A stretch of DNA of 64,000 nucleotides from Pseudomonas fluorescens (GTDB lineage: Bacteria > Pseudomonadota > Gammaproteobacteria > Pseudomonadales > Pseudomonadaceae), in the NCBI RefSeq assembly GCF_902497785.1, contig NZ_CABVHK010000002.1:186001-250000 (forward strand), given 5' to 3'. Of this stretch, positions 1-64,000 are shown in pieces (positions within the stretch are counted from its first letter, which is position 1; the number at the start of each line of letters is the position of its first letter). The position numbers were made by a program, and so were the translations under genes. The notes below the pieces were generated by a model. The model saw nothing but the letters and a program-made list of their open reading frames with translations, made no database searches and was not told the origin of the DNA.

Positions 1-997
1 GGTAAAACGGCACGCCGGCCCAGCGCCAGTTGCGGATGTCGGCACGCAGGGCGACGAAGGTTTCGGTGTCGCTCTGGGTGTTGGAATTCGGTTCTTCGAG
101 GTAACCCGGCACCGGTTTACCTTCGCTGTAACCGGCGATGTACTGGCCGCGCACCACTTGCGTGGTCAGGCCTTCCGGGCTGATCGGCGCCAGCGCCTTG
201 AGCACTTTGACTTTCTCGTCGCGGATGCTGTCGGCGGAGAGGTCGGCCGGCGGGTCCATGGCGATCAGGCAGAGCAGCTGCAACAGGTGATTCTGGATCA
301 TGTCGCGCAGTTGGCCGGCCTTGTCGAAGTAGCCCCAGCGGCCTTCGATCCCGACCTTTTCCGCCACGGTGATTTCCACGTGGGAGATGTAATTCTGGTT
401 CCACTGGGTTTCGAACAGGCTGTTGGCGAAACGCAGGGCGATGAGGTTTTGAACGGTCTCTTTGCCCAGATAGTGGTCGATACGGTAAGTGCGGTTCTCC
501 GGGAAGAACTGCGCCACGGCGTCGTTGACCTTGCGCGAGGATTCGAGGTCGGAACCGATCGGTTTTTCCAGCACCACGCGGGTATTTTCGGCCAAACCGA
601 CCTTGGCCAGATTCTCGCAGATCGCACCGTAGACGGCGGCCGGCGTAGCAAAGTAGGCGATCACCCGTTGGGCGCTGCCGGCCATTTCGGCCAGGGCCAC
701 ATAGTCTTCGGATTTGAGGAAATCGACGTGCAAATACGTCAGGCGCGCCAGAAAGCGCTCGAGCACGGCTTCATCGAGCTCTTTGGAGCCAACGTAGCGG
801 CGCAGTTCGGACGTGATGAACGCCAGATGCTCCTGCTCGCTGCCGGCCTCACGGGCCAGCGCGATAACCCGCGTGTCCTCGTGCAGCAGGCCTGCGCCAT
901 CAAGCTGGTACAGGGCAGGAAACAGCTTGCGCAAGGCCAGATCGCCGAGGGCGCCGAACAAGGCAAAGGTGCACGGTTCAACCGTAATCGAAGGCAT
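1..997 (-). CDS. zwf: Glucose-6-phosphate 1-dehydrogenase (partial, C-terminus beyond window)
   Basis: NADP-linked oxidation of glucose 6-phosphate to 6-phosphogluconolactone, the entry to the cytosolic Entner-Doudoroff and pentose phosphate routes. The visible 332 codons show the dinucleotide-binding motif [11 protein letters not shown] (residues 15-25) and the active-site signature RIDHYLGKE (172-180). About one third of the usual ~490 residues lies beyond base 1; pgl and eda would be expected there, as in other pseudomonads. The ATG at 997 is preceded by an A-rich AAGAACAA stretch rather than a strong Shine-Dalgarno. It is divergent from hexR, its expected repressor. Identification is firm; Pseudomonas often has several zwf paralogues, and the hexR linkage marks this as the glucose-inducible one. 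Confidence 0.96.
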
Positions 998-1002
998 GAT
1001 GT

Positions 1003-1010
1003 TTGTTCTT
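1003..1010 (-). promoter_or_regulatory. CA motif (AANAANAA) at zwf start, candidate Hfq/Crc site
   Basis: On the minus strand the leader reads AAGAACAA, ending six bases before the zwf ATG. This is an exact AANAANAA match, the motif bound by Hfq with Crc to block translation in Pseudomonas. Function is inferred from motif and position. Confidence 0.55.
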
Positions 1011-1062
1011 TTATCAAGTTAAGCTACAAATACCTTTTTTCAAGGCATCGCTCAAGCAAAAA

Positions 1063-1078
1063 TGTAGTAATAACCACA
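1063..1078. promoter_or_regulatory. Imperfect palindrome in zwf-hexR intergenic region, candidate HexR operator
   Basis: TGTAGTAATAACCACA is a 16-bp imperfect palindrome (12 of 16 positions symmetric), 66 bp upstream of zwf and 153 bp upstream of hexR. HexR is known to control zwf from this interval in P. putida. The spacing differs from the two cleaner TTGT-N7-ACAA sites between edd and gap, so the assignment is moderate. Confidence 0.5.
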
Positions 1079-1230
1079 ACATTTTCGCAAAATATGGATT
1101 CCGAGTGGTGGTCGGTTGGAGCCATCAGTAGGATAGGCCACCGCTTGGGGCCCGATCAAAGGCCCAATTTGCATAGCAACACCCTTATTTGCATCGCAGA
1201 GCACTCTTGTCGGCGAACCAAGGAAATCAT

Positions 1231-2100
1231 ATGGACCGCGTGCGAAATTTACTGGAACAGATCCAGAATCGCCTTGAAGACCTGAACAAGGCAGAACGCA
1301 AAGTCGCCGAAGTGATCCTGCTCAACCCGCAGCAGGCCACCCGGTTCAGCATCGCCGCCCTCGCCCAGGCCTCCAAGGTCAGCGAGCCGACGGTCAACCG
1401 TTTCTGCCGTTCGTTCGGCGTCAGTGGCTACCCGGAACTCAAGCTGCAACTGGCCCAAAGCCTGGCCAGCGGCGCCGCGTATGTCAGCCGGGCGGTCGAG
1501 GCTGATGACAATCCCGAAGCGTATACGAAGAAGATTTTCGGCAGTGCCATCGCGTCCCTGGACAGTGCCTTGCAGGCGCTGGACCCGAACCTGATCAGCC
1601 GCGCCGTCGACCTGTTGATCCAGGCCCGGCAGATCCACTTCTTCGGCCTCGGCGCCTCGGCACCGGTGGCACTGGATGCGCAGCACAAGTTCTTCCGCTT
1701 CAACCTGGCCGTCACCGCCCATGCCGATGTGCTGATGCAGCGGATGATTGCTTCGGTGGCGCACACCGGCGAGTTGTTCGTGATCATTTCCTACACCGGC
1801 CGCACCCGCGAACTGGTGGAAGTGGCGCGCATCGCCCGGGAAAACGGCGCGTCGGTGCTGGGTCTCACGGCTGAGGGTTCACCGCTGGCCAAGGCCAGTA
1901 CCTTGAGCCTGAACATTCCGCTGCCGGAAGACACCGACATCTATATGCCGATGACCTCGCGCATTATTCAACTGACCGTGCTGGATGTGCTGGCAACGGG
2001 CATGACCTTGCGTCGGGGCGTGGATTTCCAGCCGCATTTGCGCAAGATCAAAGAGAGCCTGAATGCGAGCCGGTATCCGGTGGGGGATGAGTTCAATTGA
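1231..2100 (+). CDS. hexR: HexR, RpiR-family repressor of glucose metabolism genes
   Basis: 289-residue RpiR-type regulator with an N-terminal helix-turn-helix (about residues 1-75, containing [20 protein letters not shown]) and a C-terminal SIS sugar-phosphate domain (about 120-250, [20 protein letters not shown] and [10 protein letters not shown]). In pseudomonads HexR represses zwf-pgl-eda, edd-glk-gltRS and gap and is released by 2-keto-3-deoxy-6-phosphogluconate. The ATG at 1231 follows AAGGAA at good spacing; an upstream in-frame start at 1189 would add a non-conserved 14 residues. It is divergent from zwf, and three candidate operators are present in the window. Confidence 0.95.
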
Positions 2101-2178
2101 AAGATCGCAGCCTCGCTTCGCTCGACAGCTCCTACGCAGACCTGTAGGAGCTGTCGAGCGAAGCGAGGCTGCGATCTT
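2101..2178. repeat. Extragenic palindromic repeat, type A (inverted pair)
   Basis: Two 35-bp arms (2101-2135 and 2144-2178) are near-perfect reverse complements with an 8-bp loop. The outer core GATCGCAGCC/GGCTGCGATC and inner AGCTCCTAC/GTAGGAGCT match seven other loci here. This copy carries a longer CGAGCGAAGCGAGG insert. It lies directly after the hexR stop, between convergent genes, so it could also act as a bidirectional terminator. Confidence 0.85.
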
Positions 2179-2189
2179 TTGATCTACCG

Positions 2190-3044
2190 CTACACCCCAA
2201 CCCTCGCCTGCAAACTCAAATGCGCCTTCTGCCCCGGCGCCAGGCTAAGGCTGTCGGTCCCGCCGCTCGCCGCTTCGACACAGACAAACTCCGAAACCTC
2301 GTTCCAGCTCACCCCCAACAACGGCCGCGAGCCCGGATGCCAGACCACGGTGTCTCCATCATCGCCAGTATCGATGCACAATTCGCGCTGCCAGGCGTGA
2401 TCCTTGAGCTGCAGTTCACCGTCATGCTGAAACACCCGCTGACAGCCGCCCTCTACCCTTAATTCGCCTTCCTGCTGGCAAACCTGACGATTCAATTGAT
2501 CATATCCCTGCGCGCCGTCGAGCCCAGACAGCGCTACCTCACCGACATCGCCAATACGCCAATACGCGTGCAACGCCTGACTCAATTGGCAGGGCAGGCT
2601 GTCCTGATGCTCGGTGCTCAGGCGCAAATCCATGCGTTCGCCAAGCTGGGCATGCAGGTCCACTTGCCAGTCGCACAGCTGCAATTGCCAGTGCAGGTGC
2701 ACGCCGTCGTCGTCATGGCTGCTGTCGAGCAGTTTCCAGTCGAGCAGACGCGCCCAACCATGGGACGGCCAGGCGTTTTCGCTCGGATGCCGGCCATACC
2801 ACGGCCAACACACCGGCACCCCGCCGCGAATCGCCCCCACGTGCGGCCACTTCGCCGCGCACCACAGCCAGGGCTTCTGGCCCTTGGGCTGGAAGTGCAG
2901 CAATTGCGCACCCTGCCGACTGAACACCGCCTGACACAGCGGATGATCGATCACCAGCACATCGCGCATCTGATAGCGCTCCCACGCAAACACCGGACGT
3001 TCGCGCAAGGATTTGAAGAAGCGTTGTAGCGGATGCTCATGCAT
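2190..3044 (-). CDS. D-hexose-6-phosphate mutarotase/epimerase (YeaD family)
   Basis: 284-residue aldose-1-epimerase-fold protein expected to interconvert alpha and beta anomers of glucose 6-phosphate or related hexose 6-phosphates in the cytosol. Family features are visible: GGVPVCWPWYG near residue 73, SHGWARLLDW, ALHAYWRIGDVG (the catalytic-histidine region) and a C-terminal FVCVEAASGG. Length fits the family. It lies downstream of oprB in the same orientation, at the end of the glucose-uptake genes, where it could feed the beta anomer to Zwf. A repeat and a terminator separate it from oprB, so it may have its own promoter. Confidence 0.85.
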   Translation of the reverse strand: MHEHPLQRFFKSLRERPVFAWERYQMRDVLVIDHPLCQAVFSRQGAQLLHFQPKGQKPWLWCAAKWPHVGAIRGGVPVCWPWYGRHPSENAWPSHGWARLLDWKLLDSSHDDDGVHLHWQLQLCDWQVDLHAQLGERMDLRLSTEHQDSLPCQLSQALHAYWRIGDVGEVALSGLDGAQGYDQLNRQVCQQEGELRVEGGCQRVFQHDGELQLKDHAWQRELCIDTGDDGDTVVWHPGSRPLLGVSWNEVSEFVCVEAASGGTDSLSLAPGQKAHLSLQARVGV

Positions 3045-3100
3045 GTGCCACGGTCCTGAAAATCATCTGTGTACTCATATTCTTGTGTTCAGCGAACTAA

Positions 3101-3209
3101 TGTGGCGAGGGGATTTATCGAAACGTCGCACCGCCCCGTTGGACTGCGCAGCAGTCCCTTTTTTTGGGGCCGCTCCGCAGCCCAACGGGGATAAATCCCC
3201 CCACCACAA
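3101..3209. repeat. Extragenic palindromic repeat, type C
   Basis: Outer arms TGTGGCGAGGGGATTTATC and GATAAATCCCCCCACCACA bracket GGACTGCGCAGCAGTCC and CCGCTCCGCAGCCCAACGGG. The left half carries a short insertion (GAAACGTCGCACC) that breaks the symmetry. It matches loci at 4721 and 28829. Confidence 0.75.
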
Positions 3210-3241
3210 TTGCGTCAGACATAACTTTCCTTGTAAGCCCC

Positions 3242-3271
3242 AAAAAAAAGCGGACAGCCTGGGCTGTCCGC
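3242..3271 (-). terminator. Rho-independent terminator after oprB
   Basis: On the minus strand a perfect 10-bp stem GCGGACAGCC/GGCTGTCCGC with a 2-base loop is followed by eight T. It lies about 40 bp downstream of the oprB stop. Confidence 0.9.
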
Positions 3272-3309
3272 AAATATGCGCACATAGAGAGGAGCTTATC
3301 GCAACAGCG

Positions 3310-4656
3310 TTAGAACACCGACTGAATTTTCAGGCCGGCGACCAGCGCGTCATCCACTTCATTCACACCGCCCGGGTGCGTGATGTATTGCAGGTTGGGA
3401 CGCACGGTCAGCCAGTTGGTGACGTGGAAGCCGTAGTTGAGTTCGTAGTTGTATTCAGTGTCCCGCAGTGGCGAAAACAACGGATCTTCGTACTGAGTAA
3501 CACCATTGGCGGCGTTGACCAATTCAGCGTTCTTCTTCACGTCATCGTTGATATGGATACGGGCGAAACCGATGCCGACGTCATCTTTCGGACGCGCATC
3601 GAACGGGCCCTTGTACACAAACATCAGCGACTGATAGTTGTCGACGACGTTGGTGTCCTTGTCGTGGAATGTGGCGTTGGCCGAGACGGTCAGGCCGCGG
3701 CTCTTGTCACCGTTGTGGTCGGTCAGTTGTTGCTGCGCGACGAACCAGTAGCCGGACTTGCTGCTGTGGCTGCGGTAAGCGTTGCCGCTGGTGGCCGCGT
3801 CATCACCGTTGTCGTCTTCGCGAACGTCATCGGCCTTGGCCGTGCTCTTGTAGTAACCGACACGGTATTCGCCCGGCAGGTTGTTCGGGTTAGGCAACCA
3901 GACCAGTTCGACCGGCAACACGGTGCCCTTGGTGCCACTGCCGCTGAGCTTGAAACCGTTGCCGTGCTCCAGCTGCGACGGATTCTGGTTGTACGCGCCG
4001 ATCTGCGCATAGAACTCGGGCGAGATGTTGTACTTCACGCGCACCGCGGCCTGGCTGACGGGCCAGTTGTACCAGATGTTGGTCGCCCAGTTACCCACTT
4101 GGGAACCGCAGAACGCCAGGTTCTGGAACTCGCAAGGGAAGGTGTTGAAGTCTTCGCCTTCGCCGAAGTAACCGGCCTTGACGTCCAGTTTGCCGTCGAG
4201 AAACTGGTGCTTGATCCACAGTTGGGTCAAACGGACCATGTGGCCACGGCCGTAGACTTCCTGCGAAGAGCTCAAGGTGCCGGCACGCGGATCGCCGACG
4301 CGATCGTTGGAGATGTTCTGCCCGTTACGGTTGGTCAGCTGGATCTTCGCCTGGGTGTTGTCCCAGCCCCACAACTTTTGCAGGTCCAGCGCCACGCCCA
4401 GGCCAAACTGATCGGCGTAACGCGCAGTTTTGTCGTCGTTGTAACCGCCGTGGAGGTTGCCGCCCACTTCACCGACGTAGTCCATCTTGATGTCGATGCC
4501 TTGCTCGATGAGCCTGGTCCGCTCGCCGCCCCAATCGCCGGTCATCCACTCGGAATCGGCACTGAACGCGTCAGCCGCGTGAGCGCTACCGGCCATCATC
4601 ATTACCGCAACAGCTGATAATTGGCAGATAAGCTGAGCGTTGTTCTTCTTCTTCAT
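3310..4656 (-). CDS. oprB: OprB, carbohydrate-selective outer-membrane porin
   Basis: 448-residue OprB-family beta-barrel that admits glucose and related sugars into the periplasm. It has a Sec signal peptide (MKKKNN followed by a hydrophobic stretch, cleavage near SAHA-AD), the N-terminal family motif WMTGDWGGERTRLIEQGI, alternating aromatic beta-strands and the terminal Phe typical of outer-membrane barrels (IQSVF). It lies downstream of the gtsABCD transporter in the same orientation but is separated by a repeat locus. A CA motif precedes the start, suggesting catabolite control of translation. The ATG at 4656 follows GAGGATGTAGGG. Confidence 0.93.
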   Translation of the reverse strand: MKKKNNAQLICQLSAVAVMMMAGSAHAADAFSADSEWMTGDWGGERTRLIEQGIDIKMDYVGEVGGNLHGGYNDDKTARYADQFGLGVALDLQKLWGWDNTQAKIQLTNRNGQNISNDRVGDPRAGTLSSSQEVYGRGHMVRLTQLWIKHQFLDGKLDVKAGYFGEGEDFNTFPCEFQNLAFCGSQVGNWATNIWYNWPVSQAAVRVKYNISPEFYAQIGAYNQNPSQLEHGNGFKLSGSGTKGTVLPVELVWLPNPNNLPGEYRVGYYKSTAKADDVREDDNGDDAATSGNAYRSHSSKSGYWFVAQQQLTDHNGDKSRGLTVSANATFHDKDTNVVDNYQSLMFVYKGPFDARPKDDVGIGFARIHINDDVKKNAELVNAANGVTQYEDPLFSPLRDTEYNYELNYGFHVTNWLTVRPNLQYITHPGGVNEVDDALVAGLKIQSVF

Positions 4657-4671
4657 CCCTACATCCTCGTT

Positions 4672-4679
4672 TTATTGTT
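4672..4679 (-). promoter_or_regulatory. CA motif in oprB leader, candidate Hfq/Crc site
   Basis: The minus-strand leader contains AACAATAA within AATAACAATAAAACGAGG, immediately 5' of the Shine-Dalgarno. It is an exact AANAANAA match; function is inferred. Confidence 0.55.
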
Positions 4680-4720
4680 ATTAACTGTTTTTATTTAACG
4701 CGGTTACATCGGTTAACCTT

Positions 4721-4843
4721 TGTAGGAGCCGACTTTGTGGTGAGGGGATTTATCCCCGTTGGACTGCGCAGCAGTCCCATTTTTTAGGGCCGCTTCGCGC
4801 CCCAACGGGGATAAATCCCCTCACCACAAGCTCGCTCCTACAG
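4721..4843. repeat. Composite repeat: type C palindrome inside GTAGGAGC ends
   Basis: TGTGGTGAGGGGATTTATCC and GGATAAATCCCCTCACCACA form the outer arms around GGACTGCGCAGCAGTCC and a second inner arm. TGTAGGAGC and GCTCCTACA flank the whole, so two repeat types appear nested. It lies between gtsD and oprB, inside a co-directional gene set. Confidence 0.8.
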
Positions 4844-4853
4844 TTTTTGATCT

Positions 4854-6014
4854 TCAGCGGCCTTTGAATTGGGTGACGTTGGCGCTGTGAACTTCGGCTT
4901 TTGGCAGACCGGCCACCCCCAGGCGCTCGCCGGTCTTGGCATCAAACAACAACACTTTCGCTGGATCGAATTGCAGGGTCAGGGTCTCGCCCACGGCCGG
5001 CGCTACGTCCGGCGCCAGACGGCAGCAGACTTTTGTGTCATTCAGATTGACGAACACCAGCGTGTCGGGACCGGTCGGTTCGGTGACCTGGACTTCGGCG
5101 CGAATGGTCGGCAAACCATTGGCTTCACTGCCCGCCAGCACGATCTGTTCAGGGCGCATGCCGAGGATCACTTCACGGTCTTCAAGCCCGGCATCCTGCA
5201 TGCCCAACGGCAATTCGCAGCGCGCCTGACCGCTGTCGAGCAGCGCCAGCAGACGACCGTCCTTGCGCTGCAAGCGCAGGGGGATGAAGTTCATCGGCGG
5301 CGAACCGATGAAGCTCGCCACGAACAGGTTGGCCGGGTTGTTGTAGATGTCCTTCGGCGTGCCGAACTGCTGAATGATCCCGTCCTTCATCACCGCCACT
5401 TTGTCGCCCAGGGTCATGGCTTCGATCTGGTCGTGGGTCACGTAAACCGTGGTGGTTTTCAGGCGCTGGTGCATCAGTTTCATTTCAGTGCGCATCTCGA
5501 CCCGCAGCTTGGCGTCGAGGTTGGACAGCGGTTCGTCGAACAGGTAAATCTTCGGCCGCCGCGCCAGGGCACGGCCCATCGCCACACGCTGTTGCTGGCC
5601 ACCGGAGAGCTGGCCCGGCTTGCGGCTGAGCAAATGTTCGATCTGCAGCAGCTTGGACACACGAGCCACTTCTTCGTCGATTTCAGCGGCCGGCATTTTG
5701 CGAATTTTCAGGCCGAACGCGATGTTGTCGCGCACGCTCATGGTCGGGTACAGCGCGTAAGACTGGAACACCATGGCGATGTCGCGATCTTTGGGGCTCA
5801 TGCCGCTGATGTCGGCGTCATCGACCAGGATCGCGCCGCCGCTGATGTTTTCCAGGCCGGCAATGCAGTTCATCAGCGTGGATTTACCGCAGCCCGACGG
5901 GCCGACCAGAATCAGGAACTCACCGTCATCGATTTTCAGTTCGATGTTTTTCAGGGTGTCCGGCAAACCGGCACCGTAAGTCTTGTTGACGTTGCGTAAT
6001 TCGAGAGTTGCCAT
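4854..6014 (-). CDS. gtsD: Glucose ABC transporter ATP-binding protein GtsD (MalK/UgpC type)
   Basis: 386-residue CUT1-family sugar importer ATPase energising the GtsBC permease at the inner membrane. Walker [10 protein letters not shown] (about 38-46), signature [15 protein letters not shown], Walker [14 protein letters not shown] and the H-loop [12 protein letters not shown] are intact. A C-terminal TOBE/MalK-like regulatory domain follows from about residue 240. It starts 3 bp after the gtsC stop, indicating one operon. Sequence alone gives a sugar importer; glucose/mannose specificity comes from the oprB/gltRS/edd context. Confidence 0.93.
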
Positions 6015-6017
6015 GTT

Positions 6018-6863
6018 CTACCCCTTGACCGCGCCGGACGTCAGCCCACGCAGGAAATACTTGCCAGCGAATATGTAGACCAGCAGTGTCGGCAGCCCGG
6101 CGATCATCGCGGCAGCCATATCAACGTTGTATTCCTTGGCCCCGGTGCTGGTGTTGACCAGGTTGTTGAGGGCCACGGTAATTGGCTGGGCATCGCCACT
6201 GGCGAAGACCACGCCGAACAGGAAGTCATTCCAGATCTGGGTGAACTGCCAGATCAGGCAGACCATCACGATCGGGATCGACATCGGCAGCAGGATCTTC
6301 CAGAAAATCGTGAAAAAGCCGGCGCCATCCAGGCGTGCCGCCTTGACCAGCGCATCCGGGATGCTCACGTAGTAGTTGCGGAAGAACAGCGTGGTGAACG
6401 CCAGGCCGTAGACCACATGCACCAGCACCAGGCCCGTGGTGGTGTTGGCCAGGCCGAATTTGCCGAGGGTGAACGAGGCCGGCAGCAGCACGGTCTGGAA
6501 CGGCAGGAAGCAGCCGAACAGCAACAGGCCGAAGAACAGTTGCGAACCACGGAAGCGCCACATCGACAGCACGTAGCCGTTCATCGCGCCAATAAACGTA
6601 GAAATCAAAACCGCCGGCACGGTGATTTTCACCGAGTTCCAGAAGTAGCCGCCGACGGTGTCCCAGGCCTTGATCCAGCCGATGCCGTCGATCACGGTTG
6701 GCCAGCTCAGCAGGTTGCCGGTGCGAATGTCTTCCGGGGATTTGAAACTGGTCAGCAGCATCACCACCAGCGGGATCAGATACACCGCAGCGGCGAGCAA
6801 CAGCGTGGCGTAAATCGCGATGCGACTGAAGCTGATCGCCGGTTTGCCAAGTTGATTACTCAT
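6018..6863 (-). CDS. gtsC: Glucose ABC transporter permease GtsC (MalG type)
   Basis: 281-residue inner-membrane permease with six predicted membrane helices, starting with AIYATLLLAAAVYLIPLVVML. The cytoplasmic coupling loop reads VKAARLDGAGFFTIFWKILLP, matching the EAA motif (EAA---G-----F--I-LP). It pairs with GtsB. The start overlaps the end of gtsB by 8 bp, implying translational coupling. The C-terminus FLRGLTSGAVKG is typical of MalG-like subunits. Confidence 0.92.
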   Translation of the reverse strand: MSNQLGKPAISFSRIAIYATLLLAAAVYLIPLVVMLLTSFKSPEDIRTGNLLSWPTVIDGIGWIKAWDTVGGYFWNSVKITVPAVLISTFIGAMNGYVLSMWRFRGSQLFFGLLLFGCFLPFQTVLLPASFTLGKFGLANTTTGLVLVHVVYGLAFTTLFFRNYYVSIPDALVKAARLDGAGFFTIFWKILLPMSIPIVMVCLIWQFTQIWNDFLFGVVFASGDAQPITVALNNLVNTSTGAKEYNVDMAAAMIAGLPTLLVYIFAGKYFLRGLTSGAVKG

Positions 6864-7764
6864 GGCGTTTGCCTCGCAATTCGGAGTACAGGTACGGCAC
6901 CAGAATCGCCAGGATCGCGCCCAGCATCATCATGGCGCTGGCCGAACCAATGCCCATCTGGCCACGGCTGAAGGTGAAGGAATACATGAACATCGCCGGC
7001 AGGTCGGACGAGTAACCCGGACCGCCTGCGGTCATCGCCGCCACCAGGTCGAAGCCCTTGATCGCGATGTGCGCGAGGATCATGAAGGCGCTGAAAAACA
7101 CCGGGCGCAGGCTCGGCAGCACGATTTTCATATAGATGGTCGGCAGGCTCGCACCGTCGACTTGCGCGGCGCGAATGATCGATTGATCGACACCGCGCAG
7201 GCCGGCGAGAAACATCGCCATCACAAACCCGGAGGCTTGCCACACGGCGGCGATCACCAGGCAATACACCACGCGATCCTGATCCACCAGCCAGTCGAGA
7301 CGGAAGCCTTCCCAGCCCCAGTCGCGCAACATTTTGTCCAGCCCAAGGCCGGGGTTGAGCAGCCATTTCCACGCGGTACCCGTGACGATCATCGAGAGCG
7401 CCATCGGGTACAGGTAAACGGTGCGGATGAAGCCTTCCTTGCGGATGCGCTGATCCAGCAGCACGGCGAGGAACACGCCCAGCACCAGGCTGATGCCGAT
7501 GAACATGCCGCCGAACAGCGCGAGGTTCTTGCTCGCGACCCACCAGCGATCATTGTCCAGCAGACGGGTGTATTGCTGCAGGCCAACCCATTTATAGGTC
7601 GGCATGAAGCTGGAATTGGTGAAGGACAGTACGAATGTCCAGATGATGTAACCGTAGAAACCAACCAACACGATGAGCATGCTCGGCGCGAGTACCAACT
7701 TGGGTAACCAGCGTTGCAGCGCATCGAACGGTGAGGCTTTGCTGAAAACCGCCACAGAGCTCAT
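6856..7764 (-). CDS. gtsB: Glucose ABC transporter permease GtsB (MalF type)
   Basis: 302-residue inner-membrane permease, about six helices (first at roughly residues 24-50, VLAPSMLIVLVGFYGYIIWTF split by the membrane boundary). The EAA coupling loop is IIRAAQVDGASLPTIYMKI. It forms the channel with GtsC. It is separated from gtsA by 160 bp containing a palindromic repeat, and overlaps gtsC by 8 bp. The ATG at 7764 is chosen because the protein begins at the conserved N-terminal basic/hydrophobic segment. Confidence 0.92.
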   Translation of the reverse strand: MSSVAVFSKASPFDALQRWLPKLVLAPSMLIVLVGFYGYIIWTFVLSFTNSSFMPTYKWVGLQQYTRLLDNDRWWVASKNLALFGGMFIGISLVLGVFLAVLLDQRIRKEGFIRTVYLYPMALSMIVTGTAWKWLLNPGLGLDKMLRDWGWEGFRLDWLVDQDRVVYCLVIAAVWQASGFVMAMFLAGLRGVDQSIIRAAQVDGASLPTIYMKIVLPSLRPVFFSAFMILAHIAIKGFDLVAAMTAGGPGYSSDLPAMFMYSFTFSRGQMGIGSASAMMMLGAILAILVPYLYSELRGKRHE

Positions 7765-7809
7765 CGGGATAATCCAGGTTTAGAGATAAGGATCTGAGTG
7801 CGATCCCTG

Positions 7810-7900
7810 GTAGGAGCTGCCGAGTGACACGAGGCTGCGATCTTTTGAATTGGTTTTTTATAATCAAGATCAAAAGATCGCAGCCTGCGGCAGCTCCTAC
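7810..7900. repeat. Extragenic palindromic repeat, type A, inside the gts operon
   Basis: GTAGGAGCTGCCGAGTGACAC.. on the left pairs with ..CTGCGGCAGCTCCTAC on the right, with GATCTTTTGA/ATCAAAAGATC inside. It sits between gtsA (binding protein) and gtsB (permease), so on the transcript it forms a large stem-loop downstream of the gtsA coding sequence. Confidence 0.85.
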
Positions 7901-7924
7901 AGGGGCCTCACTCGATGTCAGGGA

Positions 7925-9223
7925 TTACTGGGCGGCTTTGACGGCCGATGCCAGTTGGGCGCTGGCCTTGGCCGGGTCAGCATCCTTGTCGTTCATGAAG
8001 TTGGTGACCACGTCGAAGATCGCGCCTTGCACGGCCAGGGATGTGGCCATGTTGTGCGCCATGCTCGGTTGCAGGCCGCCCGTCTTCTCGTCCGCCAGGA
8101 AATCCTTGGCGGCCGATTGAGCGCAGGAATCGAAGCCCAGGCCGCTCATGTCGTTGAGCATGTCGGTGCGGACCGGGATCGAGCCTTTGTTGATGCTGAA
8201 GACCTTCTGGAAGTCTTTACCCAGCGCGACCTTGGCCAGGTCTTGCTGAGCGGCGATGTCGCCCTTGCGATCGGCTTTCAACTTGAACACCGCCAGGGAG
8301 TCGATGTTGTAGGTGAAGGCTTTTTCGGTGCCCGGGAACGGCACGCACTGGTAGTCCTTGCCTGCCACTTTTTTCGCGGCAGTCCATTCGCTTTTCGCCC
8401 AGTCGCCCATCATCTGCATACCGGCCTTGCCGTTGATGACGTCGGCGGCAGCGATGTTCCAGTCACGACCGGCGCGGTTCGGGTCCATGTAGCCCGTGAG
8501 TTTTTTCAGCTCGGTAAACGACTTGGTCATCTCGGCCCCGGAGAGGGTTTTCTGATCCAGGTCTACCAGCGCTTTTTTGTAACCGTCAGCCCCCATGACC
8601 GAGAGCACCACGTCTTCAAACACGGTGCTGTCCTGCCAAGGCTGGCCACCGTGGGCGAGCGCAATGAAGCCTGCGGCTTTGAGCTTGTCGCCGGCGGCAT
8701 AGAATTCTTCGAGGGTGGTCGGGGCTTTTTCGATGCCGGCTTTCTTGAACACTTCCGGGTTGATCCACAGCCAGTTCACGCGGTGAATGTTCACCGGAAC
8801 GGCGACGTAATCACCTTCGTACTTGACCGTGTCGGAGACTTTCTTCGACAGCAAGCCATCCCAGCCTTCGGACTTGGCAACGTCTTTCAGGGTGTCGGTG
8901 CTGAGCAGGCCAGTGCTGCCCCACTCCTGGATGTCCGGACCTTTGATCTGGGCAACGCCCGGCGGGTTACCGGCAACGGCGCGGCTTTTGAGTACGGTCA
9001 TGGCTGTGGAACCGCCACCACCGGCAACAGCGCCGTCCTTCCAGGTGAAGCCGTCTTTTTCGACTTGAGCCTTCAGAACATCGACCGCTGCTTTTTCACC
9101 ACCCGACGTCCACCAGTGAACGACTTCCACGGAACCTTTGGATTCGGCGGCAAGCACACTGAGAGGGAGCGCAGACAGGGAAGCGAGAGAAATGACAGTA
9201 GCGAGGCGAGAAATCGCATTCAT
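7925..9223 (-). CDS. gtsA: Glucose ABC transporter periplasmic binding protein GtsA
   Basis: 432-residue family 1 extracellular solute-binding protein that captures sugar in the periplasm. It has a Sec signal peptide ([20 protein letters not shown], cleavage near VLA-AE) followed by [20 protein letters not shown], typical of Pseudomonas/Thermus glucose-binding proteins. [18 protein letters not shown] and the [10 protein letters not shown] segment also fit the family. It is the first gene of gtsABCD. The leader holds an AACAACAA motif abutting AGAAAGG and a 41-bp element shared with the AGE gene, pointing to both transcriptional and post-transcriptional control. Confidence 0.94.
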
Positions 9224-9238
9224 CTAAAAGTACCTTTC

Positions 9239-9246
9239 TTGTTGTT
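9239..9246 (-). promoter_or_regulatory. CA motif in gtsA leader, candidate Hfq/Crc site
   Basis: The minus strand reads ATAACAACAAGAAAGG just before gtsA; AACAACAA fits AANAANAA and touches the Shine-Dalgarno. Translational repression by Hfq/Crc is inferred. Confidence 0.6.
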
Positions 9247-9307
9247 ATGCATTGCAAGTCTGGTGCTTGCGCTGCATGGATTTTAAACAGGAGTCATCCC
9301 TTCGCAG

Positions 9308-9348
9308 GTAACGAAGGGACGCGTGAATGTCACCGCATGGTTACATAG
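9308..9348 (-). promoter_or_regulatory. Shared 41-bp promoter element, gtsA copy
   Basis: Plus-strand pattern GTAACGAAGGG-N5-T-N2-ATGTCACCG-N3-TG-GTTACA also occurs upstream of the AGE gene at 10661-10701. On the minus strand it contains TGTAAC-N6-GTGACA followed by CCCTTCGTTAC. It sits 85-125 bp upstream of the gtsA start and overlaps the last codons of the AGE gene. It is probably a transcription-factor site; GltR is one candidate. Confidence 0.6.
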
Positions 9349-10600
9349 AACCGCTCTGGGACAACCTTGCCAAGGCGCTGGCCATGCTCGGCGCCAGCGG
9401 CAGGCGCGGAATCAACACGGCTTGCCAGGCGTGATAAAGGTCGGGTTTACCGGCCCAGATATCGGCACTCGGGCGGTTGAGCGGATCAAGTTCGTGGTGC
9501 CAGCTGCCATCGCAGCGGTCGATGAAATGACGGTCACAGAAATCCCAGAACAGTCGGTACCAGGTTTCGTAGTGCGCCTCGCCCGTGCGTTTAAGCAGCG
9601 CGCTGGCCGCGGCGCTGGCCTCGCAATGGGTCCAGTGCAAACGATGGCGAACCACGGCGCGATTGTCCCAATCGAGGGTGTAGACGATCCCCGGTTCACC
9701 GTCGATATTCCAGCCATGGCGGCAGTTGTGTTCGAAGAGTTTTTGCGCGTCGGTGACCAGCCATCCCGGCGTCAGCATCCCGGCCTGCACCCGCGCCGCT
9801 TCGAGGTGCAGCAACAGCCGCGCCCATTCGAAACCGTGGCCCGGGGTGGTGCCGTAAGGACGGAAACCATCGGCCGGGTTGTCGTGGTTGTAATCGCGCA
9901 GCGGTTGCCAGTCGCGGTCGAAATGCTCCACCACCAGAAAGTCGTTGGCGGCGGCGTGACCATGGATCACGCGCTCGACAATGCGTTGCGCGCGGCACAG
10001 CCAGCGGTTGTCTTCGGTGACATCGGCGAGGGCGAGGAAGGCTTCGGTGGCGTGCATGTTGCTGTTGGCGCCGCGATAGCTTTCTTCTTCACTCCAGTCG
10101 CGATTGAAGGATTCGCGCATGGCGCCCTCCTCTTCGCTCCAGAAATGCGTGTCGATGATGTCGATCGCGTCATCGAGCAAGGCTTGCGCGCCGGGACGTT
10201 GCGCGACCACCGCAGAGCTGGCGGCCAGGGCGACGAAGGCGTGCAAGTAAGCCGCCTTGTCGGTGTTGTCATCGCGGTGATGCGCGGTGGCAAACCAGCC
10301 GCCGTGCGCGGCATCCTTCAACGGCCCGCTGAGTGCCTGAATGCCATGGTCCACCAGCGCGGCGAAGCCCGGCAGGCCCTGGATATGGGCCATGGCGAAG
10401 CTGTGGGTCATGCGCGCGGTGTTCATGGTTTCGGCTTGGGCATTCGTCGGCAGGCAGCCCTTTTCATCGAGATTGCCGAAACCGTCAGGCAGCTGCGAAG
10501 CCTTGGCGAATGCCAGCAGGCGAAGGCCTTCGTCGGCGAGCCATTGCAGATGGGCCGGTGCGTTCAGCCAACTGCTGAAGCCGGGTTGGAAGGTGTCCAT
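9341..10600 (-). CDS. AGE-family sugar epimerase/isomerase (N-acylglucosamine 2-epimerase fold)
   Basis: 419-residue cytosolic (alpha/alpha)6-barrel enzyme of the AGE superfamily, which includes N-acylglucosamine 2-epimerase, mannose isomerase and YihS. Visible family segments: MTHSFAMAHIQGLPGF, HGGWFATAHH, NSNMHATEAFLALADVTED, TPGHGFEWARLLLHLEAARV and HRLHWTHCEASAAASALL, with histidines placed as in mannose/fructose isomerases. Location just upstream of gtsABCD, sharing a promoter element and a CA motif with gtsA, argues for a hexose such as mannose rather than an acylated amino sugar. Substrate is inferred. Confidence 0.8.
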   Translation of the reverse strand: MDTFQPGFSSWLNAPAHLQWLADEGLRLLAFAKASQLPDGFGNLDEKGCLPTNAQAETMNTARMTHSFAMAHIQGLPGFAALVDHGIQALSGPLKDAAHGGWFATAHHRDDNTDKAAYLHAFVALAASSAVVAQRPGAQALLDDAIDIIDTHFWSEEEGAMRESFNRDWSEEESYRGANSNMHATEAFLALADVTEDNRWLCRAQRIVERVIHGHAAANDFLVVEHFDRDWQPLRDYNHDNPADGFRPYGTTPGHGFEWARLLLHLEAARVQAGMLTPGWLVTDAQKLFEHNCRHGWNIDGEPGIVYTLDWDNRAVVRHRLHWTHCEASAAASALLKRTGEAHYETWYRLFWDFCDRHFIDRCDGSWHHELDPLNRPSADIWAGKPDLYHAWQAVLIPRLPLAPSMASALARLSQSGSM

Positions 10601-10612
10601 GGGGTGCCTTTT

Positions 10613-10620
10613 TTGTTGTT
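10613..10620 (-). promoter_or_regulatory. CA motif in AGE-gene leader, candidate Hfq/Crc site
   Basis: The minus strand reads ATAACAACAAAAAAGGC before the ATG at 10600; AACAACAA fits AANAANAA and abuts the Shine-Dalgarno. It is nearly identical to the gtsA leader. Confidence 0.6.
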
Positions 10621-10660
10621 ATGACTGCAGGCAGTCTAAACAACGGGCGGGGGTGGGCTT

Positions 10661-10701
10661 GTAACGAAGGGCGCGCTATATGTCACCGTTTTGTGACAAA
10701 G
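10661..10701 (-). promoter_or_regulatory. Shared 41-bp promoter element, AGE-gene copy
   Basis: GTAACGAAGGG-N5-T-N2-ATGTCACCG matches the gtsA copy. On the minus strand it contains a perfect inverted repeat TGTCAC-N6-GTGACA followed by CCCTTCGTTAC. It lies 61-101 bp upstream of the AGE start. Confidence 0.6.
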
Positions 10702-10704
10702 CGG

Positions 10705-10780
10705 GATCAAAAGATCGCAGCCTTCGGCAGCTCCTACGCAGGTCGGTGTAGGAGCTGCCAAAGGCTGCGATCTTTTGATC
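10705..10780. repeat. Extragenic palindromic repeat, type A
   Basis: GATCAAAAGATCGCAGCC..AGCTCCTAC pairs with GTAGGAGCT..GGCTGCGATCTTTTGATC; inverted arms of about 33 bp with a short loop. It lies between gltS and the AGE gene. Confidence 0.88.
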
Positions 10781-10783
10781 TGC

Positions 10784-12253
10784 TTAGTCGACACTCCGAG
10801 GTAGTTGCAGCGTCACTCTCAGCCCGCCTTCACGCAAATTCTGCAGACTCACCTCGCCGCCATGGCTATGCGCAATGTTGCGCGCAATCCCCAACCCCAG
10901 CCCATAACCCTGCTGCTGCCCGGCCAGCCGGAAGTGCGGCTCGAATACCTGCTCCAAGCGTTGCTCCGGCACGCCCGGCCCTTCGTCATCGACGTGCAGG
11001 ACAAACGCGTTCTCGTCGTCATCGATATGCAGGTGCGCGTTCTGCCCGTACTTCAAGGCGTTGTCGATCAGGTTGCCGATGCAGCGCTTGAGCGCCAGCG
11101 GTTTGCCGGGATACGCTGCCAGGGCCCGCCCCTGCTGGGTGACGCGACCGTTGCCGTTGGGCGCCAGATACGGCTCCACCAGGCAATCGAGCACATGGTT
11201 GAGGTCAACCGGTTCGATGTTTTCGTGGATGTCCGTATCTTTCACGCATTGCAACGCACCTTTGACCAGCAGCTCCAGCTCATCCAGATCGCGGCCGAAC
11301 TTGGCTTGCAGCTTTTCGTCCTCGAGCAATTCGACCCGCAGGCGCAGCCGGGTGATCGGTGTGCGCAAGTCATGGGAAATCGCACTGAACAACTGACTGC
11401 GTTCGGTCAGGTAACGGCTGATGCGTTCGCGCATGGCATTGAACGCGCGGCCCACTTCAACCACTTCACTACCGCCGCCCTCCGCCACCGGCTCGACTTC
11501 GGCGCCGAGGGACATGTCCCGCGCCGCCCGCGCCAGACGCTTGAGCGGACGACTTTGCCAATGCACCAGCAGACCAATGAACAACAACAGAAAACCGCTG
11601 GTGAGGACGATGAACCAGACCTGCTGCGCCGGTAGGCCCTGCTCTTCGAGACTGGTGTAGGGCTCGGGCAACAAGGACGCGATGTACAGCCATTCCCCCG
11701 GCGCCATCTGGATTTGCGTGACCAGCACCGGCGGGTTCACCGGTTCCAGGGTCAGCGCGTAATGCGCCCACGAGCGCGGCAGTTCATCGAGTTTCAGGCC
11801 ACCGTTGAAGATCCGCAGGTCTTCGGGGCTGACGAAAGTCACCGAGATGTCCGTGTCCTGTCCCAGCGACTGGCGCAGCACTTCGTCCACCGCCTTGAGC
11901 ACCGCTTCTTTGCGCGGGGTGATCGGCAGCACGTCCATGCCCAGGGGTTTGTCATTGAGGGTCACCACGAAACGGGTGCCGCCCATGCTGCGCAACTGAT
12001 CGAGTACCAGCGGCCGGAACGCCACCGGCAACGAACGGAAATAACTGACGCTGGCGGTCATCGAATGCGCGAGGCTGCGGGCGCTGGTGACCAGGCCTTC
12101 CAACTGCGTGGCGCGCAATTGCGAGACCCAGATCACGCTCGATAGTGCCTGCGCGAACAGCACCGCCAACAGGGTCAGCAGCAACATCCGCCCGAGCAGT
12201 GAACGCGGTACCGGCACGCGGGCGGCGAGCTTTCGGAAGAACTCAGTGACCAT
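10784..12253 (-). CDS. gltS: GltS, sensor histidine kinase of the GltR/GltS glucose system
   Basis: 489-residue inner-membrane histidine kinase. Two membrane helices (about residues 20-45 and 215-235) bracket a ~170-residue periplasmic sensor. HAMP follows, then the phosphoacceptor motif SAISHDLRTPITRLRLR (His at about 294) and an ATPase domain with N box IGNLIDNALKYG and VDDEGPGVPEQ. It pairs with GltR, which activates glucose-transport genes in Pseudomonas. The start is set at 12253, where ATGGTCACTGA overlaps the gltR stop by 11 bp; an earlier in-frame ATG at 12295 would lie deeper in gltR. The symbol follows the usual name for the GltR partner and is not the glutamate permease GltS. Confidence 0.88.
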   Translation of the reverse strand: MVTEFFRKLAARVPVPRSLLGRMLLLTLLAVLFAQALSSVIWVSQLRATQLEGLVTSARSLAHSMTASVSYFRSLPVAFRPLVLDQLRSMGGTRFVVTLNDKPLGMDVLPITPRKEAVLKAVDEVLRQSLGQDTDISVTFVSPEDLRIFNGGLKLDELPRSWAHYALTLEPVNPPVLVTQIQMAPGEWLYIASLLPEPYTSLEEQGLPAQQVWFIVLTSGFLLLFIGLLVHWQSRPLKRLARAARDMSLGAEVEPVAEGGGSEVVEVGRAFNAMRERISRYLTERSQLFSAISHDLRTPITRLRLRVELLEDEKLQAKFGRDLDELELLVKGALQCVKDTDIHENIEPVDLNHVLDCLVEPYLAPNGNGRVTQQGRALAAYPGKPLALKRCIGNLIDNALKYGQNAHLHIDDDENAFVLHVDDEGPGVPEQRLEQVFEPHFRLAGQQQGYGLGLGIARNIAHSHGGEVSLQNLREGGLRVTLQLPRSVD

Positions 12254-12974
12254 TGCTGGCAACCACATTGGCAGCCAATTGATAACCGCTGCCACGCACT
12301 GTGCGGATCAGCCGAGGCGGTTTTTCCGTATCGCGCAGGCGCTGGCGCAGACGGCTGACTGCCATGTCAACGATCCGGTCCAGCGGCATCAGGTCGCGAC
12401 CACGGGTGGCATTGCCGATGGTGTCGCGATCGAGGATTTCCTGCGGGTGATCGAGGAACAGTTTCAGCAGCGCGAAGTCAGCGCCGGAGAGAATCACTTC
12501 TTCGCCGTCAATGTGAAACAGCCGATGGCTGACCATGTCCAGGCGCCAGTCATCGAAGGCCAGCACTTCACCGCCGGAACGTTCCTGACCGAATTGTGCG
12601 CGGCGCAACAAGGCTTTGATCCGCGCCTGGAGTTCACGGGGGCTGAAGGGTTTGCCGAGGTAGTCGTCCGCGCCCAGCTCCAGGCCGATGACACGGTCGG
12701 CTTCGTCGGAACTGGCGGTGAGCATGATGATCGGCACTTGCGCCTGACGCGGGTGCTGGCGGATCCAGCGGCAGAGGCTGAAACCGTCTTCGTCGGGCAG
12801 CATCACGTCGAGGATCACCAGATCGCTCGGCGCGTCGTTCATGGCTTGGCGGAAACCGGCGCCGTCGGGCGTGGTGCGCACCTGAAAACCCGCGCGGGTC
12901 AGGTAGGTGTCCAGCAACTCGCGTATCTCTTGATCGTCATCGACCAACAAAATCGACTTGTTGACTGAGCTCAC
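12243..12974 (-). CDS. gltR: GltR, OmpR-family response regulator for glucose transport
   Basis: 243-residue two-component regulator: receiver domain with acidic pocket LLVDDDQE (11-14) and phosphoacceptor Asp56 in LVILDVMLP, then an OmpR/PhoB winged-helix domain (about 140-235, DRTIG-like and VSRLRQRLRD segments). In pseudomonads GltR controls oprB, the gts transporter and itself. The start is GTG at 12974 with AAGGACG seven bases upstream and a CA motif just before it. Order edd-glk-gltR-gltS on one strand matches P. putida. Confidence 0.92.
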   Translation of the reverse strand: MSSVNKSILLVDDDQEIRELLDTYLTRAGFQVRTTPDGAGFRQAMNDAPSDLVILDVMLPDEDGFSLCRWIRQHPRQAQVPIIMLTASSDEADRVIGLELGADDYLGKPFSPRELQARIKALLRRAQFGQERSGGEVLAFDDWRLDMVSHRLFHIDGEEVILSGADFALLKLFLDHPQEILDRDTIGNATRGRDLMPLDRIVDMAVSRLRQRLRDTEKPPRLIRTVRGSGYQLAANVVASNGH

Positions 12975-12986
12975 GGGGCGGCGTCC

Positions 12987-12994
12987 TTGTTGTT
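12987..12994 (-). promoter_or_regulatory. CA motif in gltR leader, candidate Hfq/Crc site
   Basis: Minus-strand AAACAACAAGGACG contains AACAACAA overlapping the start of the Shine-Dalgarno AAGGA. It is an exact AANAANAA match; function inferred. Confidence 0.55.
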
Positions 12995-13050
12995 TGAATT
13001 GGGGCGGATTATGCCTTAAGCACTGAATTTACAAACACCACTGAAACAAC

Positions 13051-13140
13051 TGTGGGAGCGAGCTTGCTCGCGATGGGGCCATCACATTCAACATCATCGT
13101 TGACTGACACACCGCCATCGCGAGCAAGCTCGCTCCCACA
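13051..13140. repeat. REP doublet, type B
   Basis: TGTGGGAGCGAGCTTGCTCG..CGAT and ATCGCGAGCAAGCTCGCTCCCACA are inverted copies. Each half also folds on itself (GCGAGCTTGCTCGC). It lies between glk and gltR. Confidence 0.9.
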
Positions 13141-13152
13141 TGGGTACTCATT

Positions 13153-14112
13153 TCAGGCTGGAATGGATTGATCAAGCGCCACACCCGCACCCATCAACCC
13201 GGAATACGGCGCCGTGACCAGCCACACCGGTATGCCCTTGAAGTAATCGCTCATGCAGCCCTTGTCGGCAAAGCATCGCGCAAAACCACTTTCGATAAAG
13301 AAATCGGCGAAACGCGGAATCACCCCGCCGACGATGAACACACCACCCCGGGCGCCTGTGGTCAGCACGTTATTGCCCGCCACACGACCGAGCCAGCAGC
13401 AGAATTGCTCCAGCACTTCCAGCGCAATCGGGTCGCCCGCCAGCCCGGCCGCCGTGATCGACTCCGGAGAATCCAGCACCGGCTCATGCCCGTCCACTGC
13501 GCAGATCGCCCGATATACTCGCGGCAAGCCGCTGCCGCTCAACGCCGTCTCCGCGCTGACATGCCCAATCTCATTGAAGATGTGCTGCCACAGCTGGGTT
13601 TCACGCGGGCTGCTCAATGGCAAATCGACGTGACCGCCCTCGCCCGGCAATGCCGCAAATCGGCCTTCGCCCAAATCCAGCAACGTGCCAACGCCCAGGC
13701 CTGTGCCCGGACCGATCACCACCGCCGGGCGCAACGGTTCCGCGGTGCCTTCGCAAACCACGCGAAATTCACCCGGCTGCAAACGCGTCATGCCCAAGGC
13801 CATTGCCGAGAAGTCGTTGACCAGCAGCAGTCGATCCACCTGCAAGATGTTGCAGAAGGTCTTGCGACTCAGGCGCCAGTGATTGTTGGTGAACTTGAAC
13901 TCATCGCCGCTGACCGGCCCGGCCACCGACAGGCACACCGAACCGATCGATCCCAACGCCAGACCCAGCCCGCTCAGGTAGAGCGCAATCGCCTCTTCCG
14001 GGCTGGCGTGGTCGGCCGTTGCCAGCACCTGAACCGATTCCAGCTGCTGGTTTTTCCACAACGCGAAACGTGCGTTGGTCCCACCGATGTCACCGACCAA
14101 AGCCAGTTTCAA
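13153..14112 (-). CDS. glk: Glucokinase
   Basis: 319-residue ATP-dependent glucokinase (ROK-unrelated Glk family) making glucose 6-phosphate in the cytosol. Phosphate-binding motif [12 protein letters not shown] (8-19), [43 protein letters not shown] and [10 protein letters not shown] are all present. The only start matching the family N-terminus is TTG at 14112, within TTGA, which also supplies the edd stop (4-bp overlap). Translation is therefore probably coupled to edd. A GTG/ATG alternative inside would delete the phosphate-binding motif. Confidence 0.93.
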
Positions 14113-15935
14113 TTAAGCGTCTCCAGGGCAGAAGTAAAGGCGCTGGCGCCCTGCTCTGCGGAGCTGAAGGCCATGCGCATGAAACCGAACAGCTCGCGTC
14201 CGCTGCCAATGTTGTTGCCCAGAAGGCCCTTGGCCGGTTCGCGCGCTGCAAATTCGTCGGCGTCCACCTTAAGCTCCAAAGTGCCTTTGACGCCATCGAC
14301 GCGGATGATATCGCCCTCTTGCACGCGCGCCAAAGCGCCGCCCACAAATGCCTCGGGGCTGACGTGGATCGCCGCCGGGATTTTTCCCGAGGCGCCGGAC
14401 ATGCGCCCGTCCGTCACCAGCGCCACCTTGAAGCCGCGATCCTGCAGCACGCCGAGGAACGGCGTCATCTTGTGCAGCTCCGGCATGCCGTTGGAGCGCG
14501 GGCCCTGGAAGCGCATCACCGCGACGAAATCCTTCTCCAGCAGACCGGCCTTGAACGCATCGGCCAGGTCCTGCTGATCCTGGAACACCATCGCCGGTGC
14601 TTCGACAATCTGGTTTTCCAGCGCGACCGCCGAGACTTTCATCACACCGCGACCGAGGTTGCCTTCCATCACACGCAGCCCGCCTTCGGGCGAAAACGCA
14701 CGCGCAACCGGACGCAAGATGCTCTCGTCGAGGCTGTCGGTGACGCCTTCGCGCCAGACCAGTTCACCGTTATCGAGGAACGGTTCCTGGGTGTAACGGC
14801 TCAGGCCATGGCCCATCACGGTATTGACGTTTTCGTGGAGCAACCCGGCTTCCAGCAGTTCGCGGATCAGGAACGACATACCGCCGGAGGCCTGGAAGTG
14901 GTTGATGTCGGCCTTGCCGTTCGGGTAGACGTGACTCAGGGTCGGCACGACTTCAGAGAGGTCGGCCATGTCCTGCCAGGTCAATTGGATACCCGCTGCC
15001 ATCGCAATCGCCGGCATGTGCAATGTGTGGTTGGTCGAGCCGCCGGTGGCGTTCAGCGCCACGATCGAGTTGACCAGCGAACGCTCGTCGACGATTTCGC
15101 CGATCGGCATGAAGGCGCCGTTCTGTTTGGTCAGGCGCGTGACTTGATGCGCCGCTTCGCGGGTCAACGCTTCGCGCAGTGGCGTGTTCGGGTTGACGAA
15201 AGAGGAACCCGGCAAGTGCAGGCCCATGACTTCCATCAGCAACTGGTTGGTGTTGGCGGTGCCGTAGAAGGTGCAGGTGCCGGGGCTGTGGTAGGAGTTC
15301 ATCTCCGATTCCAGCAGCTCCTCGCGGGTGGCCTTGCCTTCGGCGTAGCGCTGGCGCACATCGGCTTTCTGCTTGTTGGAAATGCCCGAGACCATCGGCC
15401 CGCCCGGCACGAAAATCATCGGCAGATGACCGAAGCGCAACGCGCCCATCATCAGGCCCGGGACGATTTTGTCGCAGATGCCGAGCATCAGCGCGCCGTC
15501 GAACATGTTGTGGGACAACGCCACGGCGGTGGACAGCGCGATCACTTCACGGCTCGGCAGGCTCAGCTCCATGCCCGGTTCGCCTTGGGTCACGCCATCG
15601 CACATGGCCGGGGTGCCGCCGGCGAACTGGCCGACAGAGCCGATCTCGCGCAGGGCTTTTTTGATTTGTTCAGGGAAGACTTCGTACGGCTGATGCGCCG
15701 AGAGCATGTCGTTATATGACGAAACAATCGCGATGTTCGCGGCGTTCATCATGCGCAAGCTGTGCTTGTCTTCGGTGCCGCAACCGGCCACGCCGTGGGC
15801 GAAGTTGGCGCATTGCAGCTTGCCGCGCATCGGACCCTCACTGGCTGCACCGCGAATAAGCGCAAGGTAAGCCTCGCGGGTGGCGCGGCTGCGGGCGATA
15901 AGCCGTTCGGTGACCTCAAGGACGCGGGGATGCAT
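14109..15935 (-). CDS. edd: Phosphogluconate dehydratase
   Basis: 608-residue IlvD/Edd-family iron-sulfur dehydratase converting 6-phosphogluconate to 2-keto-3-deoxy-6-phosphogluconate, the committed Entner-Doudoroff step. Seen: conserved cysteine regions [10 protein letters not shown] and [14 protein letters not shown], then the family block [14 protein letters not shown] near the C-terminus. ATG at 15935 follows GGAG at 8 bp. It is the first gene of edd-glk(-gltR-gltS) and divergent from gap, with HexR-type operators between them. The product is the effector that releases HexR. Confidence 0.95.
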
Positions 15936-16055
15936 GTGTAGAACTCCAGGCTAACGGATGTGGCGACCTGATTGTCTATGCTGAACAAGTGCCGTTGTGG
16001 TTGGGATGACAGACGGCTTTCTTGATCATTCGGACCAGTTGATTCAGGTCACTCG

Positions 16056-16070
16056 TTGTAGATTGAACAA
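16056..16070. promoter_or_regulatory. HexR operator candidate (edd side)
   Basis: TTGT-AGATTGA-ACAA matches the HexR consensus TTGT-N7/8-ACAA. It lies 121 bp upstream of the edd start. Confidence 0.7.
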
Positions 16071-16117
16071 AATATTGCCATTAAAAAGGCTTGTTTTCTA
16101 TTTTTATGCGAATAATC

Positions 16118-16132
16118 TTGTAATTCCAACAA
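16118..16132. promoter_or_regulatory. HexR operator candidate (gap side)
   Basis: TTGT-AATTCCA-ACAA matches the HexR consensus and lies 24 bp upstream of the gap ATG. It overlaps an AACAACAA string at 16128-16135. Confidence 0.7.
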
Positions 16133-16155
16133 CAAATCGACGGCGGCCCTGTTAA

Positions 16156-17157
16156 ATGACTCTTCGAATCGCAATCAATGGTTTTGGCCGTATCGGCCGC
16201 AACGTCCTTCGCGCACTGTATACCCAGGGCTACCGTCAGGACCTGCAGATTGTTGCCATCAATGACTTGGGTGACAGCTCGATCAACGCGCATCTGCTCA
16301 AGTACGACACTGTTCACGGCACGTTCGATGCTGATGTTCAGCATGATCAGGAAAGCCTGACCGTCAACGGCGACCGTATTGCGGTCAGCGCCATCCGCAA
16401 CCCGGCCGACCTGCCCTGGGCTGCGGAAAAGATCGACGTGGTGTTCGAATGCACCGGCCTGTTCACCGACCGGGTCAAAGCCGCCGCACATATTACGGCC
16501 GGCGCACGCAAAGTGATCATCTCCGCCCCGGCCAAAGGCGCCGATGCCACCGTGGTGTATGGGGTTAACCACGACATTTTGCGCCAGTCCCACCAGATTA
16601 TTTCCAACGCGTCGTGCACCACCAACTGCCTGGCGCCGATTGCCCAGGTGCTGCACCGCGAACTCGGCATCGAAAGCGGTTTGATGACCACCATCCACGC
16701 CTACACCAACGACCAGAACCTGACTGACGTCTACCACACCGACCCGTACCGCGCCCGTTCGGCGACGCAGAACATGATCCCGAGCAAGACCGGTGCGGCA
16801 GAAGCCGTGGGCCTGGTGCTGCCGGAACTGGCGGGCAAACTGACCGGCATGGCGGTGCGCGTCCCGGTGATCAATGTGTCGCTGGTCGACTTGACCGTGC
16901 AACTGAAGCGCGAAGCGTCGGCCGATGAAGTGAATGCGCTGCTCAAAGAAGCCAGCCAGCATTCGAAGATTCTTGGCTACAACACCTTGCCGCTGGTCTC
17001 CAGCGACTTCAATCACAACCCGCTGTCGTCGATCTTCGATGCCAACCACACCAAATCCAGCGGCAAGCTGCTCAAGGTGTTGGCCTGGTACGACAACGAA
17101 TGGGGCTTCTCCAACCGCATGCTCGATAACTGCCTGGCGTTGTGCAACGCCGAATAA
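16156..17157 (+). CDS. gap: Glyceraldehyde-3-phosphate dehydrogenase, type I (glycolytic)
   Basis: 333-residue NAD-dependent GAPDH. Rossmann motif [10 protein letters not shown] (7-16), catalytic [12 protein letters not shown] with Cys154, and [13 protein letters not shown] near the C-terminus. It oxidises the triose phosphate produced by the Entner-Doudoroff pathway. ATG at 16156 has only a weak upstream purine run (CGGCGG). It is divergent from edd and shares HexR-type operators, as for gap-1 of P. putida. Some pseudomonads have a second GAPDH used in gluconeogenesis; the operator context marks this one as glycolytic. Confidence 0.95.
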
Positions 17158-17182
17158 ACGCAGCGCTCGTTTGACGTTGCCC

Positions 17183-17271
17183 TGTAGGAGCTGCCGAAGG
17201 CTGCGATCTTTTGATCTTGATCTTTTGCAATCGCTAAAGATCAAAAGATCGCAGCCTTCGGCAGCTCCTAC
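17183..17271. repeat. Extragenic palindromic repeat, type A
   Basis: TGTAGGAGCTGCCGAAGG..CTGCGATCTTTTGATC pairs with GATCAAAAGATCGCAG..CCTTCGGCAGCTCCTAC. It lies between gap and mgsA. Confidence 0.9.
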
Positions 17272-17311
17272 GTTTGTTCGCGTCGTGCATCAAGCCCCGG
17301 AGCAGCAACCC

Positions 17312-17776
17312 ATGATCGGTATCAGCTTCACGCAAAAAACCGTGGCGGCGCGCAAGCGTATCGCCCTGGTCGCTCACGACCACTGCAAAGTGTTCTTACT
17401 GGACTGGGCCGAGCGGCATAAAGACAAACTCGCGCACCATGAACTGGTCGCCACCGGCACCACGGGGTTGTTGTTGCAACAACGCCTCGACCTGCCGGTG
17501 GAAAGCATGATCAGCGGCCCGTTGGGTGGCGACCAGCAACTGGGTGCACGCATCGCCGAGCAACGGGTCGACATGCTGGTGTTCTTCTGGGACCCCTTCG
17601 AGCCGCAGCCCCACGACCCCGACATCAAGGCCTTGCTGCGGGTGGCCGCCGTCTGGAACATCCCGGTTGCCTGCAATGAATGCAGCGCCGACTACCTGCT
17701 CAGCAGCCCGCTGATGGAGCAGGCGCATTCGCAGCGCATTCCCGACTACGCGACCTATCTGCTGGGCCGAGCATAA
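17312..17776 (+). CDS. mgsA: Methylglyoxal synthase
   Basis: 154-residue cytosolic enzyme converting dihydroxyacetone phosphate to methylglyoxal and phosphate, a bypass that relieves sugar-phosphate stress. Phosphate-binding ATGTTGLLLQ and the catalytic segment SGPLGGDQQLGARI (Asp74) are present, then DMLVFFWDPFEPQPHDPDIKALLR. Start ATG at 17312 was chosen because it gives the family N-terminus; a longer frame runs back through the repeat. It is co-directional with gap across a repeat. Placement next to gap fits a role when triose phosphates accumulate. Confidence 0.93.
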   Translation: MIGISFTQKTVAARKRIALVAHDHCKVFLLDWAERHKDKLAHHELVATGTTGLLLQQRLDLPVESMISGPLGGDQQLGARIAEQRVDMLVFFWDPFEPQPHDPDIKALLRVAAVWNIPVACNECSADYLLSSPLMEQAHSQRIPDYATYLLGRA

Positions 17777-17810
17777 ACCTTCACAATTGAGCACTTGACC
17801 AGCCGCGCGG

Positions 17811-17828
17811 ATGATAAGCATTATCATT
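17811..17828 (+). promoter_or_regulatory. Fur box candidate upstream of ECF sigma gene
   Basis: ATGATAAGCATTATCATT is a strong palindromic match to the Fur consensus (GATAATGATAATCATTATC-like), 26 bp before the sigma gene start. Iron-repressed expression is inferred. Confidence 0.75.
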
Positions 17829-17853
17829 CGCTCGAAATGGATCAGGTTCTCCC

Positions 17854-18372
17854 GTGAGTCAATCGCGCTTCAATCATGTCTTCATCGCCCAGCGGGTTTC
17901 GCTGCTGCGTACTTTGGAGCGGATGGTCAACAATCACAGCACCGCCGAAGACCTGTTGCAGGAAACCTACCTGCGCGTGACCCGTGCGCTCGGCGAACGG
18001 GCCATCGATCACCTCGAACCCTTCGTGTTCCAGACCGCCCGCAACCTGGCGCTGGACCATTTGCGTGCCCGACGCATCCAGTCGCGGACAATGCTCGACG
18101 ACGTGCCGCAGCAGGTGGTGGAAAGTATCGCCGCCCCTGCCAGCAGTGCCGAGGACGCCGCCCATGCCGAACAATTGCTGGAGCGTTTGAACGTGAGCCT
18201 CAGTCAACTCAGTGCCCGCCAGCAACAGATTTTCATCCTCAGCCGTCTGCACGGGCACAGTTACCTGGAGATTTCCGGGCAACTTGGCGTGTCGTTAAGC
18301 ACCGTGCAGAAGGAACTCAAGCTGATCATGGCGATTTGCATCGGTGTCGCCGAGCGATTGAACGGCGACTGA
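17854..18372 (+). CDS. ECF sigma factor, FecI/HxuI-like (haem-uptake signalling)
   Basis: 172-residue group IV sigma factor. Region 2 spans about residues 10-80 (EDLLQETYLRV, VFQTARNLALDHLRARRIQ) and region 4 about 110-165 (LSQLSARQQQIFILSRLHGHSYLEISGQLGVSLSTVQKEL). It directs polymerase to the adjacent TonB-receptor operon when the anti-sigma releases it. Start is GTG at 17854; a six-codon ORF (MDQVLP) begins at 17837 and its TGA overlaps this GTG. A Fur box sits upstream. The order sigma/anti-sigma/receptor/haem oxygenase identifies a haem system; exact orthology to HxuI is inferred. Confidence 0.85.
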   Translation: MSQSRFNHVFIAQRVSLLRTLERMVNNHSTAEDLLQETYLRVTRALGERAIDHLEPFVFQTARNLALDHLRARRIQSRTMLDDVPQQVVESIAAPASSAEDAAHAEQLLERLNVSLSQLSARQQQIFILSRLHGHSYLEISGQLGVSLSTVQKELKLIMAICIGVAERLNGD

Positions 18373-18454
18373 GCATGCAAGGCTTTGCTACCCTTGCCCA
18401 CTTTCAGTGTTTGATTAAAAAACAGCCGTGCACAGACACTGCCGAGGAAACCCC

Positions 18455-19420
18455 GTGACGGACACCGACCGTTCCCCTGCGCCCTCCCCGGCGCGGAACT
18501 CCGCCAGCGCGATGGACCAGGCTTTGGACTGGTTGATCGTGATGGGCAGTGCGAGCGAGGAACAGGCTCGTCAGTTCCAGCAATGGCTGGACGCCGATCC
18601 TTCGCACGCCGAAGCCTTTGCCAGGGCCCAGGCGATCTGGGACGGCCCGCAAGTGGTGCAGTGCGCGCAAAAACTCGCCACCCGGCCCCCCAAAGTCAGC
18701 GTCCTGTCGCGCCTGCGCCCGCATTGGAAACCGCTGGCGACCGCCGCTGTGCTGATCCTCGGTCTGTTCAGTTTCAGCAACCTGCCAATGCGCCTGCAAG
18801 CCGATCACTTGACCGTGGTCGGGGAACGTCAACGCCTGCACCTGGCGGACGGTTCGCAGGTGTTGCTCAATACCGATTCGGCGTTTTCCAGCACCATCAA
18901 CGGCCAACAGCGCGTTGCTCGTTTGTATCAGGGCGAAGCGTTTTTCGACGTGCCGGGCAATCGCGACCAGCCACTGGAAATCGACGCCGGACCGGTGCAA
19001 GCCAGCGTGCACGATACGGCGTTCGCGGTGCGCTATCTCGATGGCGTGGCGCAGATTCGCGTGCAGCGCGGCGATGTCGACTTGCGCGCGACTCGCAATG
19101 ATGCGCGGCTGCGCTTGTCCGCCGGTGAAAGTGTGCGCATCGGCCCCAACGGTTTCGATCGCCCGGCCAAGCTCGATGCCGCAACCGACCTGGCCTGGGT
19201 CCAGGGCCGTCTGGTGTTCGAGAATTGCCCGATGAGCCAGGTGCTCGCAGAGTTGCGGCGTTACTACCCGGGCTGGATCATCAACACCAACGAGCAGTTG
19301 GCCGATATTGCCGTGACCGGCAATTACCGCCTCGACCAACCGCTGGACGTAGTCCGTTCGCTGGCTCACATCACCTCGGCCCGCCTTCGGGAATTCCCGG
19401 CGCTGGTCATCCTGAACTAA
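18455..19420 (+). CDS. FecR-family anti-sigma/signal-transducing protein
   Basis: 321-residue inner-membrane sigma regulator. N-terminal cytosolic domain (about 1-85, AMDQALDWLIVMGSASEEQARQ... with the conserved WL...P..A.AF motif), one membrane helix (LATAAVLILGLFSF, about 90-105), then a periplasmic FecR domain (LADGSQVLLNTDS, YQGEAFFDV, VQASVHDTAFAVR) and a C-terminal STN-contacting domain. Start GTG at 18455 follows GAGGAAA; a GTG at 18428 would lack a ribosome site. It senses the occupied receptor through its signalling domain and controls the preceding sigma. Confidence 0.87.
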   Translation: MTDTDRSPAPSPARNSASAMDQALDWLIVMGSASEEQARQFQQWLDADPSHAEAFARAQAIWDGPQVVQCAQKLATRPPKVSVLSRLRPHWKPLATAAVLILGLFSFSNLPMRLQADHLTVVGERQRLHLADGSQVLLNTDSAFSSTINGQQRVARLYQGEAFFDVPGNRDQPLEIDAGPVQASVHDTAFAVRYLDGVAQIRVQRGDVDLRATRNDARLRLSAGESVRIGPNGFDRPAKLDAATDLAWVQGRLVFENCPMSQVLAELRRYYPGWIINTNEQLADIAVTGNYRLDQPLDVVRSLAHITSARLREFPALVILN

Positions 19421-19439
19421 ATGAGAATTATTTTTACTC
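19421..19439 (+). promoter_or_regulatory. Fur-like A/T-rich site upstream of TonB receptor
   Basis: AAATGAGAATTATTTTTAC, just after the anti-sigma stop, resembles a degenerate Fur box in the 122-bp gap before the receptor gene. The gap may also hold the ECF-dependent promoter. Weak match. Confidence 0.35.
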
Positions 19440-19542
19440 GATAGTCGAAGCTCGTACGTCTCGTTATAGCCAATGCAATTGATTCGCATCTCCAAATGCT
19501 AATCAGCACCTATAAAGATTCGTGCGACACGGAGCGCTATCG

Positions 19543-22110
19543 ATGTCCTCTCGACTTACCCGCCACTCTTCTTCACCTTCACGCGTGCTCTCGCTGCTGA
19601 CCGCCGCCATCCTCATGGCCGGCAGCGCGCCGTTGCTGGCCGCCACCGCCACCGACCAACCGACGCGCAACATGGGCGATTACGCATTTGCGATCCCGCA
19701 GCAGTCGCTGGTCACGGCGCTCAATGCCTTTACCGCCGTGACGGGTTGGCAAGTCGGTCTGCCGGCTGAACTGGCGCAGAATGTGTCCTCGCCGGGCGTG
19801 CGCGGGTCGTTGCCGCCGGAAAAAGCCCTGGATCGCCTGTTGGTGGGGACCAACCTGAGCTATCGCAAACTGGGCAACAACAGCATCGTTTTGGAGAAGC
19901 GCCTGAACAGTGGCGCGCTCAATCTGCAACAGGTGACGATCAGCGCCACCCGTCAGGAACAGAGCATTGAAAGCGTGCCGGGTACGGTGACCGTTCACAC
20001 CCGTGAAGAGCTGGACCGCAGCAACGTCAACACCATCAAGGAGCTGGTGCGTTATGAACCGGGGGTTTCAGTGGGCGGCGCCGGTCAGCGCTCCGGGATC
20101 ACCGGTTACAACATTCGCGGGATCGACGGCAACCGCGTCCTGACCCAGGTCGATGGCGTGCAAATCCCCGACAGCTTTTTCAACGGTCCCTACGCCCAGA
20201 CCAACCGCAACTATGTCGACCCCGAGATCGTCAAACGCGTCGAGATCCTGCGCGGCCCGGCGTCCGTGCTGTATGGCAGCAACGCCATCGGCGGCGCGGT
20301 CAGCTACTACACGCTGGACCCGGACGACATCATCAAACCGGGCAACGACGTCGGCGCCCGTCTGAAAACCGGTTACAGCTCGGCCGATGACAGCTGGCTG
20401 ACGTCCGGCACGGTTGCCGGGCGCGCCGGCGACTTCGACGGCTTGCTGCACCTGAGCCAACGCAATGGCCACGAAAGCGACTCCTATGGTGAAACCGGCG
20501 GCAGCGGTCTGAAGCGCACCGAAGCCAACCCGGAGGACGTGCGCACCACCAACGTCCTGGCCAAGCTCGGCTGGAACTACGCCGACGACGCGCGCTTCGG
20601 TCTGACCTACGAGCATTACAAGGATGACCGCGACACTAACCAGTTGAGCGCAGTGGGCGGCCCGTTCAACGCAGGACGCGGGTTTGGCTTCTATAAATCC
20701 CGGACCGGTAACGACACCGTCACGCGCGAACGCTTTGGTCTGGAACACAGCTTTGGTCTGGACAGCGTTCTGGCCGACAACATCAAGTGGACATTGAATT
20801 ACCAGATCGCCAAGACCGACCAAACTACCGAGGAAATCTACGCGCCTCCCGGACGCACGGTGCTGCGCAACCGAGATACCACCTACAAGGATCGCCAATG
20901 GGTGTTCGATGCTCAGGCTGACAAGGCATTTGCCGTTGCCGGCACTAATCACGTCGTCACCTACGGCACCACGATCAAACAGGACAAAGTCACCGGTTTG
21001 CGCACCGGCAGCGGCACTTGCCTGACCGTGGCCGGTGCCTGCCGGGTTATCGGTGCCCCCAGCGCGTCCGACACGCTGAAACCGGCCAGTGACTTCCCGG
21101 ACCCGACCATCAACAGCTACAGCCTGTTCGCCCAGGATCAGATCAGTTGGGGCAACTGGACCTTCCTGCCCGGTGCTCGTTACGACTACACCGAGCTCAA
21201 ACCGCACATTACTGACGAGTTCCTGGCCACCGCCGACCAGAGCGGCAACGGCGTGGTAAGCGACGAGACCAAAACCTGGCATCGCCTGTCACCGAAATTC
21301 GGCACCACCTACCAATTCAATGACAACTACACCTGGTATGGCCAATACGCCGAAGGCTTCCGCACACCGACCGCCAAGGCTTTGTATGGCCGATTCGAGA
21401 ACGTGGCGGGCGGCTATCAAGTCGCGCCGAATCCGGATCTGGAACCGGAAAAAAGCAAAAGCTATGAAACCGGCCTGCGTGGCCAGTTCGACGCGGGCAC
21501 GTTCGATGTGGCGGTGTTCTACAACAAATATCGCGACTTCATCGACGAGAACGCCATCACGCCCGGTTACACCGAGACCACCTTCCAGAGCAACAACATC
21601 GCACACGCCACTATCAAGGGCCTAGAGCTCAAGGGCCGTCTGAACCTCGACAGCCTGGGCGCTCCAAACGGTCTTTATACCCAAGGGTCGGTCGCCTATC
21701 TGTACGGCCGTAACGATGACAACGGCCAGCCACTGAACAGCGTCAATCCGCTGACCGGTGTGTTTGGCCTGGGTTATGACCAGGACAATTACGGCGCGTT
21801 GTTGAGCTGGACACTGGTGAAACGCAAGACCCGTGTCGACAGCAGCAACTTCAAGACCCCGGACGGCACCAGCACCCAGTTCAAGACCCCGGGTTATGGC
21901 GTGCTCGACCTGGCCGGTTTCTACAAGGTGACTGACGATGTGACGATCAATGCCGGTCTGTACAACCTGACCGACAAGAAATACTGGCAGTGGGATGACG
22001 TGCGCGGCTACGACAGCGTCGGCGAAGCCTCGGTCACGCAACCGGCCAACCTCGATCGCCTGACTCAACCGGGTCGCAACTTCGCCGTCAATCTGGTCTG
22101 GGACATCTGA
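19543..22110 (+). CDS. TonB-dependent haem/haemoprotein receptor with signalling (STN) domain, HxuA-like
   Basis: 855-residue outer-membrane transducer. Signal peptide ends near LLAATA. An STN signalling domain follows (about 45-115, FAIPQQSLVTALNAF..TGWQVGL), then a plug (about 125-240, VPGTVTVHTREEL, RGIDGNRVLTQVDGVQIP, RVEILRGPASVLYGSNAIGG) and a 22-strand barrel ending in NLVWDI. Haem-receptor motifs appear as FRTPT (606-610) and NPDL (630-633), but no histidine lies between them. Start ATG at 19543 has GGAG 8 bp upstream. The gene follows the sigma/anti-sigma pair and precedes haem oxygenase, which strongly suggests haem import. Confidence 0.87.
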   Translation: MSSRLTRHSSSPSRVLSLLTAAILMAGSAPLLAATATDQPTRNMGDYAFAIPQQSLVTALNAFTAVTGWQVGLPAELAQNVSSPGVRGSLPPEKALDRLLVGTNLSYRKLGNNSIVLEKRLNSGALNLQQVTISATRQEQSIESVPGTVTVHTREELDRSNVNTIKELVRYEPGVSVGGAGQRSGITGYNIRGIDGNRVLTQVDGVQIPDSFFNGPYAQTNRNYVDPEIVKRVEILRGPASVLYGSNAIGGAVSYYTLDPDDIIKPGNDVGARLKTGYSSADDSWLTSGTVAGRAGDFDGLLHLSQRNGHESDSYGETGGSGLKRTEANPEDVRTTNVLAKLGWNYADDARFGLTYEHYKDDRDTNQLSAVGGPFNAGRGFGFYKSRTGNDTVTRERFGLEHSFGLDSVLADNIKWTLNYQIAKTDQTTEEIYAPPGRTVLRNRDTTYKDRQWVFDAQADKAFAVAGTNHVVTYGTTIKQDKVTGLRTGSGTCLTVAGACRVIGAPSASDTLKPASDFPDPTINSYSLFAQDQISWGNWTFLPGARYDYTELKPHITDEFLATADQSGNGVVSDETKTWHRLSPKFGTTYQFNDNYTWYGQYAEGFRTPTAKALYGRFENVAGGYQVAPNPDLEPEKSKSYETGLRGQFDAGTFDVAVFYNKYRDFIDENAITPGYTETTFQSNNIAHATIKGLELKGRLNLDSLGAPNGLYTQGSVAYLYGRNDDNGQPLNSVNPLTGVFGLGYDQDNYGALLSWTLVKRKTRVDSSNFKTPDGTSTQFKTPGYGVLDLAGFYKVTDDVTINAGLYNLTDKKYWQWDDVRGYDSVGEASVTQPANLDRLTQPGRNFAVNLVWDI

Positions 22111-22224
22111 CCTGCCCTCCTCGCGGCGCGGTTTGATTTGAAACCGCAAGGTGAGGTTTTTTTACGCTCGGGCGTCTTCTTGTTCGTCTCGTTACCAAGC
22201 GCCTCTTTTCTTCAAGGATTATTC

Positions 22225-22833
22225 ATGACCACTCAAGACACTGCTCAACGCCCGGCGTTGCGTTCGCAACGTTTGAATCAGATCACTAACGAGCCCCATA
22301 CCAAACTCGATGCGCTGGTCAAAGCCCACGCGCCCTTCGAAACCCAGGCCAACTTTGCTCGATTCGTGGTGGCCCAGTATCTGTTCCAGTCGGAACTGAT
22401 GGCGCTGTACGACGATGCCAAACTGATCGCCATCATCCCGGACCTGTCGGCGCGTTGCCGGGCCGAAGCGGCAAAGGCTGACCTGGCGGACTTGCAGACC
22501 GAAGTGCCGGCGCCCGTCGCCGGCGCAGTCAAGCACCCGACCAACGCCGAAGCGCTGGGCTGGTTGTTTGTTTCGGAGGGCTCCAAGCTTGGCGCGGCGT
22601 TCCTGATCAAACGGGCTGTCGGTCTGGGCCTGAGCGAAACCTTCGGCGCCCGTCACCTCGCCGAACCGGCCGGTGGCCGTGCTGAAGGCTGGAAAAGCTT
22701 CGTCAAAACCCTGGACGGCCTGGCGCTGTCCGGGCAGGAAGAATCCGAGCTGGACAAAGGCGCCATCGCTGCGTTCAACCGCTTCACCGTTCTGCTGGAG
22801 CAGGCCTATTCGACAGCTGCCGAACCCGCCTGA
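22225..22833 (+). CDS. hemO: Biliverdin-producing haem oxygenase HemO (PigA type)
   Basis: 202-residue cytosolic haem oxygenase that opens haem to biliverdin, CO and Fe2+. It closely resembles P. aeruginosa HemO: SQRLNQITNEPHTKLDALVK holds the proximal haem ligand (His25, equivalent to His26), and EALGWLFVSEGSKLGAAFL and FGARHLAEPAGGRAEGWKSF are characteristic. Asn18 and Lys33 correspond to Asn19 and Lys34, which steer P. aeruginosa HemO to beta/delta biliverdin. ATG at 22225 follows AAGGA. It is 114 bp downstream of the receptor and probably co-transcribed, coupling import to iron release. Confidence 0.93.
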   Translation: MTTQDTAQRPALRSQRLNQITNEPHTKLDALVKAHAPFETQANFARFVVAQYLFQSELMALYDDAKLIAIIPDLSARCRAEAAKADLADLQTEVPAPVAGAVKHPTNAEALGWLFVSEGSKLGAAFLIKRAVGLGLSETFGARHLAEPAGGRAEGWKSFVKTLDGLALSGQEESELDKGAIAAFNRFTVLLEQAYSTAAEPA

Positions 22834-22849
22834 AGCCGGACAATTCCCC

Positions 22850-22939
22850 TGTGGGAGCGGGCTTGCCCGCGAAGACGGCAGGTCAGCAACATTTATGTCG
22901 GCTGATACACCGCAATCGCGGGCAAGCCCGCTCCCACAG
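22850..22939. repeat. REP doublet, type B
   Basis: TGTGGGAGCGGGCTTGCCCG and CGGGCAAGCCCGCTCCCACA are inverted copies, each self-complementary (GCGGGCTTGCCCGC). Located after hemO. Confidence 0.9.
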
Positions 22940-22991
22940 GGAACAGAGCACGTCGGTAAGCATTTGATCCTGTCCTCACACTTATGAGCCT

Positions 22992-23387
22992 ATGCCTCAA
23001 CTCCCCTCCTCCAGACTCGCCCGCCTGCTGTTCGGCGCACTCGCCTACATCAGCCTCGCCATCGGCCTGATCGCCATCGTCGTGCCGGGCGTGCCGACCA
23101 CCGAGTTCATCCTGCTCGCCGCCTGGGCCGCCACCAAGAGTTCGCCGCGCCTGAGTGCCTGGCTGGAAAACCATCGGCTGTTCGGGCCGATCCTGTTCAA
23201 CTGGCGCAACGGCAAACTCATCGCGCGCCGGGCCAAGGTCAGTGCCACCGTGAGCATGCTGCTGTGCGCCGGACTGATGCTGCTGATGCTTGATCACGAC
23301 TGGCCGGTTTACCTCGCCATTGCAGGCATGAGCCTGGGCAATCTGTGGATCTGGTCGCGCCCGGAGTCATTGCCGCAACCCTCCTGA
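22992..23387 (+). CDS. DUF454 (YbaN-family) small inner-membrane protein
   Basis: 131-residue integral membrane protein with about three to four helices: LLFGALAYISLAIGLIAIVV, a second around TTEFILLAAWAA, and a C-terminal pair from VSMLLCAGLMLLML. Family hallmarks are VVPGVPTTEFILLAAW, SSPRLSAWLENHRLFGPIL and GKLIARRAKV. The function of DUF454 is not established; in several Pseudomonas the gene lies near haem or iron genes, but a type B repeat separates it from hemO here, so co-transcription is uncertain. Confidence 0.82.
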   Translation: MPQLPSSRLARLLFGALAYISLAIGLIAIVVPGVPTTEFILLAAWAATKSSPRLSAWLENHRLFGPILFNWRNGKLIARRAKVSATVSMLLCAGLMLLMLDHDWPVYLAIAGMSLGNLWIWSRPESLPQPS

Positions 23388-23390
23388 CAC

Positions 23391-23508
23391 TGTGGCGAGC
23401 GAGCTTGCTCGCGCTGGGCTGCGCAGCGGCCCCGGCTTTTACAGCGACACCACAAACACCGGTTGACGACTGCTGCGCAGCCGAACGGGAGCAAGCTCCC
23501 TCGCCACA
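23391..23508. repeat. Extragenic palindromic repeat, type C/B hybrid
   Basis: TGTGGCGAGCGAGCTTGCTCG.. on the left and GGGAGCAAGCTCCCTCGCCACA on the right form outer arms; GGGCTGCGCAGC and GCTGCGCAGCC lie inside. It combines the type C TGTGGCGAG end with the type B AGCTTGCTC core. Confidence 0.75.
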
Positions 23509-23673
23509 TTTCCATCAAAAAACACCGCGCAAACGTTCAACTCCTACCGTTCGTCGGAGCCACCATCATGCAACCCCGCCCCTCGCCGATGTGCAGTGAA
23601 TGGCGCTGAATGGACTTGGCGAACCGGGTCGATCTCGACTCGCCGACACTTCATCCATTTGCGGGTTCGCCTT

Positions 23674-25812
23674 ATGTTCGACTCTCTTTCCATTCGCCTG
23701 AAAATCGTTCTGCTCTCAGGTTTGTGCCTGTTGGGCGTGGTCGTTTTGATTGTCAGCATGAATTTCTACCAGACCAATCAGAACGACGAACGGGTCAGCG
23801 CCTCGAGCAACCAGATGCTCACCGCCAGTGTGCAGGAACTGCTGGAAGCCAAAGCCGCCGAGCAAGCGGTGCGCGTGCAAAAAACCTTCGGCGAAAGCCT
23901 GCTGGTCGTGACCGCGCTGGCGGACCAGATCAAAGACCTGCGCAGCATGGCCGCCAAGCGTTCGCTTGAAGCAGGCGCTGTGCGTGAAGAGTTGAACCAG
24001 AGCCTGAAAACCGCCTTCGAACGCAACAGCAAGGTGCTGGGGATCTGGCTCGCGTTCGAGCCCAACGGCCTGGACGGCAAGGACAGCGAGTTCGCCAATG
24101 ACGCCGCTCGCCAGTCCAACGAAGCCGGTCGTTTCGCCAGTTACTGGAGTCGCGCCGGCGGGGTGGGGATCAACACGATCATGGTCGAAGACGACATGAC
24201 CAAAACCACCTTGAGCCTTAGCGGCACGCCTTATAACAGCTGGTACACCTGCCCTCGCGACAGCAAACGCACCTGCTTGCTCGATCCATATGCCGACACC
24301 GTCGCCGGCAAGGAAATGCTGATGACGACCATTTCCGTCCCGCTGCTGGTGGACGGCAAATCCATCGGCGTGGTCGGTGTGGACATCGCGCTCGACGCCC
24401 TCCAGGCAGCGGCGGTCGACTCCCAACGTGATCTGTTCAACAACGCCGGGCACATGCTGATCGTCTCCGGCAGCGGCGTGCTCGCCGGCTACAGCGCGGA
24501 CGCCAGCAAGGTCGGCAAAAACATCGGCGAGACCCTCGGCGCCGAGGGCAAGGAAGTTTTGCAATTGCTCAGCGGCGGTGCACCGAAGATTCTCGAACAA
24601 GGCGAACTGATTCGCGCGGTGTACCCGGTCAGCCCGATCAGCGAATCCAAAGCCTGGGGCGTGGTGATCGACCTGCCGAAACAAGTGCTGCTGGCCGATT
24701 CGGTTAAGTTGCAAGCGGTACTCGACGACGCCCAGCAAAGCGGCACGATCAAAGCGGTGCTGGTGGCAGTGGCTGCAGGCCTTGTCGGCCTGTTACTGAT
24801 CTGGCTCACCGCCTCCGGCGTTACGCGGCCGATCAACAGCGTCGCCGACATGCTCAAGGCGATTGCCAGCGGCGACGGCGACCTGACCCAGCGTCTGCAC
24901 TACAGCAAAAAAGATGAGCTGGGCGAATTGGTGAGCTGGTTCAACCGCTTCCTCGACAAGCTGCAGCCGACCATCGCGCAGATCAAACAGAGCATCACCG
25001 ACGCCCGCGGCACGGCTGACCAGTCTTCGGAAATTGCCCGCCAGACCAGCGAAGGCATGCAGGTGCAGTTCCGCGAAATCGACCAGGTCGCCACCGCGTC
25101 CAATGAAATGAGCGCCACCGCCCACGACGTCGCCAACAGTGCTTCGAACGCCGCCAATGCGGCGAAAGGCGCGGATCAATCGGCCCGCGACGGCATGTCG
25201 ATCATCGAGCGCAGCACCCGCGACATCAATCAACTGGCCGATGAAGTCAGCAAGGCCGTGACCGAAGTCGAAGCCCTGGCGGTCAACAGCGAGCAGATCG
25301 GCTCGGTGCTGGAAGTGATCCGCAGCATCGCCGAACAGACCAACCTGCTGGCGCTCAACGCGGCAATTGAAGCAGCCCGTGCCGGCGAGAGCGGTCGCGG
25401 GTTTGCGGTGGTGGCCGATGAAGTGCGCAACCTGGCCAAACGCACCCAGGATTCGGTGGAAGAAATCCGCACCGTGATCGAACGGATTCAAACCGGGACG
25501 CGCGGCGTGGTGGCGACTATGCATTCAAGCCAGACCCAGGCGCACAGCAATGCCGGGCAGATCCAGCAAGCGGTGCAAGCCTTGAGCAAAATCAGCGACG
25601 CAGTGACGGTAATCAGCGACATGAACCTGCAAATTGCCAGCGCCGCCGAACAGCAAAGTGCGGTGGCCGAAGAGGTCAACCGCAACGTCTCGGCCATCCG
25701 CACCGTTACCGAAACCCTGACCGGCCAGGCCACCGAATCGGCACATATCAGCAGCCAGCTCAACACCCTGACCAACCACCAGATGAAATTGATGGATCAG
25801 TTTCGGGTGTAG
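23674..25812 (+). CDS. Methyl-accepting chemotaxis protein with dCache-type sensor
   Basis: 712-residue transmembrane chemoreceptor. Membrane helix 1 (about 12-32, [20 protein letters not shown]), a ~350-residue periplasmic double-Cache sensor, helix 2 (about 365-385, [17 protein letters not shown]), HAMP, and a long cytoplasmic coiled coil with the invariant hairpin tip [19 protein letters not shown] near residue 555. There is no C-terminal CheR/CheB pentapeptide. The sensor contains a Cys pair ([17 protein letters not shown]) and lacks an obvious canonical amino-acid-binding dCache signature, so the ligand is unknown. The start at 23674 gives a normal short basic N-terminus; the in-frame start at 23596 adds 26 unlikely residues. 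Confidence 0.92.
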
Positions 25813-25818
25813 GTCTTG

Positions 25819-25883
25819 AAAGATCGCAGCCTTCGGCAGCTCCTACACCGCCCCTGTAGGAGCTGCCGCAGGCTGCGATCTTT
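25819..25883. repeat. Extragenic palindromic repeat, type A
   Basis: AAAGATCGCAGCC..GGCAGCTCCTACA pairs with TGTAGGAGCTGCC..GGCTGCGATCTTT across a 9-bp centre. It lies between the chemoreceptor and the CoA-transferase. Confidence 0.9.
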
Positions 25884-25919
25884 TGCTCTATGCTGCCCTC
25901 TCGCTCCGGAGGGCCTTCG

Positions 25920-27251
25920 ATGACTGATTTACTCACGTCCATTCAAGCCGCACTCGGCTTGCCCCACACCCCTATCCCGTTCACCTCGAATGGCGCACTG
26001 CCCTCGGCGTTTGCCGTCACCGACCTGGCCTGCGCCAGCATCGCCGCTGCCGGCCAGGCGGTCAGCGCATTTTTGCATCGGCACAACGGTCGCCTGCCCG
26101 GCCTTGAAGTTGACCGGCGTCTTGCGTCTTTCTGGTTCGCGTCATCAATCCGTCCCGTCGGCTGGAGCGTTCCGCCGTTGTGGGACCCGGTTGCCGGAGA
26201 CTACCAGGCCCTCGATGGCTGGATCCGCCTGCACACCAACGCCCCCCATCACCGCACGGCGGCGCAAAAAGTGCTCGGTGCCTGTGCCGACCGCGCCGCC
26301 GTGGCGAGCAAGGTGGCGCAATGGGCGAAAACCGATCTGGAACGCGCAGTAGTCGAAGCCGGTGGCTGTGCCGCCGAAATGCGCAGCTGGGCACAATGGC
26401 AAACCCATCCGCAAGGCCTGGCGGTGAATGCCGAGCCGTTGATTCAGTTCGACGCCAAGGTCAATCAAAACGCCAGGCCGTGGCATGGATCGGTGGCGCA
26501 ACCGTTAGCCGGGCTCAAGGTCCTGGATTTGACCCGGGTGCTCGCGGGCCCCGTTGCCAGTCGCTTTCTCGCCGGCCTCGGCGCCGACGTGTTGCGCATC
26601 GATCCACCGACCTGGAGTGAACCGGGCGTGGTGCCGGAAATGACCTTGGGCAAACGCTGCGCGCGCCTGGACCTGCATGACAAAGCTGATCGCGCCGTAT
26701 TCGAGAGCTTGCTCAAGGACGCCGACATTCTCCTCCACGGCTACCGCGCCGACGCGCTGGAGCGCCTGGGTTACGGCGTGGCTGAGCGCAAGAAACTGGC
26801 GCCGGGCCTGGTCGACGTCAGCCTCAATGCCTATGGCTGGAGCGGCCCCTGGCAGAATCGGCGGGGCTTCGACAGCCTGGTGCAGATGAGCTGCGGGATT
26901 GCCGAAGCGGGCATGGGATGGCAGAACGCGGACAAGCCGACGCCGCTGCCGGTGCAGGCGCTGGATCATGCCACCGGGTATTTGATGGCGGCGGCGGCGA
27001 TCACGTTGTTGGGGCGTGGTGGGTCAGCCCGGTTGTCGCTGGCGCGGACGGCGAAGTTGTTGATCGAACAGGGTGCCGGGACAGCCGAGGCGCTTCGGGC
27101 AGAGGATGAAAACGATCAGGGTGTGTTGATTGAGCAGACGCCTTGGGGGCCGGCGAATCGGCTTCATGTGCCGTTGAAGATCACCGGGACCCCGTTGCAG
27201 TGGGCGATTCCGGCCTCTGAATTGGGTTCACATCGCGCGCAGTGGTGGTGA
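25920..27251 (+). CDS. Family III (CaiB/BaiF) CoA-transferase with swapped domain order
   Basis: 443-residue protein. From about residue 205 it has the canonical N-terminal half of family III CoA-transferases: LAGLKVLDLTRVLAGPVASR, LGADVLRIDPP, ADILLHGYRADALERLGYG, then GFDSLVQMSCGI holding the region of the catalytic Asp, and it ends with PLKITGTPLQW..LGSHRAQWW. Residues about 75-195 (QALDGWIRLHTNAPHH, KVAQWAKTDLERAVVEAGGCAAEM, HPQGLAV) resemble the small domain that normally comes after this half. Substrate is unknown and neighbours give no pathway. ATG at 25920 follows CGGAGGG. Family assignment is good, function open. Confidence 0.8.
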   Translation: MTDLLTSIQAALGLPHTPIPFTSNGALPSAFAVTDLACASIAAAGQAVSAFLHRHNGRLPGLEVDRRLASFWFASSIRPVGWSVPPLWDPVAGDYQALDGWIRLHTNAPHHRTAAQKVLGACADRAAVASKVAQWAKTDLERAVVEAGGCAAEMRSWAQWQTHPQGLAVNAEPLIQFDAKVNQNARPWHGSVAQPLAGLKVLDLTRVLAGPVASRFLAGLGADVLRIDPPTWSEPGVVPEMTLGKRCARLDLHDKADRAVFESLLKDADILLHGYRADALERLGYGVAERKKLAPGLVDVSLNAYGWSGPWQNRRGFDSLVQMSCGIAEAGMGWQNADKPTPLPVQALDHATGYLMAAAAITLLGRGGSARLSLARTAKLLIEQGAGTAEALRAEDENDQGVLIEQTPWGPANRLHVPLKITGTPLQWAIPASELGSHRAQWW

Positions 27252-27264
27252 CTGTTCGGACGCC

Positions 27265-27354
27265 TTCGCGGGCAAGCCCGCTCCCACAGGGGCCGTGGCG
27301 TACACAAAATCTGTGAACACCACCAAACCTGTGGGAGCGGGCTTGCCCGCGAAG
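27265..27354. repeat. REP doublet, type B
   Basis: TTCGCGGGCAAGCCCGCTCC..CACAGG and CCTGTGGGAGCGGGCTTGCC..CGCGAA face each other, in the opposite order to the copy at 22850. It lies between the convergent CoA-transferase and arcD genes. Confidence 0.9.
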
Positions 27355-27374
27355 AGGCCCGAGCAGCAACCCCC

Positions 27375-28802
27375 TCACAACGACAGCAAACCGCTGTACA
27401 ACCCATACGCCGCCAGCCCCGCAGCACTGATAACACAGGTGAAAACCCCTTTCTCGACAGGCGTGAACAGAGGCTCGCCCTGCTCGTGTTTGGCCTTGGC
27501 GAACAAAATCACCCCCGGCGCATACAGCAAGGCCGACAACAGCAGGTATTTGACCCCGCCGGCGTACAACAACCACACCGCATAACTCAGCGCGATGCCA
27601 CCGATCAGCAGGTCCTTGGTGCGTTCCGCCGAAGCATGTTCGTACGTTTCTCCCCGCCCGCTCAACAACACGGCGTAGGCAGCCGACCACAGGTAAGGCA
27701 CGAGAATCATCGAGGACGCGAGGTAAATCAGGCTGGTGTAGGTGCCGGCGGAAAACAGTGTGATCAGCAGGAAAATCTGGATCATCACGTTGGTCAGCCA
27801 CAGCGCGTTGACCGGCACATGGTTGGCGTTTTCCTTTTTCAGGAACGCCGGCATGGTCTTGTCCTTTGCCGTGGCAAACAGAATCTCGGCGCAAAGCAGC
27901 GCCCAGGACAGCAGCGCACCGAGCAACGAAACGGCCAGGCCGATGCTGATCAACAACGCCCCCCAAGGCCCGACGATGTGCTCCAGCACCGCCGCCAGCG
28001 AAGGGTTTTGCAGGTTGGCCAGCTCCGGCTGACTCATGATGCCCAGCGACAACACATTCACCAGCACCAGCAACGCCAGCACCCCGAGAAACCCGATGAC
28101 GGTCGCCCGGCCAACATCCGAACGCTTTTCCGCCCGCGCCGAATACACACTCGCGCCTTCAATGCCGATGAACACAAACACCGTCACCAGCATCATGTTG
28201 CGCACCTGATCCATCACCCCGCCAAAATCCGGATTGCTGCGACCCCATATATCCCGGGTGAAGATGTCGGCCTTGAACGCCACGGCGGCGATCACGATGA
28301 ACATGATTAGCGGCACGATCTTGGCCACGGTGGTGACCTGATTGATGAACGTCGCCTCTTTGATCCCGCGCAGCACCAGAAAATGCACAGCCCACAGCAA
28401 TACCGACGCGCAGCCAATGGCGACGGGGGTGTTGCCCTGACCAAACACCGGGAAGAAATAACCGAGGGTGCTGAACAACAGAACGAAGTAGCCGACGTTG
28501 CCCAGCCATGCACTGATCCAGTAACCCCAGGCCGACGAAAACCCCATGTAATCGCCGAACCCGGCCTTGGCATAGGCGTACACCCCGGAGTCCAGTTCGG
28601 GTTTGCGATTGGCCAGCGTCTGGAACACGAACGCCAGGGTCAGCATGCCGACTGCGGTGATCGCCCAGCCAATCAAAATCGCGCCGGCATCGGCGCGGGC
28701 CGCCATGTTCTGCGGCAAGGAAAAAATCCCGCCGCCAATCATCGAACCCACCACCAGCGCGATCAGCGCGCTCAGGCGAAGTTTTTGCGTCGGTTGCGAC
28801 AT
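27375..28802 (-). CDS. arcD: Arginine:ornithine antiporter ArcD, divergent paralogue
   Basis: 475-residue APC-superfamily exchanger with about 12 membrane helices, swapping external arginine for internal ornithine at the inner membrane. The ArcD signature near the N-terminus ([19 protein letters not shown], then [18 protein letters not shown]) and [19 protein letters not shown] are present. It is the same length as, and very similar to, the plus-strand arcD at 29330 (about 17 differences in the first 130 residues). It lies outside the arcABC operon, facing away from it, with a type C repeat 26 bp upstream of its start. Either an extra arginine antiporter or one specialised for another basic amino-acid exchange. 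Confidence 0.88.
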   Translation of the reverse strand: MSQPTQKLRLSALIALVVGSMIGGGIFSLPQNMAARADAGAILIGWAITAVGMLTLAFVFQTLANRKPELDSGVYAYAKAGFGDYMGFSSAWGYWISAWLGNVGYFVLLFSTLGYFFPVFGQGNTPVAIGCASVLLWAVHFLVLRGIKEATFINQVTTVAKIVPLIMFIVIAAVAFKADIFTRDIWGRSNPDFGGVMDQVRNMMLVTVFVFIGIEGASVYSARAEKRSDVGRATVIGFLGVLALLVLVNVLSLGIMSQPELANLQNPSLAAVLEHIVGPWGALLISIGLAVSLLGALLSWALLCAEILFATAKDKTMPAFLKKENANHVPVNALWLTNVMIQIFLLITLFSAGTYTSLIYLASSMILVPYLWSAAYAVLLSGRGETYEHASAERTKDLLIGGIALSYAVWLLYAGGVKYLLLSALLYAPGVILFAKAKHEQGEPLFTPVEKGVFTCVISAAGLAAYGLYSGLLSL

Positions 28803-28828
28803 TCCCGGTTCTCCTTGTTCCGAACACC

Positions 28829-28931
28829 TGTGGCGAGGGGATTTATCCCCGTTGGGCCGCGAAGCGCCCCCGCTTTTTCCTGAAAGAACGAACGGCTGCG
28901 CAGTTCAGCGGGAGCAAGCACCCTCGCCACA
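28829..28931. repeat. Extragenic palindromic repeat, type C
   Basis: TGTGGCGAGGGGATTTATCC..GTTGGGCCGCGAAG on the left and GCTGCGCAG..GAGCAAGCACCCTCGCCACA on the right. It sits where the promoter of the minus-strand arcD would be expected. Confidence 0.75.
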
Positions 28932-29047
28932 AAAAGATACCTTTAACTAAATAGTCAAACGGTCATACGTTTATTAATTAATGACAATGCGCGCATTTAT
29001 TTATAGCCGATGCTTCTAACCCCAACCCCCTCAATAGCAATTTTATG

Positions 29048-29063
29048 TGTCGATTTTAATAAA
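29048..29063 (+). promoter_or_regulatory. ArgR half-site candidate upstream of arcDABC
   Basis: TGTCGA-N8-AA matches the Pseudomonas ArgR half-site TGTCGC-N8-AA with one mismatch. It lies in the otherwise A/T-rich 398-bp gap (28932-29329) between the two arcD genes, where no convincing ORF is seen. No second half-site is obvious at 21-bp spacing. Confidence 0.3.
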
Positions 29064-29254
29064 TCAATTCCGCACGGCACACACGGCGGAGAATTTGCGA
29101 AAGCGTGGAAACGGACTAGATTAAACATTCGAAGCGATACGTGTTATCGCCATTTGGATCTGACCGAGGCCTCTGGACAGGGCTTTTCCGGCAATACTGT
29201 TATGCCCGGAAACGATCCATAAGTCTTTTAATAACAATGGAATGTGCCCATGCA

Positions 29255-29268
29255 CTGATCTAAGTCAG
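29255..29268 (+). promoter_or_regulatory. ANR/FNR box upstream of arcDABC
   Basis: CTGAT-CTAA-GTCAG fits the ANR consensus TTGAT-N4-ATCAA with good dyad symmetry, 62-75 bp before the arcD start. With a class II geometry the -10 would fall near TACTCT at 29291. Anaerobic induction of arcDABC by ANR is established in P. aeruginosa. Confidence 0.65.
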
Positions 29269-29329
29269 CTGACTGAAAAGCTAACAGAATTACTCTGTTG
29301 TCTCTCTTCTCCTGCATTGGAGTCATGCA

Positions 29330-30757
29330 ATGTCTGAATCCCCCGGAAAACTGAAACTCGGCGCACTGGTTGCACTGGTAGTCGGCTCAATGATTGGTGG
29401 CGGGATCTTCTCCTTGCCGCAGAACATGGCCGCCAGTGCCGACGTCGGCGCCGTGCTGATCGGTTGGGCCATCACCGCCGTCGGCATGCTGACGCTGGCG
29501 TTCGTGTTCCAGACCCTGGCCAATCGCAAGCCTGATCTGGACGGCGGGGTCTACGCCTACGCCAAAGCCGGTTTCGGCGACTACATGGGTTTCTCGTCCG
29601 CCTGGGGTTACTGGATCAGTGCATGGCTGGGCAACGTCGGCTACTTCGTGCTGTTGTTCAGCACCCTCGGCTACTTCTTTCCGATCTTCGGCGAAGGCAA
29701 TACGGTCGCGGCGGTAATCGGCGCGTCGGTGCTGCTCTGGGCTGTGCATTTTCTGGTGCTGCGCGGGATCAAGGAAGCGGCGTTCATCAACCTGGTGACC
29801 ACTGTCGCCAAGATCGTGCCGCTGGTGCTGTTTGTGCTGATCGCGATTTTCGCCTTCAAGCTGGACATCTTCACCGCTGACATCTGGGGCCTGAAAAACC
29901 CGGACCTGGGCAGCGTGATGAACCAGGTGCGCAACATGATGCTGGTCACCGTCTGGGTGTTCATCGGCATCGAAGGCGCGAGCATTTTCTCGGCCCGTGC
30001 GGAAAAACGCAGCGACGTCGGCAAAGCCACGGTGATCGGTTTCATCACCGTGCTGCTGTTTCTGGTGCTGGTGAATGTGCTGTCGCTGGGCATCATGACC
30101 CAACCGGAACTGGCCAAACTGCAGAACCCGTCGATGGCCGCGGTGCTGGAACATATCGTCGGTCCGTGGGGCGCGGCGCTGATCAGCGTCGGTCTGATCA
30201 TTTCCCTGCTCGGTGCGTTGCTGTCGTGGGTGCTGCTGTGTGCGGAGATCATGTTCGCCGCCGCCAAGGACCACACCATGCCGGAATTCCTGCGCAGGGA
30301 GAACGCCAACCATGTGCCGGTCAACGCGCTGTGGCTGACCAACGCGATGGTGCAACTGTTCCTGATCATCACGCTGTTTTCCGCCAGCACTTACCTGTCG
30401 CTGATCTACCTCGCCACCTCGATGATTCTGGTGCCTTACCTGTGGTCGGCGGCGTACGCGCTGCTGTTGGCGGTGCGCGGCGAAAGCTATGAAAACGCTG
30501 TCGCCGAACGCCGCAAAGACCTGTTCATCGGCAGCGTCGCACTGATTTACGCGGTCTGGCTGATCTATGCCGGCGGCGTCAAATACCTGCTGCTCTCGGC
30601 CCTGCTCTATGCCCCCGGCGCGATCCTGTTCGCCAAGGCCAAGCTTGAAGTCAACAAACCGGTTTTCACCAACGTCGAGAAGCTGATTTTCGCCGCAGTC
30701 GTCGCGGGCGCCCTGGTGGCGGCTTACGGGCTGTATGACGGCTTCCTGACCCTGTAA
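29330..30757 (+). CDS. arcD: Arginine:ornithine antiporter ArcD (operon copy)
   Basis: 475-residue APC-superfamily antiporter, first gene of arcDABC. It has the same helix layout and signatures as the divergent copy ([32 protein letters not shown]). It exchanges arginine for ornithine without energy cost, feeding the deiminase pathway that makes ATP under oxygen limitation. ATG at 29330 follows TTGGAGTC. It is 35 bp upstream of arcA and downstream of the ANR box at 29255. Confidence 0.94.
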
Positions 30758-30792
30758 CACCCGATTGTTTTGTCATCTGGAGGATCACTGTA

Positions 30793-32049
30793 ATGACCAC
30801 GGAAAAAGTTAAGTACGGCGTACATTCCGAAGCCGGCAAACTGCGCAAAGTCATGGTTTGCTCCCCCGGCCTGGCCCACCAGCGGCTGACCCCGAACAAC
30901 TGTGACGAGCTGCTTTTCGATGATGTGCTGTGGGTCGCCCAGGCCAAGCGTGACCATTTCGATTTCGTCACCAAAATGCGCGAACGTGGAATCGACGTGC
31001 TGGAAATGCACAACCTGCTGACCGACATCGTCGCGATTCCCGAAGCGCTAGACTGGATTCTGGAGCGCAAGGTCACCGCCAATTCGGTGGGCCTGGGCCT
31101 GATCAATGAAGTCGGTTCGTGGCTGCGCAGCCTGGAGCCGCGCAAGATCGCCGAGTTCCTGATTGGCGGCGTGTCCGCCGATGACCTGCCGGACAGTTTC
31201 GGCGGCAAGACCATCCAGATGTTCCGCGACTTCCTCGGCCACTCCAGTTTCATTCTGCCGCCGCTGCCCAACACCCAGTTCACCCGTGACACCACCTGCT
31301 GGATCTACGGTGGCGTAACGCTGAACCCGATGTACTGGCCGGCGCGTCGCCAGGAAACGTTGTTGGCCACGGCCATCTACAAATTCCATCCGCAGTTCAC
31401 CAGCGCCGAGTTTGAAATCTGGTACGGCGACCCGGACAAGGAACACGGCAGCTCCACCCTTGAGGGCGGTGACGTCATGCCGATCGGCAACGGCGTGGTG
31501 TTGATCGGTATGGGCGAACGCACATCGCGTCAGGCCATCGGCCAACTGGCGGTGAACCTGTTCAAGAACAAAGCCGTGGAACGCATCATTGTCGCCGGCC
31601 TGCCGAAGTCCCGCGCGGCGATGCACCTGGACACCGTGTTCAGTTTCTGCGACCGCGACCTGGTGACCATTTTCCCTGAAGTGGTGAACCAGATCGTCGC
31701 CTTCACCCTGCGCCCCGACGAAGGCAAACCGGGTGGCATCGACATCCGCCGCGAAGAAAAAAACTTCCTCGACACCGTCGCCGAAGCCCTCAACCTGAAA
31801 GCGTTGCGCGTAGTGGAAACCGGCGGCAACAGCTTCGCCGCCGAACGCGAACAGTGGGATGACGGCAACAACGTGGTCGCCGTCGAGCCCGGCGTGGTGA
31901 TCGGTTATGACCGCAACACCTACACCAACACCCTGCTGCGCAAGGCCGGCGTGGAAGTCATCACCATCAGTGCCGGCGAACTCGGGCGCGGGCGTGGCGG
32001 CGGCCACTGCATGACCTGCCCGATCATTCGCGACCCTATCGACTATTAA
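30793..32049 (+). CDS. arcA: Arginine deiminase
   Basis: 418-residue cytosolic enzyme hydrolysing arginine to citrulline and ammonia, first step of the ADI pathway. Guanidino-group hydrolase fold with catalytic Cys406 in [14 protein letters not shown] at the C-terminus, [13 protein letters not shown] (Asp/Arg substrate contacts) and [17 protein letters not shown]. Length and Cys406 match the P. aeruginosa enzyme. ATG at 30793 follows TGGAGG. Second gene of arcDABC. Confidence 0.97.
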
Positions 32050-32120
32050 TTTTTATGCCCTGCTTCGCGCTTATAAAGCGTGAAGCAGGCGGATAACCGA
32101 AACCAAAGGAGATCCAAATC

Positions 32121-33131
32121 ATGGCTTTCAACATGCGCAACCGCAGCCTGCTCTCGCTGATGCACCACACGACTCGCGAGCTGAACTACCTGCTGGACCT
32201 GTCCCGCGACCTCAAACGCGCCAAGTACACCGGCACCGAGCGTCCGCACCTCAAAGGCAAAAACATCGCGCTGATTTTCGAAAAAACCTCGACCCGCACC
32301 CGTTGCGCCTTCGAAGTGGCGGCCCATGACCAGGGCGCCCACGTCACCTACATCGACCCCGTGTCGTCGCAGATCGGCCACAAGGAAAGCATGAAAGACA
32401 CCGCCCGCGTGCTGGGGCGGATGTTTGACGCCATCGAGTACCGCGGCTTCGAACAGGAAATTGTCGAAGAGCTGGCCAAGTTCGCCGGCGTGCCGGTGTT
32501 CAACGGTCTGACCGCCGAGTTCCACCCGACGCAAATGATCGCCGACACCCTGACCATGCGCGAACACAGCGACAAGCCGCTGCATGACATCAGCTACGCC
32601 TACCTCGGCGATGCCCGCTACAACATGGGCAACTCGCTGCTGATGATCGGCGCCAAACTGGGCATGGACGTGCGCATTGCCGCGCCGAAAGCGCTGTGGC
32701 CGCACGCTGATTTCATCGCCGAATGCAAAGGCTTCGCCGAAGAGAGCGGCGCGCGCATCACCATCACCGAAGACCCGAAAGAAGCAGTCAAGGGCGTGGA
32801 CTTCATCCACACCGATATCTGGGTGTCGATGGGCGAACCGGTGGAAGCGTGGGACGAGCGCATCGAGCAATTGCTGCCGTACCAGGTCAACGCGGACATG
32901 ATGAAAGCCTCAGGCAACCCGCGCGTGAAATTCATGCACTGCCTGCCGGCGTTCCACAACAGCGAAACCAAGGTCGGCAAGGACATTGCCGCGCGGTATC
33001 CGCACCTGGCCAATGGTGTCGAAGTGACGGAGGAAGTGTTCGAATCGCCAGCCAACATCGCCTTCGAGCAAGCGGAAAACCGCATGCACACCATCAAGGC
33101 GATCCTGGTGTCGGCGTTGGCGGATATCTAA
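32121..33131 (+). CDS. arcB: Ornithine carbamoyltransferase, catabolic
   Basis: 336-residue carbamoyltransferase that phosphorolyses citrulline to ornithine and carbamoyl phosphate. Carbamoyl-phosphate loop STRTR (57-61) and the ornithine-binding [10 protein letters not shown] motif are intact. The catabolic assignment rests on the arcA-arcC position. Start ATG at 32121 follows AAAGGAGAT. It is 71 bp after arcA and separated from arcC by a type A repeat. Confidence 0.95.
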
Positions 33132-33160
33132 GGCTGAACCTCCGTTCATGACTTGCCCCC

Positions 33161-33240
33161 GTAGGAGCTGCCGAAGGCTGCGATCTTTTGACTTTTTTTA
33201 GACTCAAGATCAAAAGATCGCAGCCTTCGGCAGCTCCTAC
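33161..33240. repeat. Extragenic palindromic repeat, type A, between arcB and arcC
   Basis: GTAGGAGCTGCCGAAGG..CTGCGATCTTTTGA pairs with TCAAAAGATCGCAG..CCTTCGGCAGCTCCTAC. It is inside the arc operon. Confidence 0.9.
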
Positions 33241-33272
33241 GGGGGATCATCTAATTCTGAAAGGACTGCATT

Positions 33273-34202
33273 ATGCGTATCGTCGTTGCTCTGGGCGGTA
33301 ACGCCCTGCTCCGCCGTGGTGAACCCATGACCGCGGACAATCAACGCGCCAACATCCGGATCGCCACCGAACAAATCGCCAAGATCCATGCCGGCAACGA
33401 ACTGGTGATCGCCCACGGCAATGGTCCGCAGGTTGGCCTGCTGTCGCTGCAAGCGGCGGCCTACACCTCGGTCTCGCCTTATCCGCTGGACGTGCTCGGT
33501 GCCGAAACCGAAGGCATGATCGGCTACATCATCGAGCAGGAACTGGGCAATCTGCTGGACTTCGAAGTGCCCTTCGCCACCCTCCTGACCCAGGTCGAAG
33601 TCGACGCCAATGACCCGGCGTTCCAAAACCCGACCAAGCCCATCGGCCCGGTCTATGCCAAGGCCGAAGCGGAAAAACTCGCTGCCGAAAAAGGCTGGGC
33701 GATTGCCCCGGACGGCGACAAATTCCGTCGTGTGGTGGCCAGCCCACGCCCCAAACGCATCTTCGAAATCCGTCCGATCAAATGGCTGCTGGAAAAAGGC
33801 AGCATCGTGATTTGTGCGGGTGGCGGGGGCATCCCGACGATGTACGGCGCCCACGGCAAGCTGCAAGGTGTCGAAGCGGTGATCGACAAAGACCTGTGCT
33901 CGGCGCTGCTCGCCGAACAGCTTGAAAGCGATCTGCTGGTGATCGCCACCGACGTCAGTGCAGCCTTCATCGACTTCGGCAAACCGAGCCAGAAAGGCAT
34001 CGCCCAGGCTCACCCGGACGACATGGAAAAACTCGGCTTTGCCGCCGGTTCCATGGGGCCGAAAGTTCAGGCCGCCTGCGAGTTCGCGCGCCACACTGGA
34101 AAAGTCGCGGTGATCGGTTCACTCTCGGACATCGAAGCGATCGTCCAGGGCAAGGCCGGCACGCGGATCAGCACGGCGACACCTGGCATAACTTATTTAT
34201 AA
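33273..34202 (+). CDS. arcC: Carbamate kinase
   Basis: 309-residue amino-acid-kinase-fold enzyme transferring phosphate from carbamoyl phosphate to ADP, the ATP-yielding last step of the ADI pathway. N-terminal [56 protein letters not shown] and [16 protein letters not shown] cover the conserved nucleotide and phosphate sites. ATG at 33273. Downstream of the arcB repeat and 12 bp upstream of a small DUF5064 gene. Confidence 0.96.
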
Positions 34203-34214
34203 GGAGAGACGTCA

Positions 34215-34577
34215 ATGGCAACGTTCGAGCCCGGCCACCTGCACATCGAGCGCCACGCGCTGACCCCGGATGATGTCAGCTACAACGTGCATCTAGACTA
34301 TGAGGTCTCGCAGGATCCCAAGAAAGGCAAAGGGATCCTGTTCAAACTGCACGGCAGCATGCAGGGAAAGGACATGACGGAGACCTTCTTTCTGCCCAAG
34401 GAGGAGGCTTACAACTTCGCCAACAACGTGACGAAAATCGCCGAGAAGTACGGAATCCCGAAGACGCATAGTCAAATCGGCTCGGTTCACAAGCATTACG
34501 ATTTGATGTTTGAAGACATCCGTAAGCAGTTGAATATGAAATCCGGCGACCCGGTAAACCTCGAGAACTTCGAATAA
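34215..34577 (+). CDS. DUF5064 family protein, last gene of the arc cluster
   Basis: 120-residue soluble protein of the Pseudomonas-restricted DUF5064 family as far as I recognise it (MATFEPGHLHIERHALTP.., GKGILFKLHGSMQGKDMTE, EKYGIPKTHSQIGSVHKHYD). It has no signal peptide or membrane segment and no recognised catalytic motif. AAGGAGAG lies 10 bp before the ATG, and the gap to arcC is only 12 bp, so it is almost surely co-transcribed with arcDABC. Function unknown; a link to arginine or anaerobic stress metabolism is inferred from position. Confidence 0.8.
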   Translation: MATFEPGHLHIERHALTPDDVSYNVHLDYEVSQDPKKGKGILFKLHGSMQGKDMTETFFLPKEEAYNFANNVTKIAEKYGIPKTHSQIGSVHKHYDLMFEDIRKQLNMKSGDPVNLENFE

Positions 34578-34604
34578 CCTGTTCCCCTGAATGAACGCTG
34601 TACC

Positions 34605-34708
34605 TGTGGGAGCGACGTGCTCGCGATAGCGGACTGACAGTCACTATGGACGCCGACTGATACACCGCTATCGCGAGCAAGTCGGATCGCCGCACCGTCG
34701 CTCCCACA
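34605..34708. repeat. REP doublet, type B (degenerate)
   Basis: TGTGGGAGCGACGTGCTCGCGA and TCGCGAGCAAGTCGGATCGC..GTCGCTCCCACA are inverted; the right half has a ~13-bp insertion. It separates the arc and gcsR units. Confidence 0.8.
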
Positions 34709-34806
34709 GGGGGTGTGCATGTCGCCCGAGATCTGTACCAGATTTCACCAATCGCCCGCCCCAAGGCATACTTGCCACCCTCCGCATTCCAGAACCAAAG
34801 CGCCCC

Positions 34807-36315
34807 ATGCGTATTCACGTCAGCTTCATCGACCGCGTCGGCATCACTCAGGAAGTCCTGGCCCTGCTCGGTGGGCGCAATCTCAATCTGGATGCGGTGG
34901 AAATGGTGCCGCCCAACGTCTACATCGACGCCCCGACCCTGAGCCCGGACGTGCTCGAAGAGTTGCGCGATGCGTTGCTCAGCGTGCGCGGTGTGCAGGC
35001 GATGACGGTGGTCGACATCCTTCCCGGCCAGCGCCGCCACTTGCAACTCGACGCACTGCTCGCGGCCATGACCGACCCGGTGCTGGCCCTGGACAGCGCC
35101 GGCAAAGTCCTGCTGGCCAATCCTGCACTGATTGCCTTGTACGGTCGCGAACCGGCCGGTGAAAGCGTCGCCGAGCTGTTTGCCGATTCGGCACTGCTCG
35201 ATGCCTTGCTCGAACACGGCTTCCGTCTGCCGTTGCGCGAGATCACCGTCAATGGCCAGACCCTGTTGCTCGACGCCACGCCGATCACCGATGCCGGCGC
35301 CCTGCTGACCCTGTATCAACCCAACCGCATCGGCGAACGCCTCTCGGCACTGCACCACGACCATGCCGAGGGCTTCGATGCGCTGCTCGGCGAATCGCCG
35401 GCCATTCGCACCCTCAAGACCCGCGCCCAGCGTGTGGCAGCGCTGGATGCGCCCCTGCTGATCCAAGGCGAAACCGGGACCGGAAAAGAGCTGGTGGCTC
35501 GCGCCTGTCACGCCATCAGCGCTCGCCACAGTTCACCGTTCCTGGCGCTGAACTGCGCAGCATTGCCGGAGAACCTCGCCGAAAGCGAACTGTTCGGCTA
35601 CGCCCCCGGCGCCTTCACCGGCGCGCAACGCGGTGGCAAACCGGGGCTGATGGAACTGGCTAACCAGGGCACGGTGTTTCTCGATGAGATCGGTGAAATG
35701 TCGCCGTATTTACAGGCGAAACTGCTGCGCTTTCTCAATGACGGCAGCTTCCGGCGGGTGGGGGGCGATCGTGAGGTCAAGGTCAACGTGCGCATCCTCA
35801 GCGCCACGCACCGCGATCTGGAAAAAATGGTCGGCGAAGGTACGTTCCGCGAAGACCTGTTCTATCGCCTCAACGTTCTCAACGTCGAAGTCCCGCCGCT
35901 GCGTGAGCGCGGTCAGGACATTTTGCTGCTGGCCCGCTACTTCATGCAGCAGGCCTGCGCACAGATTCAGCGGCCAGTGTGCCGTCTGGCACCGGGCACT
36001 TATCCGGCGCTGCTGGGCAACCGCTGGCCGGGCAATGTGCGGCAACTGCAGAACGTGATTTTCCGTGCGGCGGCGATCTGCGAAAGCAGCCTGGTGGACA
36101 TTGGTGACCTCGATATCGCTGGCACCTCTGTGGCGCGCCAGAGCGACAGCGACGTCGACAGCCTCGAGCAGGCGATGGAAGAATTCGAAAAAACCCTGCT
36201 GGAAAAGCTGTACGTCAGCTACCCCTCGACCCGGCAGTTGGCCAGTCGTCTGCAAACCTCCCACACCGCGATTGCCCATCGGCTGCGCAAGTACGGGATT
36301 CCCAACAAGCCTTAA
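34807..36315 (+). CDS. gcsR: GcsR, TyrR-like sigma54-dependent activator of the glycine cleavage operon
   Basis: 502-residue enhancer-binding protein with TyrR architecture: N-terminal ACT domain (1-75, MRIHVSFIDRVGITQEVLAL), PAS (about 80-170), AAA+ domain with Walker A GETGTGKE (221-228), the sigma54-contact loop GAFTGA (268-273, lost in E. coli TyrR), Walker B TVFLDEIGEM, and a C-terminal TyrR-type HTH (PSTRQLASRLQTSHTAIAHRLRKYG). It is upstream of gcvH-gcvP-sdaA-gcvT, as in P. aeruginosa where glycine controls it. Three matching operators and a -24/-12 promoter lie before gcvH. Confidence 0.92.
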   Translation: MRIHVSFIDRVGITQEVLALLGGRNLNLDAVEMVPPNVYIDAPTLSPDVLEELRDALLSVRGVQAMTVVDILPGQRRHLQLDALLAAMTDPVLALDSAGKVLLANPALIALYGREPAGESVAELFADSALLDALLEHGFRLPLREITVNGQTLLLDATPITDAGALLTLYQPNRIGERLSALHHDHAEGFDALLGESPAIRTLKTRAQRVAALDAPLLIQGETGTGKELVARACHAISARHSSPFLALNCAALPENLAESELFGYAPGAFTGAQRGGKPGLMELANQGTVFLDEIGEMSPYLQAKLLRFLNDGSFRRVGGDREVKVNVRILSATHRDLEKMVGEGTFREDLFYRLNVLNVEVPPLRERGQDILLLARYFMQQACAQIQRPVCRLAPGTYPALLGNRWPGNVRQLQNVIFRAAAICESSLVDIGDLDIAGTSVARQSDSDVDSLEQAMEEFEKTLLEKLYVSYPSTRQLASRLQTSHTAIAHRLRKYGIPNKP

Positions 36316-36357
36316 GGTTTGTGACTGAAACACAATTTCTCCAACGCCACAGAGCCC

Positions 36358-36448
36358 TGTGGGAGCGGGCTTGCCCGCGATGAGGCCATCCCGTTCAACA
36401 TCCATGTCGAATGCCGGATCGCCATCGCGGGCAAGCCCGGCTCCCACA
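36358..36448. repeat. REP doublet, type B
   Basis: TGTGGGAGCGGGCTTGCCCG and CGGGCAAGCCCGGCTCCCACA are inverted, with one extra base in the right half. Lies between gcsR and its operators. Confidence 0.88.
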
Positions 36449-36492
36449 GGATTTGCATACATTTCAAATAGTGCTCAAAAGCGACCTCCACC

Positions 36493-36510
36493 TGTACTGA
36501 AAGCGCTACA
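36493..36510 (+). promoter_or_regulatory. GcsR operator 1
   Basis: TGTACTG-AAAG-CGCTACA, an 18-bp TyrR-like site matching the reported GcsR pattern TGTAACG-N4-CGTTCCG. Confidence 0.7.
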
Positions 36511-36511
36511 G

Positions 36512-36529
36512 CGGAACGATATCGATACA
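36512..36529 (-). promoter_or_regulatory. GcsR operator 2
   Basis: CGGAACG-ATAT-CGATACA; on the minus strand TGTATCG-ATAT-CGTTCCG, the closest match to the reported GcsR consensus. It begins 19 bp after operator 1 starts. Confidence 0.75.
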
Positions 36530-36592
36530 CCGACCTCCGATCACCGCTGCGCAAGGCTTTGATCCACTTAACCTTTTTTCCTCACCGCAGGC

Positions 36593-36610
36593 TGTAGCGA
36601 TTTCGCTACA
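36593..36610 (+). promoter_or_regulatory. GcsR operator 3
   Basis: TGTAGCG-ATTT-CGCTACA, a perfect 18-bp dyad, 81 bp downstream of the start of operator 2 and 64 bp before the -24 element. Confidence 0.72.
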
Positions 36611-36673
36611 GCCACTAAATTCCCGCGTCCTGGAAAAACTCATAACACACTGATTTATAACAATAAGTTTACA

Positions 36674-36690
36674 TTGGCCGCGTTTTTGCT
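36674..36690 (+). promoter_or_regulatory. Sigma54 (-24/-12) promoter of the gcvH operon
   Basis: TTGGCCGCGTTTTTGCT has GG and GC separated by 10 bp, fitting the TTGGCAC-N5-TTGCW consensus. The predicted start is near 36701, about 70 bp before gcvH. Confidence 0.8.
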
Positions 36691-36771
36691 AAGTAACCCC
36701 TCATAAATCAGGGCATTGCCCAAGCATTCAATCGCGTCCACCAGACGAGTCTGGCCCCCTTAGGAGTTTCC

Positions 36772-37155
36772 ATGAGCGAGTTGCGTTTTACTGAAGATCA
36801 CGAATGGCTGCGCACCGAAGCTGACGGCAGCGTCACGGTCGGCATCACCGCTTTCGCGCAGAACGCCTTGGGCGACGTGGTTTTCGTACAACTGCCCGAG
36901 CTGCAGTCCTACGACAAAGGCGCCGAAGCCGCCACCGTCGAATCGGTAAAAGCCGCCAGCGGCGTGTACATGCCACTCGACGGCGAAGTGCTAGAAGTTA
37001 ACCCGGCGCTGGACAGCAGTCCGGAGCTGGTCAACGAAGACCCGCTGGGCGAAGGCTGGTTCTTCCGCTTCCAGCCAAGCGACGCCTCGGCGGTTGCCAA
37101 ATTGCTCGATCAGGACGCCTACGACCGTCTGATCAAAGCCAACGCCGAAGCCTGA
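36772..37155 (+). CDS. gcvH: Glycine cleavage system H protein
   Basis: 127-residue lipoyl carrier shuttling the aminomethyl group between GcvP, GcvT and lipoamide dehydrogenase. The lipoylated lysine is Lys60 in [13 protein letters not shown]; the flanking [25 protein letters not shown] is canonical. ATG at 36772 follows TTAGGAG. First gene of a sigma54-driven operon activated by GcsR; corresponds to gcvH2 in Pseudomonas genomes with two systems. It is 11 bp before gcvP. Confidence 0.96.
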
Positions 37156-37166
37156 GGAGCGCGAAC

Positions 37167-40019
37167 ATGACTGAAGTGAATCTGACCACCGCCAACGAAT
37201 TCATCGCCCGCCACATCGGCCCGCGTTCCGGCGACGAGCAAGCGATGCTCAACAGCCTCGGGTTCGACTCCCTGGAAGCCCTGAGCGCCAGCGTCATTCC
37301 GGAAAGCATCAAGGGCACCAGCGTGCTCGGCATGGACGATGGCCTGAGCGAAGCCGACGCCCTGGCGTTGATCAAAGGCATCGCGGCGAAGAACCAACTG
37401 TTCAAGACCTACATCGGCCAGGGCTACTACGGCACGCACACGCCGTCGCCAATCCTGCGCAACCTGCTGGAAAACCCGGCCTGGTACACCGCGTACACCC
37501 CGTACCAGCCGGAAATTTCCCAGGGTCGTCTCGAAGCGCTGCTGAACTTCCAGACCCTGATCAGCGACCTCACCGGTTTGCCGATCGCCAACGCCTCGCT
37601 GCTCGACGAAGCCACCGCCGCCGCCGAAGCCATGACCTTCTGCAAGCGCCTGAGCAAGAACAAAGGCAGCCACGCGTTTTTCGCGTCCGTGCATTGCCAC
37701 CCGCAAACCCTCGACGTGCTGCGCACCCGTGCCGAGCCGCTGGGCATCGACGTCGTGGTCGGCGACGAGCTTGAACTGACCGACGTGACGCCGTTTTTCG
37801 GCGCCCTGCTGCAATACCCGGCCAGCAACGGTGACCTGTTCGACTACCGCGAACTGACCGAACGCTTCCATGCCGCCAATGCTCTGGTGGCCGTTGCCGC
37901 TGACCTGCTGGCCCTGACCGTGCTGACCCCGCCGGGCGAGTTCGGCGCCGACGTGGCCATCGGCAGCGCGCAACGCTTCGGCGTACCGCTGGGCTTCGGT
38001 GGCCCGCACGCGGCGTACTTCTCCACAAAAGATGCATTCAAGCGCGACATGCCCGGCCGTCTGGTCGGCGTTTCCGTGGACCGTTTTGGCAAGCCGGCCC
38101 TGCGCCTGGCCATGCAGACCCGCGAGCAACATATCCGTCGCGAAAAGGCCACCAGCAACATCTGCACCGCGCAGGTGCTGTTGGCCAACATCGCCAGCAT
38201 GTACGCCGTCTACCACGGTCCGAAAGGCCTGACGCAGATTGCCCAGCGCATTCATCACCTGACCGCGATTCTGGCCAAGGGCTTCAGTGCACTGGGACTG
38301 ACTGTCGAGCAAGAAAACTTCTTCGACACGCTGACCCTGAACACCGGTGCCAACACGGCCGCTTTGCACGACAAGGCGCGTGCCCAACAGATCAACCTGC
38401 GAGTGATCGATGGCCAACGTCTGGGCCTGTCCCTCGACGAAACCACTTCGCAGGCTGACGTTGAAACCCTGTGGGCCTTGCTGGCCGACGGTAAAACGCT
38501 GCCAGACTTCGCTGCCCTCGCCGCTTCCGTTGTCAGCACCATCCCGGCCGCGCTGGTTCGTCAATCGCCGATCCTCAGCCACCCGGTGTTCAACCGTTAT
38601 CACTCGGAAACCGAGCTGATGCGCTACCTGCGCAAGCTCGCCGACAAGGACCTGGCCCTGGACCGCACCATGATCCCGCTGGGTTCGTGCACCATGAAAC
38701 TCAACGCCGCCAGCGAAATGATCCCGGTGACCTGGGCCGAGTTCGGCGCCCTGCACCCGTTCGCCCCGGCCGCGCAAAGCGCCGGTTACCAGCAGCTGAC
38801 CGACGAACTGGAGGCGATGCTCTGTGCCGCCACCGGTTACGACTCGATCTCGCTGCAACCGAACGCCGGTTCCCAAGGTGAGTACGCGGGCCTGCTGGCC
38901 ATTCGTGCCTACCACCAGAGTCGTGGCGAAGACCGTCGCGACATCTGCCTGATCCCCTCGTCCGCCCACGGCACCAACCCGGCCACCGCCAACATGGCGG
39001 GCATGCGTGTGGTGGTGACCGCGTGCGATGCCCGTGGCAACGTCGACATCGAAGACCTGCGCGCCAAGGCCATCGAGCACCGCGAACATCTCGCGGCCTT
39101 GATGATCACCTACCCGTCGACCCACGGCGTGTTCGAAGAAGGCATCCGCGAAATCTGCGGCATCATTCATGACAACGGCGGCCAGGTGTACATCGACGGC
39201 GCCAACATGAACGCGATGGTCGGTCTCTGCGCACCGGGCAAGTTCGGCGGCGACGTCTCCCACCTGAACCTGCACAAAACCTTCTGCATTCCTCACGGCG
39301 GTGGCGGCCCGGGCGTCGGCCCGATTGGCGTCAAGTCGCACCTGACCCCGTTCCTGCCGGGCCACGCCCAGATGGAGCGCAAGGAAGGCGCGGTCTGCGC
39401 AGCACCGTTCGGCAGCGCGAGCATTCTGCCGATCACCTGGATGTACATTCGGATGATGGGCGGCGCGGGTTTGAAGCGTGCTTCGCAATTGGCGATCCTC
39501 AATGCCAACTACATTTCCCGTCGCCTCGAAGAGCACTACCCAGTGCTCTACACCGGCAGCAACGGGCTGGTGGCACACGAATGCATCCTCGACCTGCGTC
39601 CATTGAAAGACAGCAGCGGCATCAGCGTCGATGACGTCGCCAAGCGCCTGATCGACTTCGGTTTCCATGCGCCGACCATGTCGTTCCCGGTGGCTGGCAC
39701 GCTGATGATCGAGCCGACCGAAAGCGAATCCAAGGAAGAACTGGACCGCTTCTGCGATGCGATGATCCGCATCCGCGAAGAAATCCGCGCGGTGGAAAAC
39801 GGCACGCTGGACAAGGACGACAACCCGCTGAAAAACGCCCCGCATACCGCAGCGGAACTGGTTGGCGAATGGACCCATCCGTACAGCCGTGAGCAAGCGG
39901 TGTATCCGGTCGCGTCGCTGATCGAAGGCAAATACTGGCCGCCGGTCGGTCGCGTCGACAACGTCTTCGGCGATCGCAACCTGGTGTGCGCCTGCCCGTC
40001 GATCGAAAGCTACGCTTAA
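37167..40019 (+). CDS. gcvP: Glycine dehydrogenase (decarboxylating), P protein
   Basis: 950-residue PLP enzyme decarboxylating glycine and passing the aminomethyl group to GcvH. Single-chain form: N-terminal half with [18 protein letters not shown]-terminal half with the PLP lysine Lys704 in [17 protein letters not shown] and the preceding [14 protein letters not shown]. Length fits bacterial homodimeric P proteins (~950-960). ATG at 37167 follows TGAGGAGC. A type A repeat separates it from sdaA; the glyA2 gene found here in P. aeruginosa is absent. Confidence 0.96.
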
Positions 40020-40071
40020 CCTATGAGGGGGCGGTCAATCCGCCCCACTCAACAACACCGCATCTCCCCCG

Positions 40072-40154
40072 GTAGGAGCTGCCGCAGGCTGCGATCTTTT
40101 GATCTTGCTTTTCAAATCCAGGATCAAAAGATCGCAGCCTGCGGCAGCTCCTAC
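40072..40154. repeat. Extragenic palindromic repeat, type A, between gcvP and sdaA
   Basis: GTAGGAGCTGCCGCAGG..CTGCGATCTTTTGATC pairs with GATCAAAAGATCGCAG..CCTGCGGCAGCTCCTAC. Inside the glycine operon at the place glyA2 occupies in P. aeruginosa. Confidence 0.9.
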
Positions 40155-40185
40155 GGGGCGCCTTTACCGTGATGTTTGCGCCTAT

Positions 40186-40193
40186 AACAAGAA
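40186..40193 (+). promoter_or_regulatory. CA motif in sdaA leader, candidate Hfq/Crc site
   Basis: AACAAGAA fits AANAANAA and lies directly before the CCGGAG ribosome site and the ATG at 40208. Suggests catabolite repression of serine dehydratase translation; inferred. Confidence 0.5.
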
Positions 40194-40207
40194 ACCGGAG
40201 AACAACC

Positions 40208-41584
<1,377 letters not shown>

Positions 41585-41625
41585 TGCGCGCTCACTGCAT
41601 CTGCAGACTTTTTCAGGAGCTGGAT

Positions 41626-42750
41626 ATGTCCACCGAACAACTGTTGAAAACCCCGTTGCACGCACTGCACATCGAACTCGGCGCCCGCATGGTGCCGTTT
41701 GCCGGCTACGACATGCCAGTGCAGTACCCGCTGGGTGTGATGAAGGAACACCAGCACACCCGTGATCAGGCCGGGTTGTTTGATGTGTCGCACATGGGCC
41801 AGATCCGTCTGACCGGCACGAATGCCGCCAAAGCACTGGAAACCCTGGTGCCGGTGGACATCATCGATTTGCCGGTGGGCATGCAGCGCTACGCGATGTT
41901 CACCAACGAGACGGGCGGCATTCTCGACGATCTGATGGTCGCCAACCTCGGTAACGATGAACTGATCCTGGTGGTCAACGCGGCTTGCAAGGATCAGGAC
42001 CTCGCGCATCTGCAACAGCACATCGGCGACCAGTGCACCATCGAGCCGTTGTTCGAAGAACGTGCGCTGGTGGCCCTCCAGGGTCCGGCAGCCGTCACCG
42101 TGCTCGCCCGCCTGGCACCTGAAGTGGCAAAGATGACCTTCATGCAGTTCGCCCGCGTCAGCCTGCTGGGCGTGGACTGTTTTGTCAGCCGCTCGGGTTA
42201 CACCGGTGAAGACGGTTTCGAAATCTCCGTGCCGGCCGCCAGCGCCGAAGCGCTCGCTCGCGCCCTCCTCGCCGAACCGGAAGTGGCCGCCATCGGCCTC
42301 GGCGCGCGTGACTCCCTGCGTCTGGAAGCCGGCTTGTGCCTCTACGGCCACGACATGAACACCGAAACCACCCCGATCGAGGCGGGTCTGTTGTGGGCCA
42401 TCTCCAAGCCGCGACGTGCCGACGGCGCTCGCGCCGGCGGCTTCCCTGGCGCTGAAACCGTGTTCGGCCAGCAGCAAGCCGGTGTCAGCCGCAAACGCGT
42501 CGGCTTGCTGCCTCAGGAACGTACGCCGGTACGCGAAGGTGCAGAGATCGTCAATGAAGCGGGCGACATCATCGGCACCGTTTGCAGCGGCGGATTCGGC
42601 CCGACGCTGGGTGCGCCGTTGGCCATGGGCTACCTCGACAGCGCCTACATCGCCATCGACACACCGGTCTGGGCGATCGTGCGTGGGAAAAAGGTGCCTT
42701 TGCTTGTAAGCAAAATGCCATTTGTTCCACAACGCTACTATCGTGGCTGA
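41626..42750 (+). CDS. gcvT: Glycine cleavage system T protein (aminomethyltransferase)
   Basis: 374-residue tetrahydrofolate-dependent enzyme releasing ammonia and methylene-THF from aminomethyl-GcvH. Conserved: [63 protein letters not shown] and the C-terminal barrel domain ([15 protein letters not shown]). ATG at 41626 follows CAGGAGCTGG. Last gene of the operon; a tandem repeat and a terminator follow. Confidence 0.96.
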
Positions 42751-42766
42751 TTGACTGTTTCTATAA

Positions 42767-42827
42767 GTAACGCAGTTGCGTTAAACAGTGCACTACTGTG
42801 TAACGCAACTGCCATAAAACAGTGCAC
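42767..42827 (+). repeat. Imperfect tandem direct repeat between gcvT and cspA-like gene
   Basis: Two copies at 42767-42793 and 42800-42827 share GTAACGCA at the left and TAAA(A)CAGTGCAC at the right, period 33-34 bp. The first copy also contains the near-palindrome AACGCAGTTGCGTT. They start 17 bp after the gcvT stop. The rest of the 403-bp gap (42751-43153) holds a terminator and presumably the cold-shock gene promoter and long leader; no other ORF is convincing. Confidence 0.6.
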
Positions 42828-42938
42828 ACCCTGGTTGTAAGCTTCGATTATGAACTTCGCTTATAACGTTCGAAAACAATTGAACACCTCTATCGAATAA
42901 GCCCGCATTAGTGGACCGACTACACCCTCAACCTGAGT

Positions 42939-42969
42939 AAAACCGGGCCCTGCACGGGGCTTGTTTTTT
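42939..42969 (+). terminator. Rho-independent terminator of the gcv operon
   Basis: AAAACCGGGCCCTGCACGGG..GCTTGTTTTTT: GC-rich hairpin (GCCC/GGGC) flanked by an A run and a T run. It lies 190 bp after gcvT. Confidence 0.7.
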
Positions 42970-43153
42970 CTCCCGTAGTTGGCGTAGAGTTTGTTCACTG
43001 TGTTTGCATGGGTCGCTTGGAATCGTGACCTGGGCAGTAGCCTACAAGTTAGCTACATCCCGTTCGACGTCTTCTTACTCTCCTGCAACCAGCCCCAGTA
43101 CTCTTTCATAAGAAAGAGGCTGTCATTAATTTTTGCGTCATAGGAAATAAGAA

Positions 43154-43366
43154 ATGTCCCAACGTCAGAGCGGTACCGTCAAGTGGTTTAACGACGAGAA
43201 AGGTTTTGGTTTTATCACTCCAGAAAGCGGTCCGGATCTGTTCGTGCATTTCCGCGCTATTCAGGGCAACGGCTTCAAGAGCCTGAAAGAAGGCCAGAAA
43301 GTGACCTTCATTGCCGTTCAGGGCCAGAAAGGCATGCAAGCTGACGAGGTCCAGGCAGAAGCCTGA
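43154..43366 (+). CDS. CspA-family cold-shock protein
   Basis: 70-residue single cold-shock domain binding single-stranded RNA/DNA. RNP1 KGFGFITPE and RNP2 LFVHFRAI are present, with [11 protein letters not shown] at the N-terminus. It resembles CapB/CspA of Pseudomonas. The ATG at 43154 follows AATAAGAA, a weak ribosome site typical of cold-inducible leaders. A strong terminator lies 13 bp after the stop, so it is monocistronic. Confidence 0.95.
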
Positions 43367-43378
43367 CTTTCTGTTACG

Positions 43379-43413
43379 AAAAAGCCCCTGATGCTGACAT
43401 CAGGGGCTTTTTT
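43379..43413 (+). terminator. Bidirectional Rho-independent terminator after cold-shock gene
   Basis: AAAAAGCCCCTGATG..CATCAGGGGCTTTTTT: perfect 10-bp stem GCCCCTGATG, 4-base loop, A run before and T run after. Confidence 0.95.
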
Positions 43414-43461
43414 GTGCGCGTAAATCCGTAAAATGGTTTCTTTTTCCACCGGGAACCTGCC

Positions 43462-43950
43462 ATGTCGAAACACCTGCTCAAACCTCAGGGCGACTTTCCC
43501 GCCGCTTCACTGGGTCGTCGTCTGGCAGCGATGTTCTATGACTTTCTGTTGTGCACCGCCCTGCTGATCGTGACCAGCGGCGCCTACAAGATGATCCAGA
43601 TGACGATCATCGGCGAGGACAGAATGCGCACGCTGACCGAGGCAGGCGCGCTGGACGGCGATCCTCTGCTTTCAACGTTGTTGCTGTTTGTGCTGTTCGG
43701 TTTCTTCGCCAAGTTCTGGACCTGGTCTGGCCAGACCCTGGGCATGCAGGTATGGGGCATCCGCGTGCAGAACGCTGATGGTTCATCGATCAGCCTGTGG
43801 CAGGCGCTGTTGCGGTTTGTGGTGTCGATTGCTTCGTGGCTGTGTGTTGGCCTGGGGTTTATCTGGTCGCTGTTCGATAAACAGAAACGCAGCTGGCATG
43901 ACATGTATTCCAACACCCAGCTGGTGCGGATTCCGAAGAAGGCCAAATAA
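43462..43950 (+). CDS. RDD family inner-membrane protein
   Basis: 162-residue RDD-domain protein. ASLGRRLAAMFYDFLLCTALLIV carries the family Arg-Asp motif; further helices lie at LLSTLLLFVLFGFFAKFWTW and the C-terminal FVVSIASWLCVGLGFIWSLF, ending with KQKRSWHDMYSNTQLVRIPK. QTLGMQVWGIRVQNADG is characteristic. RDD proteins are small transport-like membrane proteins of mostly unknown function. ATG at 43462 has only a weak site (CCGGGAACC). Confidence 0.88.
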   Translation: MSKHLLKPQGDFPAASLGRRLAAMFYDFLLCTALLIVTSGAYKMIQMTIIGEDRMRTLTEAGALDGDPLLSTLLLFVLFGFFAKFWTWSGQTLGMQVWGIRVQNADGSSISLWQALLRFVVSIASWLCVGLGFIWSLFDKQKRSWHDMYSNTQLVRIPKKAK

Positions 43951-43960
43951 CGGCCACAAA

Positions 43961-44030
43961 AAAGATCGCAGCCTGCGGCAGCTCCTACCAGGTTTTGTAG
44001 GAGCTGCCGAAGGCTGCGATCTCTTGATCT
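43961..44030. repeat. Extragenic palindromic repeat, type A
   Basis: AAGATCGCAGCCTGCGGCAGC..TCCTAC pairs with GTAGGAGCTGCCGAAGG..CTGCGATCTCTTGATC, the loop being CAGGTTTT. It lies between convergent RDD and nadA genes. Confidence 0.88.
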
Positions 44031-44035
44031 TGCTC

Positions 44036-45094
44036 TTAAGCGTTGCCGACCAGTTTCATCCGCGCAGCCTGAGTAAAATCGAGCATCCGCTTCAACGGCC
44101 GAATCGCCTGGGGAATCAACGCCGGGTCGACAAAGATCTCGTTCGCCCCCTCCTTCAAGCTCTTCAGCATCCGCTCAAGCGTGTTCATCGCCATCCACGG
44201 GCAATGTGCGCAACTGCGGCACGCTGCACCGTTACCCGCCGTAGGCGCTTCGATGAAGACCTTGTCCGGGCACAGCTGCTGCATCTTGTAGAAAATGCCA
44301 CGGTCGGTGGCGACGATCAGCGTCTTGTTCGGCAGGCTCTGCGCCGCTGCAATCAGCTGGCTGGTAGAGCCGACGGCATCCGCCAGCTCGATCACCGATG
44401 TCGGCGATTCCGGGTGCACGAGAATCGCCGCATCCGGATACAGCGCCTTCATGTCTTCGAGCTGTTTGGACTTGAACTCTTCGTGGACGATGCAGGCGCC
44501 ATCCCACAACAACATGTCTGCACCAGTCTTGCGCTGGATGTAGGTGCCCAAATGTTTGTCCGGGGCCCAGATGATTTTCTCGCCGTTATCCATCAGGCTT
44601 TCGACGATTTCCACCGCGCAACTGGACGTCACAACCCAGTCCGCCCGCGCTTTCACCGCCGCCGACGTGTTGGCATACACCACCACGGTACGTTCCGGAT
44701 GCTGATCACAGAACGCCGAGAACTCGTCCACGGGGCAACCCAGGTCCAGCGAACAGGTCGCTTCCAGGGTCGGCATCAGGATACGTTTTTCAGGATTGAG
44801 AATTTTGGCGGTCTCGCCCATGAACTTCACACCCGCGACCACGACGGTCTTGGCCGGGTGTGCATTGCCGAATCGGGCCATTTCCAGCGAGTCGGAGACA
44901 CAGCCGCCGGTTTCTTCGGCCAAGGCCTGAATCACCGGATCACAATAAAAGTGGGCAACCAACACCGCGTCCTGAGCCTTGAGCTCGGCAGCAATGGCAG
45001 CGCGATAATAGGCCTCTTCCTCGGGCGTCAGCGGCTTGGGCTGTTTGGCGTCGAGGTGAGCTTGAACCAGAAGGCGTTCAGAAATCTGCGTCAT
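44036..45094 (-). CDS. nadA: Quinolinate synthase A
   Basis: 352-residue [4Fe-4S] enzyme condensing iminoaspartate with dihydroxyacetone phosphate to quinolinate in NAD biosynthesis. Visible: [32 protein letters not shown], the cluster cysteines in [21 protein letters not shown] and [15 protein letters not shown], and [16 protein letters not shown] at 45094. Monocistronic; the tRNA-Lys gene lies about 270 bp upstream on the same strand, and the gap between them shows nothing else. Confidence 0.96.
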
Positions 45095-45367
45095 GTTCGC
45101 AAGACCTGCAAGCGCTTACGCGCGAAAGTCGAGTATACACCCGGCTCCGGACCCTTCAGGGGTACCGCCGGGAGAGTGAGTATTCATCAGGCATGGAAAG
45201 CGTTGGAGCTGCGCAAGGCTACAGAATATCCGGGGGATGCAAAAGATGATTCTGACCTGCGTCATGCGGAGTCGTTTGTTGGCAGTCGAGCTCAAATCGC
45301 GGGCAAAAAAAAATCCGGAAATCCTCACTTGCGTGGGCCTTCCAGACTTTTAAAACTGCTACAAAAA

Positions 45368-45443
45368 TGGTGGGTCGTGTGGGATTCGAACCTACGACCA
45401 ATTGGTTAAAAGCCAACTGCTCTACCAACTGAGCTAACGACCC
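45368..45443 (-). tRNA. tRNA-Lys (UUU)
   Basis: On the minus strand a 76-nt cloverleaf begins GGGTCGTTAGCTCAG and ends with encoded CCA. The anticodon loop CTTTTAA gives anticodon UUU; the T arm GGTTCGAATCC and D arm are standard, and the acceptor stem GGGTCGT/ACGACCC pairs perfectly. Confidence 0.97.
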
Positions 45444-45506
45444 GCTGTGTGGTGGCGCGTATAATACTGATTTTTAACGTTTATTCAACACCTTATTTGA
45501 AATAAA

Positions 45507-46199
45507 TCAGAAATAAGGTGTTGGGTCGCTGATTCCGGCCGCTGCAAAGCCTTCTGCACGCAGTCGGCAGCTGTCGCATTTGGCACAGGCGCGGCCGTCA
45601 TCGTCGGCCTGATAGCAGGAAACGGTCAGACCGTAATCGACGCCCAGCTTCACACCCGCCTGGACGATCTGCGCCTTGCTCAGGTTTTGCAGCGGTGCCT
45701 GAATGCGAAAGCCGTTGCCCTCTACACCGGCCTTGGTCGCCAGATTGGCCATGCGTTCAAAGGACTCGATGAACTCGGGACGGCAGTCCGGGTAACCGGA
45801 ATAATCCACCGCGTTAACGCCGATGAAGATGTCACGCGCGCCCAACACCTCCGCCCAACCCAACGCCAGCGACAGGAACACGGTGTTTCGCGCAGGCACA
45901 TAAGTCACCGGAATACCTTCGCCCGCCACTTCCGGCACATCGATGCTGCTGTCGGTCAGCGCGGAACCACCGATGCCGTTCAGATTCAGACCGATCACCT
46001 TGTGCTCAACCACGCCTAGGTCGCGGGCGACACGTTCGGCGGCGTGCAATTCGGCATGCGAGCGCTGACCGTAATCGAAACTCATGGTGTAGCAGCTGTA
46101 GCCTTCTGCGCGGGCCATGGCCACGACTGTGGCCGAATCCAGGCCGCCGGACAGCAGGATGACCGCACGTTTTTCAGCAGTGTTCAGTTGTTCAGTCAT
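45507..46199 (-). CDS. queC: 7-cyano-7-deazaguanine synthase QueC
   Basis: 230-residue enzyme making preQ0 for queuosine. PP-loop [10 protein letters not shown] near residue 15 binds ATP, and the C-terminal zinc site is [20 protein letters not shown] (four Cys). The start is placed at 46199, one base after the queE stop; an ATG at 46220 in the same frame would overlap queE by 20 bp. queE-queC are therefore tightly coupled. tRNA-Lys lies downstream on the same strand. Confidence 0.95.
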
Positions 46200-46200
46200 G

Positions 46201-46848
46201 TCAGCGCCCCGGCTCGTCATTCCATAGATATTTATGCAACTGCAGTTGCAGGCGCACAGGCAAGTTGTCCGCCACTACCCAATCCGCCAGGTCGCGCGCA
46301 TTCAAATCGTGATGACTTGGCGAGAACAGCACTTCACCGGCGCGCCGATCCAGTCCGTACTGGATCAACTTGGACACGGCCCAGTCGTAGTCTTCCCGCG
46401 AGCAGATGACAAACTTCACCTGATCATTGGGCGTGAGCAATTCGATGTTCTCGTAGCGGTTGCGATGCGCTTCCTTCGAACCCGGCGTCTTCAGGTCGAC
46501 AACGCGACTGACCCGGGAATCTACCGCCGAGATATCCAGTGCGCCACTGGTTTCCAGTGACACTTCGTAACCGGCGTCGCACAACTGCTTGAGCAAGGGG
46601 ATGGCGTTAGGTTGCGCCAGCGGCTCACCGCCGGTGACACACACATAACGGGGGCGAAAACCGGCCACCTGTTCAAGGATGTCGTCGAGCGGGCGGATGG
46701 TGCCGCCGGTGAAGGCGTAGGCGCTGTCGCAGTACTGGCAACGCAAGGGGCAACCGGTCAGGCGCACAAAAACAGTGGGCAGCCCGGCAGTCCGCGTTTC
46801 ACCCTGCAACGAGTAGAAAACTTCGGTGATTCTCAATGTGTCTTGCAT
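46201..46848 (-). CDS. queE: 7-carboxy-7-deazaguanine synthase QueE
   Basis: 215-residue radical SAM enzyme converting 6-carboxytetrahydropterin to 7-carboxy-7-deazaguanine in queuosine synthesis. The cluster motif is [14 protein letters not shown], followed by [13 protein letters not shown] and the family [15 protein letters not shown]. The ATG at 46848 ([17 protein letters not shown]) fits homologues; a GTG at 46857 would add three residues. First gene of queE-queC; cpoB lies upstream on the same strand behind a terminator. Confidence 0.95.
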
Positions 46849-46966
46849 AGTCGCCACGGGCGTAACAGCTAAACAGGCTGTCCGCCTCCGTCAGGCACTT
46901 CAAGGAACCTCGCCAATGCGCAGATCCCAAAAAGCGTGTTTCAGAAAAAGGGCGTGAATTCTAACG

Positions 46967-46993
46967 AAAAAACCCGCGACTGGCGCGGGTTTC
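46967..46993 (-). terminator. Rho-independent terminator after cpoB
   Basis: Minus-strand AAACCCGCG-CCAGT-CGCGGGTTTTTT: 7-8 bp GC stem and T run, 20 bp after the cpoB stop. It ends the ybgC-tol-pal-cpoB transcript. Confidence 0.92.
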
Positions 46994-47014
46994 TTCGAAA
47001 CGGTTCAAGCAGCC

Positions 47015-47854
47015 TTACATGCGCTGCAGATCGCGCTGGGCCAACTGAGCAGCGGATGTGCCCGGGTATTGCGACACAACCTGCTGCAGAATGCCTTTGA
47101 CCTTGTCCGGATGACCAAGGCGGCGCTCTACATCAGCCAGCTTGTACAGCGAGTCAGGCACTTTGTTGTGCTTGGGGTACAGCTGCGAAACCTTGGCAAA
47201 AGCCTGGCCTGCACCTTGCAGATCGCCTTTGGCCAGGTTCACTTCGCCCAACCAGTACTGAGCATTGCCCGCGTACTGACTGTTCGGGTATTTGCGCAGG
47301 AAAGCGGCAAAAGCCTGGCTGGCCTTGTCGAAATCCTTGGCCTTGATCAGGTCGAAGGCTGCATCGTAATACAGTTTTTCCTTCGCCGGATCCGCCGGTT
47401 CGCTACCCGCGGCCGGTGCTTGAGCGGCTGCCGCCCCTGCACCTGCGCCAGCTGCTGCGCCGGGGGCATTCAACGTGCCACCGGAGGGAGAATTCTCAGG
47501 AGTCGCGGCTGGTGCAACGCCGGTTCCTATGCGCCGATCAAGATCCTGGTATCGCTCCAGGCTTTCCTGCTTCATGCGCGCTACATCATTTTGCAGAACT
47601 TCGATGATGCCTTGTTGGCGCGAGATCTGCTCCTGCATTGATTGCAGTTGGTTGAACAGCTCGCCCTGTGCCGAGACAGGGGCCGAAACCCCTCCCCCGG
47701 CATAGGCGCCGTTCGTACCGTAACCCGCAGGCGGATAACTCGTCCCGCTATTGTTATAGCCGGAGTTGTCTTCGACCACAGGAACCGCAGCCCACACCGC
47801 AAGCGGTGCGAGACTGAGAGCCAGAAAAGTTACAGCACGACGGCACGTTCGCAT
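47015..47854 (-). CDS. cpoB: CpoB (YbgF), Tol-Pal-associated periplasmic protein
   Basis: 279-residue periplasmic protein coordinating peptidoglycan synthesis with outer-membrane constriction. Signal peptide MRTCRRAVTFLALSLAPLAVWA, then a coiled-coil region (LFNQLQSMQEQISRQQGIIEVLQNDV, split here by description only), an Ala/Gly/Pro-rich linker (AAGAGAGAAAAQAP) and three C-terminal TPRs (LYYDAAFDLIKAKDFDKAS.., YWLGEVNLAKGD.., LYKLADVERRLGHPD..). It starts 6 bp after pal. Last gene of the tol-pal operon, before a terminator. Confidence 0.94.
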   Translation of the reverse strand: MRTCRRAVTFLALSLAPLAVWAAVPVVEDNSGYNNSGTSYPPAGYGTNGAYAGGGVSAPVSAQGELFNQLQSMQEQISRQQGIIEVLQNDVARMKQESLERYQDLDRRIGTGVAPAATPENSPSGGTLNAPGAAAGAGAGAAAAQAPAAGSEPADPAKEKLYYDAAFDLIKAKDFDKASQAFAAFLRKYPNSQYAGNAQYWLGEVNLAKGDLQGAGQAFAKVSQLYPKHNKVPDSLYKLADVERRLGHPDKVKGILQQVVSQYPGTSAAQLAQRDLQRM

Positions 47855-47860
47855 GACGAA

Positions 47861-48358
47861 TTACTTACGCAGTTCGACGCGACGGTTTTGAGCCCAGGAC
47901 TGCTCGTCGTTGCCGGTAGCAACTGGACGCTCTTCGCCGTAGGAAACCAGTTCCAGCTGAGCTGGGGAAACACCTTGCAGTACCAGGTAACGCTGAACGG
48001 CTTTCGCACGACGCTCGCCCAGTGCCATGTTGTACTCACGAGTACCACGTTCGTCGGTGTTGCCTTCCAGAACAACGCGAGCGCCGTTCGATTTCAGGTC
48101 TTTGGCGTGAACGTCCAGAGCGCGCATGGCTTCTGGCTTCAGGTCCGAGCTGTCGTATTCGAAGTAGAAGGTGGTGATTGCGCGCAGAGCAGCTTCTTCG
48201 CTCAGGGAGCCATCAACGGCGCCAGTGTTAGCGCCGTAACCAGCGTTTGGATCAACAGCGCCTTCACCGGCGTTGTCGCCGCCTTTGGACGAGCAACCTA
48301 CAGCTACAGCCATGGCCAGAGCCAGCGCAGCAAATTTACCAAACTTCAGCATTTCCAT
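47861..48358 (-). CDS. pal: Peptidoglycan-associated lipoprotein Pal (OprL)
   Basis: 165-residue outer-membrane lipoprotein. The lipobox AVAVGC puts the lipidated Cys at residue 22. The C-terminal OmpA-like domain (about 60-165) has [15 protein letters not shown] and [22 protein letters not shown], binding meso-DAP peptides. It links the outer membrane to the wall and to TolB. ATG at 48358 follows AGGAG at 8 bp. 52 bp after tolB, 6 bp before cpoB. Confidence 0.96.
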
Positions 48359-48410
48359 CGTGAAACTCCTAATGAACCCCAGTGTTTTAAGTGAAACGTG
48401 TAGCGCCGCG

Positions 48411-49712
48411 TCAGTTCAGGTAAGGGGACCAGGAAGGTTCTCTGACTTCGCCTTGTGCGGTAGGAAGCGGGAGCCTTACGCGTCCATTAATGGACACGAG
48501 CATCAAGACTCCCCGGCCCTGCTGGCGGGTGGCGTAGATTACCATGGTGCCGTTGGGCGCAACAGTAGGCGACTCGTCCAGAGTGCTATCAGTGAGGATT
48601 TTTACGCTTCCGCGCTGCAAATCCTGGGCCGCCACCTTGAAATTAGTGAAGCCATCCTGGCGGTGAATCATCACCAGGGTCTTTTCATCAGCCGAAAGCT
48701 TGGGGTTGGCGTTGTAGTTACCAATAAAGGTCACACGTTCCGCACCGCCACCACCGACGCTGGTTTTGTAGATCTGAGGCTTGCCGCCACGGTCGGAGGT
48801 GAAGTAGATGGTCGAACCATCCTTGCCCCAGAACGGTTCGGTGTTGATGCCGGGACCATTGGTGACGCGAGTGATCTGACGCGAACCCAGGTTCATCACG
48901 TAGATGTCCGGGTTACCGTCTTTGGACAGTACGAACGCCAGGCGATTGCCATCCGGCGACCAGGCTGGCGCACCATTCAGGCCTTCAAAGTTGGTGATCT
49001 GCTCACGGCGACCGGTGTCGATGTTCTGCATGAAGATACGCGGACGCTTCTGCTCGAACGAGACATAAGCGATGCGTTTGCCATCCGGTGCGAAACGCGG
49101 CGACAGGATCGGCTCACGCGATTGCAGCAGGGTCACGGCGCGGGCACCGTCGTAATCGGAACGCTGCAGCGTGTAGCGCGTGTTCTTCTCGGAGAAACGC
49201 TCTGCCGTCACGTACAGCAGACGTGTCGAGAACGCACCTTTGATACCGGTGAGTTTTTCGAACGACTGGTCCGCAATGTAGTGCGACATGTCGCGCAGTT
49301 GATCCACGCTGCCCGACACGCTGCCGGTCAGCACTTGCTGCTCGGTGGCGACGTTGAACAAAGCGTATTGAACCTGCAGGCGACCGCCCGCTGGAGCAAT
49401 GCTGCCGACCATGACGTACTGGGCGCCGAGCGCCTTGAAGTCACGGTAGATGATTTCGCTGGCCTGGCTTGGCTGGCTGATCATGTTCTGTTTCGGAATC
49501 GGCGAGTAGTAACCGGAGTTGCGCAGGTCATTGCCGATGATTTCGGCCATGTCGTCCGGCAGCACGCTGCCGCCCTGGTTGCCAAACGGTACTACGGCAA
49601 TTGGAACTGCCTGGGAGCTACCACTGCTGACCAGGATATTTTTTTCATCTGCGGTGGCCAGGCCTGCAAAGCAGACCATGACTACAAGCAGTCCTCGAAG
49701 AAGGTTTCTCAC
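48411..49712 (-). CDS. tolB: TolB, periplasmic beta-propeller of the Tol-Pal system
   Basis: 433-residue periplasmic protein. Signal peptide [22 protein letters not shown]-terminal domain (about 22-170), then a six-bladed WD40-like propeller with repeated [13 protein letters not shown]-type blades ([48 protein letters not shown]). It binds Pal and is engaged by TolA through its N-terminal TolB box. Start overlaps the tolA stop by 4 bp. Confidence 0.96.
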
Positions 49713-50788
49713 AAGGCTAGATCCTCAGGTGTGAATGTCATCTTGAATGAACGATAGGGTGCGAAATCAGCTGGCTTCAGACCCTGCATTTCGGTCAATC
49801 GACCAATATTTTTTACCGCTGCAACCGCCGAGCTGTCGAACGGTACATCACCGCTGGAACGCGCAACCGATACGCCGGAGATTGTTCCGTCAGGCAGCAT
49901 GTTGATTTGCAGGATCACCTTCATGCCCTTGCGGGCCGACGGTGGCTGCGCCCAACCTTCAGAAGCACGCGAGCGGATCAGATCGTCGAAGTTACCCGCG
50001 ACTTCATCACCCACCTCATCTGCCAATGCCTGCTGCCGCTCTGGCGTGTCGGAAAGCAAATCTGCCAGGGCCTGGGCCTTCTTGTCTTCGGCGGATTTAC
50101 GTGCCGCTTCCTGCGATTTCTTCTTCGCAGCATCGGCAGCAGCTTTCTTCTTCGCGTCTTCGGCGACTTTCTTCTTCGCGTCTTCAGCTTCAGATTTTTT
50201 CTTGGCGTCGTCCACGGCTTTCTTCTTCGCGTCTTCGACAATCTTTTTCTTGGCTTCTTCAGCGGCCGCTTTCTTGGCCTCTTCTTCAGCTGCTTTCTTG
50301 GCTTCTTCTTCAGATTTCTTCTTGGCTATATCAGCCAATTGTTTCTCTTCGACCTTTTTGGCTTCGGCGGTCTTCTTCGCTTCATCGGCTTTCTTGGCTT
50401 CATCAGCCTTTTTCGCCTCTTCCGCTTTCTTCGTCTCGTCGGCCTTCTTGGATTCTTCGGCTTTTTGAGCCGCGTCTTCCTTCTTTTGTTCCGCAGCCTT
50501 GATCGCTTCCTGTTCGATCTTTTTCTGTTCCATCTGTTCGACTTCGGTCTGACGTGCGGCGGATTTCTTCGCCTCACCCGCAATCTTCTGATTGGTCTGG
50601 GTGGTCGCCTGACTTTTCGATTTCAGCTGGTACAGGGTCGCCTGGACAATCGGCTTGGCCGGCGGCAGTTCGGGTGTGAAGGCAAAGCTGACGAACAGCA
50701 TGCCGAACACCAGCACGTGCAGGACTATCGCCCAGACGCTAGGCCAGAAATAGCTTTCCGAGGCTGTTGGCTCTCGCTGTTGCTGCAT
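49709..50788 (-). CDS. tolA: TolA, inner-membrane to outer-membrane energy transducer
   Basis: 359-residue protein with one N-terminal membrane helix ([20 protein letters not shown], about 17-36), a long Lys/Ala/Glu-rich helical domain II (about 75-250, repeated KKADEAKKA / [13 protein letters not shown] units), and a C-terminal domain III (about 265-359) that contacts TolB and Pal. The proton-motive force from TolQR drives it. It shares one base with the tolR stop and overlaps tolB by 4 bp. Domain II has near-identical codon repeats likely to vary in length between strains. Confidence 0.95.
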
Positions 50789-51249
50789 CAGGGCGCCTCG
50801 GTAATCAGGCCAACGTTACCGACTCCGGCTTTCTGCAACCCGCCCATGGCGCCCATGACGGAACCGTAATCGACGGTCTTGTCGCCGCGGATGAACACCT
50901 GGGTGCGCTTGCCGCCTTCAGTACCGGCGCGAATGATCTTGGTCACGGCGTCAGTCATTTGCGGCAAGGTCATTGCCTTGTCCTGCTGCTTTTGCGTGTC
51001 GACTTCGCTGCCAAGGTTCCAGTAATAGGTCTTGTCAGCCTTGATCGAAATGGTCAGGACCTGAGTGTTGTTGTCCTGCGGCAAGGCTTCGCTGGAAACC
51101 TTGGGCAGATCAACTTTCACGCCCTGATTGAGCATCGGCGCGGTCACCATGAAAATGACCAGCAGCACCAACATCACGTCGATGTAAGGCACTACGTTCA
51201 TCTCGGCGACCGGCTTGCGCTTTTTGCGAGCTCGAGCGATTAAAGCCAT
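50788..51249 (-). CDS. tolR: TolR, ExbD-family proton-channel subunit
   Basis: 153-residue inner-membrane protein. One N-terminal helix carries the proton-linked Asp (PYIDVMLVLLVIFMVTAPM, Asp24), followed by a periplasmic domain ending GLITEAP. With TolQ it forms the stator that energises TolA. ATG at 51249 follows AGGTAATTTCC. 14 bp after tolQ; its TGA shares a base with the tolA ATG. Confidence 0.95.
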   Translation of the reverse strand: MALIARARKKRKPVAEMNVVPYIDVMLVLLVIFMVTAPMLNQGVKVDLPKVSSEALPQDNNTQVLTISIKADKTYYWNLGSEVDTQKQQDKAMTLPQMTDAVTKIIRAGTEGGKRTQVFIRGDKTVDYGSVMGAMGGLQKAGVGNVGLITEAP

Positions 51250-51263
51250 TGGAAATTACCTGC

Positions 51264-51959
51264 TTATTCTTCGCTGGTGTGCACTTTGCGGTGCAGGATC
51301 GCCTGGAATTCGTCGGCGAAGGTGTAGTAACGGCTGATCAGCGTTTCGCTGCGAGCGGCAAAACGGTTGTAAGCGATAACGGCGGGGATGGCGGCGAACA
51401 GACCGATCGCGGTGGCGATCAGTGCTTCGGCGATACCGGGAGCCACAGTGGCCAGGGTCGCTTGCTGGGCAGTGGCCAGACCACGGAAAGAGTTCATGAT
51501 GCCCCAGACCGTACCGAACAGACCGATGTACGGGCTGACGGAGCCGACGGTGGCGAGGAACGGCAGGCTCTGCTCAAGCTTCTCTTCTTCGCGCGAGATG
51601 GCCACGCGCATGGCACGGGCCACGCCTTCCATGACCGCTTCCGGGTCTACGCCTGGCTGCTGACGCAGACGGGAGAATTCCTTGAAGCCGGCACGGAAAA
51701 TCTGCTCGACGCCCGAATCCGGATCAGGATTGCTGCCGGCCTGACGGTAGAGTTTGGACAGGTCGATGCCCGACCAGAAGCGCTCTTCAAAGCTCTCCAG
51801 GGCACGTCGACCGGCGCGCAGCAGGTTGCTGCGCTGAAAGATCATGATCCATGAGGTCACCGATGCGGCTACCAGGATCAGCATTACCAGTTGCACCACG
51901 ATACTGGCATTGCTGACCAGGCTCCACATGGAGGAATGGTCGACGACGTTAGCTTCCAC
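51264..51959 (-). CDS. tolQ: TolQ, ExbB/MotA-family proton-channel subunit
   Basis: 231-residue inner-membrane protein with three helices: N-terminal [20 protein letters not shown], and two in the C-terminal half ([20 protein letters not shown] and [21 protein letters not shown]). Conserved Thr/Pro-rich pore residues and the cytoplasmic loop ([13 protein letters not shown]) fit the family. Forms the TolQR motor. The start overlaps ybgC by 11 bp. Confidence 0.95.
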
Positions 51960-52416
51960 GCTTTATCTCCTGCTTTGAGTGTGTACCCGCGCCGCTCACG
52001 TCGGCAAAGGCCGCACGTAGAGCTTCGGGAATGGCCCGGGGTTTCAGACTGTCAGTGCGCACACAGGCCACCAAAAACTGCCCTTCACAGAGCAGCGCAT
52101 TATCCGTGGCTCGCCTGACCTGCTGTTTAAAGCGCAGGCTGACACGGTTCAATTCGATTACTTCAGCGCTTACCAGCAGTTCGTCGTCCAGTCGCGCCGG
52201 CGCGTGGTAACGCGCTTCGCTGGAATGCACGACAAACAACAGGTCCTCACCGGCCAGCTGGGATTGGGCAAAGCCCAGCTCCCGGAGCCGCTCGGTACGA
52301 GCCCGTTCCATAAACTTGAGGTAATTGACGTAATACACGATGCCGCCCGCATCGGTGTCCTCGTAATAAACGCGACAACGATGTGCGAACGGCTCAAGCC
52401 CGTTTTGCGCGCGCAT
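51949..52416 (-). CDS. ybgC: YbgC, tol-pal-associated acyl-CoA thioesterase
   Basis: 155-residue hotdog-fold thioesterase. The catalytic loop [22 protein letters not shown] at the N-terminus is the YbgC/4-hydroxybenzoyl-CoA thioesterase signature, with the catalytic Asp in DTDAGG. It likely acts on acyl-CoA or acyl-ACP linked to phospholipid synthesis at the membrane. First gene of ybgC-tolQRAB-pal-cpoB, overlapping tolQ. The 127-bp gap to ruvB upstream should hold the operon promoter. Confidence 0.93.
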
Positions 52417-52543
52417 ACTCTAGTGCTTACTCCTCAGGTTGCCAATCCGGCCAGGCAACTGTTTTTCATTGTTCTGCGGCTTTCTCGCGAAAGTACGGTC
52501 CTAGGACAGCACAATGCCCGAAAAATCAGCGCGCAAAGGTTAA

Positions 52544-53605
52544 TTAATCGTCCACGGCATCGAGGAACTCGTCTACCACGGGCATCTCGCCCAATCGTGA
52601 CGGAATGTTTAAACCAAAATGCAGGTACGCATGCCGAGTCACCACCCGCCCCCGCGGGGTGCGCATGATATAGCCCTGCTGGATCAGATAGGGCTCCAGC
52701 ACGTCTTCAATGGTGTGACGCTCTTCGCTGATTGCCGCCGCCAGACTGTCGACGCCCACCGGCCCGCCGTCGAATTTTTCGATCATGGTCAACAGCAGGC
52801 GTCGGTCCTGGTGGTCGAAACCACGCTCATCGACATCCAGCAGGTTCAAGGCGAGATCGGCGATCGGTTTGGTGATGTGACCCTTGGCACGGACTTCGGC
52901 AAAATCGCGCACCCGACGCAGCAGCCGGTTGGCGATCCGCGGGGTGCCACGGGCACGGCGGGCGATTTCGAAGGCACCCTCCGGGTCGAGCGGCAGGCCA
53001 AGGATAGTCGCCGAGCGGCTGACAATCGTTGCCAGGTCCGCGGTGTTGTAGAACTCAAGACGCTGGACGATGCCGAAGCGGTCACGCAACGGGTTGGTCA
53101 GCATACCGGCGCGGGTCGTCGCACCCACCAGCGTGAAGGGCGGCAGGTCCAGCTTGATCGAACGTGCGGCCGGCCCTTCGCCAATCATGATGTCGAGCTG
53201 GAAATCTTCCATGGCCGGGTACAGCACTTCCTCGACAATCGGCGACAACCGATGGATTTCATCGATGAACAGCACGTCGTGCGGTTCGAGATTGGTCAGC
53301 AGTGCGGCGAGGTCGCCGGGGCGTTCGAGCACCGGGCCGGAGGTGCTTTTGATCGATACGCCCATTTCCTGGGCGATGATGTTGGCCAGGGTGGTTTTAC
53401 CCAGGCCCGGCGGGCCGAAGATCAGCGTGTGATCGAGCGACTCGTTGCGCCCACGGGCGGCCTGGATGAACAACTCCATTTGTTCGCGAACGGTCGGCTG
53501 GCCAATGTACTCGGCCAGGCTGACAGGACGGATCGCCCGGTCCTGGACTTCCTCGCGGTCGCGCGGGCCCGGCGTGGCGGTTATCAGACGATCAGCTTCA
53601 ATCAC
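52544..53605 (-). CDS. ruvB: Holliday junction helicase subunit RuvB
   Basis: 353-residue AAA+ motor driving branch migration of Holliday junctions. Walker [12 protein letters not shown], Walker [13 protein letters not shown], sensor 1 [20 protein letters not shown], and a C-terminal winged helix ([19 protein letters not shown]). It follows the ruvA stop with no intervening base (ruvA ends at 53606). Length slightly above the E. coli protein because of the N-terminal extension. Confidence 0.96.
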
Positions 53606-54223
53606 TTAGATCATTCCCTTCAGGGCACGACGAATCATGTCTTCACTGCTCAAACCTTTCTCCTTGATCGCGGAAATCGCCTTGCTGGCTTCCTGCGGCT
53701 TGTAGCCCAGGGAGATCAGCGCACTGACCGCGTCATTTTCAGCGGTGGCCACCGCGACCTGCGCATCTGGCCCACCCGCCTGATTCGGTACCAGGGCGAA
53801 CATCGCCGGCACGGTTTCCCAAGCCTTGAAGCGATCCTTGAGTTCCACCAGCAAACGCTCAGCGGTCTTTTTGCCCACGCCCGGCACCCTGGTCAACGCC
53901 GAGGTGTCCTGGGATTGTACGCAACGTACCAACTCATCGACTTCCAGACTCGACATCAAAGCCAGCGCCAGTTTCGGCCCTACACCATTGAGACGGATCA
54001 ATTCGCGAAAAAAGTCTCGCTCACGCTTGCTGGCAAAACCATAGAGTAACTGCGCGTCTTCGCGTACGACCAAATGGGTGTGCAGCGTCAGTGGTTCACC
54101 GACCGACGGCAGCCGATACAGCGTGGTCATGGGCACTTCCAGCTCATACCCCAGACCATTTACATCCAGAATCAGGTGCGGCGGCTGTTTCTCAGCCAGT
54201 GTGCCGCGCAAGCGTCCAATCAC
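53606..54223 (-). CDS. ruvA: Holliday junction branch-migration protein RuvA
   Basis: 205-residue junction-binding protein. N-terminal OB fold ([20 protein letters not shown]), tandem helix-hairpin-helix ([19 protein letters not shown] and [19 protein letters not shown]), flexible linker, and domain III ([19 protein letters not shown]) that contacts RuvB. ATG at 54223. Downstream of ruvC across a 114-bp gap with a strong inverted repeat. Confidence 0.96.
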
Positions 54224-54269
54224 GTTTCAGATCCTTGAGCGTTGGCCAGCGCGGTGCTGGCGACTGACA

Positions 54270-54314
54270 GAACAAGGGTTTTGCGCCGACAACCCAGGCG
54301 CAAAACCCTTGCTC
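54270..54314. repeat. Strong inverted repeat between ruvC and ruvA
   Basis: Arms GAACAAGGGTTTTGCGCC (54270-54287) and GGCGCAAAACCCTTGCTC (54297-54314) pair at 17 of 18 positions around a 9-base loop. There is no T run on either strand, so it is not a standard terminator. It does not match the three repeat types found elsewhere in the window. Confidence 0.8.
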
Positions 54315-54337
54315 CGTAAAAATGACTGCTGATGCTA

Positions 54338-54862
54338 TCAGAGACGCAGGCGCCCGCCACGACTGCGTGCGGTGCCCAAGCCATGCGGCAACAGGCTGGA
54401 ACGGGTGTGCGCGTGGCAAATAGCGATCGCCAGAGCGTCCGAGGCATCGATTTGCGGCTTGCTGGTCAGTTTCAACATGTGCATGACCATCATCTGCACC
54501 TGTTCTTTGTTTGCCGCGCCGGTCCCGGTCACGGCCTGCTTGACCTGGGTGGCGGTATATTCAGCGATTTCCAGGCTTTCTTCGGCACCGGCCACGATGG
54601 CAGCACCGCGCGCCTGCCCCAGTTTCAGGGCAGAGTCGGCATTGCGCGCCATGAACACTTTTTCGATGCCCATGGTCGTCGGGCCGTAGGTCTGGATGAC
54701 TTCGCGTACGCCGCGATAGACGATTTGCAAACGCTCATGCAACTCGCCGGAGCCTGTGCGGATGCAACCCGATGCCACGTACACGCAGCCACGCCCGGTA
54801 TCGCGGACCACGCCATAACCGGTGATGCGCGAACCGGGGTCGATGCCAAGAATTAAAGTCAT
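54338..54862 (-). CDS. ruvC: Holliday junction resolvase RuvC
   Basis: 174-residue RNase H-fold endonuclease. The catalytic acid cluster appears as [14 protein letters not shown] (first Asp at residue 8), [22 protein letters not shown] (Glu) and [14 protein letters not shown] (two Asp). It cleaves junctions processed by RuvAB. ATG at 54862; pmpR lies upstream behind a type B repeat. Confidence 0.96.
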
Positions 54863-54873
54863 AACTCAATATA

Positions 54874-54973
54874 TGTAGGAGCGAGCTTGCTCGCGATGGA
54901 CGTTAACGATAACGCGGTTCGCCTGAATGAGCGCGGCGCTCTCAGGTTTTTCGCGAGCGAGCTCGCTCCTACA
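54874..54973. repeat. REP doublet, type B (TGTAGGAGC variant)
   Basis: TGTAGGAGCGAGCTTGCTCG and CGAGCGAGCTCGCTCCTACA are inverted across a 60-bp spacer. Hybrid of the type A outer end and the type B core; the only repeat locus beyond 44.1 kb. Confidence 0.85.
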
Positions 54974-54983
54974 GGAGACATCC

Positions 54984-55730
54984 TTAACCGAGCTGGGCGG
55001 CAACCGATTCCGGGATATCCGCGTTGGAGTAGACGTTCTGCACGTCGTCCAGGTCTTCCAGCATATCGATCAGCTTGAGGACCTTCTCGGCGCCTTCCAG
55101 GTCAAGTTCGGCGCTGGTGGTCGGCAACATCACGATTTCCGCGTCATCACCCTTGAACCCTGCCGCTTCCAGCGCGTTACGCACCGAGTAGAAACCGGCG
55201 AACGAGGTGAACACGTCGATGGATCCGTCTTCGTGGGTCACCACGTCATCGGCATCGGCTTCCATCGCCGCTTCCATCAACGCATCCTCGTCCACGCCCG
55301 GCGCGAAGGAAATCTGCCCCTTGCGCTCGAACAGGTAGGCCACGGAGCCGTCGGTGCCGAGGTTGCCGCCGCACTTGCTGAACGCGTGACGCACAGCCGC
55401 CGCGGTGCGGTTACGGTTGTCGGTCATGCATTCGACCATCACCGCCACGCCGCCCGGGCCGTAGCCTTCGTAGGTCAGCTCGACCATGTCGTCGGTATCG
55501 GCAGCACCGGCACCGCGAGCCACTGCGCGATCAATGATGTCGCGGCTCATGTTCGCACCGAGCGCCTTGTCCAGCGCCAGGCGCAGACGTGGATTGGAAC
55601 CCGGATCGCCGCCGCCCTGACGGGCCGCAACGGTCAGTTCACGAATCCACTTGGTGAAAATCTTGCCCTTCTTGGCATCCTGACGTTCTTTGCGGTGCTT
55701 GATGTTCGCCCACTTGGAATGACCCGCCAT
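54984..55730 (-). CDS. pmpR: YebC/PmpR-family transcriptional/translational regulator
   Basis: 248-residue DUF28 protein. The N-terminus [20 protein letters not shown] is invariant for the family, followed by [23 protein letters not shown] and [19 protein letters not shown]. The P. aeruginosa orthologue PmpR represses pqsR; family members also ease ribosome stalling. The start is set at 55730 where the conserved N-terminus begins; the open frame extends upstream but is not homologous. It lies 118 bp downstream of aspS past a terminator. Confidence 0.93.
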
Positions 55731-55806
55731 ATCTCGCTCCGAATTCTCTTTGAAACCTTGCCCGCTGCGCACACTGCGCCGGCCAGCAATAAAAAATCTC
55801 GACCTG

Positions 55807-55838
55807 AAAAAAAGGCGCATCCCAAAGGATGCGCCTTT
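55807..55838 (-). terminator. Rho-independent terminator after aspS
   Basis: Minus-strand AAAGGCGCATCC-TTTG-GGATGCGCCTTTTTTT: 9-bp stem GGCGCATCC and T run, 10 bp after the aspS stop. Confidence 0.93.
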
Positions 55839-55848
55839 GCGATCAGCC

Positions 55849-57624
<1,776 letters not shown>

Positions 57625-57731
57625 GGTCGTGGTTTCACTTCTCGTAATTCGAAATTCGGTTGGAGGCCTTGCGCACATCCAGTGCCGGATGATGCAAGAG
57701 CTCGCACGTGTCGTTCAACAGGTTCCAGACC

Positions 57732-57953
57732 CTAGTCGGCTTTATCGCCGCCGGCCAGATTCTTCTTGGAACCGGTCTTGAAATCGGTTTCGTACCAACC
57801 GGTGCCGCTAAGGCGGAAGCCCGGCATGGACAGCATCTTTTTCAGCTCTGGCGCCTGGCAGGCAGGGCAGTCGACCAGCGGTGCAGCGCTGATCTTTTGA
57901 ATGGCTTCCAACTGATGACCACAGGAAGCACATTGATAGTCGTACATCGGCAT
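57732..57953 (-). CDS. FmdB-family zinc-ribbon protein
   Basis: 73-residue small protein of the FmdB/CxxC_CxxC_SSSS family: MPMYDYQCASCGHQLEAIQ with CxxC at 8/11 and a second CPAC at 29/32, presumably binding zinc. The C-terminal part is low-complexity (TDFKTGSKKNLAGGDKAD). The family is named after a putative formamidase-gene regulator, but most members have no known role. It sits directly upstream of aspS and may be co-transcribed. Confidence 0.9.
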   Translation of the reverse strand: MPMYDYQCASCGHQLEAIQKISAAPLVDCPACQAPELKKMLSMPGFRLSGTGWYETDFKTGSKKNLAGGDKAD

Positions 57954-58088
57954 GGGGTTGTCTCGGCGATCAGATTGCTACCGCATACACTGGGTTTTGC
58001 GGCAAAGAGCGGGATTATATCCATTAAATGCAGCCTGTGCAGCCGTAAGACTGCACAGACCGACACTCGACGCGTTCCGTCACCACGG

Positions 58089-58424
58089 CTAGGCCATGGC
58101 CACGCAATTCCCTTCCTTTAGACTGTGCACAACGCAGACAACCCGGACCAGCCCGCTGAAGTTTTTCACCCCGCCGTGGCGCAAATGCACTTCGCGATCC
58201 ACGTGGGACAACAACGCGCTGACCGAGCAACAGTTGACCCTGGCCATTTCCGCCAAAATATCCCAATACACCTGCTCAAGCCGCAAACAAGTAGCAAAGC
58301 CGTTCAAACGTACTGACCGGGATAATGGCTGGGCCAGCCCCATATCGAACTCACTGACAAACGGATGGGTCCTTACATCCTTGAATCGACCTCTCCCTTC
58401 GTTGCGCCTGTCTTCATAAACCAT
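58089..58424 (-). CDS. Small ribbon-helix-helix domain protein (RHH_4-like)
   Basis: 111-residue protein. The central and C-terminal part SRSVRLNGFATCLRLEQVYW..DILAEMARVNCCSVSALLSHV has the strand-helix-helix pattern of the ribbon-helix-helix fold (RHH_4), with SRSVRLNG as the DNA-contacting strand. A compact SALLSHVDREVHLRHGGVKNF tail follows. Possible DNA-binding regulator. AAAGGAG lies upstream of the ATG at 58424. The N-terminal 35 residues (RNEGRGRFKDVRTH) are not recognised. No partner gene is evident; it lies between dps and fmdB-aspS. Confidence 0.7.
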   Translation of the reverse strand: MVYEDRRNEGRGRFKDVRTHPFVSEFDMGLAQPLSRSVRLNGFATCLRLEQVYWDILAEMARVNCCSVSALLSHVDREVHLRHGGVKNFSGLVRVVCVVHSLKEGNCVAMA

Positions 58425-58633
58425 ACCGTTGACACTCCTTTGTCATCCCCGATTCTTACAAGAGCCAGGTCGGGCCTTATAAAAGCGCAGGCGCAAAGTT
58501 ATATCCAGATGACTTTATGACCATCAACGTAGGATAAGCCAACAACTTGAGGCAGATCGTGGAGACCGTCCTAGTCGGGAAATTTTCCTACGCAGCCCGG
58601 TACAGAATCATTCGACGGCAGGCGGCTGAACAA

Positions 58634-58674
58634 CAGTGCGCGAATAACGCCGAAAACGGCTCATCCGCGCACTG
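58634..58674. repeat. Inverted repeat just after dps
   Basis: CAGTGCGCG (58634-58642) and CGCGCACTG (58666-58674) are perfect arms around an inner hairpin GCCGAAAACGGC. It begins 7 bp after the dps stop; no T run follows, so it may stabilise the mRNA rather than terminate. Confidence 0.65.
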
Positions 58675-58680
58675 CAGGCG

Positions 58681-59151
58681 TTACTGGTCGAGCAAGGAGC
58701 GCAGCATCCACGCGGTTTTTTCGTGAACCTGCATGCGCTGGGTCAACAGGTCAGCGGTCGGCTCGTCGCTGACTTTGTCGAGTAGAGGAAAGATTCCGCG
58801 CGCTGTACGCGTAACGGCCTCTTGGCCTTCGACAAGTTGCTTGATCATGTCCTCCGCACTGGGCACACCCGATTCTTCCTTGATAGAAGAGAGCTTCGCA
58901 TAAATCGAATAAGCGCCAGGCGCGGGAAATCCGAGCGCACGAATTCGCTCGGCAATCGAATCGACCGCCAGGGCCAGCTCGTTGTATTGCTCCTCGAACA
59001 TCAGGTGCAGGGTCCGAAACATGGGACCGGTGACGTTCCAGTGGAAGTTATGGGTTTTCAAATAAAGTACATAAGTGTCCGACAGCAGACGCGAAAGTCC
59101 GTCGACGATGGACTTGCGGTCTTCTTCACTGATACCGATATCGATTGCCAT
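58681..59151 (-). CDS. dps: Dps-family ferritin-like DNA-protection/iron-storage protein
   Basis: 156-residue four-helix protein forming 12-mers that oxidise iron and shield DNA under starvation or peroxide. The inter-subunit ferroxidase ligands are conserved at the spacing of E. coli Dps: His37, His49, Glu53, Asp64, Glu68 ([31 protein letters not shown]). There is no long basic N-terminal tail, so DNA binding may be weak. ATG at 59151 has AGGGGAAAA upstream. Divergent from the membrane/cold-shock gene; the 308-bp gap between them (59152-59459) shows no other ORF I would call. Confidence 0.93.
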
Positions 59152-59459
59152 GCTTTTCCCCTAAAGGTGATGAATTTCATCCGACAGGTGCAGGACCACT
59201 CTAGCAAGCCTGTCGCCGCACCGCAGCCCGGATTGCACCTGAATCCTGCGACAAATCGCCCCCGGTGCACCGCTGGACTCCCTGATTTGAGTAGCCGCCA
59301 GCTTTGCTGTTAAATAGACAGTGTGTCGCCAACGCCTATTTTTCCGGGCGCTGCGCATAGGCTGATTCCGGGTGCGTGCCCAACGCCTCTTATTGTTCTG
59401 AAGCGAACCGTGCCCGATCAGCTCTTCCTTGTGATCCGTCTTAACGTGAGTTAATCAAA

Positions 59460-60062
59460 ATGTTGAAAATCGTCCACCTGCTAATGGGCGCAGCAGCTTT
59501 GCTGCTGTCCTTCATCCCTAGCCTGCGATCCGAAGCTGTTCCTTACCTGCAACAACCCGATGCTCTGTACCTGGCCTTTTTCGGCCTGCTCAACCTTACC
59601 CTCGCTCCTGTCATCCCTTACTGGAACAAAGGTCCGCGTCATCAACTGCAAAACCTGGTCAGTGCCCTGCTGGTGCTGACCGTCGTATTGCAAACCCTGA
59701 CGCTGCTCGCGCCGATGCCTGTCATCGCCGGTCAACCTGCCGTTCTGTTCAGCCTGGTGGCTGCGCTGATTGCCGTTCTTCTGCACCTGGCCATCAGCTT
59801 CTACAAATCGTCACCGGCCACCGCCTCGCCAAGCTACGACATGAGCAACCGCGATACCGGCACTGTGAAGTGGTTCAACACGTCCAAAGGCTTCGGGTTT
59901 ATTTCCCGTGACTCCGGCGATGATATTTTCGTGCATTTCCGGGCCATTCGTGGCGAAGGCCATCGCGTCCTGGTGGAAGGCCAGCGCGTGGAGTTCTCTG
60001 TGATGAATCGTGACAAAGGCCTGCAAGCCGAAGATGTGATCGCCGCACTGCCGCGACGCTGA
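59460..60062 (+). CDS. Inner-membrane protein fused to a C-terminal cold-shock domain
   Basis: 200-residue protein. Residues 1-115 are hydrophobic with about four helices ([74 protein letters not shown]). Residues about 131-198 are a complete cold-shock domain ([29 protein letters not shown]) with both RNP motifs. It is syntenic with P. aeruginosa PA0961, next to dps. The design would tether an RNA-binding domain to the membrane. ATG at 59460 follows AGTTAATCAAA, a weak site. Confidence 0.9.
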
Positions 60063-60071
60063 TCCAAGGCT

Positions 60072-60111
60072 AAAAAAAACCGCGAACAGCCTGGCTGCTC
60101 GCGGTTTTTTT
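60072..60111. terminator. Bidirectional Rho-independent terminator
   Basis: AAAAAAAACCGCGAACAGCC and GGCTGCTCGCGGTTTTTTT form a long stem with one mismatch, serving the cold-shock fusion (+) and slyX (-). Confidence 0.92.
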
Positions 60112-60123
60112 ACGTCCGTGCAT

Positions 60124-60330
60124 TTAGTAGTGCGGCGGCGGTGCTTCTTCTTCAAACGTTTCGAACTGCCCGGCCATCTCTTCCTGGCGCTTGAGTAACG
60201 CGGCCATCTGCAATTGCAGGCGCTCGACTGCACGCTGCTGCGTCGCCAGCACGTCGCTCAGGGCCTGAATGGTGTCATCCTGAAACGCCAGCTGGCTCTC
60301 CAGGTCGGTAACGCGTGCTTCCAGGCTCAT
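60124..60330 (-). CDS. slyX: SlyX family protein
   Basis: 68-residue coiled-coil protein: [20 protein letters not shown].. with heptad leucines through [15 protein letters not shown], ending EEEAPPPHY, the characteristic SlyX tail. Function is unsettled. It starts 3 bp after the HIT gene stop, so the two are co-transcribed. Matches the P. aeruginosa order HIT-slyX near oprD. Confidence 0.92.
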
Positions 60331-60333
60331 GAC

Positions 60334-60768
60334 TCAACCCTCCAGAAACGTGAAGTCTTCAGTTAATACCAGGCGCAACCGCTCGCGAATCGCCGAAACC
60401 TGCTCCGCACTGTAAGGCGCAGCGGGATGCTTGCCCCACACGGGAGCTGGCCAGGCGGCGTCCGCGCGTTTGCGCACAATGACGTGCATATGCAACTGAC
60501 TGACCACGTTGCCCAGAGCCGCGACATTCAGCTTGTCCGCGTCGAACGAGTCTTTGAGCAGCTCTGCCAGCGCAGTGGTTTCCTGCCACAGCTGCTGCTG
60601 ATCGGCGACACCCAACTGAAATATCTCGCTGATATCTTCGCGGCGTGGCACCAGGATGAACCAGGGGTAGCTCGAGTCATTGGACAACAGCAGCCGGCAC
60701 AGCGGGAAATCCCCGATTGGCAGGGTGTCTTGTTGAAGTCGTGGATCTAAAGCGAACACTGCGCGCAC
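60334..60768 (-). CDS. HIT-family hydrolase
   Basis: 144-residue histidine-triad protein with the motif QLHMHVIVR (HxHxH variant) at about residue 92 and FILVPRREDISEIFQL in the N-terminal half. HIT proteins hydrolyse nucleotidyl phosphoesters such as AMP-lysine or dinucleotides; substrate here is unknown. Start ATG at 60768. It precedes slyX. Confidence 0.9.
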   Translation of the reverse strand: MRAVFALDPRLQQDTLPIGDFPLCRLLLSNDSSYPWFILVPRREDISEIFQLGVADQQQLWQETTALAELLKDSFDADKLNVAALGNVVSQLHMHVIVRKRADAAWPAPVWGKHPAAPYSAEQVSAIRERLRLVLTEDFTFLEG

Positions 60769-61664
60769 TCCCGTCAGGTGAACAATTTCAGCTTAGCGCC
60801 CATCCCGAGGGACGGCGCACCAAGCGACAGGACGGCAGCATACCTGCGAAAGCCCCCCGCTTCACGGCGAACCACCTTGCCGAGCATGCCGGGAAAAAAA
60901 TACGCGCCCTGACATGTGACATTTTCCACAAGGCCGCACCATTACAGAACCAGTGATCATCGCCGAACTGCTGAAATGATCGTCGGACAGCATTCGAGAC
61001 GCATCCGCCGAGCAGGCACGCTGTATGAAATCAGTACAGCGTTTAAAATTTTTTGCACCAAAACCGCACAGTGCGTCTACGCTCAGTGCGTCGGGCATCC
61101 GCCAACTACTCACTGGAGGGGTGAACCGGTAACGTTTTCGGTTGTCGCGCAGTCGACCAGGAAGGTTCAACACGATGCAAACCATGGCGTCAAGCCCCAT
61201 CAAAAGGTGCTTGTAACCCCCGGTTTTATGAGGTTTTTACGGTATCAGGCAGGCGTTCAGAAAAAAAAACAGCGAAAAGCTGATTTGTGCACGCTTGTTG
61301 CATTCACACTCACATCGCCTTCAAAGCGTCCGCGGGAAGCGGAAGCTTCGAAGGCTATAAAAATAGCGGCAGGATTGCCCGATGGAGATTCAGACGTTTC
61401 ACCAAGGACACTCTTTACCGATGCTCAAGCCCAGGAAATACAGCGCTGAAGTTGTCATTCCGATTGAATTGGGGCTGTAAATTTGCGACATCTACCCAGC
61501 TGTTTGCGACAGGGTCGTAAAGAAGCTGAAAGGTTAGAAGCGCAAGTATCGCCAACATGGTCGGCGTGATATAAGTTTGCGCCGACACAAAAAGAAAGAG
61601 CCGCCCAGATAATAAAACAGGTGGGACGGCAGTACTCTTCTAAAAACCAAAGGAGCAAATCACG
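60769..61664. other. Long non-coding interval upstream of oprD
   Basis: 896 bp without a convincing gene. A plus-strand open frame 60916-61449 and a minus-strand frame 60862-61203 exist, but their translations look compositionally random and match nothing I recognise. The region contains TGTCGC-type direct repeats (61482-61511), several A/T-rich stretches and a CCGCCC..GGGACGG hairpin near 61600-61635. Most likely it is the oprD regulatory region and leader, possibly with a small RNA. Confidence 0.6.
61482..61511 (-). promoter_or_regulatory. Tandem TGTCGCAAA sites, ArgR operator candidate for oprD
   Basis: TTTGCGACA occurs at 61482-61490 and 61503-61511, i.e. TGTCGCAAA twice on the minus strand exactly 21 bp apart, the spacing of Pseudomonas ArgR half-sites (TGTCGC-N8-AA-N5). 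ArgR activation of oprD by arginine is known in P. aeruginosa. The downstream AA positions do not fit well. Confidence 0.5.
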
Positions 61665-63008
61665 ATGCGCGTGATGAAGTGGAGCATGATCGCACTGGCA
61701 GTTGCAGCAGCCGCCGGTACTCAAGTGGCTACGGCCGCACCTTTCGTAAGTGACCAGGCTGAAGCCAAAGGTTTTGTTGAAGACAGCTCGCTGAACTTGC
61801 TGGTTCGCAACTACTACTTCAACCGTGACAACAAAGATGGCGGCAACGACCAGAAAGACTGGACCCAAGGTCTGTGGGGCAATTTCAGCTCCGGTTACAC
61901 TCAGGGCACTGTAGGCGTTGGCGTTGATGCATTCGGTTACCTCGCCATCAAACTGGACGGTGGCGACGGTACTGGCGGCACTGGCAACATGAGCCGTGAT
62001 GGCGATGGCGACGTCAATGACAGCCAGGGCAAAGCAGGTGCAGCGGCTAAATTCCGCATCTCCAAAACCGAGCTGAAAGTCGGCGACATGCAGCCAAGCA
62101 CTGCTCCAGTGTTCGCTGTTGGCGGTTCCCGTATCCTTCCTCAAACTGCCAGCGGTTTCCAACTGCAGAGCAGCGAAGTCAAAGACCTTGACCTCGAAGC
62201 CGGTCACTTCTACTCGGCAACCAGCCAGGACCGCAACGCTCGCGACGGCGGCCTGTATGCAACCTACGCTGGTGTAGAAGCCAACTCCATCGACTACTTC
62301 GGCGGCAAATACGGCATCACCGACAATCTGAGCGCATCGCTCTACGGCGCCAAGCTGGAAGACGTCTGGAACCAGTACTACGCCAACCTGAACTACACCA
62401 TTCCAATGGGTGGCGATCAGTCGTTGAACCTGGACGGTAACATCTACAACACCAAAGACACTGGCGATGCCAAAGCCGGTGACATCAGCAACACCACGTT
62501 CTCCCTGGCTGCCGCTTTCTCGTTCCTGAAAGCGCACACCGTTACCGTCGCCTTCCAGAAGGTTAACGGTGACACCCCGTTCGACTACATCGGCGTGGGC
62601 AAGAACAACCGTGGCGGCGACTCGATCTTCCTCGCCAACTCCATCCAGTACTCTGACTTCAACGCCCCGAACGAGAAGTCGGCCCAGATCCGTTACGATC
62701 TGAAAATGGCTGAGTATGGCGTTCCTGGTCTGAGCTTCATGACCCGTTACGTTAAAGGTTGGGACATCGATGGCACCGGTCTGGCTGCCAACAGCCAATA
62801 CCGCAATGACGACGGTGATCCGCTGTACGGTTCCGATGGCAAGCACAACGAAACCAACTTCGAGGCCAAGTACGTTGTTCAGTCTGGCCCGGCAAAAGAC
62901 CTGTCCTTCCGTATTCGTCAAGCATGGCACTTCGCTAACGCTGACGAAGGTGAAGGCGACGTGAAAGAGTTCCGTTTCATCGTCGACTACCCGCTGTCGG
63001 TTTTGTAA
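61665..63008 (+). CDS. oprD: OprD-family outer-membrane porin (basic amino acid/carbapenem channel)
   Basis: 447-residue 18-strand porin. Signal peptide from MRVMKWSMIALAVAAAAGT to about ATAAP. Family motifs: FVEDSSLNLLVRNYYFNRD, WTQGLWGNFSSGYTQGTVGVG(split), GDMQPSTAPVFAVGGSRILPQ, and terminal VDYPLSVL. Position after HIT-slyX matches OprD (OccD1) of P. aeruginosa, which takes up arginine/lysine and admits carbapenems. ATG at 61665 follows AAAGGAG. Arginine uptake would link it to the arc operon, but this is inference. Confidence 0.93.
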   Translation: MRVMKWSMIALAVAAAAGTQVATAAPFVSDQAEAKGFVEDSSLNLLVRNYYFNRDNKDGGNDQKDWTQGLWGNFSSGYTQGTVGVGVDAFGYLAIKLDGGDGTGGTGNMSRDGDGDVNDSQGKAGAAAKFRISKTELKVGDMQPSTAPVFAVGGSRILPQTASGFQLQSSEVKDLDLEAGHFYSATSQDRNARDGGLYATYAGVEANSIDYFGGKYGITDNLSASLYGAKLEDVWNQYYANLNYTIPMGGDQSLNLDGNIYNTKDTGDAKAGDISNTTFSLAAAFSFLKAHTVTVAFQKVNGDTPFDYIGVGKNNRGGDSIFLANSIQYSDFNAPNEKSAQIRYDLKMAEYGVPGLSFMTRYVKGWDIDGTGLAANSQYRNDDGDPLYGSDGKHNETNFEAKYVVQSGPAKDLSFRIRQAWHFANADEGEGDVKEFRFIVDYPLSVL

Positions 63009-63037
63009 TCGCATCCAGTTAGTTTGCGGTAACAAAC

Positions 63038-63069
63038 AAAAAGGCCCATCTTCGGATGGGCCTTTTTTT
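63038..63069. terminator. Bidirectional Rho-independent terminator
   Basis: AAAAAGGCCCATC-TTCG-GATGGGCCTTTTTTT: 9-10 bp stem with a stable TTCG loop and T/A runs, between convergent oprD and the MscS gene. Confidence 0.96.
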
Positions 63070-63085
63070 GTTGCCGGTTTATTGC

Positions 63086-63928
63086 TTACTGCACCGCAGA
63101 TTCCTGAACCACTCGAATCACTCGCTGTGGAAACGGGATATCGATACCGGCCGTTTTCAACCGGTCACGGGATTGTTCATTGAACATGAACATTACATCC
63201 CAATAATCCGCCGTTTTGACCCACACCCGCAGGGAAACAGTAATCGAACTGTCGCCCAGGGTGGAAATTACCGCCTGCGGAGCCGGCTCAGCCAATATGC
63301 GTTCGTCCTTGGCCAGGTCCAGCAACACTTCACGGGCTTTCTGCAAGTCCGCTTCGTAATCAACACCGACATCAAACACCACCTTGCGGGTCGGCTGACG
63401 ATTAGTGTTGGTGATGATGCCGTTGGACAAGTTACCGTTTGGCACGATGATGGTTTTGTTGTCGCCTGTACGCAGCACGGTGTGGAAGATCTGAATGCTG
63501 TCGACGGTTCCGGCAACCCCCTGGGCTTCGATCCAGTCACCGATGCGGAACGGACGGAACAACAGAATCAGCACCCCACCGGCGAAGTTCGCCAGGCTGC
63601 CCTGCAAGGCCAGACCGATGGCCAGACCGGCCGCACCGATGGCGGCGACGAACGACGTGGTTTCCACACCGATCATCGACGCGACGCTGACGATCAGTAA
63701 CACCTTGAGAATGATGTTCGCCAGACTGCTGATAAAGCCTTGCAGCGCCAGGTCGGCGTTACGCAGCGCGAGCAGGCCGCCCAGTTTTTGTGTCACTTTG
63801 TTGATCAGCCACCAGCCGATGGCCAGTGTGATGATCGCCAGCAACACGCGGCTGCCGTACTCCATCATCATCGGGATCCAGGCTTGGGACGCCTTGACCA
63901 GATTGTCCACTTCAGCATTCAAGTCCAT
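63086..63928 (-). CDS. mscS: Small-conductance mechanosensitive channel (MscS family)
   Basis: 280-residue inner-membrane channel releasing solutes on osmotic down-shock. Three N-terminal helices, the last holding the pore motif (SFVAAIGAAGLAIGLALQGSL), then the beta domain (FRIGDWIEAQGVAGTVDSIQIF, IIVPNGNLSNGIITN) and the alpha-beta vestibule (VGVDYEADLQKAREVLLDL). Length and layout match E. coli MscS (286). ATG at 63928. Just upstream is the yajQ stop. Confidence 0.94.
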   Translation of the reverse strand: MDLNAEVDNLVKASQAWIPMMMEYGSRVLLAIITLAIGWWLINKVTQKLGGLLALRNADLALQGFISSLANIILKVLLIVSVASMIGVETTSFVAAIGAAGLAIGLALQGSLANFAGGVLILLFRPFRIGDWIEAQGVAGTVDSIQIFHTVLRTGDNKTIIVPNGNLSNGIITNTNRQPTRKVVFDVGVDYEADLQKAREVLLDLAKDERILAEPAPQAVISTLGDSSITVSLRVWVKTADYWDVMFMFNEQSRDRLKTAGIDIPFPQRVIRVVQESAVQ

Positions 63929-63946
63929 CGAGATTCTCCTGAAAAA

Positions 63947-64000
63947 TCAGTCGCGGAAGTTGTTGAACTGCAGCGGCATGTCAAACGTCTTGGCGCGCAA
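63947..64000 (-). CDS. yajQ: YajQ-family nucleotide-binding protein (C-terminal end only)
   Basis: The last 17 codons read LRAKTFDMPLQFNNFRD before TGA. The ending PLQFNNFRD closely matches the YajQ C-terminus (PFQFKNFRD in E. coli). YajQ proteins bind nucleotides, and some bind cyclic di-GMP. It is 18 bp before mscS on the same strand, an adjacency also seen in P. aeruginosa. The rest lies beyond the window. Confidence 0.7.
   Translation of the reverse strand: MRAKTFDMPLQFNNFRD

Follow-up and report, generated by a model that had tools for sequence, protein, structure and literature searches.

Both gtsA and the neighbouring gene of an AGE-family D-mannose isomerase are preceded by a copy of one composite element in the window, i.e. 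the whole stretch of 64,000 nucleotides of Pseudomonas fluorescens DNA that was analysed. With high probability both copies are GltR operators joined to a promoter, from which glucose would activate expression of gtsABCD and of the D-mannose isomerase gene via the -35 region. At gtsA the element is a known site, the GltR operator, now seen in one more species. The copy at AGE appears to be a new and well-conserved member of the same operator type, and the control of a mannose isomerase by GltR to which it points is new as far as our searches show, being undescribed in the open-licence PMC papers searched. The genes for the glucose transporter and for the D-mannose isomerase are very probably switched on together. 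Here, the GltR operator at gts is defined precisely and across the family by its three half-sites and the constant position of the -10, D-mannose isomerase is added as a likely second GltR target, and a testable reason is offered for the conflict about GltR as activator or repressor, namely a start site that was mapped inside the operator. The finding is sound and useful more than surprising. The degrees of confidence attached to the individual explanations are not exclusive shares.

The original prediction had placed a common 41-bp element at 9308-9348 (gtsA) and 10661-10701 (AGE), and both copies were found there. On the minus strand they read TGT(A/C)AC-N6-GTGACAT followed by CTTCGTTAC, with GTNAC cores that start at 1, 12 and 33 (numbered from the first G) in both copies, the resulting spacings of 11 and 21 bp being close to one and two helical turns. 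The module consists of three GTNAC half-sites, the second 11 bp and the third 32 bp after the first, and then of a -10-like TANNNT that starts 22 nt past GTTAC in both copies of the window (Table 1). Comparison of the two 201-bp upstream regions gave a best ungapped 41-mer identity of 29/41, the maximum among 500 dinucleotide-shuffled pairs being 25/41. A chance origin of the likeness is ruled out by these shuffles together with the conservation across loci. As predicted, the two arms of the inverted repeat match completely at AGE and with one mismatch at gtsA, the elements lie within 60-125 bp upstream of their genes (61-101 bp for AGE, 85-125 bp for gtsA), and the gtsA copy overlaps the end of the AGE reading frame with the stop codon inside half-site GTAAC. 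Overlooked at that stage were the greater length of the element, its -10-like box and a CA-rich leader motif common to both genes.

Table 1. Features of the gts locus and of its two operator-promoter modules (positions in the window)
Feature	Position	Strand	Remark
gtsA, glucose ABC transporter binding protein (gltB in P. aeruginosa)	7925..9223	-	name from synteny and literature; sugar-binding family matches below cut-off only
CA-rich Hfq/Crc-like motif CATAACAACAAGAAAGG, gtsA leader	9233..9249	-	
gtsA-specific leader stem GCAAG-N7-CTTGC	9254..9270	-	
gtsA promoter, -10-like TAAAAT	9280..9285	-	22 nt past GTTAC; agrees with predicted -10 position in SBW25 (PMC6692132)
gtsA operator, third half-site (H4), CTTC-GTTAC	9308..9312	-	reverse complement GTAACGAA
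gtsA operator, half-site H2, GTGAC(ATT)	9329..9333	-	homologous to P. aeruginosa GTGACAAA core
gtsA operator, half-site H1, GTAAC	9340..9344	-	contains AGE stop codon TAA, 9341-9343
AGE-family D-mannose isomerase gene	9341..10600	-	NF051846, 735.6 bits versus cut-off 600
CA-rich leader motif CATAACAACAAAAAAGG of AGE	10607..10623	-	
AGE promoter, -10-like TAGACT	10633..10638	-	22 nt past GTTAC
AGE operator, third half-site (H4), CTTC-GTTAC	10661..10665	-	
AGE operator, half-site H2, GTGAC(ATA)	10682..10686	-	
AGE operator, half-site H1, GTCAC	10693..10697	-	
gtrS, sensor kinase	10784..12295	-	EnvZ-like kinase families, below their cut-offs
gltR, OmpR/PhoB-type response regulator, putative reader of both operators	12243..12974	-	

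The 18-bp inverted-repeat pattern is, with up to two mismatches, not rarer than expected by chance in the window (6 matches versus 6.75 expected), and exact matches occur only at these two elements. The palindrome as the whole story was rejected, the third half-site and the -10 spacing being equally conserved. The orientation of the half-sites can be read from their flanks. H2 fits GTNAC-A-W-W in the forward direction (2.89 of 3 for gtsA and 2.96 for AGE, versus 0.96 and 0.98 in reverse) and H1 in the reverse direction (2.55 and 2.86 versus 1.70 and 1.29 forward), and among the 168 distinct gtsA windows the third core, read in reverse, is GTAAC-GAA 152 times and GTAAC-AAA 16 times. In their better orientation all three half-sites are thus GTNAC followed by A/T-rich bases or GAA, and this fit of the flanking columns means that the inverted repeat is real, with a third half-site added to it.

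The genes of the locus were named with different degrees of support. The names gtrS and gltR were assigned from gene position and from the published P. aeruginosa system, and the nearest solved structures of the AGE product are YihS-type sugar isomerases. In many loci that lack AGE at this place a gtrS orthologue is found within approximately 1.5 kb before gtsA. Between the AGE promoter and the end of gtrS there is also a long inverted repeat (about 10707-10778; TCAAAAGATCGCAGCCTTCGGCAGCTCCTAC and its complement with one mismatch), possibly a terminator or a REP-type element.

The phylogenetic extent of the module was followed in loci gathered as 80 named with an AGE protein, 60 with gtsA from 199 genomes of the genus (182 of which have a gtsA match) and 60 further gtsA regions. 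Close relatives are among these 200 loci, and some species are probably represented twice, the number of distinct windows being 168 for gtsA and 135 for AGE. The scan of Pseudomonas genomes for the paired motif that had been proposed with the original prediction was run on them and found the motif conserved in related species. All three cores are present and correctly spaced upstream of gtsA in 197 of 200 loci and upstream of AGE in 147 of 149, a number from which seven AGE regions too short for judging were left out. The search pattern allowed the first base of H1 and H2 to vary, and strict counts were made separately: all three cores are GTNAC at gtsA in 181/200 loci and at AGE in all 147, and in 16 gtsA loci (L184-L199) the second core is ATGAC or CTGAC. 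Exceptions are few. The third core is 1 bp closer at gtsA in L138-L140, AGE in L200 has kept the first two cores and lost the third, and AGE in L114 shows no core before the start codon used. TANNNT follows 21-22 nt past the last core in 196/197 gtsA and 147/147 AGE windows (at 22 nt in 175 and 132, at 21 nt in 21 and 15, respectively), with a single gtsA case at 23 nt.

For scoring, a sequence-only model (R1) was built from 48 of the 344 windows around such sites, picked for diversity, and its matches on these 48 training windows, the window's own two sites among them, are by construction. Applied to every position of the window, this model, in which both local sites are included, gives 53.7 and 53.5 bits at the two sites. 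It finds no third copy in the window: above 4.5 bits the only further matches come from reading these two inverted repeats on the opposite strand (15.3 and 8.0 bits). The original prediction had likewise found no copy before oprB, zwf, gltR, edd or gap. In 20 hand-picked gtsA loci from eight other genera of the family, none of which was used in building the model, it locates the gtsA site in 20/20; 19 of these sites score 26.4-60.7 bits and that of L238, with a damaged first core, is weak (12.8 bits).

The element is close to unique in a genome. A scan of the whole genome from which the window was taken (150 of 1444 first-look candidates scored) yielded two full sites only, with the scores given above, and the next-best match, of 15.9 bits inside an MFS-like frame, was taken as chance. 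A second scan covered 57 hand-picked genomes with stricter filters and at most 89 candidates scored per genome. With such limits on the candidates scored, weak partial GltR sites would escape both scans; P. aeruginosa GltR ChIP-seq gave 55 enriched loci. All 40 genomes with an orthologous gtsA have the element at this gene. One full site is present in the 23 of them without AGE at the locus and two in 16 of the 17 with AGE at the locus, the genome of L200 (G086) having one, and the remaining weak matches in these 40 genomes are reverse-strand readings of the same palindrome. Among the genomes without gtsA, 16 of 17 have no element and one (G027) has a single weak match of 17.9 bits.

The distribution of the element agrees with that of the two-component system. 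The window encodes both GltR and GtrS (10784-12974), and their orthologues were found in 10/10 gts genomes checked versus 0/19 genomes without orthologous gtsA (E cut-offs 1e-90 and 1e-80 for gltR and gtrS, genomes hand-picked from earlier lists). In genome G004 gltR is located approximately 110 kb from gts and both elements are retained. Within the genus, 17 of 199 genomes (G008, G014 and 15 others) have no gtsA match, and neither gltR nor gtrS was detected in any of these 17 at the above cut-offs, which suggests joint loss of the three genes.

In P. aeruginosa both the binding of GltR and activation have been shown by others at the homologous gtsA (gltB) promoter. GltR was reported to protect two adjacent stretches there (-44 to -13 and -11 to +15), its ChIP-seq consensus was given as GTNACAAA, removal of GTGACAAA abolishes glucose induction of gltB-lux, and the 64.5-fold induction by glucose requires gtrS-gltR (PMC7927077). 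These data can be transferred via genome G511 (locus L216/L231), which has the exact 14-mer of the P. aeruginosa PAO1 gltB promoter, GTGACAAACCCGGA, upstream of gtsA together with the same three GTNAC cores and spacings, H1 lying 117 nt before gtsA and the -10-like box 21 nt on; it is the only full element of this genome. An exact search for the 14-mer gave matches in 11/398 genomes of the genus and 8/298 of the family, and of the 16 loci fetched L216 alone contains gtsA. When the published footprint numbers are mapped onto L216 (GTGAC at 1501-1505, +1 at about 1524), stretch I spans H1 GTAAC and H2 GTGAC, and stretch II spans the third core GTTAC. This means that the homologue of the element described here is the footprinted GltR site. 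Originally, both copies were taken for an operator of a two-promoter regulon for sugar uptake, read by GltR or another regulator. The choice of GltR has gained support from the same architecture, the conservation, the co-occurrence with gltR and gtrS and the near-uniqueness of the element as well as from footprint and ChIP in P. aeruginosa. The second gene is, by model match, that of a D-mannose isomerase and not an uptake gene.

A GTNACAAA-like core is present in the elements. H1 of the AGE copy matches GTNACAAA exactly in either reading (GTCACAAA at 10690-10697 on the minus strand, GTGACAAA at 10693-10700 on the plus strand) and H2 of this copy is GTGACATA; in the gtsA copy exact GTNACAAA is missing and only near matches occur (H2 GTGACATT and, in reverse, H4 GTAACGAA). 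Taken alone, GTNACAAA is no rarer in the window than expected by chance (6 matches versus 6.04). Another GltR consensus, tgGTTTTTc, was published in a 2014 study (PMC4081096) and repeated in a 2018 review (PMC5902321), with edd, gap-1, glk, oprB and toxA as targets. Neither 9308-9348 nor 10661-10701 contains GGTTTTTC with up to one mismatch, and since the ChIP-seq consensus of 2021 differs from that of 2014 its absence speaks either against the motif as given in 2014 or against the elements as GltR operators. None of the 2014 target promoters that lie in the window carries the full element in the model scan. Across the window GGTTTTTC (up to one mismatch) is commoner than chance, with 90 matches versus 51.85 expected, a number reached by 0/100 shuffles. 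An HT-SELEX paper for P. syringae names GltR and gives no motif for it in the text consulted (PMC7532196).

The AGE copy deserves separate consideration. In 43 genomes the stretch fetched before gtsA contained no AGE. Homologues of AGE (59-73% identity) occur elsewhere in 21 of these genomes, and both regular expression and model failed to detect the element at these AGE genes outside the gts locus (0/21; for one of them, L253, the absence of AGE from the locus is uncertain, since the gts contig ends about 325 nt before gtsA). In L240, from another genus, AGE is in the locus and both elements are present (29.6 bits at AGE). The element thus goes with the gts locus; a tie to AGE wherever it is located was rejected, i.e. 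mannose isomerase genes do not generally carry the element. A duplicated promoter would show just this restriction, and the AGE copy could be an inert leftover of a promoter duplication at the entry of AGE into the gts locus, with only the gtsA copy at work. We consider this very unlikely because half-sites and spacing are kept at 147/149 AGE copies although outside the core the two promoters of one genome resemble each other no more than those of different genomes do (0.383 versus 0.379, n=147), and because 20 of 147 AGE proteins are less than 70% identical to that of the window (down to 61.8%) and the element is still kept. From the missing excess of likeness within genomes it follows that any duplication is old and that only functional positions were kept, presumably by selection. 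A recent duplication or gene conversion between the promoters was not seen.

The gtsA operator includes the stop codon of AGE in 142 of 157 loci (as TAA in H1 in 115, as TGA overlapping H2 in 24 and as TGA just before H2 in 3), and because little room is left there for a terminator AGE transcripts probably run on into gtsA. Beyond the assignment of both copies as GltR operators it may tentatively be proposed that a three-part operator of mixed orientation, in a protein family for which a head-to-tail layout of half-sites is usual, belongs to a promoter module that was copied whole and so captured D-mannose isomerase into the glucose response. If true, a cell that senses glucose would prepare the conversion of mannose to fructose, and this could explain the release of fructose by P. 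protegens on glucose plus mannose. The mannose-to-fructose step was left open for P. protegens Pf-5 (PMC6293094), and AGE is a candidate for it.

How the operator might work is suggested by its geometry. Phosphorylated GltR would bind the three GTNAC half-sites that are spaced by whole helical turns, the signal presumably arriving as in P. aeruginosa via GtrS together with GltB (orthologous to GtsA) that has bound glucose. If TANNNT is taken as the -10, the end of the third half-site lies immediately upstream of the place of the -35 hexamer, and no TTGACA-like hexamer was found at this place, downstream of the last core. The arrangement suggests activation from the -35 region, as OmpR/PhoB-type activators commonly work, so that GltR would substitute for the missing -35 contact and recruit RNA polymerase to TANNNT. 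In this manner glucose would switch on both gtsABCD and the D-mannose isomerase gene, the latter from a separate promoter whose transcription could read through into gtsA.

The 2014 model, by which GltR binds as a repressor and is released on phosphorylation, was built on an operator that covers the reported start-site region and on a gltR mutant with higher expression (PMC4081096). It is highly improbable for several reasons. By the coordinates of 2014, as quoted in 2021, this start is located within half-site GTTAC, some 83 nt upstream of the ATG in L216, and the conserved -10-like box in L216 sits 21 nt downstream of that half-site. Furthermore, 5' RACE in strain SBW25 mapped the start of gtsA to a place 30 nt upstream of the ATG, 25 nt past the predicted -10 box (PMC6692132), and the 2021 study reported activation as well as stronger GltR binding on phosphorylation (PMC7927077). 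In the strain of the 2014 study the site has one base substituted and 1 bp deleted, and the start-site count may thus be off by one or two; the start site mapped inside a half-site may explain the older repressor model. The homologous -10 in the window (9280-9285) lies 57-62 nt before the ATG, and the SBW25 start agrees with it but leaves a longer gap between -10 and start than usual, a point against the explanation favoured here.

The leaders of the two genes differ in part. The stem GCAAG-N-CTTGC is present in the gtsA leaders of 191/197 loci and of 15/20 loci from other genera versus 0/147 AGE leaders. In L105 and L145 both arms have changed together, to GCAGG/CCTGC, which is a hint of a stem in the RNA. 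The RACE end of SBW25 would fall at the base of this stem and may, if the SBW25 leader is like the others, represent a processed or blocked end. The genome of the window contains two more stems of the gtsA-leader type, GCAAGNNNNAGACTTGC (G000:C5:209-225 and G000:C36:1333-1349). Both leaders of the window contain CATAACAACAA(G/A)AAAGG, and the CA-rich Hfq/Crc-like motif, as AAYAAHAA, occurs within the last 45 nt of 197/197 gtsA and 130/147 AGE leaders. In P. stutzeri a CA motif AANAANAA was described and Hfq represses gtsA (PMC11332353).

It is hardly credible that HexR or an unknown factor reads the element: the 18-bp palindrome is a kind of site suited to the dimer of a one-component repressor and HexR controls genes neighbouring the locus, but the homologous promoter has a GltR footprint (PMC7927077), genomes that lack gltR also lack the element (16/17, one weak match), and sites of the HexR type, TTGT-N7/8-ACAA (PMC5489143), match in the window only at 16056, 16118 and 17468 (3 matches versus 1.57 expected by chance), so HexR was rejected as reader. 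Two of these HexR-type sites, 16056-16070 and 16118-16132, are situated between edd and gap, as in other pseudomonads, and both genes are under HexR control (PMC5489143, PMC5902321).

A comparison with known systems shows what is common and what is peculiar. HexR operators are related to the element by the neighbouring edd and gap genes on which HexR acts and differ from it in sequence, none being located at the two promoters. Operators of the OmpR/PhoB family such as the PhoB box are composed of 11-bp repeats that overlap the -35 region. The element shares with them the 11-bp step between half-sites, the position in the -35 region and an OmpR/PhoB-type protein as its probable reader. In contrast with the tandem direct repeats of this family its half-sites H1 and H2, at a spacing of 11 bp, have flanks that fit opposite orientations; GTNAC is its own reverse complement, and the flanks favour one direction for H1 and the third site and the other for H2. 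With the GltR operator at P. aeruginosa gltB, published as a GTNACAAA motif (PMC7927077), it has the orthologous gene in common, and the gtsA promoter of G511, which carries the reported 14-mer, has the same architecture; to this description the present work appears to add the three-half-site layout, the fixed -10 spacing and the copy before D-mannose isomerase.
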